In this document: positions 1 through 33,019 of the stretch, piece by piece
Numbering within the stretch: the stretch's first letter is position 1
How the letters are laid out: every line of letters starts with the position of its first letter
Source: a virus
Virus record (IMG/VR): IMGVR_UViG_3300035698_006160
Coordinates: 1 to 33,019 of that record
Length of the DNA: 33,019 nt
Direction: 5' to 3' (one strand)
Made by a program: the position numbers and the translations under genes
Notes under the pieces: generated by a model
Told to the model about the DNA's origin: nothing
Database searches by the model: none
What the model saw: the letters and a program-made list of their open reading frames with translations, nothing else

Positions 1-93
1 GAGGCCATGAACAATTGCGGCATGGACTCTGCCACTGGCCAGTGCGACCAGGCCGGCAGTGAATACTGTGATTTTGAGTGCCCCTTCAGATGA
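1..93 (+). CDS. Cys-rich microprotein, C-terminal part (duplicate of the gene at 32836)
   Basis: This is the 3' part of the 49-residue gene that starts at 32836, seen again here because of the terminal duplication. Base 1 is the first base of codon 20 (Glu). The fragment carries the four cysteines of the protein and stops with TGA at 91-93. The next gene starts at ATG 90, giving an ATGA overlap. It is not a separate gene; see the full-length entry. Confidence 0.8.
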   Translation, partial: EAMNNCGMDSATGQCDQAGSEYCDFECPFR

Positions 94-127
94 CTGTAGG
101 GCAACAGCTTGGCGCTAAGTCAGAGAA
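1..127. repeat. Left copy of the 127-bp terminal direct repeat
   Basis: These 127 bases are identical to the last 127 bases of the window (32893-33019). The copy begins inside the 49-residue Cys-rich gene and ends inside the methyltransferase gene, so the reading frames of both genes run unbroken across the join. The length equals a common assembler k-mer size (127). The simplest reading is therefore that it marks a circular assembly graph, not a biological terminal repeat. Circularised length is 32,892 bp. Confidence 0.95.
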
Positions 128-668
128 AGGGACGAAAGAAAAGGATGGCTTCTATGCCACCCCGGCCAACCTGACCAGAGACCTGCTGGCTGTTGAGCAG
201 TTTGATGGGCCTATATGGGAGCCGTGCGCAGGCATGGGGCACATGAGCAAGGTGATGATTGAGCTGGGCTATAAGGTTGAAAGCACTGACCTGGTGGACA
301 GGGGCTATGAGCCGGCACAATCACGCATTGATCTGCTGATGGAGTATCAGCTGATGGCGCCCAACATATTCACCAACCCACCATTTAAGCTGTTTAAGCA
401 GATGGCAGCTCATGCGCTATCATTGGGGCCCAGAAAAATGATTTTCCTGGGTAAGCTGTCAGCGCTGTCACGGATGGAGTGCGCAGAGCTGTGGGATGAC
501 CCACGCTTTGCCAGATACTACGTTTTTAGATACGGCACGCGCCCATCATTGCTGAAAGATGGTGATGAGGCGTGGCTTGGTTCGGGCGGTATGCTTGACC
601 TGTGCTGGTTTGTTTGGGAAGCTGGGGCTGACACCCATGGTGAGCTTCGGCGCATTGGGAAAGACTGA
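90..668 (+). CDS. DNA N6-adenine methyltransferase-like protein (orphan)
   Basis: This 192-residue protein looks like a class I SAM-dependent DNA methyltransferase of the phage N6-adenine type. The SAM-binding motif I is EPCAGMGHM (residues 44-52), an acidic residue follows the next strand (Asp67), and NPPF (96-99) is the catalytic motif IV. The FYATP segment near residue 21 is usual in this group. I chose ATG 90 because it overlaps the upstream stop as ATGA; an in-frame GTG at 78 is possible. No restriction endonuclease lies nearby, so it is probably an orphan enzyme protecting phage DNA or altering regulation. It has no visible target-recognition domain, so the target sequence cannot be predicted. 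Confidence 0.8.
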   Translation: MTVGQQLGAKSEKGTKEKDGFYATPANLTRDLLAVEQFDGPIWEPCAGMGHMSKVMIELGYKVESTDLVDRGYEPAQSRIDLLMEYQLMAPNIFTNPPFKLFKQMAAHALSLGPRKMIFLGKLSALSRMECAELWDDPRFARYYVFRYGTRPSLLKDGDEAWLGSGGMLDLCWFVWEAGADTHGELRRIGKD

Positions 669-680
669 AGGAGAAAGACA

Positions 681-1646
681 ATGGCTGACCACAAGGCGTG
701 GTTTCCCTTCTATGTGGGAGACTACCAGAAAAAGACCAAAAGACTGACCACCCAGCAGCATGGTGCATATTTGCAGATCATGCTTGACTACTGGGAAAAT
801 GGCCCCATTCCAGATGATGCCGGCAGCATAGGCAGTGTCACAGGGCTGCCAACAGCAGATGGCACGCTGCACCCAGATGTGGCCAAGGTGCTTGGCGCAT
901 ACTTCCGGCTAGATGATGGGCGCTACATTCAAGACCGCATAGAGCATGAGCTGGCAAAAACTGAGGCAGCGCACAGCAAAAGAGCAGCGGCCGGCAGATC
1001 AGGTGCGGCAAAGCGATGGGGAAAAGATAGCCCAACTCATGACCCGGCTGATGGCAATGCCACACTGCTTGAAGAGCAAAGCGATGCACAATCACAGTCA
1101 CAGTCAGATAAGAAAGAATCCATTGCGCCAGACGTCTACTCAAAAGAGTTTGAGACCTGGTGGGCACAGCTGCCAGGTGAGATGAAAAAGGGGAAAGGCA
1201 AGGCCTTCAACTATTTCAAGCGGGCCAAGAAAAGCCACACGGCAGAGCAGCTCACTGCAGCGGTGCGCATGTATATCAAAGACGTATTTGAGAAGCGTGA
1301 AACAAAGCCTGACTTTCCATTCTGCCATGGCAGCACCTGGCTGTCAGAAAAGCGCTATGATGATATGGAGATTCCAGACTTTCTGAAGCGTGAAATGCCA
1401 AAGAAAGAAGAGCCCCTAGATGCGTGGAAGGCAGCGCTGAAAAGAGAGATTGGGCCAACCGCATACCAGGCATGGATTGCCAAGACCACCATGCGCACCA
1501 ACAAGCTGGGCCCGGTTATTGTCTGCCCCTCAGATTTTCATGCTGATAAAGTCAGGGAGCAATTTGACCCCCAGATAGGCAGGCATCTGAAGCAGGCAGG
1601 GCATGAATTTACGCGGGTGCAGTACGAGGTTGCACCCAGTGGTTGA
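681..1646 (+). CDS. DUF1376 replication-type protein with DnaA domain I-like C-terminus
   Basis: The 321-residue protein has two recognisable ends. Residues 1 to about 85 match DUF1376, with FPFYVGDY, LTTQQHGAYL and the GRSGAAKRW tail, a winged-helix-like domain common near phage replication genes. After a Ser/Gln-rich linker and a middle region, residues 246-305 resemble DnaA domain I (DnaA_N): a Trp and Leu in the first helix, an AYQAWI core and a PSDFHADKVREQF strand-helix. In DnaA this domain binds DnaB helicase and regulators such as DiaA. I infer a loader or adaptor that recruits the host helicase, or a competitor of host DnaA. An AAGGAG ribosome site precedes ATG 681. No AAA+ domain is present. 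Confidence 0.75.
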   Translation: MADHKAWFPFYVGDYQKKTKRLTTQQHGAYLQIMLDYWENGPIPDDAGSIGSVTGLPTADGTLHPDVAKVLGAYFRLDDGRYIQDRIEHELAKTEAAHSKRAAAGRSGAAKRWGKDSPTHDPADGNATLLEEQSDAQSQSQSDKKESIAPDVYSKEFETWWAQLPGEMKKGKGKAFNYFKRAKKSHTAEQLTAAVRMYIKDVFEKRETKPDFPFCHGSTWLSEKRYDDMEIPDFLKREMPKKEEPLDAWKAALKREIGPTAYQAWIAKTTMRTNKLGPVIVCPSDFHADKVREQFDPQIGRHLKQAGHEFTRVQYEVAPSG

Positions 1647-1770
1647 CGCATCGCACAAAGAAAACGCCAAGGCCCACGCAATCAACCGGATGCGTGAACG
1701 GTATGAGCTGACGTGGAATGAAGCGCAGCACTGGAGGGTAAATAAATGGACGATTTACGAGTACACTTAG
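1639..1770 (+). CDS. Small hypothetical protein (43 aa)
   Basis: A 43-codon frame starts at GTG 1639, eight bases before the upstream stop, and ends at TAG 1770, overlapping the next gene by 25 bases. The product is charged and predicted helical (KENAKAHAINRMRERYELTW). It fills what would otherwise be a 99-base gap in an operon where almost every gene touches the next. No family is recognised. The short length and non-ATG start keep confidence low; it could be non-coding spacer. Confidence 0.4.
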   Translation: MVDASHKENAKAHAINRMRERYELTWNEAQHWRVNKWTIYEYT

Positions 1771-2276
1771 GCGGTATTGAAACCGATGCGATGCAGGGAG
1801 ACAATCTTGCCATCACGCTCGCGGGCGTTTTTGAAGACCCAACCCAAACCCCTGACGATGAAACCGGCTGGGCACCCGACGCGATCGAAGGGGCTAACGG
1901 TGTCTTAGACGCCATTCACGCGCACTATACAGCCACCCAAGAGCCTGCACCTTACGGCGACATTCTAGGTACGTTGAACGGACCGGACTTCCAGGCGGTG
2001 CGTGGTCGGCATGAAGCACACCATCCCGGTATTGGTATTGGTTGGACCCCTAAAGAAATCAGCCAAGCGCATGAAGATTTGAACTACTGCATTTTCTTAA
2101 TTGGACTCTCCGCTGCATCATTGACTGAGTTTAACGCCGCCATAGCCGAGGCCACCCGCGCCGCTACTGAGAAAGCCGCAGTGAAACTTGACGCGCTATT
2201 AGCTGAAGCACAGGGGCCACTGGTCAATAAAATAATTCGGCAATGCGCTGCCGCAATACGGGAGGGCGGGGAGTGA
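1746..2276 (+). CDS. Hypothetical protein (176 aa) with atypical codon use
   Basis: An acidic, Ala-rich soluble protein of 176 residues with no motif I recognise. The C-terminal half (about 115-176) is rich in Ala, Glu and Leu and is probably helical or coiled coil. ATG 1746 is preceded by a good GGAGGG site. The codon choice stands out: gcg, cgc, tta, cta, ggt and acg are frequent, whereas flanking genes lean on ctg, gcc, gca and cag. This suggests more recent acquisition from a different source. It sits inside the early operon between the DUF1376 gene and the small Cys-containing gene. Confidence 0.7.
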   Translation: MDDLRVHLGGIETDAMQGDNLAITLAGVFEDPTQTPDDETGWAPDAIEGANGVLDAIHAHYTATQEPAPYGDILGTLNGPDFQAVRGRHEAHHPGIGIGWTPKEISQAHEDLNYCIFLIGLSAASLTEFNAAIAEATRAATEKAAVKLDALLAEAQGPLVNKIIRQCAAAIREGGE

Positions 2277-2566
2277 GTGACCCAATCAAACTGGTGCCGA
2301 AAACAAAGGCGACACGTGAGCAGACCTGCTCAAATTGTCGCTGCTGGTTTTCAACTGATGACAAGGCTGTGGATGAGCGGGGCCTGCTGTATCGCCAGTG
2401 CCGTGCCAGGGCGCCTGCGCCAGTCGCTGGTGGCCAGCACATAGCGATGCCGGCACCTGATGCCCCAATACAAGTGAAGCTGACCCACTGGCAGGGCTGG
2501 TGGCCCTTCACCTGTGAAGATGATTTTTGCGTCAAAGACTGGGAGGCCAAGGGCACATATGGCTAG
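2273..2566 (+). CDS. Small four-Cys putative zinc-binding protein
   Basis: The likely start is GTG 2273, which overlaps the upstream TGA as GTGA and follows a G-rich ribosome site. This gives 97 residues. The N-terminal part has CSNCRCW, then CRARAP about 30 residues later, and a late CEDDFC. Such spaced Cys pairs are typical of small phage zinc-ribbon proteins. The function is unknown; it could be a nucleic-acid or protein-binding accessory. An in-frame ATG at 2243 would add ten residues lying inside the upstream gene. Confidence 0.7.
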   Translation: MSDPIKLVPKTKATREQTCSNCRCWFSTDDKAVDERGLLYRQCRARAPAPVAGGQHIAMPAPDAPIQVKLTHWQGWWPFTCEDDFCVKDWEAKGTYG

Positions 2567-2888
2567 AATATTTGAACTAAATGGCAAGGCAGCGCTTGAG
2601 GCCACCACAGCGGTCAAACGCACTAAGGCTGAAGAGAGTGCCAGGGCAGAAGAAGACTACACAGCCTTGTGCCTTGAACTGCAGCGCACCTGTGGCATGC
2701 CTGTCTTCATCTCAGAGCGCATCATGCCCGGCAACTGCCAGATCATTGACCCAGAAGGCATGACCGGAAAAGAAGCGCGTGACTGCCCCTTCACAGAGGC
2801 CACCTTGATTGTGCACTCGCACGACATCGTGAAGGCCATTGACCACTTCACCGCGGAAAACATGAAGAAGGAAAAGGCTGATGGCTGA
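2559..2888 (+). CDS. Hypothetical protein (109 aa)
   Basis: I place the start at ATG 2559, which overlaps the upstream stop by eight bases and has a GGAGG site at about 2542-2546. An in-frame ATG at 2514 lies deep inside the upstream gene and is less likely. The product begins MARIFELNGK, has a charged helix (EESARAEEDY) and a C-terminal Lys-rich end. It contains two isolated cysteines and several His residues but no motif I can name. It belongs to the run of overlapping small early genes. Confidence 0.65.
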   Translation: MARIFELNGKAALEATTAVKRTKAEESARAEEDYTALCLELQRTCGMPVFISERIMPGNCQIIDPEGMTGKEARDCPFTEATLIVHSHDIVKAIDHFTAENMKKEKADG

Positions 2889-3084
2889 CAGATTCACAGT
2901 CACCATAGTGGCCACCCTAGATGACCCGGGCTGCAGTTTTCCGATGCCGCACCCGGCCATAAACAGGGCCATGGAAGAACTGGGCCAGATGGGCGTGGTG
3001 ATGGCCAAGATGGGAAAGCAAGAATTGAAAACGCCAGCATGCAAGGTGGTGGCGACATGGAAAAGGGAAGAAGTGAATGCCTGA
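2881..3084 (+). CDS. Small hypothetical protein (67 aa)
   Basis: A 67-residue frame whose ATG overlaps the previous stop by eight bases (ATGGCTGA). The sequence opens with a beta-strand-like stretch (RFTVTIVATLDDP) and ends basic. The FPMPHPAINRAM part has no assignable motif. The overlap on both sides and the shared codon style support a real gene translated by coupling. Function unknown. Confidence 0.6.
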   Translation: MADRFTVTIVATLDDPGCSFPMPHPAINRAMEELGQMGVVMAKMGKQELKTPACKVVATWKREEVNA

Positions 3085-3307
3085 ATATAAAATATCAGAG
3101 AAGCAGCGGGCCTATATGCAGGCCATCATTGACAAGCCAGGCCAGCACAACAACCGGATGGCAAACACTGCATTTTCTCTGCGCATCCGTAATCTGTGCA
3201 AGATGACCTTTCCCCACCCGCGCCGAAAGGGTGACAACACCTACTGGGACAAACCCACAGAGAAGGGCAAAAAAGTCATGGCCACTGGTGGGGTGATCAG
3301 GCGATGA
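3077..3307 (+). CDS. Small basic hypothetical protein (76 aa)
   Basis: The frame starts at ATG 3077, overlapping the upstream stop by eight bases (ATGCCTGA), and ends with an ATGA overlap with the next gene. The product is basic. It begins with a helix-like SEKQRAYMQAIIDK and ends with a compact segment (WDKPTEKGKKVMAT) that resembles the wing of small winged-helix proteins. DNA binding is therefore conceivable, but this is only an impression. No family recognised. Confidence 0.6.
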   Translation: MPEYKISEKQRAYMQAIIDKPGQHNNRMANTAFSLRIRNLCKMTFPHPRRKGDNTYWDKPTEKGKKVMATGGVIRR

Positions 3308-3855
3308 CTGAAGCCACAAAAATTGAATGGGCTGATGATACATTAAACCCATGGACTGGCTGCACCAAGGTCAGCCCAGGCTGTGACAATTGCTATGCTG
3401 AAGACTGGGCAAAGAGATGGGGCCAGGTCAAGTGGGGCAACCACCCCAGAAAACGCACCGCTGATGCCAACTGGAAGAAGCCACTGAAGTGGAACAAGCA
3501 GGCAGAACAGGCCGGCACCAGGCGCAGGGTTTTCTGCGCATCTCTGGCTGATGTGTTTGACAATAAGGTTGACCCAGAATGGCGTGCAGACCTGTTTGAC
3601 ATGATCATGGTCACGCCACACCTTGACTGGCTGCTGCTCACCAAGAGGCCACAGAATGTGCCGGCAATGCTGCCTGATGATTGGTATGATAACCCATGGC
3701 CCAATGCACGTGAGATGAGCGCTGCATGGGCGCGTGACATTCACATACAATGTGCAGAAAACGGGGTGGCATTTTTCATGAAGCAGATGACCAAAAAGGC
3801 ACCCATACCAGATGACTTGTTGGTGCGACAATTTCCACAAACAGGAGACCAATGA
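3304..3855 (+). CDS. DUF5131 (phage Gp37/Gp68 family) protein with internal deletion
   Basis: The N-terminal 120 residues match the DUF5131 family very well: [15 protein letters not shown], a Cys cluster at C20, C27 and C30 (C-x6-C-x2-C), [10 protein letters not shown] and [11 protein letters not shown]. The C-terminal part also matches ([21 protein letters not shown]). At residues 132-136 (about 3697-3711) the sequence jumps from NPWPN directly to AREM. Normal family members have about 60 residues here, carrying the GTS/VE, EPL and GGESG segments. At 183 residues it is shorter than the usual 230 or more. The family's reaction is not known to me; the Cys cluster suggests a metal or Fe-S site. 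It may be a damaged or minimal enzyme. Confidence 0.8.
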
Positions 3856-4208
3856 TGCCCAACCAAACTGATGGCGCGGCTGCCGAGCGCCTGCAATCTT
3901 TCATCGAGCGCATAGAACGGCTGGAAGAGGAAAAGAAAAACCTGACCGCTGACATTCGTGAAGTGTATGCAGAGGCCAAGTCTAGCGGATTTGACACCAA
4001 GACCATGCGCAAGGTGGTGGCGGTTCGCAAGCTAGATGAAAGTGAGCGTCAGGAGCAAGAAGCCCTATTTGACACGTATATGAGGGCCTTGGGCTACGAT
4101 GAGACCCCACTGGGCAAGGCTGCTGAAGATGCCAGCGTGACAGTCACCGCGGTGGTGCCAAAGGGCAAGGGTGCCAAGAAAAACCCGTCAGAGCAGGTCA
4201 CGCACTAA
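3852..4208 (+). CDS. gapR-like: GapR-family (DUF2312) nucleoid-associated protein
   Basis: The 118-residue protein contains the full DUF2312 signature in residues 8-82: [42 protein letters not shown] and the YMRALGYDE end. In Caulobacter, GapR clamps overtwisted DNA ahead of forks and transcription and stimulates gyrase and topoisomerase IV. The basic C-terminal tail here (KGKGAKKN) goes beyond the core. The start ATG 3852 overlaps the upstream stop; ATG 3855 is an equal alternative, both after AGGAG. The family points to an alphaproteobacterial host. The phage copy may relieve torsion during phage replication and late transcription, or compete with host GapR. Confidence 0.9.
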
Positions 4209-4221
4209 TACAGAAAATTAG

Positions 4222-4250
4222 GTGACCAGCACGCCATGAGCTGATACGAT
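4222..4250 (+). promoter_or_regulatory. Candidate extended -10 sigma70 promoter
   Basis: In the 69-base gap after the gapR-like gene, GTGACC (4222-4227) is spaced 17 bases from TACGAT (4245-4250), with TG one base upstream of the -10 (4242-4243). Each hexamer matches four of six consensus positions. It lies 28 bases before ATG 4278 and its AAGGAG site. This is a plausible internal promoter in an otherwise continuous operon, from pattern only. Confidence 0.35.
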
Positions 4251-4277
4251 CAACCCAGACTGAAGGAGACCCCAAAA

Positions 4278-4541
4278 ATGGGCACAAAGAACAACCCCGG
4301 CGATTTTGATTGCTATGACAACGCAGCCCCTGATGAACCCATGTTCATCTTGCTGGCACGTGACACCAGAGCCCCAGACCTTGTGAGGCTTTGGGCTGCC
4401 ATATCTGCTGGTGACATCATCAGCGCAGATGCGGCCTACAAAAATCTGACACTGGTGGGCAAGCGCAGCCTTCCTGAAAAGGTCACAGAAGCCAGAGACT
4501 GTGCCAATGCCATGGAAGAGTGGCACCGCAAAAACAACTAA
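4278..4541 (+). CDS. Small conserved phage hypothetical protein (87 aa)
   Basis: The product starts MGTKNNPGDFDCYDNA and continues DEPMFILLARDTRAPDLVRLWA. I recognise this as a recurrent small protein in phages and prophages of Alphaproteobacteria, without an assigned function. It is acidic, soluble and probably helical in its second half. ATG 4278 has a strong AAGGAG site. The next gene starts 16 bases after the stop with its own site, so translation is not coupled. Confidence 0.75.
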   Translation: MGTKNNPGDFDCYDNAAPDEPMFILLARDTRAPDLVRLWAAISAGDIISADAAYKNLTLVGKRSLPEKVTEARDCANAMEEWHRKNN

Positions 4542-4557
4542 ACATAGGAGAAAGTCT

Positions 4558-5076
4558 GTGACTGACAGACCTATAATATTCTCAGGGCCAATGGTCCAAG
4601 CGTTATTTGATGAAACCAAGACACAAACCCGGCGCCTAGCCACATCACCCCTGCGCCTGTGCAAGCCAGGTGACCGGCTCTATGTGAGGGAGGCCTGGGC
4701 CAAGACCAGCGTGGCCCCAATCGTTGAGACCATAGACAACCCCTGGACAGTCTACCGGGTGGCTGACAATCGCTGTGACTATGGCGGGCCATGGAAGCCT
4801 TCAATACACATGAAGCGCGTGGATTCACGCATCACTCTGGTCATCACAGATGTGAAGACAGAGCCCTTGCAAAACATCACTGAAGAAGATGCCAAAGCTG
4901 AAGGGGCTGCATGCGTGGCAGAGCGGATAGGCGGGAAGCAGCGCCATGTTGTGGGCTTCGGGCGCATATGGGAAGCCCTGCACCAGAAGCCAGGGCAGCG
5001 CTGGGGAGACAACCCAGAAGTGGTGGCGCTGACTTTCACTGTGCAGAAACACAACATTGACCGCCATCATGATTGA
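4558..5076 (+). CDS. ASCH/PUA-like domain phage protein
   Basis: I start this gene at GTG 4558, seven bases after an AGGAG site. This gives 172 residues beginning VTDRPIIFSGPMVQAL. The pattern of FSGPMVQAL, KTQTRR, PGDRLYVREAW, KPSIHMKR, RITLVITDVKTEPLQ and ITEEDAKAEG is that of phage ASCH-like (PUA-fold) proteins. Related domains bind RNA or modified nucleotides. The exact ligand is unknown. It is followed directly by the DUF1643 gene (eight-base overlap), and the DUF5131 gene lies just upstream, a grouping that suggests a nucleotide or DNA modification role. An upstream in-frame ATG at 4501 lies inside the preceding gene and is rejected. Confidence 0.75.
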   Translation: MTDRPIIFSGPMVQALFDETKTQTRRLATSPLRLCKPGDRLYVREAWAKTSVAPIVETIDNPWTVYRVADNRCDYGGPWKPSIHMKRVDSRITLVITDVKTEPLQNITEEDAKAEGAACVAERIGGKQRHVVGFGRIWEALHQKPGQRWGDNPEVVALTFTVQKHNIDRHHD

Positions 5077-5590
5077 TCTACTGGCGCCTGCTGTATTCAG
5101 TGCAGATCGCCGGCACAGATACAGCCTGCACCGCACCATCAGCATGCTTGGCCCACGTCCGTTGGTGGCCTGTGGCTACAATCCCTCAGTGGCCAATGAG
5201 CAGGCCAATGACCCCACCATCAGGCGTGAAATTGCCTACGCAAAAGCATGGGATTGTGACCACTTCATCAAGGTCAATGCGTTTGCTGCGATAGGCACAG
5301 ACCCAGACACGCTGGTTGATTTTGATGACCCAGTGGGCCCAGACAATGACGCCACCATCAAGGCAGCTATTCAGCACGCCATAGACAATGGCGGGATCTT
5401 ACTCGCTGCATGGGGTGTGCCAAAGGGCAGGCCAGAGACCCAGCGCCAGGCTGTTGAGAGATTGACCAAGATCAAAGACTGGGGCCCATGGCAGGCGCTG
5501 CGCATCACCAAGGATGGCTACCCATCGCACCCACTATACTTGCCCAAAAACCTAACCCCACAGCCATGGATGGAGACCAGAGATGGATGA
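5069..5590 (+). CDS. DUF1643 domain protein
   Basis: The 173-residue product from ATG 5069 matches DUF1643: ADRRHRYSLHR, a CGYNPSVAN segment (the family's NPS motif), NDPTIRR, FIKVNAFA, and a late WG and YPSHPLYL. The biochemical function of the family is not established to my knowledge; it is frequent in phages and near mobile genes. ATG 5069 overlaps the upstream stop by eight bases (ATGATTGA). A TTG at 5057 would add four residues. The absence of a clear ribosome site suggests coupling to the ASCH-like gene. Confidence 0.8.
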   Translation: MIDLLAPAVFSADRRHRYSLHRTISMLGPRPLVACGYNPSVANEQANDPTIRREIAYAKAWDCDHFIKVNAFAAIGTDPDTLVDFDDPVGPDNDATIKAAIQHAIDNGGILLAAWGVPKGRPETQRQAVERLTKIKDWGPWQALRITKDGYPSHPLYLPKNLTPQPWMETRDG

Positions 5591-5789
5591 GCGTAGACCT
5601 ATTCAGATTGTCCACACTGCAGTGGCAACTAAGAATTTCAGGCACGATGATGTGTATAGCTTCCATGAGAATGGGCGGTGGCCATGGATAGGCCACCACC
5701 AGGTCAGGCCTGGGTGCCATAGACTTAATTGCCCTATTAACTCACCCCGGCCTGTGGCAGCTCATTGCAGGTTGCCACTCACATTGTGA
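5583..5789 (+). CDS. Possible small protein before terminase (68 aa)
   Basis: A frame starts at ATG 5583, overlapping the DUF1643 stop by eight bases (ATGGATGA), the same join style as other genes here. The first 40 residues look coding-like (HDDVYSFHENGRWPW). The C-terminal third covers two inverted repeats (5677-5697 and 5754-5778) and has an unnatural Pro, His and Cys mix, so the frame may be a leader or a decayed gene. No family recognised. Confidence 0.35.
   Translation: MDERRPIQIVHTAVATKNFRHDDVYSFHENGRWPWIGHHQVRPGCHRLNCPINSPRPVAAHCRLPLTL
5677..5778 (+). other. Two hairpins upstream of the terminase genes
   Basis: GGTGGCC (5677-5683) pairs with GGCCACC (5691-5697) around a 7-base loop. 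GTGGCA (5754-5759) pairs with TGCCAC (5773-5778). Neither is followed by a T-run, so they are not obvious intrinsic terminators. They lie in the 212 bases between DUF1643 and the terminase small subunit gene and may be mRNA structures at the early-late border or part of the packaging start region. Confidence 0.35.
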
Positions 5790-5795
5790 TATACG
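5765..5795 (+). promoter_or_regulatory. Weak candidate late promoter before terminase
   Basis: TGATATACG (5787-5795) reads as an extended -10 (TGn followed by TATACG, four of six matches). A TTGCAG at 5765-5770 is 19 bases upstream, longer than ideal. Initiation would fall at about 5802, next to ATG 5803, which has no Shine-Dalgarno sequence. That would give a nearly leaderless terminase mRNA. This is suggestive only. Confidence 0.25.
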
Positions 5796-5802
5796 CTAGA
5801 CC

Positions 5803-6408
5803 ATGGACAAAAAACCCAGTGCACCCAAGCCCAGACGCAAGGCAGCTACCAAAGCCAAAACAAAGGCCAAGGCAAAACCGCGCCCCCCACGTAGTAAAGC
5901 CAAACCCAAGGGGAAACCCAAGGCCAACCCCCAGGGCACAGCCCCTGCCAATAAGGGCCAGGCTTCTGATAATACAGAAAACGATGAAAAAACGGGCGCA
6001 GACCGTCAACAGCCCGAGCAAATTTGGAGACCAGGACAAAGTGGGAATCCAGCCGGCAGGCCAAAGGGTGCAAAGAACAAGCTGTCTGAAGATTTCCTCA
6101 ATGCCCTTGCTGATGACTTCAAAATGCATGGCAAGGGTGTCATTGCTTACATGCGCAAGAATGAGCAGGCGGCATACTTTGCCGGCATCATCCGGCTGAT
6201 ACCAAAAGACTTTAACCTGGCCATAGATGTGAAAGTGAGGGGCATTGATGACATCGAAGCAGAACTTGACCGAGTACGCGGAGGACTACAGGCAATTGAA
6301 ACTGGAAGAGCTGCGCCTATCGAGGGAGAGGCTAGACTGGTTGAGGACAAACCAGAATTACCTGTATCACCCGGGCAGAGCACTGGAACCCTACGCAAAA
6401 CAAATTAA
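5803..6408 (+). CDS. Terminase small subunit (DUF5681-like)
   Basis: The 201-residue protein has a histone-like tail (residues 1-45) almost wholly Lys, Ala, Pro and Arg. The WRPGQSGNPAGRPKGAKNK motif follows (75-93), which marks DUF5681-type small terminase or packaging proteins. A helical region after it (SEDFLNALADDFKMHG, then AAYFAGIIRLIPKD) agrees. It would recognise the packaging start on phage DNA and hand it to the large subunit. ATG 5803 lacks a clear ribosome site. The last 161 bases overlap the large-subunit gene in another frame. The basic tail is longer than I expect for the family and probably binds DNA non-specifically. Confidence 0.8.
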   Translation: MDKKPSAPKPRRKAATKAKTKAKAKPRPPRSKAKPKGKPKANPQGTAPANKGQASDNTENDEKTGADRQQPEQIWRPGQSGNPAGRPKGAKNKLSEDFLNALADDFKMHGKGVIAYMRKNEQAAYFAGIIRLIPKDFNLAIDVKVRGIDDIEAELDRVRGGLQAIETGRAAPIEGEARLVEDKPELPVSPGQSTGTLRKTN

Positions 6409-7801
6409 ATTTCACAACGCTGGGGCCACGTATCGTGAACGGCTCTTCATGGCCGGCAACCAGCTGGGCAAGACATTCTCTGGTGGCCAAGAGGTCGCCA
6501 TGCACGCCACTGGCATCTATCCTGACTGGTATGAAGGCCGGCGCTGGGCATATCCCACGGTTGGCTGGGTGTCTGGCATCTCAGGTGAAAGTACCCGCGA
6601 CAATCCACAGCGCATACTCATGGGCCGTGATGAAGACAAAGACAGCGGCAACAACCATGAATGGGGCACTGGCACCATCCCAAAGGATAAGATTCGCAAT
6701 GTGACCATGGCCCGCAATGTGCCAGAGCTGGTTGACACCATCAGGGTCAGGCACATCTCTGGTGGCACCAGCATCATCAAATTCAAGTCATATGAGAAGG
6801 GCGCCAGCAAGTGGCAGGGTGATACGCTGCATTATATCTGGTTTGATGAAGAGCCACCCATGGATGTCTACAGTGAAGGGCTGACCCGTACCAATGCCAC
6901 CAATGGCATTGTCTTTGTCACATTCACCCCGCTGAAGGGCATGTCACAGGTGGTCAACAGATACCTGGTTGATGAGGATGAAGGCAAAAAGTACCGCTGT
7001 GTGATCAACATGACTATTCAGGACGTGGCCCACTACACCGAAGAGCAAAAGGTCATGATCATTGCGTCATACCCAGCTCATGAGCGGAAGGCACGCGCCA
7101 GAGGCCTGCCTATCATGGGCAGTGGTATGGTCTTTCCTGTGGCTGATGAGGTCATCACGGTTGAGCCCTATGTGCTGCCCCATACCACCCGCTATCTGGG
7201 GTGCATGGACTTTGGCTGGAATCACCCGGCCGGCTTTGCCAAGCTGGGCTATGACCCAGACACAGATCAGGTGATTGTCACTAATACCTACAAGCGCAGT
7301 GAGACCTTGATACCAATGCACGTGTCAGCGGTGAAGCCCTGGGGCTGGCCCGCACGTGATGGTGACAAGGGTATGAATTGGGTATGGCCCCATGATGGCT
7401 ACCAGCATGACAAGCAGTCAGGCGTGGCAACCGCGGTGGCCTTCAGAGATGCTGGCTTGAACATGATGGCAGGTCACGCCACCTGGCCAGATGTGAGAGA
7501 CCCAAAAACAGGCAAGATGGTCAGTGGTGGCTATGGCTTTGAAGCTGGTGTCATGGATATGCTGGAACGGATGGAAAGCAACAGATTTAAGGTTTTCAGC
7601 AACTGCACAGAGTTTTTTGATGAAAAGCGCTTCTATCACCGCAAAGATGGCATAGTGGTCAAAAAGAAGGATGACTTGCTATCAGCCATAAGGCAGGGCA
7701 TCATGAGCCTGCGCTTTGCAAAGTTAGACCCCAGGAAGCAACCCCCACGTGACCGCTACAGCAGAACAGGTGGGCCCAAAGGCAGCTGGATGTCAGCATG
7801 A
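6248..7801 (+). CDS. terL: Terminase large subunit
   Basis: The 517-residue protein is a packaging ATPase-nuclease. Walker A is AGNQLGKT (69-76), Walker B is YIWFDEE (196-202), and TFTPLKG (225-231) is the coupling motif. The nuclease half begins at YLGCMDFGWNHPAG, with acidic D321, and includes WPHDG (D383). ATG 6248 has a GAGGGG site about 8 bases upstream; a TTG directly before it is an alternative. An arginine-, leucine- and glutamate-rich helix precedes the ATPase core, so the long overlap with the small-subunit gene is genuinely double-coding. The motor works at the portal vertex of the empty prohead. Confidence 0.95.
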   Translation: MTSKQNLTEYAEDYRQLKLEELRLSRERLDWLRTNQNYLYHPGRALEPYAKQIKFHNAGATYRERLFMAGNQLGKTFSGGQEVAMHATGIYPDWYEGRRWAYPTVGWVSGISGESTRDNPQRILMGRDEDKDSGNNHEWGTGTIPKDKIRNVTMARNVPELVDTIRVRHISGGTSIIKFKSYEKGASKWQGDTLHYIWFDEEPPMDVYSEGLTRTNATNGIVFVTFTPLKGMSQVVNRYLVDEDEGKKYRCVINMTIQDVAHYTEEQKVMIIASYPAHERKARARGLPIMGSGMVFPVADEVITVEPYVLPHTTRYLGCMDFGWNHPAGFAKLGYDPDTDQVIVTNTYKRSETLIPMHVSAVKPWGWPARDGDKGMNWVWPHDGYQHDKQSGVATAVAFRDAGLNMMAGHATWPDVRDPKTGKMVSGGYGFEAGVMDMLERMESNRFKVFSNCTEFFDEKRFYHRKDGIVVKKKDDLLSAIRQGIMSLRFAKLDPRKQPPRDRYSRTGGPKGSWMSA

Positions 7802-7815
7802 CTGTATCACGTAGA

Positions 7816-7849
7816 AAACTGCTATTTGGCACGGCTGCCACAGCAGTTT
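7816..7849 (+). other. Two-tier hairpin between terL and portal
   Basis: AAACTGCT (7816-7823) pairs perfectly with AGCAGTTT (7842-7849). Inside, TGGCA (7827-7831) pairs with TGCCA (7836-7840) around a CGGC loop. No T-run follows, so it is not a standard terminator. It fills most of the 78-base gap before the portal start and may be an RNA processing or stability element. Confidence 0.45.
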
Positions 7850-7879
7850 GTCATATTCCCCAATCTTGAATGGTAAAGC

Positions 7880-9973
7880 ATGTCTGACCAAACATATGCA
7901 GCAGCGCGTGCCACGGGCATGCCAAAGGATGACGAAACAAGACCCCAGACAGAGCAATTCATGCGCCTGCAAGGGTGGGTGAAGGCAGACAAAGAACACA
8001 CCACAGAGTGGCGAGAAGAAGCCAAGCGTGACTATGACTTCTATGCTGGCGACCAGTGGACAAGTGAAGACAGGAGCCTGCTTGAGAAGCAGCTGCGCCC
8101 TGTCATAACATTCAACCGGATTGGCCCCATTGTTGACAGTGTGGTTGGCACAGAGGTCAACAGCCGGCAGGAAACAACAGCGTTCCCACGTGAGCTGGGT
8201 GACGTGCGGCCGGCAGAGATGCTGACCAGCGCCCTGGCGTACATCCGTGATGACTGTGAAGCTGAAGATGAAGAAACGGATGCTTTCACAGATACGGTGA
8301 TCTGTGGCATGGGCTGGGCAGAGACCAGGCTGTCACAGGACCAAAACCCAGATTTAGACATCATTGAGGAACGTGTGGACCCGCTAGAGATGGGCTGGGA
8401 TTACATGAGCAAGAAGCGGAATTTGCGCGATGCCCGGCGCATCTGGCGTGCCAGGGAGATGTATCAATCTGATGCAGAGGCATTATTTCCCAATGCTGAC
8501 CCATCCATCTTGCATGCTGGCTGGGCCAGTGACCAGCGTGACACCTTGCACGTCAACAAGCCCATCAAATACCTATTCAATGATCAGCGCCAAGATGAGG
8601 TCACCAGATCAGCAGAATCAGTGGTCACCATCGTTGAGATTCAGTGGTGGGAACATGAGACATTCTGGCGCATCAAAGACCCTCAGACAGGTGAGACAGC
8701 CTTCTGGGATGATGCCCAATACAAGAAACTGGTTGAGCGGCTGCAGCAGGTCTCACCATTGCTGGCAGATCAACTGAAGAAGGGCGCATTGCGCCAGAAG
8801 AAGCGGGTATATAAGCGGGCCTTTCTGGGGTCACAGGTCATTGAAGAGCGTGGCCTGCCGTGCCCTTACAGCTTCAGCTATCATTGCATGACAGCCAAGC
8901 GCAACCGCAACAAAAATACATGGTATGGCATGGTCAGGGCCATGCGTGACCCACAAATGTGGGCAAACAAATGGATGAGCCAGACGCTGAACATTCTCAA
9001 TAGTAATAATGGCGGCTTGATGGCTGAGAAAGAAGCCTTTGAGAACTGGCGTGACGTTGAGCAGAACTGGAACAATCCGGCCTATATCGCCTGGATGGGT
9101 GAGGGTGGCGTCAACAAGGTCAAGGAGCGTGAGCCCAACCAGATGCCCACTGGTATCAATCAGTTGCTACAGTTTGCTGTCAGCTCCATCAGAGATGTCA
9201 CAGGGGTCAACATTGAGCTGCTGGGCATGGCTGACCGTGACCAGGCAGCCAGCCTAGAACACCAGCGCCAAAAAGCAGGCATCACCATCTTGGCCACACT
9301 GTTTGACAGCCTGCGTTTGTTCCGAAAAACCCAAGGAAAGTGCGCCCTGTATATGATACAGAAGCACATCTCTGATGGTCGCCTGATACGCATTTTAGGG
9401 GATGCCGGCAAGCCAAAGTATATGCCGCTGCTGCAAGACCCCAACGTGATTGAATATGACATCATAGTTGATGACAGCCCCAGCTCACCAAACCAGAAAG
9501 AGCAGGTCTGGGGCATGCTGGTGCGCATGATGCCATTCCTGCAGCAAGCGCCGCTGCCAGGTGACGTCTGGGCAGAGCTGGTGCGCTACAGCCCATTGCC
9601 TGGTGCCCTGGCTGAGAAGATAGCCGGCGCACTCAATGTGCCGCCTGATCAAGCACAAGAGGCTATGGCACAGAAGATGCAGCAGCTGACTGTTCAAATG
9701 GCAGAAGCGCAGATTGGTGAAATTGAAAGCGCTGCCAAGGAAAGTGAAGCTGATGTCATCGCCAAGACATCAAAGGCTGCTCTTGATCGCGCCAAGGCAA
9801 GCGCAACAGCCACCACATCACAGGCAGATGCTCTGCTGAAGATGGCCAATGCTGCCAGCACTGCAGCACCCTTGATGTCTTCATTGATGGGGCCACCAGA
9901 ACCACCAGCAATGGCAATGGCCGGGCCAATGGGTATGCCACCCATGCCACCCGGTGGGATACCCGGGCTCTGA
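7880..9973 (+). CDS. P22-like portal protein
   Basis: At 697 residues this is close to the 725 of the P22 portal. The N-terminal third carries typical features: a WREEAKRDYDFYAGDQW segment, LRPVITFNRIGPIVDSVVGTEVNSRQ, then alternating strands and helices. The long C-terminal part (about 590-697) is Ala, Gln and Met rich and probably forms the helical barrel, ending in a Met/Pro/Gly tail. The dodecameric portal is the DNA entry and exit pore and the site of terminase and adaptor docking. ATG 7880 has only a weak ribosome site. The stop overlaps the next ATG as TGATG. Confidence 0.88.
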   Translation: MSDQTYAAARATGMPKDDETRPQTEQFMRLQGWVKADKEHTTEWREEAKRDYDFYAGDQWTSEDRSLLEKQLRPVITFNRIGPIVDSVVGTEVNSRQETTAFPRELGDVRPAEMLTSALAYIRDDCEAEDEETDAFTDTVICGMGWAETRLSQDQNPDLDIIEERVDPLEMGWDYMSKKRNLRDARRIWRAREMYQSDAEALFPNADPSILHAGWASDQRDTLHVNKPIKYLFNDQRQDEVTRSAESVVTIVEIQWWEHETFWRIKDPQTGETAFWDDAQYKKLVERLQQVSPLLADQLKKGALRQKKRVYKRAFLGSQVIEERGLPCPYSFSYHCMTAKRNRNKNTWYGMVRAMRDPQMWANKWMSQTLNILNSNNGGLMAEKEAFENWRDVEQNWNNPAYIAWMGEGGVNKVKEREPNQMPTGINQLLQFAVSSIRDVTGVNIELLGMADRDQAASLEHQRQKAGITILATLFDSLRLFRKTQGKCALYMIQKHISDGRLIRILGDAGKPKYMPLLQDPNVIEYDIIVDDSPSSPNQKEQVWGMLVRMMPFLQQAPLPGDVWAELVRYSPLPGALAEKIAGALNVPPDQAQEAMAQKMQQLTVQMAEAQIGEIESAAKESEADVIAKTSKAALDRAKASATATTSQADALLKMANAASTAAPLMSSLMGPPEPPAMAMAGPMGMPPMPPGGIPGL

Positions 9974-10227
9974 TGTCTGAGGAAGTGGCCACAATAACGG
10001 TGGAAGAGTACACAGCGGCTGGCGTTGAGCTGGGCCAGATTGGTGGGTGGGCTGAGAAGCTGGCCCCATTGCTGATTGAGAAGGGCGTGCCTGAAGAGAA
10101 GACAGTGCCCAATGAATTTGAGTGCACCATGACCCAGCTGAAGAGTGGGTCTGTGCAGTTTGTATTTGGCGAGAAGATAGAGCCAATGAGTGACCCACAA
10201 GGCCCGGTGGCTTTAGCTGTGGGTTAG
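9973..10227 (+). CDS. Small hypothetical protein (84 aa)
   Basis: An acidic 84-residue protein starting at ATG 9973 within the portal stop (TGATG). It has helix-forming segments (VEEYTAAGVELGQIGGWAEKL) and a beta-like end (SGSVQFVFGEKIEPM). It lies between portal and an acidic head-region protein, so a small head or assembly factor is possible. No family recognised. Confidence 0.6.
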   Translation: MSEEVATITVEEYTAAGVELGQIGGWAEKLAPLLIEKGVPEEKTVPNEFECTMTQLKSGSVQFVFGEKIEPMSDPQGPVALAVG

Positions 10228-10257
10228 TGTTCCACGTGAAAAAAATGGAGGCCAGAC

Positions 10258-10806
10258 ATGGCACAGACTAAGGCAGCGAAAGCTGCAGCAGAAAAGAAAG
10301 CCACGGCAGCAGCAGACGCTGAAGCCACGGCAGCAGAAGAAGCCCAGGGCGGTGAGCCTGATGGCAGTGATGAATCTGATGACATTCAGGGCATGATGGA
10401 TGGTGCAGCGGCAGACAGAACTGACCCAGCGCCCACTCAAGATCCTGACCCAGAAACAGTTGACCCAGAGCCAACACCAAAGCCAGAAGATGATGGTGTT
10501 GACCAGGCAGCGCTTGAGCACCAGGCAGACATTGAGCTGGCTGCTAAGATTTACGCTGAAGAAGCAGATGGCCCCATGGGCGCCCGCTATCGCATGATGT
10601 GCCTTGAGATGGCAGCGCGTGATGGTGGCAGCTCTGCTCAAGTCATTGGCCGGGCTGTACGCAATGTGCAGTTATACCAGCCATTCATCTTTGCGGGACA
10701 GGCCCGCATGGGTACGATTGACAAGAAAAGCAGCGGCTTGCTGCCAAAGTCAACGCGCCGGCAAGAGCCAGCAGCTGCTGCTGACAAGGCTGCGCCTGTA
10801 GAATAG
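10258..10806 (+). CDS. Acidic low-complexity head-region protein (182 aa)
   Basis: The N-terminal 40 residues are Ala/Lys/Glu rich, and residues 35-85 are very acidic and Pro-rich (many Asp, Glu and Pro). A folded helical part follows (about 90-150) with ADIELAAKIYAEEADGP, and the tail is again Ala and charge rich. A strong GGAGG site precedes ATG 10258. Its place between portal and scaffold suggests a head assembly or accessory role, but nothing in the sequence proves it. The composition resembles the next gene product. Confidence 0.65.
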   Translation: MAQTKAAKAAAEKKATAAADAEATAAEEAQGGEPDGSDESDDIQGMMDGAAADRTDPAPTQDPDPETVDPEPTPKPEDDGVDQAALEHQADIELAAKIYAEEADGPMGARYRMMCLEMAARDGGSSAQVIGRAVRNVQLYQPFIFAGQARMGTIDKKSSGLLPKSTRRQEPAAAADKAAPVE

Positions 10807-10832
10807 AACGACGGTAAAAGACTGAATAACCA

Positions 10833-10858
10833 GGGGGTGTCTGTGGCAGGCATCCCCC
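10833..10858 (+). other. Stable hairpin upstream of the scaffold gene
   Basis: GGGGG (10833-10837) and TGTCTG (10838-10843) pair with CAGGCA (10847-10852) and CCCCC (10854-10858). There is one bulged T and a 3-base loop, giving 11 base pairs including one G-T wobble. Only AATTT follows, so termination is weak at best. It may act as an attenuator or an mRNA stabiliser before the abundantly needed scaffold and capsid genes. Confidence 0.45.
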
Positions 10859-10877
10859 AATTTCAAGGTGGCAACCA

Positions 10878-11957
10878 ATGAGTGATACAACAAGCGATAT
10901 GCCGGCAATCAGCGATGCTGACCAGGCAATTCTCAATGCTGATGAGCAGGGCAAACTGGTGGACCCAAGCCATGCAGAGCAGCGTGACCGCACATATGAT
11001 GACGTAGACCCGAATCCAGCAGCGCCAGAGCCTGCGCCAGCGCCAGCAGAGCCTGACCCGGCACCAGCTGATGATTCTGCAGACCCGGCGCCAGCGCCAG
11101 ATGTAGCCCCAGAGCCTGGGCAGATGACGATTAAAGACCCCAAGACAGGCAAAGACGTGGCAGTCATGCCTGTCAGCGCTGCTATTGCAGAGCGCAAACG
11201 CCTGCAAGATCAGATCACAGACCGTGACAAGCTGATGGAGACCGGCAACAGCCGGCTTGAACGGCTAGCAGCAGCGCTTGAAAACAAAGACAAGCCCCAG
11301 GGTGGTGAGCCAGAGACGGAACCCGAAACCAACCCGCATGACTTTCAAACCAGCCCGGTGGAACACCTGGCCTGGGAGAACGCACAGCTGCGTGCGTCTG
11401 TTGGCAAGATTGAGCAGAGCGCAGCTGACACTGCCAAGCAGACTGAAGAGCAACAAAAAATCACCGCTGCCACCCAGGTATATGAAGGCTTCCACAATGA
11501 CTATGTGAAGGCCAACCCTGAATACGCTGGGGCGCATGCTCACTTCAGAAAATCGGTTGAGGGTAACGTGCGCACGCTATATCCGCACCTTAATGACCAG
11601 CAGGTGGGCCAGGCTGTTCAAGGTATCGAGTGGGAACAAGTGCAGCAGGCTGCGCAGCTTCAGGTGCACCCATCTGCCTACCTGCACAAGAAAGCCAATG
11701 ACATGGGCTACACGCCGGCCGCGGCTGACCCAAAACCTGATGACACAGCCGCTGCAGCCGCTGCCGCCAAAGCGCCTGGGGCAAAGGCTGATGGTGTTGA
11801 TGCCGCTGTATCTCTGTCTGATGTGGCCGGCACAGCTGGTGCTGGTGGTATGACAATGGAAAAACTGGTCTCCCTGTCAGATGAGCAATTCAACATATTC
11901 CTGCAAAGTGATGGTGGTGAGGCCACCTGGCAGCGCTTGATGGGTGGCAACGCTTGA
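10878..11957 (+). CDS. Probable capsid scaffolding protein
   Basis: The 359-residue protein directly precedes the capsid gene, the standard place for a scaffold. Residues 45-85 are a repetitive Pro/Ala/Glu/Asp stretch. Residues 115-200 are helical and coiled-coil-like (ERKRLQDQITDRDKLMETGN, SVGKIEQSAADTAKQTEEQQK). A second Ala-rich linker lies at about 285-300. The end, MEKLVSLSDEQFNIFLQ, is a short helix that could contact the coat protein, as in other scaffolds. The overall charge is acidic. Assignment rests on position and composition; sequence similarity is not obvious to me. Confidence 0.65.
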   Translation: MSDTTSDMPAISDADQAILNADEQGKLVDPSHAEQRDRTYDDVDPNPAAPEPAPAPAEPDPAPADDSADPAPAPDVAPEPGQMTIKDPKTGKDVAVMPVSAAIAERKRLQDQITDRDKLMETGNSRLERLAAALENKDKPQGGEPETEPETNPHDFQTSPVEHLAWENAQLRASVGKIEQSAADTAKQTEEQQKITAATQVYEGFHNDYVKANPEYAGAHAHFRKSVEGNVRTLYPHLNDQQVGQAVQGIEWEQVQQAAQLQVHPSAYLHKKANDMGYTPAAADPKPDDTAAAAAAAKAPGAKADGVDAAVSLSDVAGTAGAGGMTMEKLVSLSDEQFNIFLQSDGGEATWQRLMGGNA

Positions 11958-11993
11958 TCACGATTGATTGAGCTGATAAATCAAAGAGACTGC

Positions 11994-12077
11994 GCAGCGG
12001 TGGTGATTGGCGAAAGCCATCTCCTTCAGTCCCGCTGCAAAGGGTTGGGCCCAGGGAAACTTGGGCCCTTCTTTTTT
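11994..12077 (+). ncRNA. Candidate structured small RNA ending in a terminator
   Basis: GCAGCGG (11994-12000) pairs perfectly with CCGCTGC (12032-12038). Inside, TGGC (12008-12011) and GCCA (12016-12019) close a GAAA loop, a GNRA tetraloop. The flanks GGTGA and TCTCC extend the stem with a bulge and a mismatch. Nine bases later comes an intrinsic terminator. Such an arrangement could be an attenuator, a 3'-UTR-derived small RNA, or a sensor. I do not recognise a named class. Confidence 0.4.
12047..12077 (+). terminator. Intrinsic terminator between scaffold and capsid genes
   Basis: GGGCCCA (12047-12053) pairs with TGGGCCC (12062-12068), followed by TTCTTTTTT (12069-12077). An alternative fold pairs AAGGG with CCCTT at the base. 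Position and T-run are those of a good rho-independent terminator, so capsid mRNA must come from read-through or from a promoter downstream. Confidence 0.8.
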
Positions 12078-12122
12078 GGCAAAGCCATTGCACTTGACAT
12101 GGCGGACGTATTGCAACACCAT

Positions 12123-12247
12123 CATGGCTCAAAGCCCCTGCCATGGCGTGGGGTGGCTTCGGTCACCCCGCCCATCAGCAGGAAGTCTCGCCAGCTTAAC
12201 TGGCGCTTCGGGGCCCCTACGATACAGGGTGCAGGCTTCGCCAGCCT
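12123..12247 (+). promoter_or_regulatory. Structured 5' leader of the capsid gene
   Basis: Four hairpins follow each other in 125 bases. The strongest is GGGGTGGC (12150-12157) with GTCACCCC (12162-12169) around a TTCG loop, a very stable cUUCGg tetraloop with one G-T pair. CGCCAG/CTGGCG (12189-12205) encloses CTTAA. The leader ends about 70 bases before ATG 12318, whose own ribosome site is weak. It could stabilise the abundant capsid mRNA or control its translation. Confidence 0.45.
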
Positions 12248-12317
12248 CTCTAGGGCGTTTCGTCTGGCCACGCACGGCCGCACATCAAACCTTTTCACTC
12301 TAGCAACGGGAAAACCC

Positions 12318-13385
12318 ATGAGCACAATTGCATATGGTGTCAACCACACGCTTTCAAATAAGGCTTGGGCCAAGCGCCTTGTTGTAGAAACCCTCAAAGA
12401 TGCCTACGTGGGCAAATTCATTGGGAAATCGACCAACAGCCTTATTCAGTACCGGGAAGACCTCAAAAAAGGCAAGGGAGACCGCATCCGTGTTGGTCTT
12501 CGCATGCAACTGACCGGCGATGGCGTGCAAGGTGATGGCACCCTAGAAGGCAATGAAGAAGCGCTTGTCACGTACAGTGATGACATCTTTGTTGATCAAC
12601 TGCGCCACGCGGTGCGGTCAGATGGCAAAATGTCAGAGCAACGTGTGCTCTTCGATGTCCGAACTGAAGCCAAAGATGGCCTGCGTGATTGGAACGCTGA
12701 CCGCTTTGACACCGCTTTCTTCAACCAGATTTGTGGATACACAGTCCAGTCTGATACCCGGTTTACTGGGAATCAGGGTGTGATTGCCACAACGGCATCT
12801 CACAAAATCACCACGGATTCAGGGGCATCTGCAAATGATGAAGACCTGGGCGCTGGTGAAGAGTTTGACCTGACAGTCATTGATGCCTGCGTTGAAAGGG
12901 CCAAAACACTCACCCCAGCCATCCGACCCATCAAGATGGGCAGTGATGAATACTACGTCATGTTTTTGCATCCGTACCAGGTCTATGACCTGCGCACGAA
13001 TACATCAGCAGGCCAGTGGCTGGACATCCAAAAGGCTGCCATGCAAGGCGGTAAAGTAGACAGTAACCCCATATTCTCTGGGGCCCTTGGTGTCTACAAT
13101 GGCGTCATCTTGCATGAAAGCACACGTGTGACACAGGGTGTGAACAGCTCTTCTGGGGCTGCTGTCACCACTGTTCGACGTGCCGCATTCTGCGGGGCTC
13201 AAGCAGCTGCAATCGCGTTTGGAACGGAAGACGCACCTGACACCATGCGGTGGACGGAAGAGCTGTTTGACTATGGCAACCAGCTTGGCGTTTCCTGTGC
13301 CTGCATCTCAGGGCTGAAAAAGCTAGTGTTTGACGGCACTGACTTTGCAGTCGTGGTTGCAAGCACCTACGCTGTAGCACACTAG
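12318..13385 (+). CDS. Major capsid protein (N4-gp56 family)
   Basis: The 355-residue protein matches the N4-gp56 coat family: KFIGKSTNSLIQYREDLKKGKGDRI, LTGDGVQGDGTLEGNEEAL, VDQLRHAVRSDGKMSEQR, DVRTEAKDGLRDWNADRFD, and later YYVMFLHPYQVYDL and WLDIQKAAMQGG. It forms the icosahedral shell with an HK97-type fold. I chose ATG 12318, where family similarity starts (MSTIAYGVNHTLSNKAW). An in-frame extension back to 11964 passes through the structured leader and is rejected. The next gene follows after 11 bases. Confidence 0.92.
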   Translation: MSTIAYGVNHTLSNKAWAKRLVVETLKDAYVGKFIGKSTNSLIQYREDLKKGKGDRIRVGLRMQLTGDGVQGDGTLEGNEEALVTYSDDIFVDQLRHAVRSDGKMSEQRVLFDVRTEAKDGLRDWNADRFDTAFFNQICGYTVQSDTRFTGNQGVIATTASHKITTDSGASANDEDLGAGEEFDLTVIDACVERAKTLTPAIRPIKMGSDEYYVMFLHPYQVYDLRTNTSAGQWLDIQKAAMQGGKVDSNPIFSGALGVYNGVILHESTRVTQGVNSSSGAAVTTVRRAAFCGAQAAAIAFGTEDAPDTMRWTEELFDYGNQLGVSCACISGLKKLVFDGTDFAVVVASTYAVAH

Positions 13386-13396
13386 GGAGGGATGAT

Positions 13397-13780
13397 ATGA
13401 CTGCCGATGCAAGGAAATATCACCAGCGCATGGTCCACTATATCTCTGTGCCTTTTGCCTTCGGTAACGATGGCGAGGTCATTGAGATTGGAGCTGTGCC
13501 AGCTGGCGCAACCGTCCTGAAGCCACTGTCTGGTATCAATGTCGATGAGGCATTTGATGCTGGCACCACCAATGTTGCTGACATTGGCACGCTTGCTAAT
13601 GATGACCTTTATGCCACCAATCTGGCATTGGGCACCATCGCACACGTGCCGCTTGATGAGGCAGTGGCCATGACAGTGAGCGTTGACACCACATTCAACG
13701 TGACTGTTGACCTGACCGGCACTGCCGCAACGGCCGGCAGCGCAGTGGCTGTCATCGCGTATATGCCTGCTGACGACTAA
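13397..13780 (+). CDS. Probable capsid decoration or head-associated protein
   Basis: A 127-residue beta-rich protein right after the coat gene, with a strong GGGAGG site. Alternating hydrophobic strands (YISVPFAFG, EVIEIGAVPAGATVLKPL, VAMTVSVDTTFNVTVDLTG, AVAVIAYMP) and many Gly, Ala and Thr residues recall phage head decoration proteins. It has no Cys. A terminator follows, so coat and this protein form one transcription unit, consistent with similar copy numbers. The assignment is from position and secondary-structure feel. Confidence 0.6.
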   Translation: MTADARKYHQRMVHYISVPFAFGNDGEVIEIGAVPAGATVLKPLSGINVDEAFDAGTTNVADIGTLANDDLYATNLALGTIAHVPLDEAVAMTVSVDTTFNVTVDLTGTAATAGSAVAVIAYMPADD

Positions 13781-13805
13781 GCCGGCATGGTGTAGACTGA
13801 TGTGA

Positions 13806-13838
13806 GGGGTGGCATGCTTCTGTGTGCCGCCCCTTTTT
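13806..13838 (+). terminator. Intrinsic terminator after the capsid unit
   Basis: GGGGTGGCA (13806-13814) pairs with TGCCGCCCC (13825-13833), nine pairs with one T-G wobble, around a 10-base loop, directly followed by TTTTT (13834-13838). This is the best terminator of the late region. Downstream tail genes would depend on partial read-through, giving more coat than tail protein. Confidence 0.85.
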
Positions 13839-13865
13839 CAGATTGAAAAAAAGGCAGGGAAGACT

Positions 13866-14036
13866 ATGAAGAACCACAATGGCGAGATGAACCGCGGTGG
13901 CAGCAAAGGCCCCAGCGGTGGCAAATCCACCACGATCAACCCAGCACCAGGTGGCAACAAGGTGAGCACATCCAAGAGTGATGCATCGCCGGCAACCAGC
14001 CGCACATCACCCCCAGCTCAAGGCAAGGGGAACTAG
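13866..14036 (+). CDS. Small disordered Gly/Ser/Lys-rich protein (56 aa)
   Basis: ATG 13866 follows a CAGGGAAG site and gives 56 residues almost wholly Gly, Ser, Thr, Lys, Asn and Pro, with no hydrophobic core. An upstream GTG in frame (13809) would make translation start inside the terminator hairpin and is rejected. The protein must be disordered. It lies just before the adaptor gene; a minor head protein or linker is possible. Function unknown. Confidence 0.6.
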   Translation: MKNHNGEMNRGGSKGPSGGKSTTINPAPGGNKVSTSKSDASPATSRTSPPAQGKGN

Positions 14037-14039
14037 CCA

Positions 14040-14732
14040 GTGGCCAATTTCGGTGCGATGGTCACCGAGATGCAGTCAGAATTGCGCAGGTCTGGGTCAA
14101 CCCATGCCAATGCCATGAAACTGGCCATTCTCGCTGCCGTTGATTTTTACAAGGACAAGCGCTTTCTCTTCAATGAGAGTGCCTTCACGCTTGCCTTGGC
14201 TGCTGACAAGGAATGGTATAGCGCAGCTGACCAGGCAGAGATTGGCAGGCTGGCGCAAATTGACAGCATCAAGGTCACTGATGGCAGCACAGAGTGGCCT
14301 GTGGACAAGCGCACCTTTGCTTATATTGAAGGCCAGCAGATCACCCCGTTGACCAAGGGGTCACCATCAGACTGGTGCTTCTATCGCCAGCAAATCAGGT
14401 TCTACCCGGTGCCCAACAAGGCATACACGCCAACCACGGTGTGGGGTGTGCTGCATTTGACTGACCCAGCGCAGGCCGCTGATTTTCAGGTGCTTGACAG
14501 ATCGCTGCAGGCGGACGTTGCCAGCATCCCAGGCAGCTATACAAATGCATGGTTTCTTGAGGCTTATGAGATGATCAAGTCATATGCAAAGGGGTATTAC
14601 TACCTACACCACCTGCGCAACACCACTGAAGCCGGCACCATGTTTGAATTTTCCAAGGCCCAGCGCATGGACTTGAACAGCAAGGCTATTGACCTGGGCA
14701 GTTCAAATCGCGTTCACCAGCAGGCTTTCTGA
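14040..14732 (+). CDS. Head-tail adaptor (gp4-like, phage adaptor family)
   Basis: The 230-residue protein from GTG 14040 (AAGGGG site upstream) has the layout of podovirus adaptor proteins. An N-terminal helix (ANAMKLAILAAVDFYKDKRFLFNE) is followed by short strands (FTLALAADKEWY, LAQIDSIKV, RTFAYIEG), the segment PSDWCFYRQQIRFYPVP and a C-terminal helical bundle (AWFLEAYEMIKSYAKGYYYL). Such proteins dock under the portal and prepare it for the tail hub. The stop overlaps the next start as TGATG. Confidence 0.75.
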   Translation: MANFGAMVTEMQSELRRSGSTHANAMKLAILAAVDFYKDKRFLFNESAFTLALAADKEWYSAADQAEIGRLAQIDSIKVTDGSTEWPVDKRTFAYIEGQQITPLTKGSPSDWCFYRQQIRFYPVPNKAYTPTTVWGVLHLTDPAQAADFQVLDRSLQADVASIPGSYTNAWFLEAYEMIKSYAKGYYYLHHLRNTTEAGTMFEFSKAQRMDLNSKAIDLGSSNRVHQQAF

Positions 14733-14989
14733 TGCCGCAAACAAATCAAATTGAACCAGAAGCAGGGCTTGACCCATGGGTCTACAGGTTCACAGCAAAA
14801 ATCCAAGAATACATTGGTGAGCTGCTTGATGCGCCAGACCCATGCTATGTGACCACATCATCTGACCTGCCTGATGCCGGCGAGTATAGGCAGGGCAGTA
14901 GGATATATCTGACTGACCAGAACAGGTCAGCCACCAGCTCTGGTGTCACAGGCACTGGGTGGTTTTATGAAGACGGAACGGGCGTTTAA
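14732..14989 (+). CDS. Small virion-associated hypothetical protein (85 aa)
   Basis: The 85-residue product starts at ATG 14732 inside the previous stop. The centre (YVTTSSDLPDAGEYRQGSRIYLTDQ) and the Trp-containing end (GTGWFYEDGTG) resemble short beta-rich pieces often found next to tail fibre genes, where a surface-displayed strand pair is likely. Function is not known. Its place between adaptor and fibre suggests a structural part of the tail. Confidence 0.6.
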   Translation: MPQTNQIEPEAGLDPWVYRFTAKIQEYIGELLDAPDPCYVTTSSDLPDAGEYRQGSRIYLTDQNRSATSSGVTGTGWFYEDGTGV

Positions 14990-14991
14990 TT

Positions 14992-16005
14992 ATGGGTGAC
15001 AGTTTCACAAGCAGGGGCAAGGTCAGGCTTCCAGAAGTGGGTGCCAAGCTGAATGTCTGGGGCGGTGATGATGGCCTTAATGAGATGATCAATTCATATG
15101 ACAAATGGATTGGTGGCTTTGAAGACATCACCATTGGCGCTGCTGACCACACCATCACAAGAGCTGATGGGGATGACGCCAGTGACTGGCTCAATCACGG
15201 CTGGAATCTCATAGGCACGCCGTCTGGCGCACGCAATGTGGTCATTCCTGCAATTGAAAACAGATTCTTGGTACGCAATGCCACTGGCCAGGCTATAACC
15301 CTGGGTACTGTTGCTGGCAGTGGTGTCACGCTGACCAATGGCCAGATTGCCCTGCTGACTTACAACGCAACGCTGGGTCAGTGGACAAACACCACACCCA
15401 ATGCGATTGCCACGGCTGCCACCATCGCTGGTGCGCTGACAGTGGCAGGCAAGGTGCGGGGTGTGACAGCCGGCACGGCATCAAGCGATGCTGCCACCAA
15501 GGGTCAACTAGATTCAGCCATTGCTGGGGCCAGCGTGGCTGGTGATGGCTCAGTGCTCAACAGCTCAAGTGATACCACACGGCGCTTTATTGAGCAGGCT
15601 GTGGTCTTCTTTGGTGCCATCTCTGGTGCCACCCAGGATGCAGCAGCTGATGAATGGATGGGCGTTAAGCTGAAGGCCACTCAGGTGGACGCCACAGGCA
15701 CCCTGGCCATCGGAACAATCAACAAGCTGACCACCCACAGCCTGACAGTCACGCTGCCAGCAGATGGTGCCGGCATTGATGGTGCTGACCTTGAAGATGG
15801 TGAAGTGCTCTTTGTGATTGATCAGAGCGGGGCCGTGGATACATCAGGCCAAGAAGCAACAATCAACGGCGGTGGGAATAACATTGTTTTGCAAGACCAG
15901 GCAGCCGCTGCCACAATGACGATCAACACAAACTATGCCATGGTCATATTGACCTGGGATGAAGGCAACAGCCGCTGGGATGCTGTTGCATACGGGAGCG
16001 CTTAG
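14992..16005 (+). CDS. Tail fibre-like structural protein
   Basis: A 337-residue protein rich in Gly, Ala, Thr and Asp with repeated short strands. The middle (about 140-180) holds ALTVAGKVRGVTAGTASSDAATKGQLDSAIAGA, a type of segment seen in trimeric phage fibres and adhesin stalks. Strand-rich parts on both sides (ENRFLVRNATGQAITLGT, GNNIVLQDQAAAATMTINTNYAMVIL) agree with a beta-fold. The N-terminus would attach to the tail. No receptor can be predicted from the sequence. It is followed by a second fibre or spike gene after two bases. Confidence 0.65.
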   Translation: MGDSFTSRGKVRLPEVGAKLNVWGGDDGLNEMINSYDKWIGGFEDITIGAADHTITRADGDDASDWLNHGWNLIGTPSGARNVVIPAIENRFLVRNATGQAITLGTVAGSGVTLTNGQIALLTYNATLGQWTNTTPNAIATAATIAGALTVAGKVRGVTAGTASSDAATKGQLDSAIAGASVAGDGSVLNSSSDTTRRFIEQAVVFFGAISGATQDAAADEWMGVKLKATQVDATGTLAIGTINKLTTHSLTVTLPADGAGIDGADLEDGEVLFVIDQSGAVDTSGQEATINGGGNNIVLQDQAAAATMTINTNYAMVILTWDEGNSRWDAVAYGSA

Positions 16006-16007
16006 AC

Positions 16008-17711
16008 ATGTCGGCAACATCAGATGTGATTTCGGGCGGTGGTGGTGACCCGGCCTATAGAACAGGCAAAGAGGTTGCACGCACGCTGACAGGCGCCGGA
16101 ACTATCACGGCAGCCACATATTTCAACAATAGTGGTGCCCCTACCGTCCTGAAGCAGAACATGGCATATGGGCGTGACCGCATACCTGACACTGGCTTGA
16201 CAGTTCGTGACTATTGGAATGTTGAGGTCGATATAACATCAGCGCCATACCGCATTGAGACTGCCACGGCCAATGCTGATGGCACACGCAATCTGGTCTG
16301 CTGCCTGCTGCCTGGTGCGAAGGGTTTTCTTGAATGGGATGGCACAGAATGGTGGTGGACAGGAGCTGGTGAGGCTTGGTGGCCAATGCAGAAGGGTGAC
16401 ACAGGCGCCTGGTTTGACCCTGGCAATACCGGCACATTCTATGACTTCGCATATTTTGAAGACGCGACCATTGGGCCAGGCGTCATCACGATGCGGCTTG
16501 ATGCTGCAACACCTGTCAAGCTAGAGTGCCGTGTGGAAGTGATGGGCCTTGCTGGTGCTCACTCTTCATCTGGCACGGCTGTCACGCATGCAGAAACCAA
16601 TAGCTGCCTTTCACCAAGACTTTTTGCGCTGAGTAACACCATTTTTGTGCTGGTCTATTATGAGGCCACAACAAGCCACACCAGGGCCATTGTTCTGACC
16701 CGAACGGCAGGGGCAACCACTCTGACGTTTGCTTCTGCATCAACAGTGATGAAAGCTAGTGCTGGCCAGATTTATGACAGCGTGACCCCTTTTCGCGGTG
16801 ATGCCACAAAATTCATATACCAGCACAATTCAGCTGTGGGTGACACATCCTACTATCCAGAATTTGCTTACTGTACGATTGCGGGCGCAGGTGCCAGCGC
16901 TGCCATAACACGCAACACAGGCGTGACCTTTAGCCAGTCCAGCGTTTCAAGGTCGCAAGGTGATTGTTGCGTTGAAGACCCTGGCACAGATGGAGTGTTC
17001 TGGGTGCTGCACAACAGCGTGCTGAGTGGCAGCAATAACTATGGCCATATGTCGCGATTCACGATTGTTGGCACCACGCCGACTGTATCCAATTCAGGGG
17101 CAGATCAATGGTTGCTGCCTAATGCCACAATAAACGCAAACACCACTATTGGGCGTGACCCAAAAGATGGCGGCATACTTTTGTATGACTACAATGCCGC
17201 TGGCGCGTATGGCATAGACACATCAGATGACGTGCCAAAAGTGATGGGAAAAACAAACGCACCGGCAATCATAACAGCCACATTTACAGGGCTAAATTCA
17301 CAAGCGCTTATTGGCACAGGCCTTTTTGGCGGTGTAATTATGGCACCGACAAGTGATAGGCCAATGAGATTTTCAAAGGACTTCTTCAAAGGTGGGGATG
17401 ATACCGGGCTGTCTGGCACATTATTCACTAATGGGGTCACCATCAGCACAAGCCCACAACCGGGGTTTGATTTGCGATATATGACACCAGTGGGGCCTAC
17501 GGGGGAATTAGGGCAGCACCCGGCTGATTTGGTCACGCTTGCGGGGAGTATCTACACCAGGGCTGTGGCTGCCCAGCATGGCGGGCATGATGCTATTGAG
17601 AACAAGGGGCAGATTCTCACATATGAGCAAGATAGCACCAACGATCACGTGGCAAAAATAAGTTTGAGAGAAGTAGGCAGCGCCACGCGCTACGCTTCGG
17701 CGGGGGTTTAG
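16008..17711 (+). CDS. Putative tail fibre or spike, receptor-binding candidate
   Basis: The 567-residue protein is beta-rich, with aromatic patches (WEWDGTEWWWTGAGEAWW-like run at about 110-126) and repeated strands spaced 45-60 residues apart. Motifs such as IFVLVYYEA, KFIYQHNSAVGD, VFWVLHNSVLSG and GGILLYDYN look like blades of a propeller. No catalytic motif is seen. Position among tail genes and lack of similarity to conserved parts fit a receptor-binding or depolymerase-like protein. The 3' end has more A and T and less typical codons than neighbours, consistent with exchange of host-range modules. Confidence 0.55.
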   Translation: MSATSDVISGGGGDPAYRTGKEVARTLTGAGTITAATYFNNSGAPTVLKQNMAYGRDRIPDTGLTVRDYWNVEVDITSAPYRIETATANADGTRNLVCCLLPGAKGFLEWDGTEWWWTGAGEAWWPMQKGDTGAWFDPGNTGTFYDFAYFEDATIGPGVITMRLDAATPVKLECRVEVMGLAGAHSSSGTAVTHAETNSCLSPRLFALSNTIFVLVYYEATTSHTRAIVLTRTAGATTLTFASASTVMKASAGQIYDSVTPFRGDATKFIYQHNSAVGDTSYYPEFAYCTIAGAGASAAITRNTGVTFSQSSVSRSQGDCCVEDPGTDGVFWVLHNSVLSGSNNYGHMSRFTIVGTTPTVSNSGADQWLLPNATINANTTIGRDPKDGGILLYDYNAAGAYGIDTSDDVPKVMGKTNAPAIITATFTGLNSQALIGTGLFGGVIMAPTSDRPMRFSKDFFKGGDDTGLSGTLFTNGVTISTSPQPGFDLRYMTPVGPTGELGQHPADLVTLAGSIYTRAVAAQHGGHDAIENKGQILTYEQDSTNDHVAKISLREVGSATRYASAGV

Positions 17712-17712
17712 A

Positions 17713-18222
17713 ATGTATCTGATACAGCAAGGCCAGGTCATTGTTGATGGCACAGATGTGGAGCCAGCCAGCGATGGAAAGGGCAACGTCAAATGGTCTG
17801 GGGGTATCATCAAGGGCGGCTATGTTGAGGCGCCAGATGACACTTGGACGCCAAGCATGGGGTATGGCACCAAGACCTGGGATGGCAGCACATTGGGCGA
17901 CAATCCAAAAGCGCCACCACCACCAAAGCCGGCAGACCCATGGGAAAACAAGAAAGAGATTCCACCAGATGATTTTGTGCCCCTTGTGGCGCAGGCCATC
18001 ACACCCAAGCGGTGGGCCAGGATTCGCAATGATGTCAACGCGCAGTGGGTTTTTGACACCATCATGGCGCCCAGTATGGCGGTGATAAATCCAAACGATA
18101 ATAACGGCAATTTCAAAAAGATGCTGGCCTATCTTGTCAGCACAAAGGGTGAAGATGGCCAGCTGTTGATGACCGCGGCAGAGGTTGCGCTGATACTTGC
18201 TGCGTGGCCTGACAAGGAATAA
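17713..18222 (+). CDS. Hypothetical tail-region protein (169 aa)
   Basis: The 169-residue protein starts one base after the fibre stop. The N-terminal 55 residues are beta-like. A Pro-rich linker (APPPPKPADPWENKKEIPPDDF) follows, and the C-terminal 85 residues are helical (MLAYLVSTKGEDGQ, TAAEVALILAAWPD). The linked two-domain shape and the position after a fibre recall fibre assembly chaperones or small baseplate proteins, but no family motif is recognised. Confidence 0.55.
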   Translation: MYLIQQGQVIVDGTDVEPASDGKGNVKWSGGIIKGGYVEAPDDTWTPSMGYGTKTWDGSTLGDNPKAPPPPKPADPWENKKEIPPDDFVPLVAQAITPKRWARIRNDVNAQWVFDTIMAPSMAVINPNDNNGNFKKMLAYLVSTKGEDGQLLMTAAEVALILAAWPDKE

Positions 18223-18231
18223 GCGGAAAGC

Positions 18232-20439
18232 ATGGAACCCGCAAAACTCATAAAACTGACACAGCGGGCTGGCGTCCATGGAGATGAAGCGCCAGATGAG
18301 AAGCCGGTGTCTGCCGGCCGCGGTGATCTGGTCATCACGTGGGATGATGTCAACTGGATAAGATTCAGGCGCACATCTCAGGGTGAGGAAGCGCTTTTTG
18401 AAGTGATTGGTGGCTGGCAGAAAGCTGTTGAAAATCTGTTCAAGGGAATTTGTAGGTTTCTCCATCAGTATGTTGAAAACGCCAACAGATATGCTTTTCT
18501 GGCATTGCTCAACCACAACAGCAGCTGGGCAATGTCTGATGGTGACCTGTACTTCACAACGCCCATAGGTTCACGTGGTGAGCTGTCAAACCCATTCACC
18601 ACAGTGCTGGGTGATGCCACTGTCTCAATCGCGCATACGGCGCATGGGCTGACTGATGGTCAATTCATGAACCTGCCCAAAGATTCAGAGATAAATGGGG
18701 CAGAATTTACCAGTGACCACTTTGAAGTGACTGTCACTGATGATGATAACTACACGATTGAAGCAGACACAGTGGCCACATCAGCCGGCGCTGGCGTTGG
18801 TGGCACTGTGCACTATGAATACTTCATACAGGTGCCAGGTGCCGGCATATTCGGCCTGGGCGGCTCTGGGTATGGCACTGGTGCCTTCGGTGCTAGGCTA
18901 TACGGCCGCGCATCCACCCAGTCACCACGCATGACAGTGGGGACAATCGACAACGGCGGGCAAAACCAATTCATGGCTTGGCGCGGTGGCCCTATCTATG
19001 AGCTGGCCCCATACATTGATGATGCTGGCCAGGCAACCACAGTGACCAATGGCACCTTTGATGCTGACAGTGACTGGACAAAAGGCGGAAACTGGGCAAT
19101 TGGGTCAGGTGTGGCCACCAAGACAGGTGGCGGTGCCAATGACCTTGAGCAAAACCAAGCCCTGTCAGCTGGTGCCTGGTACTATGTTGAACTGAATTTT
19201 GCCACTGTCACGGCTGGGTCTTTTGACATTGAGGTCAATGGCGTGCAGCTGGGCTCTTCAGTCACAGCTGCTGGATGGTTCAAAGAGGTTGTATGGAGTG
19301 GCGCAGGCGGCACGCAATTGCTTGCTGTGGTCGGCAATTCAGCAGCTGCCGGCACCATTGATGATGTGGTCATGCGCCCAATGAGGCACGCACACCTGCT
19401 GCCCAATGCGCCTGCGCAGGTCACTGGGTGCTTCATGACAGAGCAGCGCATACTGGTGGCCTATGGCACGCCAGACTCTGCTTCTGGTGAGTTTGACCCA
19501 TTGCGGGTGAGCTGGTCAGATCAAGAAAATCATCAGCAGTGGACAATCACCGCGGCCAACAAGGCTGGGTATTTTGTCCTGGGCACAGGCTCTGAGATTC
19601 GCCGGGCTTTGGCTGGCAAGGGTGAAAATTATTATTTGACAGACGTGGGCTTGTGGGTGTCCACGTTCGTGCCAAACCCCACCGTCGTCTATAACTTCAG
19701 GGAGCGTGGCAAGGCCTGTGGCGTGATCGGCGCCAATGCGGCCGTGGTCTCTGATGGCCGGCTGTACTGGGTTGGCGCCAACAAGCAGTTTTATGTGTAT
19801 GCAGGTGGTGAGCCAGTGCCCATCATTTGCAGTGTGCGCAATGACTTCTTTGACAATCTGGCACCAGCTCAGAATGATGCCATCCAGGCCATGTCAAACA
19901 GCTCATACAATGAAATATGGTTCTGGTACGCTGACAGGAGAGATGGCACCAACCAGGTGTCTAGGGCTGTCATCTATAACTATAAAACCGGCAAATGGAC
20001 CAAAGCCCAGCGCATCAGAACGGCTGCCATAGACGCTGGCGTTTTTGGCTTCCCCATCATGACTGATGGCTCTGGGCAGGTTTTCCTGCATGAGAGTGGG
20101 GCTGATGCTGCTGGGGGTGCGCTTGATTGGTTTGCCACGTCCAAGAATTTTGACATAGGCGATGGTAACAACCTGATGGAGCTGCAGGGCCTGACGTGGT
20201 CATCAAAAGAGCAGCAGGGCACCTGGCAGCTTTATATTGAAGGCTTTGAATATAATATAAATTCACCCATGGAAGAATCAGGGCAGATATTGCTCAACGC
20301 CAGCACAGAGTATGACAACAGCTTTGCGCCTGTGCAGGGTAGGGAGGCACGTTTGCGCTTTGTCGGCAATGGGTCACCCCAGGGCGGACGCATTGGAAAC
20401 CCTCGCTTTCTAATCCAAGACACAGGAAACCAATTCTGA
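18232..20439 (+). CDS. Tail hub, P22 gp10-like, with inserted jelly-roll-like domain
   Basis: The 735-residue protein resembles the packaged-DNA stabilisation or tail hub proteins of P22-like podoviruses. FGARLYGRAS, then WRGGPIYEL, the segment PNAPAQVTGCFMTEQRILVAYGT, VSWSDQENHQQWT, and SNSSYNEIWFWYADR all match that pattern, which forms a propeller-like body. Residues about 268-384 (19030-19385) form an extra module (NGTFDADSDWTKGGNW ... GTIDDVVMRPM) typical of galactose-binding-like folds. An N-terminal insert (VSIAHTAHGLTDGQF) is another beta module. The hub plugs the adaptor. The stop overlaps the next start as TGATG. Confidence 0.75.
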   Translation: MEPAKLIKLTQRAGVHGDEAPDEKPVSAGRGDLVITWDDVNWIRFRRTSQGEEALFEVIGGWQKAVENLFKGICRFLHQYVENANRYAFLALLNHNSSWAMSDGDLYFTTPIGSRGELSNPFTTVLGDATVSIAHTAHGLTDGQFMNLPKDSEINGAEFTSDHFEVTVTDDDNYTIEADTVATSAGAGVGGTVHYEYFIQVPGAGIFGLGGSGYGTGAFGARLYGRASTQSPRMTVGTIDNGGQNQFMAWRGGPIYELAPYIDDAGQATTVTNGTFDADSDWTKGGNWAIGSGVATKTGGGANDLEQNQALSAGAWYYVELNFATVTAGSFDIEVNGVQLGSSVTAAGWFKEVVWSGAGGTQLLAVVGNSAAAGTIDDVVMRPMRHAHLLPNAPAQVTGCFMTEQRILVAYGTPDSASGEFDPLRVSWSDQENHQQWTITAANKAGYFVLGTGSEIRRALAGKGENYYLTDVGLWVSTFVPNPTVVYNFRERGKACGVIGANAAVVSDGRLYWVGANKQFYVYAGGEPVPIICSVRNDFFDNLAPAQNDAIQAMSNSSYNEIWFWYADRRDGTNQVSRAVIYNYKTGKWTKAQRIRTAAIDAGVFGFPIMTDGSGQVFLHESGADAAGGALDWFATSKNFDIGDGNNLMELQGLTWSSKEQQGTWQLYIEGFEYNINSPMEESGQILLNASTEYDNSFAPVQGREARLRFVGNGSPQGGRIGNPRFLIQDTGNQF

Positions 20440-20864
20440 TGACTGGCACAGAAACGGCACCCGAAAAAGGCCCGCAAGATCCTGTGAAGCTATTGCAAGA
20501 CCATTGGCTGCGCCTGCGGCCGGTGATTGCCAAGGCCATGCCGTACCTGCGTGACTGTCTATCAGAGCGTGATCTGCTCAACATGGTGATGCAGGGCAGG
20601 CTTCAATTCTGGCCAGGCAAAAAGTGCTTCTGGGTCACGGCCATCATTGATCACCCGCTGCGCACAGGCCTTGACTTGATGCTGCTTGGTGGGGATGCCA
20701 AAGAGCTGCTAAAACTATATGATGAAGAGATTGAACCGTGGGCCAAGAATATCAAGGTGGACTTTGTGACTGGTCAGGGCCGTATGGGTGCAAAGAAGCA
20801 TACAAAGCAATACACTGACCGCGGCTTTGCCATAGATCGCTTTGTGATTTACAAGGAATTTTAA
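20439..20864 (+). CDS. GNAT-like phage protein (T7 gp13-like type)
   Basis: The 141-residue protein starts within the hub stop. RLQFWPGKKCFWVTAIIDHP, LMLLGGDAKELLKLYDEEIEPWAKN, then GQGRMGAKKHTKQYTDRGFAIDRFVIYKEF follow the layout of a family of small phage proteins with an acetyltransferase-like fold, found before internal virion protein genes. T7 gp13 is one comparison. The GRMG turn sits where GNAT proteins bind acetyl-CoA, but activity is doubtful. A role in virion maturation or core assembly is inferred from its place. Confidence 0.6.
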   Translation: MTGTETAPEKGPQDPVKLLQDHWLRLRPVIAKAMPYLRDCLSERDLLNMVMQGRLQFWPGKKCFWVTAIIDHPLRTGLDLMLLGGDAKELLKLYDEEIEPWAKNIKVDFVTGQGRMGAKKHTKQYTDRGFAIDRFVIYKEF

Positions 20865-20865
20865 G

Positions 20866-22209
20866 ATGGGCTCTGCACCAAGCAAAACCACAACCACATC
20901 ACGCACAGAGCTGCCCCCATGGCTTAATCAGGCGATGTCAAACAACATCGGCTCTGCCAACATGCTGACATCTGGCATGATACCAGGGCAGCCGGCTGGT
21001 GGCGGTGCAAACCCATACGGTGCCATGATGTATGGCGGTGGCGGTGATTTCGGCATGGGTGGTGGCCCATTTAGCGGCATGAGCATGCCCCAATTCAACC
21101 CAGATGGCACACCCATGGCACCAGCTGCGCCAACCATGGCAGATGGGTCTGGATTTACGCCACCCACATCATTTGTGCCCGACTTCAATCAAGACCAGCT
21201 TGACATGATGACTGGCGTGCGTGATCTGGGTGGATTGACCCCAGATCAGCTGGGGGCTGGTGTCTTCAATGACGTTGCGGGCATGGATTCCCCAGCCATC
21301 TCTGGTGACGTGAAGCAGATGCTGGCAACCCAGCTGGGTGGCATTGACCCAATCATGGCCGCGCAAATAGCGGACGCGCCAACCGTCAACGCCCGAATGT
21401 TCACAGATTTCAATTTCAACGACTATGCCAACCCATATCAAGATCAGGTGATGAACCCGCTGAAGGCAGACTTTGATGCCTATGGTGACCGATACCAGAG
21501 CCAGGTTGATGCTGATGCATCTGCTGCCGGCGCATACGGTGGTGGCAGGCATGCTGTGGCTGAAGGCATCGCTGCTGGCGATATTGGCCGGGCACGTGGC
21601 GCTGCCATGGGCTCTGCCTATGACAATATGTTCAAGACATCAGCAAACCTGATCAGCCAGGATGCTGCCAGGTCGCTACAAGCAGACAGCACCACAGCTG
21701 CCATGCAGCAGCAGCGCAATCTGATGCAATCGCAGATGCAGCAGCAGGCCAACATGCAGAATGGCCAGAATGACATGACAGCCAGGCTGACAAATGCAGG
21801 GCTGACAATGCAGGGGCTGACCGCTGATCAGGCATCAGCTCTGACCACATCAGGCCTCAATATGGCTGGGGCAGCAGCTGCTGGTGATGCTGCTGTGCAG
21901 TCACGTGGCATTAACCTGCAAAACCTTGGCCTGCTTGATCAGGTGGGCAGCCAGCAGTATGCGCATGACCAGGCCCGCATCATGGACCCATTTAATGCCC
22001 TGCAGGTACGCCAGAGCGCTGCCACAGGGGCTGCGCCATTCTTCGCTGGCCAGACAGCCACCCAGACTGGTGGCGGGGGTGGTGGTGGCCTTATCGGTGC
22101 GCTGGGCGGCGGCATGGGTGGTGCTGGCATGGCCAGCCTATTGGGGTTTAGTGGCCCACCTGGTTGGGCATTGGCCGGCCTTGGTGGTTTGGCGGGGCTG
22201 TTGTCATGA
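20866..22209 (+). CDS. Internal virion or DNA ejection protein A (447 aa)
   Basis: The 447-residue protein has a Gly/Pro/Met-rich disordered N-terminal quarter. A helical centre follows, with NPYQDQVMNPLKADFDAYGDR and the ASAAGAYGGGRHAVAEG segment that is typical of podovirus ejection-type proteins. It continues with a Met/Gln-rich helix (AMQQQRNLMQSQMQQQANMQN) and ends with a Gly-rich, hydrophobic stretch (residues 405-447) that could insert into a membrane. Such proteins leave the capsid first and help the DNA cross the envelope. The stop overlaps the next ATG as ATGA. Confidence 0.7.
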   Translation: MGSAPSKTTTTSRTELPPWLNQAMSNNIGSANMLTSGMIPGQPAGGGANPYGAMMYGGGGDFGMGGGPFSGMSMPQFNPDGTPMAPAAPTMADGSGFTPPTSFVPDFNQDQLDMMTGVRDLGGLTPDQLGAGVFNDVAGMDSPAISGDVKQMLATQLGGIDPIMAAQIADAPTVNARMFTDFNFNDYANPYQDQVMNPLKADFDAYGDRYQSQVDADASAAGAYGGGRHAVAEGIAAGDIGRARGAAMGSAYDNMFKTSANLISQDAARSLQADSTTAAMQQQRNLMQSQMQQQANMQNGQNDMTARLTNAGLTMQGLTADQASALTTSGLNMAGAAAAGDAAVQSRGINLQNLGLLDQVGSQQYAHDQARIMDPFNALQVRQSAATGAAPFFAGQTATQTGGGGGGGLIGALGGGMGGAGMASLLGFSGPPGWALAGLGGLAGLLS

Positions 22210-23594
22210 CCGGATTTTTCCAAAGCCCAGGCATGATGAAGGCAGCAATGCCAATGATCATGGCTGGCATGGGTCTATTGCAGCCCGGCAGCAGGGGTGA
22301 GCGCCTATCACGTGGCATGGGCGGCATGCTTGGTGGTCTGCAGCAGAATATGATGATGCAGGGTCAGCAGGCACAGCTTGACCAGCTGGAAGCATACAAG
22401 CGCCTGGCTGCAAATGAATACCCACAGATTGATGCTGCCAAGGCAGCGGCATTGGTGACTGACCCAGCGGGCCCTGGTGGTGAGCCTGGCCCTGTGCATA
22501 TGGACCAAGTGAATCCTTTCACTGGCAAGCCCATGATTGACAGCCTGGCTAACCTAAAGGGGCAGACTGAGGCCAAGGCAGCCAAGATGCAAAACACAGA
22601 CATGATGACTGCGCTGGGCCCACAGGCCGGCGCTGCCATGCTTGCCAAGCAGATGACAGACCCAGCAGACCTGGTGCGCTATGTGAACCCACAGCTGCTT
22701 GACCCAGAATTTAAGGGTGACATCTCAGGCCCAGCTTTCAGAGCTGTGCCAAAGGGCAGCGCATCTGAGGTTGCTATGGCAAACACAATGCTGCCATGGG
22801 ATTCTCTGACTACCAGCGCAAAAGACCGGATATTGGGCACTGAAGACTGGCGCAAGCAATTCTTGGCCACAGGTGGCGCGGTGTTTAGCCGGGACGAAAG
22901 CCAGACCAATGGCCTGGCCACAATCATGCAGCCCCAGGAGATGTATTTTGAACAAGACCCAGAAACTGGGAAAACCATCATGCGCATGGGTGCTGGCGTA
23001 GGTTCTGCCGGCAACACCAAGAAGACACAAAATGACATCCAGGGCGGCCAGATGACCATGAGGGATAGATGGTCACAGCTCAACCAGGCCCAGTCATACT
23101 ATGCGGAAAACTTTTCGACGTATGGCGGGCGTGCAGAGCAGTGGATGACTGGCCTGAAAGATAAGGCAGGCGGCTGGCTTGGTGATGTGACAGAGCAAGA
23201 AAAAGTGGCCTATGGTGACTTTGTGCGTTGGCGTCAAACCACGTCGAAAATGTATAACGAATTTCTGTCTGATCTTTCTGGCGCAGCGGTCACAGAGACT
23301 GAAAGCAAGCGCTTTGAGCCCACCATGCCCAAGACTACAGATGGCCCACTTGAATATGCCAACAAGTCTGATGAATTTAGAAAGCTGACAGAGAGTGCCA
23401 TGGCGCGTCTGCGCTTTGCTGAATTGAATGGCATGGACTGGGAAGGCATACCGCTTGACCAGGTGCCAGCGCTGATCACCAATGAGGCAAACACATATCT
23501 GCAGGTGCTGACACAGCAGGGCGTAGACCCAGCGCAGGCAAAGGTGCAGGCGCTTGAAAAGGTCAAGATGATGTATGGTCTGGGTGGCTTCTAG
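22206..23594 (+). CDS. Internal virion or DNA ejection protein B (462 aa)
   Basis: I start this gene at ATG 22206, which overlaps the upstream stop as ATGA, although an in-frame codon at 22164 exists. The 462-residue product begins with a Met-rich hydrophobic segment (MMKAAMPMIMAGMGLLQPG) that may contact membrane. It continues with helices rich in Gln (NMMMQGQQAQLDQLEAYKRL) and a mixed C-terminal region ending VQALEKVKMMYGLGGF. Length, composition and place between two other ejection candidates support an internal virion role. Confidence 0.65.
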   Translation: MTGFFQSPGMMKAAMPMIMAGMGLLQPGSRGERLSRGMGGMLGGLQQNMMMQGQQAQLDQLEAYKRLAANEYPQIDAAKAAALVTDPAGPGGEPGPVHMDQVNPFTGKPMIDSLANLKGQTEAKAAKMQNTDMMTALGPQAGAAMLAKQMTDPADLVRYVNPQLLDPEFKGDISGPAFRAVPKGSASEVAMANTMLPWDSLTTSAKDRILGTEDWRKQFLATGGAVFSRDESQTNGLATIMQPQEMYFEQDPETGKTIMRMGAGVGSAGNTKKTQNDIQGGQMTMRDRWSQLNQAQSYYAENFSTYGGRAEQWMTGLKDKAGGWLGDVTEQEKVAYGDFVRWRQTTSKMYNEFLSDLSGAAVTETESKRFEPTMPKTTDGPLEYANKSDEFRKLTESAMARLRFAELNGMDWEGIPLDQVPALITNEANTYLQVLTQQGVDPAQAKVQALEKVKMMYGLGGF

Positions 23595-25678
23595 TGGCTT
23601 CACCGCTCAACCCACAACAGCAGCAGCAAGTCATAGGCATTGATGAACTATTTGCGCCGGCAGCATCCCTGCCAGCTCAAAATGCTATTCAGCCGGGTGA
23701 CATCTTTGGTGGCCAGACGATTGGGCCACCATCTGCCACTGCACCAAAGCTGCCAATGGGTGTGGGTGGTCGCAAGCCATTGAACCCATGGCAGTCATTT
23801 GTTTCATCTCTGCCATCCACAGAGGCCGGCCGCGTCAAGTACATGGCGCAAGAGCTATACCCCAGCATGCCAACTGACCAGGCCATGGAACGCTTCGGCT
23901 ATTCTGATGGCAAGCTGTATACGATAGATGAAGAGGGCAAGGCCTTCTATGTGAGGCCAGAGGCCTCAATGGACATCAAACGAGCTGGTGAGACTGCTGG
24001 CGCGGCTGTCAAAGATGCTGGTGACTGGCTGGCACCTATTGCCGGCACAGCTGCCTCAATATTCACACGCAGCCCAGCCAGGGTTGGTGGTGCTGGTGCG
24101 ATGGGGGAAGGCTTCAGGCAGGGGCTGTCAAAGCTGCTCACTGGTGAAGATATGGATGGCCAGGAGCGTGCCTTGCGTATTGCCGGCGCTGGTGCCCAGG
24201 AGGGTGTCAGCCAGGTGGTGGGTGATGTGGTTGCCAAGCGCGTTGGCCGGATGATCGGGACAGACTCACCCTATGACGTGCGCAGCAGCTTGACTGAAGC
24301 GGCACAGCGAAGGGGTATCAGACTCACCCCAGGTGAGGCCACAAACCACAGAGGCCTGCTACGTGAGCAGATGCTACTGCATAACACCACGCACGCTGAT
24401 GAGGTATTTGAAGACTTCTATAAGCTGCGCAATGGAGACATTGAAGGCGCGGTCTTTGATCTATTTGAGCAGATAGCACCCACTGAATCTGGCACACGTG
24501 TGATGGCAGAGCAGGGTGTGCAGGGTGCCAGAGCAGCTGTAGGCAAGGCCAGGGATACGCTACAGGCCCAGGCTGCCCCATACTATGAGAGAGTGCTGCA
24601 GACCAGGAATGTGATTGAGCCCCAGACAGCCGGCAAGCTCAATGGTGAGTTTGTGCTGGCAGAGCGGGTCTTTCAAGACCCACTTATGAAAGGCCTGATA
24701 AAGCGGGCCAGAAGAGACAAAGACTTTGGGCCCGGCATCAAAGAGATGGCTGACAATTCCATGCCAGTGGTGGATGTCACCAAAAAGTACATTGATGGCG
24801 AGATTGCAGCAGCCAAGCAGGCTGGCGACACCAACAGGGTGTTTATTCTGGAAGACGCCAAGAAGACCTTGATGTCAGTGGCAGACGCTGCTTTTCCTGA
24901 GTACAAATATGCACGCTCAATCTATGAGCACGGCATGAAGGGTGCGTCTGAGATTGAGAAGGGCCTGACAGGTCAGGTGGCCAGGCTTGATCACGAAAAG
25001 GTGACTAAGGCCGGCCGTGTGCTTTTTGGCCCAGGGTCATCAGCTCATGATGTCAAGATTGCACGTGAAGCCTTCAAGAAAGCTGATAAAACTGATGAAT
25101 GGAATCAGGTGGTCAGATCGCACCTGCAAGACCTTTTTGAAACAATGCCAGAATCATCAGTGGGCACAGTGCCCAACATTGGCGGGGCATATCGCAAAAT
25201 GATCTTCGGCAGCGCCAAAAAGCAGGCGATTGTGCAGGAGATGCTGAAAGATGTGCCGGGCGGTGCAGAGGCCATGCGTGAAGTCATGGACATACTCTAT
25301 GCCACTGGCCGGGCCATGAAGGGCAATTCATGGACTGCCTTTTTCCAGCAGGGTCAGAAAGAGCTGCGCCAGAAGGCCACAGGCCTTGGCCCCATTGCGC
25401 TTGAAAGCATTGAAGTGTGGAAGTCACCAAGCCGTGTGGCTTCATTCTGGGCTGACATGCAAGAGGGTAAATACGCAAAGAAAATGGCCAACATACTCAC
25501 CAGCCCTGATGGCATATCAAGACTGGGTGAGCTGCGCCAACTATCCAAGATGGGTGCCGGCAGTATCATTGGGCTGGCACATATTCTCACTGAGGCCGGT
25601 GATGACACAATTGATGGCTTAACGGGGGAAAGACCGGAAAACCGGCAACCCCAGATTTCCCCTGCGCTGCCACCATAA
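23594..25678 (+). CDS. Internal virion or DNA ejection protein C (694 aa)
   Basis: The 694-residue protein starts at GTG 23594, overlapping the previous TAG by one base. Residues 120-185 contain Ala/Gly-rich helices (GTAASIFTR, VGGAGAMGEGFRQGLSKLLTG). The middle (about 190-560) is a long helical domain with charged repeats, and RGIRLTPGEATNHRGLLREQ is a segment I associate with phage ejection proteins. It is the largest of three candidates in series, comparable with P22 gp7, gp20 and gp16. The last 30 residues are Pro-rich and disordered. Confidence 0.7.
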   Translation: MASPLNPQQQQQVIGIDELFAPAASLPAQNAIQPGDIFGGQTIGPPSATAPKLPMGVGGRKPLNPWQSFVSSLPSTEAGRVKYMAQELYPSMPTDQAMERFGYSDGKLYTIDEEGKAFYVRPEASMDIKRAGETAGAAVKDAGDWLAPIAGTAASIFTRSPARVGGAGAMGEGFRQGLSKLLTGEDMDGQERALRIAGAGAQEGVSQVVGDVVAKRVGRMIGTDSPYDVRSSLTEAAQRRGIRLTPGEATNHRGLLREQMLLHNTTHADEVFEDFYKLRNGDIEGAVFDLFEQIAPTESGTRVMAEQGVQGARAAVGKARDTLQAQAAPYYERVLQTRNVIEPQTAGKLNGEFVLAERVFQDPLMKGLIKRARRDKDFGPGIKEMADNSMPVVDVTKKYIDGEIAAAKQAGDTNRVFILEDAKKTLMSVADAAFPEYKYARSIYEHGMKGASEIEKGLTGQVARLDHEKVTKAGRVLFGPGSSAHDVKIAREAFKKADKTDEWNQVVRSHLQDLFETMPESSVGTVPNIGGAYRKMIFGSAKKQAIVQEMLKDVPGGAEAMREVMDILYATGRAMKGNSWTAFFQQGQKELRQKATGLGPIALESIEVWKSPSRVASFWADMQEGKYAKKMANILTSPDGISRLGELRQLSKMGAGSIIGLAHILTEAGDDTIDGLTGERPENRQPQISPALPP

Positions 25679-25703
25679 GGCCGGCCTTTGCGCTTGAGGG
25701 GGG

Positions 25704-25737
25704 CGGCTGCTGGGGTGTCAAAAAGCCCTGGCAGCCG
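25704..25737 (+). terminator. Hairpin between ejection and lysis genes, weak terminator
   Basis: CGGCTGC (25704-25710) pairs perfectly with GCAGCCG (25731-25737), with GGG/CCC inside. Only GTTTAT follows, so termination would be incomplete. A 12-base palindrome AAGGCCGGCCTT (25677-25688) overlaps the upstream stop. The 97-base gap may attenuate expression of the lysis genes. Confidence 0.4.
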
Positions 25738-25775
25738 GTTTATAGATCACAGTATGACCAGAAAGGCATACTGAT

Positions 25776-26156
25776 ATGGAAAAGCAGGTTGAGCCAGACG
25801 CTTGGCTGAGAATTGCGCAGTGGATTGAGGCTGTATTCGGGCCAGCAGGTCTAGTGCTGATTTTGGTGGTCTGTGCTCAATCATATATCATCTGGTGGGG
25901 CCTCCAATTCCTGACCAGTAAGCACCAGAAGGAATTGTATGGTGACCCATCTGACCCACGTGATGATGGCGGTGTCTATGGTCGCTGGGAAGATGAGAGA
26001 GAGAAGTGGCGAGCAGACATCAAAGAGGCTTTTGGACAAGCCACAGAGCTGGCAGCCGGTGTGGCTGATGGGCGGGTGTCTCTCACTGAGGCCATCACAA
26101 AGCTGATAATGGAAGTGAAATTTTTAAACCGCGGCAACCCGAAAAACGGAGCCTAG
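25776..26156 (+). CDS. Single-TM membrane protein, lysis region (126 aa)
   Basis: One clear membrane helix spans residues 21-46 (FGPAGLVLILVVCAQSYIIWWGLQFL), followed by a long charged soluble part with a helix (WEDEREKWRADIKEAFGQATELAAG). A C-terminal cytoplasmic helix end is likely. Its place before the endolysin makes it a candidate holin, pinholin partner or holin regulator, although the soluble tail is longer than usual for a holin. ATG 25776 is preceded by a weak site (AGAAAGG). Confidence 0.6.
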   Translation: MEKQVEPDAWLRIAQWIEAVFGPAGLVLILVVCAQSYIIWWGLQFLTSKHQKELYGDPSDPRDDGGVYGRWEDEREKWRADIKEAFGQATELAAGVADGRVSLTEAITKLIMEVKFLNRGNPKNGA

Positions 26157-26158
26157 CA

Positions 26159-26398
26159 ATGCTGGCACAGCAGCAAGCCAAGATCACAGAGCGCAGGTCA
26201 AAAGACCGCCTTGAAGATGATGAAGAGCACCGCAAGATGGAGCATATGAAGCGCCAAGCGCGTGAAAAGATGGCGCACCAGAGGGTGGCGGCAAAGACAA
26301 ATGTGATTGCAATAGGTGAGCTGCACACGGCAATCAAAGAATCCTGCAAGTGTGGAAAATGTGGCCCACAAGAATTGATTGAATCCACAGGGCTGTGA
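26159..26398 (+). CDS. Charged coiled-coil protein with CxCxxC end (79 aa)
   Basis: The 79-residue product starts two bases after the previous stop. The first 45 residues form a strongly charged helix (RRSKDRLEDDEEHRKMEHMKRQAREK), probably coiled coil. The end has CKCGKCG, a CxCxxC cluster that could bind zinc or form disulfides. It lies between the membrane protein and the endolysin, so a lysis-timing or virion role is possible. No family recognised. Confidence 0.55.
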   Translation: MLAQQQAKITERRSKDRLEDDEEHRKMEHMKRQAREKMAHQRVAAKTNVIAIGELHTAIKESCKCGKCGPQELIESTGL

Positions 26399-26436
26399 TA
26401 TAAGGCAGCAACTGAAGCAACCCATGGAGACTGACT

Positions 26437-26907
26437 ATGGCTTTCAAATTGGGCCCCAATTCACTTGCAGAACTTGATGGCGTACACCCAAAAATGGTGC
26501 GCTTGGTCAAGGGTGTCATAAAAATCACAGATGTTGACTTCTCTGTGCATGATGGCCTGCGGGATCTTGCCACGCAAAAAAGATATGTGACTGATGGGGT
26601 GTCAAAGACACTCAATTCAATGCACTTGCCCCAGGAAGATACCTATGGGCACGCAGCAGACCTTGTGCCGTACATTGGCAAAAAGCTGCGCTGGGAATGG
26701 CCCCCAATATTCAAAGTCATCACCGCGGTGCGCACAGTAGCCATTGATCTGGCTGTGCCCATCATCTGGGGTGGTGTCTGGGATAAGCGATTGAATGACC
26801 TTGAAGTGGGCACCTGGGAAGACCTCAGAGACCGCATGCTGGAATATAACGCCAGGCACCCGGGCAAAGACTTCAATGATGGGCCCCACATACAGCTTGA
26901 TCTATAA
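26437..26907 (+). CDS. Endolysin, M15 (VanY-like) peptidase
   Basis: The 156-residue protein follows the phage L-Ala-D-Glu peptidase layout: LDGVHPKMVRLV, DFSVHDGLRDLATQ, SKTLNSMH, GHAADLVPY, WEWPP, IIWGGVWD and DGPHIQLDL. Expected zinc ligands are His63 (or His72), Asp75 and His151. It would cut the peptide stems of peptidoglycan. There is no signal peptide, so it needs a holin. One oddity is that about five extra residues (within PQEDTY) separate the SMH histidine from GHAAD, where typical relatives read H-x6-D. The spanin gene starts on the next base after the stop. Confidence 0.85.
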   Translation: MAFKLGPNSLAELDGVHPKMVRLVKGVIKITDVDFSVHDGLRDLATQKRYVTDGVSKTLNSMHLPQEDTYGHAADLVPYIGKKLRWEWPPIFKVITAVRTVAIDLAVPIIWGGVWDKRLNDLEVGTWEDLRDRMLEYNARHPGKDFNDGPHIQLDL

Positions 26908-27399
26908 ATGCCAGGCATGGGCTACCTTGTCGTAGGCAGTGCCTTTGCCATAGCCCTGCTCATAGCATTGCTAGGCTTTAAAGATTGGCAAGGCCGGCAG
27001 GACATGCTGACAATAGGTGAGCTGCGTGGCCAGGTTGCTGGCTTGCAGGCCACTATCACATTCAAAGACCAGGCAGATGCGATATTGAAGGATGCCAGCA
27101 ACCAGCTGGCTGACTTTATGGCAGAGGCCAATACCCGCACATTCAATGATGGCATTGCTGCCCTGGCCCAGACTGAAAGGCTGCTCTATGACAATTCAAT
27201 CAATCCGGTGGCTGCCGGTGATCTTATGCGCAATGATAGGCTTGCAAGGCTGTGCAGATATAATGCCGTTGACCCGGCCTGTGCCCGTATTGCCAGGCCC
27301 ACCAGTGGTGTTGATACCGCGGCCGGTGCCGATAGTAGACCCCCAGGTGCAGCAGCACAGCCCACAGACAGCGAGGTTGAGCCAGCAGCTGTGCGATGA
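26908..27399 (+). CDS. Inner-membrane spanin (Rz-like)
   Basis: ATG 26908 immediately follows the endolysin stop. The 163-residue protein has an N-terminal membrane anchor (residues 5-24, GYLVVGSAFAIALLIALLGF). A periplasmic helical part follows (ELRGQVAGLQATITFKDQAD) and then a Pro/Ala-rich tail. This is the layout of Rz-type i-spanins, which span the periplasm with an outer-membrane partner and fuse the two membranes. The partner gene is embedded in another frame from 27188. It shows that the host is Gram-negative. Confidence 0.75.
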   Translation: MPGMGYLVVGSAFAIALLIALLGFKDWQGRQDMLTIGELRGQVAGLQATITFKDQADAILKDASNQLADFMAEANTRTFNDGIAALAQTERLLYDNSINPVAAGDLMRNDRLARLCRYNAVDPACARIARPTSGVDTAAGADSRPPGAAAQPTDSEVEPAAVR

Positions 27400-27631
27400 T
27401 TCCAGCATCATTGCCCCAGATGGTGACACCATCATTGAAGGCACTGGTGACCCCGCGCATTGTAACTACAAGCTGTCATGCTATGGCACGCTGGACTGGC
27501 AGCAGCGTGATGCGTATGAAAACGCTGTAGTTGCGCAGAACGCCATTCTGCGCAACAGCATCAGAACTATCTTGGATGCCTGGCAGCTCATGGCTGATCA
27601 GGTCAACCAGATCAATGGAGTAACACAATGA
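27188..27631 (+). CDS. Outer-membrane lipoprotein spanin (Rz1-like), extended
   Basis: From ATG 27188 (GAAAGG site upstream) the protein starts with a signal peptide and lipobox LQGC (residues 19-22). A Pro-rich segment follows (RPVPVLPGPPVVLIPRPVPI), the hallmark of o-spanins. The first 212 bases overlap the i-spanin gene in another frame. At 147 residues it is longer than typical Rz1 proteins. The added C-terminal 80 residues contain three Cys (LCDDSS, AHCNYKLSC) and a helix (DWQQRDAYENAVVAQNAILRN). A longer frame from 27092 lacks the leading signal peptide and is rejected. The extra part is unexplained. Confidence 0.75.
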   Translation: MTIQSIRWLPVILCAMIGLQGCADIMPLTRPVPVLPGPPVVLIPRPVPIVDPQVQQHSPQTARLSQQLCDDSSIIAPDGDTIIEGTGDPAHCNYKLSCYGTLDWQQRDAYENAVVAQNAILRNSIRTILDAWQLMADQVNQINGVTQ

Positions 27632-28167
27632 CACCATCTATTTTTGCTGGGCTGCTTGGGGCAGCCATTCTCTTTGCGCTGCGCAATGACACTGAAGAGC
27701 AATTCAAGGGCGTGACCTTTGGCAGAGCTGTATGGCTTGCCCTGTCTCTGGCGCTGGCTGGCTTTCTATCCTTCCAGGTTGTGGGTGGTGATGTGGTCCG
27801 CACATGCGCTGCCATAGCCCTGTTTGCCTTTATGTGGTCCGCTGGTCACAATTTCACACTGAGGGGCCCACAGCAGGACATTAGGCGCATATCACCCATC
27901 TTGTCAGTGGTCCTGATGATTTGGCCCACTACGTTTGGCAACGTGACAATGGGCTGGCACCGCTGGCTGGCTGCTAACTTCATCAGGTACTGCCTGCCGG
28001 CCATTGGGCTGGCTTTCGTGTACCGTGACCCCATATATGCCCTTGTGGGCCCCATGATTGTGGCGGGGTATTGGCCGGTGGGTCACTGGGCTGATGACAT
28101 CATCAAGGTCAAGTCAAAGTTTATCGGGGCAGCTCTAGCCGGCTTCTCTGCATACTTCATGATCTGA
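27628..28167 (+). CDS. Multi-pass membrane protein (179 aa), possible holin
   Basis: The protein overlaps the o-spanin stop as ATGA and has about five to six hydrophobic segments (near residues 4-18, 34-52, 58-72, 90-106, 116-133, 136-152 and 164-179). It has a few internal charged loops (KSK near 161). Downstream of spanins, in a lysis block, a holin or membrane-associated accessory is plausible, but it has more membrane passes than most holins. Another possibility is a superinfection or host-modifying membrane protein. No family motif is recognised. Confidence 0.6.
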   Translation: MTPSIFAGLLGAAILFALRNDTEEQFKGVTFGRAVWLALSLALAGFLSFQVVGGDVVRTCAAIALFAFMWSAGHNFTLRGPQQDIRRISPILSVVLMIWPTTFGNVTMGWHRWLAANFIRYCLPAIGLAFVYRDPIYALVGPMIVAGYWPVGHWADDIIKVKSKFIGAALAGFSAYFMI

Positions 28168-28274
28168 TGGTCAAGCCCCACGTGGATATGAAGACAGCAG
28201 ACGGAAAAGTGGTGCCGTGGCTGTGTTCCCAGAGCGATCTACTGGCAGATGACTGGGAACTGGTGCCAGAGTAA
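28167..28274 (+). CDS. Microprotein resembling the C-terminal part of Tad2/DUF2829
   Basis: A 35-codon frame starts at ATG 28167, sharing one base with the upstream stop (TGATG), so translation may be coupled. The product contains HVDMKTADGKVVPWLCSQ, then SDLLADDWELVPE. This is the C-terminal signature of DUF2829 (Tad2-like) proteins, which usually read MKTADG..VPW.aSQ.D.LA.DWE. Full-length members have about 80-100 residues and bind cyclic ADP-ribose-type signals to block Thoeris defence. Here the N-terminal half is missing; the preceding gene is unrelated. It may be a remnant, a minimal fold or a chance retention. Confidence 0.6.
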   Translation: MVKPHVDMKTADGKVVPWLCSQSDLLADDWELVPE

Positions 28275-28297
28275 AATTGAAAAGAGCGGATCACCCT

Positions 28298-28317
28298 ACC
28301 TGTCAGGCCTGACAGGT
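28298..28317. other. Perfect 20-bp palindrome
   Basis: ACCTGTCAGG followed by its reverse complement CCTGACAGGT, without a spacer. It lies 23 bases after the microprotein stop and 50 bases before the terminator. It has no T-run. A palindrome without loop suits a binding site for a dimeric protein better than an RNA hairpin. Confidence 0.6.
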
Positions 28318-28367
28318 GCCAGAATGACATTGGATGGCGTACAGATTCGGCTCTGTGATCTAAACTA

Positions 28368-28398
28368 TGGGGCCCTGTTATGGGGCCCCACTTCTTTT
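28368..28398 (+). terminator. Terminator between convergent operons
   Basis: TGGGGCC (28368-28374) pairs with GGCCCCA (28384-28390) around a 9-base loop, followed by CTTCTTTT. It ends the rightward late operon. On the other strand the hairpin overlaps the end of the leftward winged-helix gene (stop at 28378-28380), so it may also work leftward, although the T-run there is poor. Confidence 0.7.
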
Positions 28399-28686
28399 GA
28401 GCATATAGAGCCACGTGCCGGTTGAAGGTTCACTGCGCTGCCGGCTGACCTGGTATCCCCCAAAGCGGTCTTTTCTCAGATCGCGCAAGCGTGCAGAGAC
28501 AGATGATTCAGGGTCACCAGTGGCTTCAGAGATTTGATGGAGTGTGCGCCACTTTCCGTCAATCATCAGGTCATAGACGCGGCCTATTTGCTTTGTCAGG
28601 CGGTCATGATCAAGGGCTGGGTCAAAGGTCTCACCATCAAAGGTTGGACCAATCTTCTGGTCAAACAAGTCAGTTTGCATGTCCAT
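28378..28686 (-). CDS. Small winged-helix/HTH protein, last gene of leftward operon
   Basis: From ATG at 28686 the product has 102 residues; a GTG one codon upstream (28689) is equally possible. Residues about 35-75 form a helix-turn-helix or winged-helix (YDLMIDGKWRTLHQISEATG, DPESSVSARLRDLRKDRFGG), a pattern of small phage DNA-binding proteins. The N-terminal 30 residues are acidic. It is coupled to the DUF1367 gene (TGATG). A regulator or a recombination accessory fits the operon. Its target is unknown. Confidence 0.65.
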   Translation of the reverse strand: MDMQTDLFDQKIGPTFDGETFDPALDHDRLTKQIGRVYDLMIDGKWRTLHQISEATGDPESSVSARLRDLRKDRFGGYQVSRQRSEPSTGTWLYMLKRSGAP

Positions 28687-29162
28687 CACCCCAGCATCTC
28701 ATTGGCTTCATTCAACAGCGCCCTGCTATCAAGGCCAGGTATGATCACGCCACAGATGTACTCAATGGCCTTGGCAAAGAAGGGGTCAAATTGTGCCTGT
28801 GGCATAGATTTGTAGCTGATGGATTTAGCCACGCAATAGGTCAGGGATTGACCCACATCAAACAGGCCTTCAGATTGAGCTGCCATGGCCTCAGTGGCCA
28901 CAATGACCCTGTAGTCAGCGTGACCCACGGCAATCTTAACATGCTCTGCCAGTGCCTCTTTGTTTGGGTAGACTTCTTGTGCATCAGCCACCAGGGTCAT
29001 GACTGCCCAGAAAAGCCTGTGCTGGCCAGCGTTGCGTGACCTTTTGAGCACTACTTCATATTCAAGGCCGGGCTTGAGTTTCGCAATGGCTTCTCTGCCT
29101 TCATCATCTAAGGCATGCAGCCTGCACTGGTTGTCACGTTTAACAAAAAGATTGAAAGCCAT
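28686..29162 (-). CDS. DUF1367 family phage protein
   Basis: The 158-residue protein begins MAFNLFVKRDNQCRLHALDDEG. It continues EYEVVLKRSRNAGQHRLFWAVMTL, then a helical C-terminal part with KSISYKSMPQAQFDPFFAKA. This agrees with DUF1367, a phage protein frequent in recombination and replication operons next to ninB-like genes. A GGAG site precedes the start. The molecular role is not established. It lies downstream of a terminator-like hairpin after the SSB gene, so it may be expressed at a lower level. Confidence 0.75.
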   Translation of the reverse strand: MAFNLFVKRDNQCRLHALDDEGREAIAKLKPGLEYEVVLKRSRNAGQHRLFWAVMTLVADAQEVYPNKEALAEHVKIAVGHADYRVIVATEAMAAQSEGLFDVGQSLTYCVAKSISYKSMPQAQFDPFFAKAIEYICGVIIPGLDSRALLNEANEMLG

Positions 29163-29179
29163 GGTCAGTCTCCATCATG

Positions 29180-29207
29180 AAAAATGGTGGCAGGCCTTTC
29201 ACCTGCC
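29180..29207 (-). terminator. Attenuator-like hairpin after the SSB gene
   Basis: Read on the minus strand, GGCAGG (29207-29202) pairs with CCTGCC (29194-29189) around a TGAAAGG loop. Four bases later comes TTTTT (29184-29180). It lies 13 bases after the SSB stop and before the DUF1367 ribosome site. The gap between stem and T-run makes it a partial terminator at best. Confidence 0.5.
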
Positions 29208-29219
29208 TGGTGTTATTTG

Positions 29220-29645
29220 CTAGAATGGAATGTCATCATCCATGTCAGCGGGGGGCTCACTATCCCAGCCAGAATCATCAGAGCTGGTGCCGGCATCACG
29301 CGGCCGACTATCCAGCATATCCAGCTTTGCGTTAAAGCCCTGCAGCACAATCTCTGTGCTGTACTTGTCATTGCCTTTCTGATCTTCCCACTTGCGGGTT
29401 TGCAGCTGACCCTCAACATAGACCTTGGACCCCTTGCGCACATACTGCTCAACCACGCCAGCCAGGGCGCCGAATATGACCACGCGGTGCCATTCAGTCT
29501 TTTCCCGCTTCTCGCCGGTCTGCTTGTCTTTCCACTTCTGGCTGGTAGCGATAGAAAAATTGGCAACCTTGACCCCGTTCTGAGTGGTTCTGATTTCGGG
29601 GTCTCTGCCCAGTTTTCCAATCAAGATAACCTTGTTGATACTCAT
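29220..29645 (-). CDS. ssb: Single-stranded DNA-binding protein
   Basis: The 141-residue protein opens with the SSB OB-fold signature: [57 protein letters not shown]. After a disordered, acidic linker ([15 protein letters not shown]) it ends with DDDIPF, the acidic tip that recruits partner proteins. It coats single strands during replication and Erf-mediated annealing. The ATG overlaps the upstream stop as ATGA. The length is shorter than host SSBs (about 170-180). Confidence 0.95.
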
Positions 29646-30361
29646 AGCTTTTTCACTTCCTGTGCTTTAATGCCTGGCGCTTTGATAGGGCCACCTTTGG
29701 CGGCTTTGACATGCTTGTCGGCCAGTTTCTGCAAGACAGCGACCACATCAGGGTGGTCTTTGAAATGCTCAAATAGCTTGTCAATGTCAGTGATGACCGC
29801 GGTGCGTACAGTCTTCAGGCCCATGGCCCGGCTGCTGCCACCACGCAACTGGCCAGCCTGCTTGGTTTCCACCACAGCTGCCTTGGCTACTGCCAAAGCC
29901 TCAACAGCCACTGCCGTGGTCTGCTCAAGGTCATCATCATCATCAAGCACTGGGTCATGGCTTTCAGCTGCTGCTTCAGCCTCTTCAGCCAGGCGCAGGG
30001 CTTCAGCTTCAGCAAGGCGCTGGGCTTCATCTGCCTTGCGCTGCTGTTCATTCAAGAAGGCAGTGACATGGGCTTTGACCTTTTTGCCCTTGTCATTGAT
30101 CTTGGCAATTAACGGCTTGAATTTGTCATCTATATCCCGGCCGGCATCAAGGTGAGGCTGCTTCTCTGCTTTGTGGGAAGCCTCAAGGCCTTGCCTGAAT
30201 TTGCCAGCATCCACCAGGATCTTGTGCATAGAATTCTGGTTGAGCGTGGTGACTGGCTCACCCAGCAATGCGTCAAGTTTTTCAACCCATTCATCAGCTT
30301 GCTCTTTGACTGTTGCTGCGGGTGGTTGGTTGTGGCCTATGCCTGCTGTGGCGTCCATCAT
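29642..30361 (-). CDS. GIGHNQPP-type phage protein with coiled-coil region
   Basis: The 239-residue protein carries GIGHNQPP (residues 7-14), an N-terminal tag of a phage family I know mainly from Alphaproteobacteria. It continues with helices ([32 protein letters not shown]), a long charged coiled coil (about 115-155, with [19 protein letters not shown]) and a C-terminal helix. It sits between the Erf and SSB genes with ATGA overlaps on both sides. A role in recombination or as an SSB or Erf accessory is inferred. Function is not established. Confidence 0.75.
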
Positions 30362-31110
30362 TGTACTCCCTTGTTGATAAGTGATTGCTTGAACTCAGCG
30401 TATGACTGGTTGAAGTCATTGCGCCATATGGTTGGCAGCGCATCTATGCGCTTTTTGGCCTGGGTGGCCCATGCCAAGAGCTGGTCTTCAGTGGTGTTGC
30501 TCTGCATCTCTTTTTTCAAGACTTCCAGGGCATCGCTGGCATCTTTCTTGGCCAGCTCTTTTGTGGCTGGCGCTGCCGGCGCTGTGGCTTTTGGTGCTGA
30601 CTTCTTGGCAGGTGGCTTGCTGCCTTCATCTGCGCCAGTCTCAAGACCCAGTGCCTTCAGCAGCCCCATCTTGATGGCATAGCTGACAGCCATGCCTGGC
30701 CCCTTGTCGCTGTCATCCACACCAAAGCCCAGGCAAGGCACCTCAATGTAGTCAGCAGGGGTGTCAATGCTGGCAAAACGCAAATCGAGCTCAACCTGGG
30801 TGCAATTGCCGGACTGATTAAAAGTCTGATTTTGTGGGTAGCAGATCACCCCCACTTTTGTCAGCTCAGGTCTCACCAGCTTGGTGACAGAATCATGGGT
30901 CACATATGAGAAGCCCAGGCCCCCAGCGTCTGACTGGGTGCGCTCAACATAAGTGATGGCCTGGCACACCAGGTGCAAGCGCTCATGAATATTCAGGGTA
31001 GGGTCATGGGGCTTTGTGATCTTGGTGCCCTGCACACGTTCCGGCACAGTGGCCTTGGTGGCAGTCTTTTTGGCGGTGGTCTTTTTGGTGGCGGTTTTCT
31101 TGGCAGCCAT
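30358..31110 (-). CDS. erf: Erf-family single-strand annealing protein with basic tail
   Basis: The 250-residue protein belongs to the ERF recombinase family: HERLHLVCQAITYVERTQSD, FSYVTHDSVTKLVRPELTK, VGVICYPQ, and the conserved VDDSDKGPGMAVSYAIKMGLLKALGLETG. Erf promotes annealing of complementary single strands and, in P22, circularisation of the injected DNA. The first 21 residues are AAKKTATKKTTAKKTATKA-like, a histone H1-style Lys/Thr/Ala tail that I do not expect in the family. The last part (about 172-200) is another Lys/Ala-rich linker. Its presence suggests circularly permuted, terminally redundant packaging. Confidence 0.9.
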   Translation of the reverse strand: MAAKKTATKKTTAKKTATKATVPERVQGTKITKPHDPTLNIHERLHLVCQAITYVERTQSDAGGLGFSYVTHDSVTKLVRPELTKVGVICYPQNQTFNQSGNCTQVELDLRFASIDTPADYIEVPCLGFGVDDSDKGPGMAVSYAIKMGLLKALGLETGADEGSKPPAKKSAPKATAPAAPATKELAKKDASDALEVLKKEMQSNTTEDQLLAWATQAKKRIDALPTIWRNDFNQSYAEFKQSLINKGVQ

Positions 31111-31122
31111 GGTGGCTTTCTC

Positions 31123-31509
31123 CTAAAGTGATAGAATGAAGGCGCGGCACTTTTCCCAGGCATGAGCCAGGCTGGGCTCTTCATCCCAGGTCTTTGAGAA
31201 TTGAGTGCCTTTGATAGATGCGGCCTCAATGCTGTCAGCCATCAGAAAGATTGATGGCCCACAGTTTGAGTATTCAAAGGTGATATTGAAATGAGATTCA
31301 AAACCCTCTTTGGCAAGGCAGGAATCTTGCTTGCATGCTACAATGCGCCGGGCCCAATTTGAGAATTTCATGATTTCAGTTTCTGTCAGGTATTGGCCTT
31401 TTGGGTAGGCTTGATCTGCCAGAGCTTTTGATGCCACTGGAATTGAGCGATCATAGCGCAGCTGCAATGCTTGGTTAAAATCGTATGACGTTTGTATGGC
31501 TGAAGCCAT
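31123..31509 (-). CDS. Hypothetical protein, first gene of leftward operon (128 aa)
   Basis: The 128-residue product has three Cys (near 59, 64 and 82) and another near the end, a mix of helices and strands and a helical C-terminus (EEPSLAHAWEKCRAFILSL). No family is recognised. Its ATG at 31509 follows a strong AAGGAG site (minus strand) and is about 50 bases from the leftward promoter, so it should be the first and most strongly expressed early gene. Early position without homology suggests a host-takeover or anti-defence role, which is inference only. Confidence 0.7.
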   Translation of the reverse strand: MASAIQTSYDFNQALQLRYDRSIPVASKALADQAYPKGQYLTETEIMKFSNWARRIVACKQDSCLAKEGFESHFNITFEYSNCGPSIFLMADSIEAASIKGTQFSKTWDEEPSLAHAWEKCRAFILSL

Positions 31510-31532
31510 TTTTTATCTCCTTCAGTCAGTGC

Positions 31533-31547
31533 GTTGAAAAATTCAAC
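31533..31547. promoter_or_regulatory. Operator candidate O1 (GTTGAA-AAA-TTCAAC)
   Basis: A perfect inverted repeat of GTTGAA and TTCAAC with a 3-base centre, between the leftward promoter's -10 and the start of the first leftward gene. It shares the GTTGA half-site with the second dyad, but with a shorter centre. The XRE-type regulator encoded next door is the obvious candidate ligand. Confidence 0.5.
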
Positions 31548-31553
31548 AAAATC

Positions 31554-31582
31554 AATATACCCTGTTGACAGTACCGCGTCAA
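31554..31582 (-). promoter_or_regulatory. Leftward early promoter, near-consensus sigma70
   Basis: On the minus strand, TTGACG (31582-31577) is spaced exactly 17 bases from TATATT (31559-31554), five of six matches in each hexamer. It drives the leftward recombination operon starting at 31509. The dyad at 31562-31585 covers its -35 and spacer, so a bound regulator would block it. Confidence 0.7.
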
Positions 31583-31585
31583 CAG
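31562..31585. promoter_or_regulatory. Operator candidate O2 (CTGTTGAC-N8-GTCAACAG)
   Basis: CTGTTGAC (31562-31569) and its exact reverse complement GTCAACAG (31578-31585) with an 8-base centre. TTGACA (31565-31570) inside it can serve as a -35 of a rightward promoter, with a poor -10 (CATGGT, 31589-31594, spacing 18) before the regulator gene. One site thus covers both divergent directions, the usual design of a phage control switch. Confidence 0.6.
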
Positions 31586-31618
31586 TGGCATGGTGCTTTT
31601 GAACTGAAGGAGGCTACA

Positions 31619-31822
31619 TTGAAACCACTGAAAAAAATACGCCAGCAACTGGGCATCACCCAAGTTGAGTGCGCAGCTGCCATGAATAGGTCACAGCAGT
31701 TTGTCTCTGACTGTGAGCTGGAAGGGAAGAGCAGCAGCCCAACCCTTGAAGACCTATTCAGGCTCAAGGATGCGTACCCAGACCGCCTGACCGCTGATGA
31801 CATTGTTTCACTGTTTGCATGA
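31619..31822 (+). CDS. XRE/Cro-type helix-turn-helix regulator (TTG start)
   Basis: The start is TTG 31619, seven bases after GAAGGAGG, giving 67 residues. An in-frame upstream codon (31565) lies inside the operator and is rejected. The protein is one HTH_XRE domain: IRQQLGITQVECAAAMNRSQQFVSDCELEG, followed by SSPTLEDLFRLKDAYP. With no oligomerisation domain it resembles Cro more than CI. It would repress its own and the leftward promoter through the dyads. The TTG start implies low translation. The next ATG overlaps its stop (ATGA). Confidence 0.8.
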   Translation: MKPLKKIRQQLGITQVECAAAMNRSQQFVSDCELEGKSSSPTLEDLFRLKDAYPDRLTADDIVSLFA

Positions 31823-32148
31823 TGCAACAGCGTGGCAGGGCAGCTCTGGTGGCCTTCTGTGAGCAGCATGGCCTTGATGTGGCCGAAATCACAGGCAACC
31901 GCCGTGGGCAGCCGCTGGCACGCTGGCGCCAGTACGCGTACCGTTATGTGTCAGAGCAGTGCCCAGAGCTGTCATATCCAGAGCTGGGGCACATCTTTGG
32001 GGGGCGTGACCACACCACGATCATGCACGGCATCAAAAAGGTGGGGGGCAAAAAGACTGCCTTGAGCGGGCCACCAGCCACATTTGAAGAGCTTGAAGAA
32101 AATCAAACCAATATCGTTATCTTTCCAACTGAAGGGAAAAGAGCATGA
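31819..32148 (+). CDS. DnaA domain IV-like DNA-binding protein
   Basis: The 109-residue protein looks like the C-terminal DNA-binding domain of DnaA, without ATPase. RWRQYAYRYVSEQCPELSYPELGHIFGGRDHTTIMHGIKKV (residues 35-75) has the basic helix and the GGRDHTTIMHG signature (61-71), which reads DnaA boxes in host DnaA. The N-terminal 30 residues (RAALVAFCEQHGLDVAEIT) form a helical extension in the place where DnaA_C starts. It could bind DnaA boxes on host or phage DNA and act as an initiator helper, a decoy or a regulator. It is coupled to the XRE gene. Confidence 0.85.
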   Translation: MMQQRGRAALVAFCEQHGLDVAEITGNRRGQPLARWRQYAYRYVSEQCPELSYPELGHIFGGRDHTTIMHGIKKVGGKKTALSGPPATFEELEENQTNIVIFPTEGKRA

Positions 32149-32360
32149 GCACCAAGAAAGAAAAGCGCACCAAGACTGTTGACAATCAGGTCAAGGATAT
32201 GTGGGGCAAGATGGCAGTGGCTGGTGCCAGAAAGGCCATAAAGAAAGCGGGTGAGGCCTGTGGGCCATTAGATATGCAAAGCGCTGAAGACCTTGCTGTG
32301 TACGCGGAATCATGGATGGACCGCGCCGGCTATGTGGGCATGAAGTGCAAGGGCATATAG
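32145..32360 (+). CDS. Small basic hypothetical protein (71 aa)
   Basis: The ATG overlaps the DnaA-like gene's stop as ATGA. The N-terminal half is basic (KKEKRTKTVDNQVK, ARKAIKKAG), and the second half is acidic and helical (QSAEDLAVYAESWMDRAGY), with two Cys. Linked to the DnaA-like gene, it could be a partner, but no family is recognised. Confidence 0.6.
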   Translation: MSTKKEKRTKTVDNQVKDMWGKMAVAGARKAIKKAGEACGPLDMQSAEDLAVYAESWMDRAGYVGMKCKGI

Positions 32361-32361
32361 C

Positions 32362-32727
32362 GTGGCCTATTTGATGGGCGAACATGGCCCCAGCCCAAAG
32401 GCCCCAAAGCGCCTGACTGATGCAGCACACAGCACATTCATTCATGAGCTGGGCTGCTGCCTGACTGGCGCAAGATTCCCCAGGATAATACAGCACCACC
32501 TACTGCGTGCACCATCGCGCCAAGGTGGCAGATCAGGTGACCATGAAAGCGTGCCCATGAGTGATGACCTGCACAAGATCCTGCATGACAATGAGGGCAA
32601 TGAACGGCGCTTCATGGCCCAGTATATTGCTGGCAGCCCTGTGGATTTGGCCCATTTTCTATATGAGAACACAGGCGACCACTTCACCTGTGGGCAGTAC
32701 ATGGCAAGGATGCGCAGAAAGTCATGA
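32362..32727 (+). CDS. HNH-like/DUF968-type nuclease protein with altered ligands
   Basis: The 121-residue product (GTG 32362, with in-frame ATG 32374 as alternative) contains CCLTGARFPRIIQHHLLRA, then SVPMSDDLHKILHD and GNERRFMAQYI. The pattern C-x-x-(C), HH, D, VPL, LH and GNE is that of HNH/DUF968-type phage nucleases. The HH and second LH pairs are present. The second metal cysteine pair is missing, because VPMSDDLH stands where relatives usually read VPLC..HH. It may be an active nuclease with other ligands or a non-catalytic DNA binder. Confidence 0.55.
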   Translation: MAYLMGEHGPSPKAPKRLTDAAHSTFIHELGCCLTGARFPRIIQHHLLRAPSRQGGRSGDHESVPMSDDLHKILHDNEGNERRFMAQYIAGSPVDLAHFLYENTGDHFTCGQYMARMRRKS

Positions 32728-32846
32728 GCTATTCAGGCATGTCATCCCTTGTGCACCAGGCCGTGGCCCCACAGAAGGCTGTGAAGGCATACCACAACCC
32801 GCTGATTTGCCCAAGATGTGGATTAACTGAGACATATGATGACTGA
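32724..32846 (+). CDS. Microprotein with one CxxC knuckle (40 aa)
   Basis: A 40-codon frame starts at ATG 32724, overlapping the previous stop as ATGA, and overlaps the next frame by 11 bases. The C-terminal CPRCGLTETYDD is one half of a zinc ribbon. The joins at both ends and the codon style match the operon, which argues for a real gene. It could bind zinc as a dimer or be a degenerate ribbon. Confidence 0.55.
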   Translation: MSYSGMSSLVHQAVAPQKAVKAYHNPLICPRCGLTETYDD

Positions 32847-32985
32847 CCACATACCTGATGACATTGATGATGGTCCGATTGACCCAGAAGAAGAGGCCAT
32901 GAACAATTGCGGCATGGACTCTGCCACTGGCCAGTGCGACCAGGCCGGCAGTGAATACTGTGATTTTGAGTGCCCCTTCAGATGA
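32836..32985 (+). CDS. Cys-rich microprotein (49 aa), crosses the closure point
   Basis: ATG 32836 or 32839 gives 49 or 48 residues with an acidic first half (DHIPDDIDDGPIDPEEE) and four cysteines in a C-x8-C-x7-C-x3-C pattern, ending YCDFECPF. I have seen similar short Cys-rich proteins in phage early operons; a single zinc site is likely. The last 30 codons lie in the terminal duplication, so the gene also appears at 1-93. Its stop overlaps the methyltransferase ATG. Confidence 0.65.
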   Translation: MMTDHIPDDIDDGPIDPEEEAMNNCGMDSATGQCDQAGSEYCDFECPFR

Positions 32986-33019
32986 CTGTAGGGCAACAGC
33001 TTGGCGCTAAGTCAGAGAA
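32893..33019. repeat. Right copy of the 127-bp terminal direct repeat
   Basis: Identical to bases 1-127. It includes the end of the Cys-rich microprotein gene and the first 38 bases of the methyltransferase gene (ATG at 32982). See the left copy for interpretation. Confidence 0.95.
32982..33019 (+). CDS. Methyltransferase gene, 5' end (duplicate of 90-127)
   Basis: First 38 bases of the adenine methyltransferase gene, cut by the window end. On the circle it continues at base 128. It is a duplicate due to the closure repeat and not a second copy of the gene. Confidence 0.9.
   Translation, partial: MTVGQQLGAKSE

Follow-up and report, generated by a model that had tools for sequence, protein, structure and literature searches.

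The window, the whole stretch of viral DNA analysed here (33,019 nucleotides), starts and ends with the same sequence. Since the first and last 127 bases are identical, it represents a circular genome of 32,892 bp. The genome is of the podovirus type, with P22-like portal, capsid and terminase genes. One early operon contains, in this order, a Cro/CI-like regulator gene, a gene for a DnaA domain IV-like protein, two small ORFs, a methyltransferase-like gene and a gene for a DUF1376 protein with a DnaA domain I-like C-terminus (Table 1). The domain IV and DUF1376-domain I genes are on the same strand and 1.42 kb apart across the circle junction, in agreement with the original prediction, which had placed them about 1.4 kb apart in a circular operon. 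The opposite strand encodes an ERF annealing protein, an exonuclease-like protein, an SSB and NinB, as identified with Pfam and PHROGs. Neither an AAA+ DnaA domain nor a helicase, loader, primase or polymerase turned up among the ORFs scanned with Pfam and/or PHROGs, a scan that covered all but a few, mostly short ORFs. The earlier statement that neither DnaA-like protein carries an AAA+ domain and that the phage has no helicase, primase or polymerase was therefore upheld for these ORFs.

Table 1. Features of the early operon and of the intergenic region in front of it
Feature	Position	Strand	Matches and remarks
Perfect inverted repeat CTGTTGAC-N8-GTCAACAG	31562..31585	.	Intergenic between divergent early operons; overlaps TTGACA-like -35
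Cro/CI-like HTH regulator	31619..31822	+	HTH_3 22.9 bits (cut-off 23); PHROG transcriptional regulators; directly upstream of domain IV gene, overlaps its start
Free-standing DnaA domain IV-like protein, 109 aa	31819..32148	+	PF08299; HTH domain 31858-32043
Small ORF, 71 aa, between the two DnaA-like genes	32145..32360	+	No family
ORF, 121 aa	32362..32727	+	Weak HNH-endonuclease PHROG match, E 0.011
DNA methyltransferase-like gene, directly upstream of DUF1376 gene	78..668	+	PHROG 799, 9e-41
Putative replisome organizer, 321 aa, N-terminal DUF1376 and C-terminal DnaA domain I-like	681..1646	+	PF07120, PF11638, PHROG 9327
DUF1376 domain, residues 7-92	699..956	+	PF07120 59.4 bits, cut-off 30.1
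DnaA domain I-like (KH-type) domain, residues 250-304 in Pfam match	1428..1592	+	PF11638

The gene directly 3' of the DUF1376 gene (1746-2276) matched no Pfam family and has a CpG observed/expected ratio of 1.13 compared with 0.53 for the genome, a contrast suggesting that it was recently inserted. A gene at 3852-4208 encodes a GapR-like (DUF2312) DNA-binding protein. GapR/DUF2312 is a nucleoid-protein family known from alphaproteobacteria, and the presence of this gene suggests an alphaproteobacterial host. A DUF2312 gene also adjoins DUF1376 in Bradyrhizobium phage OP596614 (L082).

The 109-aa protein matched Bac_DnaA_C (PF08299) over residues 14-75 with 55.6 bits (E 5.4e-15; Pfam cut-off 31.5), and its best PDB match in a phmmer search was domain IV of E. 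coli DnaA (1j1v, E 4.4e-10). Bases are contacted in the E. coli domain IV-DNA structure by R399, R407, D433, H434, T435, T436 and H439. In the alignment, the phage protein was identical to E. coli DnaA at R399, R407, Q408, D433, H434, T435, T436 and H439. Judged by its sequence, this product is a free-standing DnaA domain IV, as had been predicted, and it should bind double-stranded DNA with DnaA-like specificity. The DnaA model TIGR00362 aligned with its C-terminal end to this protein (49.4 bits) and with its N-terminal end to the DUF1376 protein (16.9 bits). Both scores were far below the full-length cut-off of 343.9, as fragments would be. Compared with a full DnaA, which has an AAA+ domain III with Walker motifs within one polypeptide, each of the two proteins displayed one end only and gave no AAA+ match.

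The 321-aa protein matched PHROG 9327 'primosomal protein' (1.3e-28). Its C-terminus, predicted to resemble DnaA domain I at about 1416-1595, matched DnaA_N (PF11638) with 27.7 bits (cut-off 24.6, E 2.3e-6) over profile positions 8-64 of 65. A profile built from two sequences, the tail and a plasmid relative, had 2e0g (domain I of E. coli DnaA) as its top match among 177,635 PDB sequences (E 6.7e-5), and a three-sequence profile again ranked 2e0g first (E 3e-7) and B. subtilis domain I second, the E values of both profiles being partly owed to the included relatives. AF2 without an alignment gave no usable model of the whole protein (pLDDT 41). The 76-residue tail (1416-1643), modelled from its single sequence, displayed an alpha-alpha-beta-beta-alpha-beta order at a pLDDT of 72. 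Structural comparison of this model, which had been proposed as a check, placed DnaA domain I at ranks 1, 2 and 7 in VIA-align (Z 6.0 for B. subtilis, 5.6 for H. pylori, and 4.8), and DciA from the V. cholerae DnaB-DciA complex at rank 4 (Z 5.2). Z values of 5-6 are modest alone, and unrelated ribosomal proteins ranked among and just under these matches; Foldseek returned nothing at E below 0.001 with the same model. Since sequence and predicted fold agree, and it is on this agreement that the case rests, we conclude that the C-terminus is DnaA domain I-like.

The tail keeps counterparts of W6, W25 and F46 of E. coli DnaA, while E21, N44 and W50 of the helicase/DiaA face correspond to A, S and K. 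In E. coli DnaA, E21 and F46 contact DnaB and W6 accounts for dimerisation, and E21/F46 are not universal even within DnaA proteins (PMC5448010). The KH fold is common to DnaA domain I, DciA and DnaX domain V, all of which have been described to contact DnaB (PMC9912922). The loss of E21, N44 and W50 together with the retention of W6 would suit a tail that recruits host DnaA through domain I-domain I contacts instead of DnaB directly, with host DnaA supplying the AAA+ opening at the phage origin that the phage, having no detected AAA+ domain, would lack. However, the F46 counterpart is kept as well, and such recruitment would need boxes at the phage origin, of which no cluster was seen. We therefore consider it quite unlikely.

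The Cro/CI-like gene probably starts at the TTG at 31619, which follows AAGGAGG, and the inverted repeat at 31562-31585 is a probable candidate for the operator of its product. The domain IV gene follows and overlaps this regulator gene, and domain IV by itself is a DNA-binding HTH domain. The solo domain IV might on these grounds serve the early operon as a regulator of transcription or copy control, mechanically unrelated to the DUF1376 protein, but this is unlikely in view of the recurring closeness of such genes to organizer genes across unrelated phages.

No exact DnaA box (TTATNCACA) was found in the phage genome, one-mismatch sites numbered 19 compared with 25 expected, and these near-boxes did not cluster. 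A DnaA-box origin in the phage is therefore not supported. Over the 80-odd domain IV loci, 35 exact boxes were counted compared with 18.6 expected; these contigs are redundant, no clusters were seen and no inference was drawn. An iteron scan gave no peak in the early region from 31.5 kb to 3 kb. Direct repeats peaked at 10-11 kb, 5 kb, 24 kb and 30 kb, and part of these peaks are repetitive coding sequence.

The box-contact residues are intact, yet no exact box occurs in the phage genome, so targets of the domain IV protein may be in the host. It might occupy the boxes of the host oriC, with the tail acting on host DnaA or DnaB by blocking or capture, and host initiation would thereby be shut down or diverted. 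The retained counterparts of W6 and F46 would fit this, and there is a precedent in the prophage protein YfdR, which binds DnaA domain I via F46 and inhibits initiation (PMC4776307, PMC5448010). However, about one exact box is expected by chance, so that zero is no sign of avoidance, and the tail is fused to an organizer rather than forming a stand-alone inhibitor. The linkage of solo domain IV to replication-organizer genes in many phages also fits a replication module better, and an attack on host initiation appears rather unlikely.

More than 80 IMG/VR loci and several named phages were found to encode solo domain IV proteins, whose lengths of 78-283 aa are too small for DnaA. Among 44 distinct sequences, R407 was present in all 44 and R399 in 43; DHTT-H was also kept, a conservation biased by search patterns that favoured DHTT-H. 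A DUF1376 gene occurred in nine of 50 domain IV records, on the same strand and within about 2 kb where mapped, and in seven of 80 DUF1376 loci domain IV was encoded no more than about 3 kb away, in the same orientation. Other neighbours were O-like, DnaD-like and other organizers, including a 'replisome organizer' in MW202613. Adjoining DUF1376 or organizer genes were found in OP596614, MN988516, MN988468, MW202613 and many IMG/VR contigs. Both families occurred together in two records among 50,697 named phages, compared with 0.012 expected, these records being not fully independent. A DnaB-type helicase was encoded in only one of the 50 domain IV records. The combination of solo domain IV and an organizer thus recurs as a module, chiefly in phages that lack a DnaB-type helicase of their own, many of the records being fragments. 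At another locus (L012:1218-3574), the solo domain IV gene is followed directly by a primase-helicase (Toprim + AAA_25) gene, which differs from the usual organizer partner.

The domain I tail showed a different distribution. DnaT is another primosomal module. Among 88 DUF1376 proteins, five displayed a DnaT domain and one, that of the present phage, displayed DnaA_N. None of the 50 domain IV records gave a DnaA_N match in a search that does detect DnaA_N in the present window. Searches with back-translated peptides found no close relatives of the DUF1376-DnaA_N protein or of its tail in viral and genome contigs, and tblastn in named phages gave doubtful matches only, the longest being a Klebsiella phage protein without a DnaA_N match. 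None of these searches, which have limited sensitivity for so short a domain, found a DnaA_N tail combined with solo domain IV anywhere else. The tail on DUF1376, and hence its pairing with solo domain IV, looks to be the rare half of the module. In the literature, no paper was found that links DUF1376 with DnaA or describes phage DnaA_N organizers; a 'DnaA-like replication initiator' is among the annotations of Bacillus phage Pony (PMC3853050). Co-occurrence, which had been proposed as a check, was thus seen in other phages for solo domain IV with DUF1376 but not for the DnaA_N tail. The arrangement had been called unusual, which applies to the tail and the pairing, whereas solo domain IV is common.

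The analysis shows which two DnaA domains are present, that their genes belong to one operon, and that solo domain IV recurs beside organizer genes. The simplest interpretation of the module is replication initiation with host DnaB, given that no phage helicase was detected, that the operon is common to both genes and that the domain IV-organizer pairing recurs in other phages. We consider it somewhat more probable than not (about 0.55) that the DUF1376-domain I protein is a replisome organizer docking host DnaB, with the domain IV protein as its DNA-binding partner or regulator. The DUF1376 part and the middle region would place the organizer on phage DNA (a putative binding), and the domain I-like domain would contact host DnaB in place of a loader-type C-terminus, so that no phage helicase loader would be needed. 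The solo domain IV, made from the same early operon, would be a sequence-specific binder of double-stranded DNA. Beside the organizer, its role would most likely be to mark or organise the origin of the phage, or to tune early transcription and initiation. Its sites might be diverged ones, at the origin or promoter of the phage, or might be located in the host. Strand opening must come from elsewhere, since no AAA+ domain was found; candidates are host DnaA, transcription, and bending of the DNA by the organizer. We infer DnaB recruitment, origin binding and cooperation of both proteins.

The PHROG 'primosomal protein' families matched by the DUF1376 protein are in favour of an organizer. Counting against it are the lost counterparts of E21, N44 and W50, the modest fold Z and the lack of DnaA boxes or iterons marking an origin; the terminase relatives of the phage in IMG/VR also had no domain IV or DUF1376-domain I genes in the flanks examined. 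Of the proposal that the two pieces bring host DnaB to phage DnaA boxes, the part concerning host DnaB can be kept, but not the boxes.

The label 'split DnaA' was overstated, as there is no AAA+ motor, domain I forms one end of a DUF1376 organizer and solo domain IV genes are common in phages. Because the AAA+ domain is absent, the two proteins cannot form a DnaA-type filament, and the label therefore describes origin, not function. It is doubtful that domain IV and the organizer-fused domain I act together in trans at the phage origin as a two-protein, motor-free DnaA. If they did, initiation could run on the two end modules of DnaA without an ATPase filament.

Phages hijack DnaB via unrelated loaders such as lambda P and those of the DnaC/DnaI types. 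An organizer ending in DnaA domain I would, if confirmed, reuse the helicase dock of the host's own initiator. Its pairing with solo domain IV would be a natural, small-scale way of testing which functions of DnaA depend on the AAA+ motor. The pairing may also indicate why the common solo domain IV genes, usually annotated just as 'DnaA-like', adjoin phage organizer genes.

The solo Bac_DnaA_C proteins of Rhizobium phages RHph_N28_2 and RHph_TM3_3_3, Bradyrhizobium phage ppBeUSDA76-2 and Caudoviricetes MW202613 are likewise short and consist of domain IV only. As here, they keep R399/R407/DHTT-H and are encoded near a DUF1376 or organizer gene. However, no DnaA_N was found in their partner organizers. 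DUF1376 primosomal or organizer proteins such as YdaU of Rac (PHROG 9327, 3992) share the N-terminal DUF1376, a length of about 250-320 aa and the location in a replication region, and the present protein differs from the YdaU type in its domain I-like C-terminus, where five others have DnaT.

A DnaA_N tail on a non-DnaA initiator has precedents in sphingomonad plasmid initiators and in one BFVD phage protein. The latter (A0A6J5SN45; uncultured Caudovirales phage; 340 aa), annotated as 'DnaA N-terminal domain containing protein', has a domain that was the best viral structural match to the tail. The sphingomonad plasmid initiators at L088:4870-6213 and L183:3061-4212 have a helix-turn-helix and a homologous, DnaA_N-type C-terminal tail and are located beside dnaN (sliding clamp); HTH_36, RP-C and DnaA_N were confirmed with Pfam in an Erythrobacter plasmid initiator. 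These HTH_36/RP-C initiators (Erythrobacter aureus and Sphingosinicella plasmids) carry DnaA_N at the C-terminus as here, but differ in having another N-terminal DNA-binding domain, a plasmid location, their own dnaN and no adjacent solo domain IV annotated. Bacterial DnaA and DciA share the domain I/KH-type fold with the tail, and DnaA also shares domain IV. Unlike bacterial DnaA, the present phage has no AAA+ domain III and carries the two end domains on separate polypeptides.
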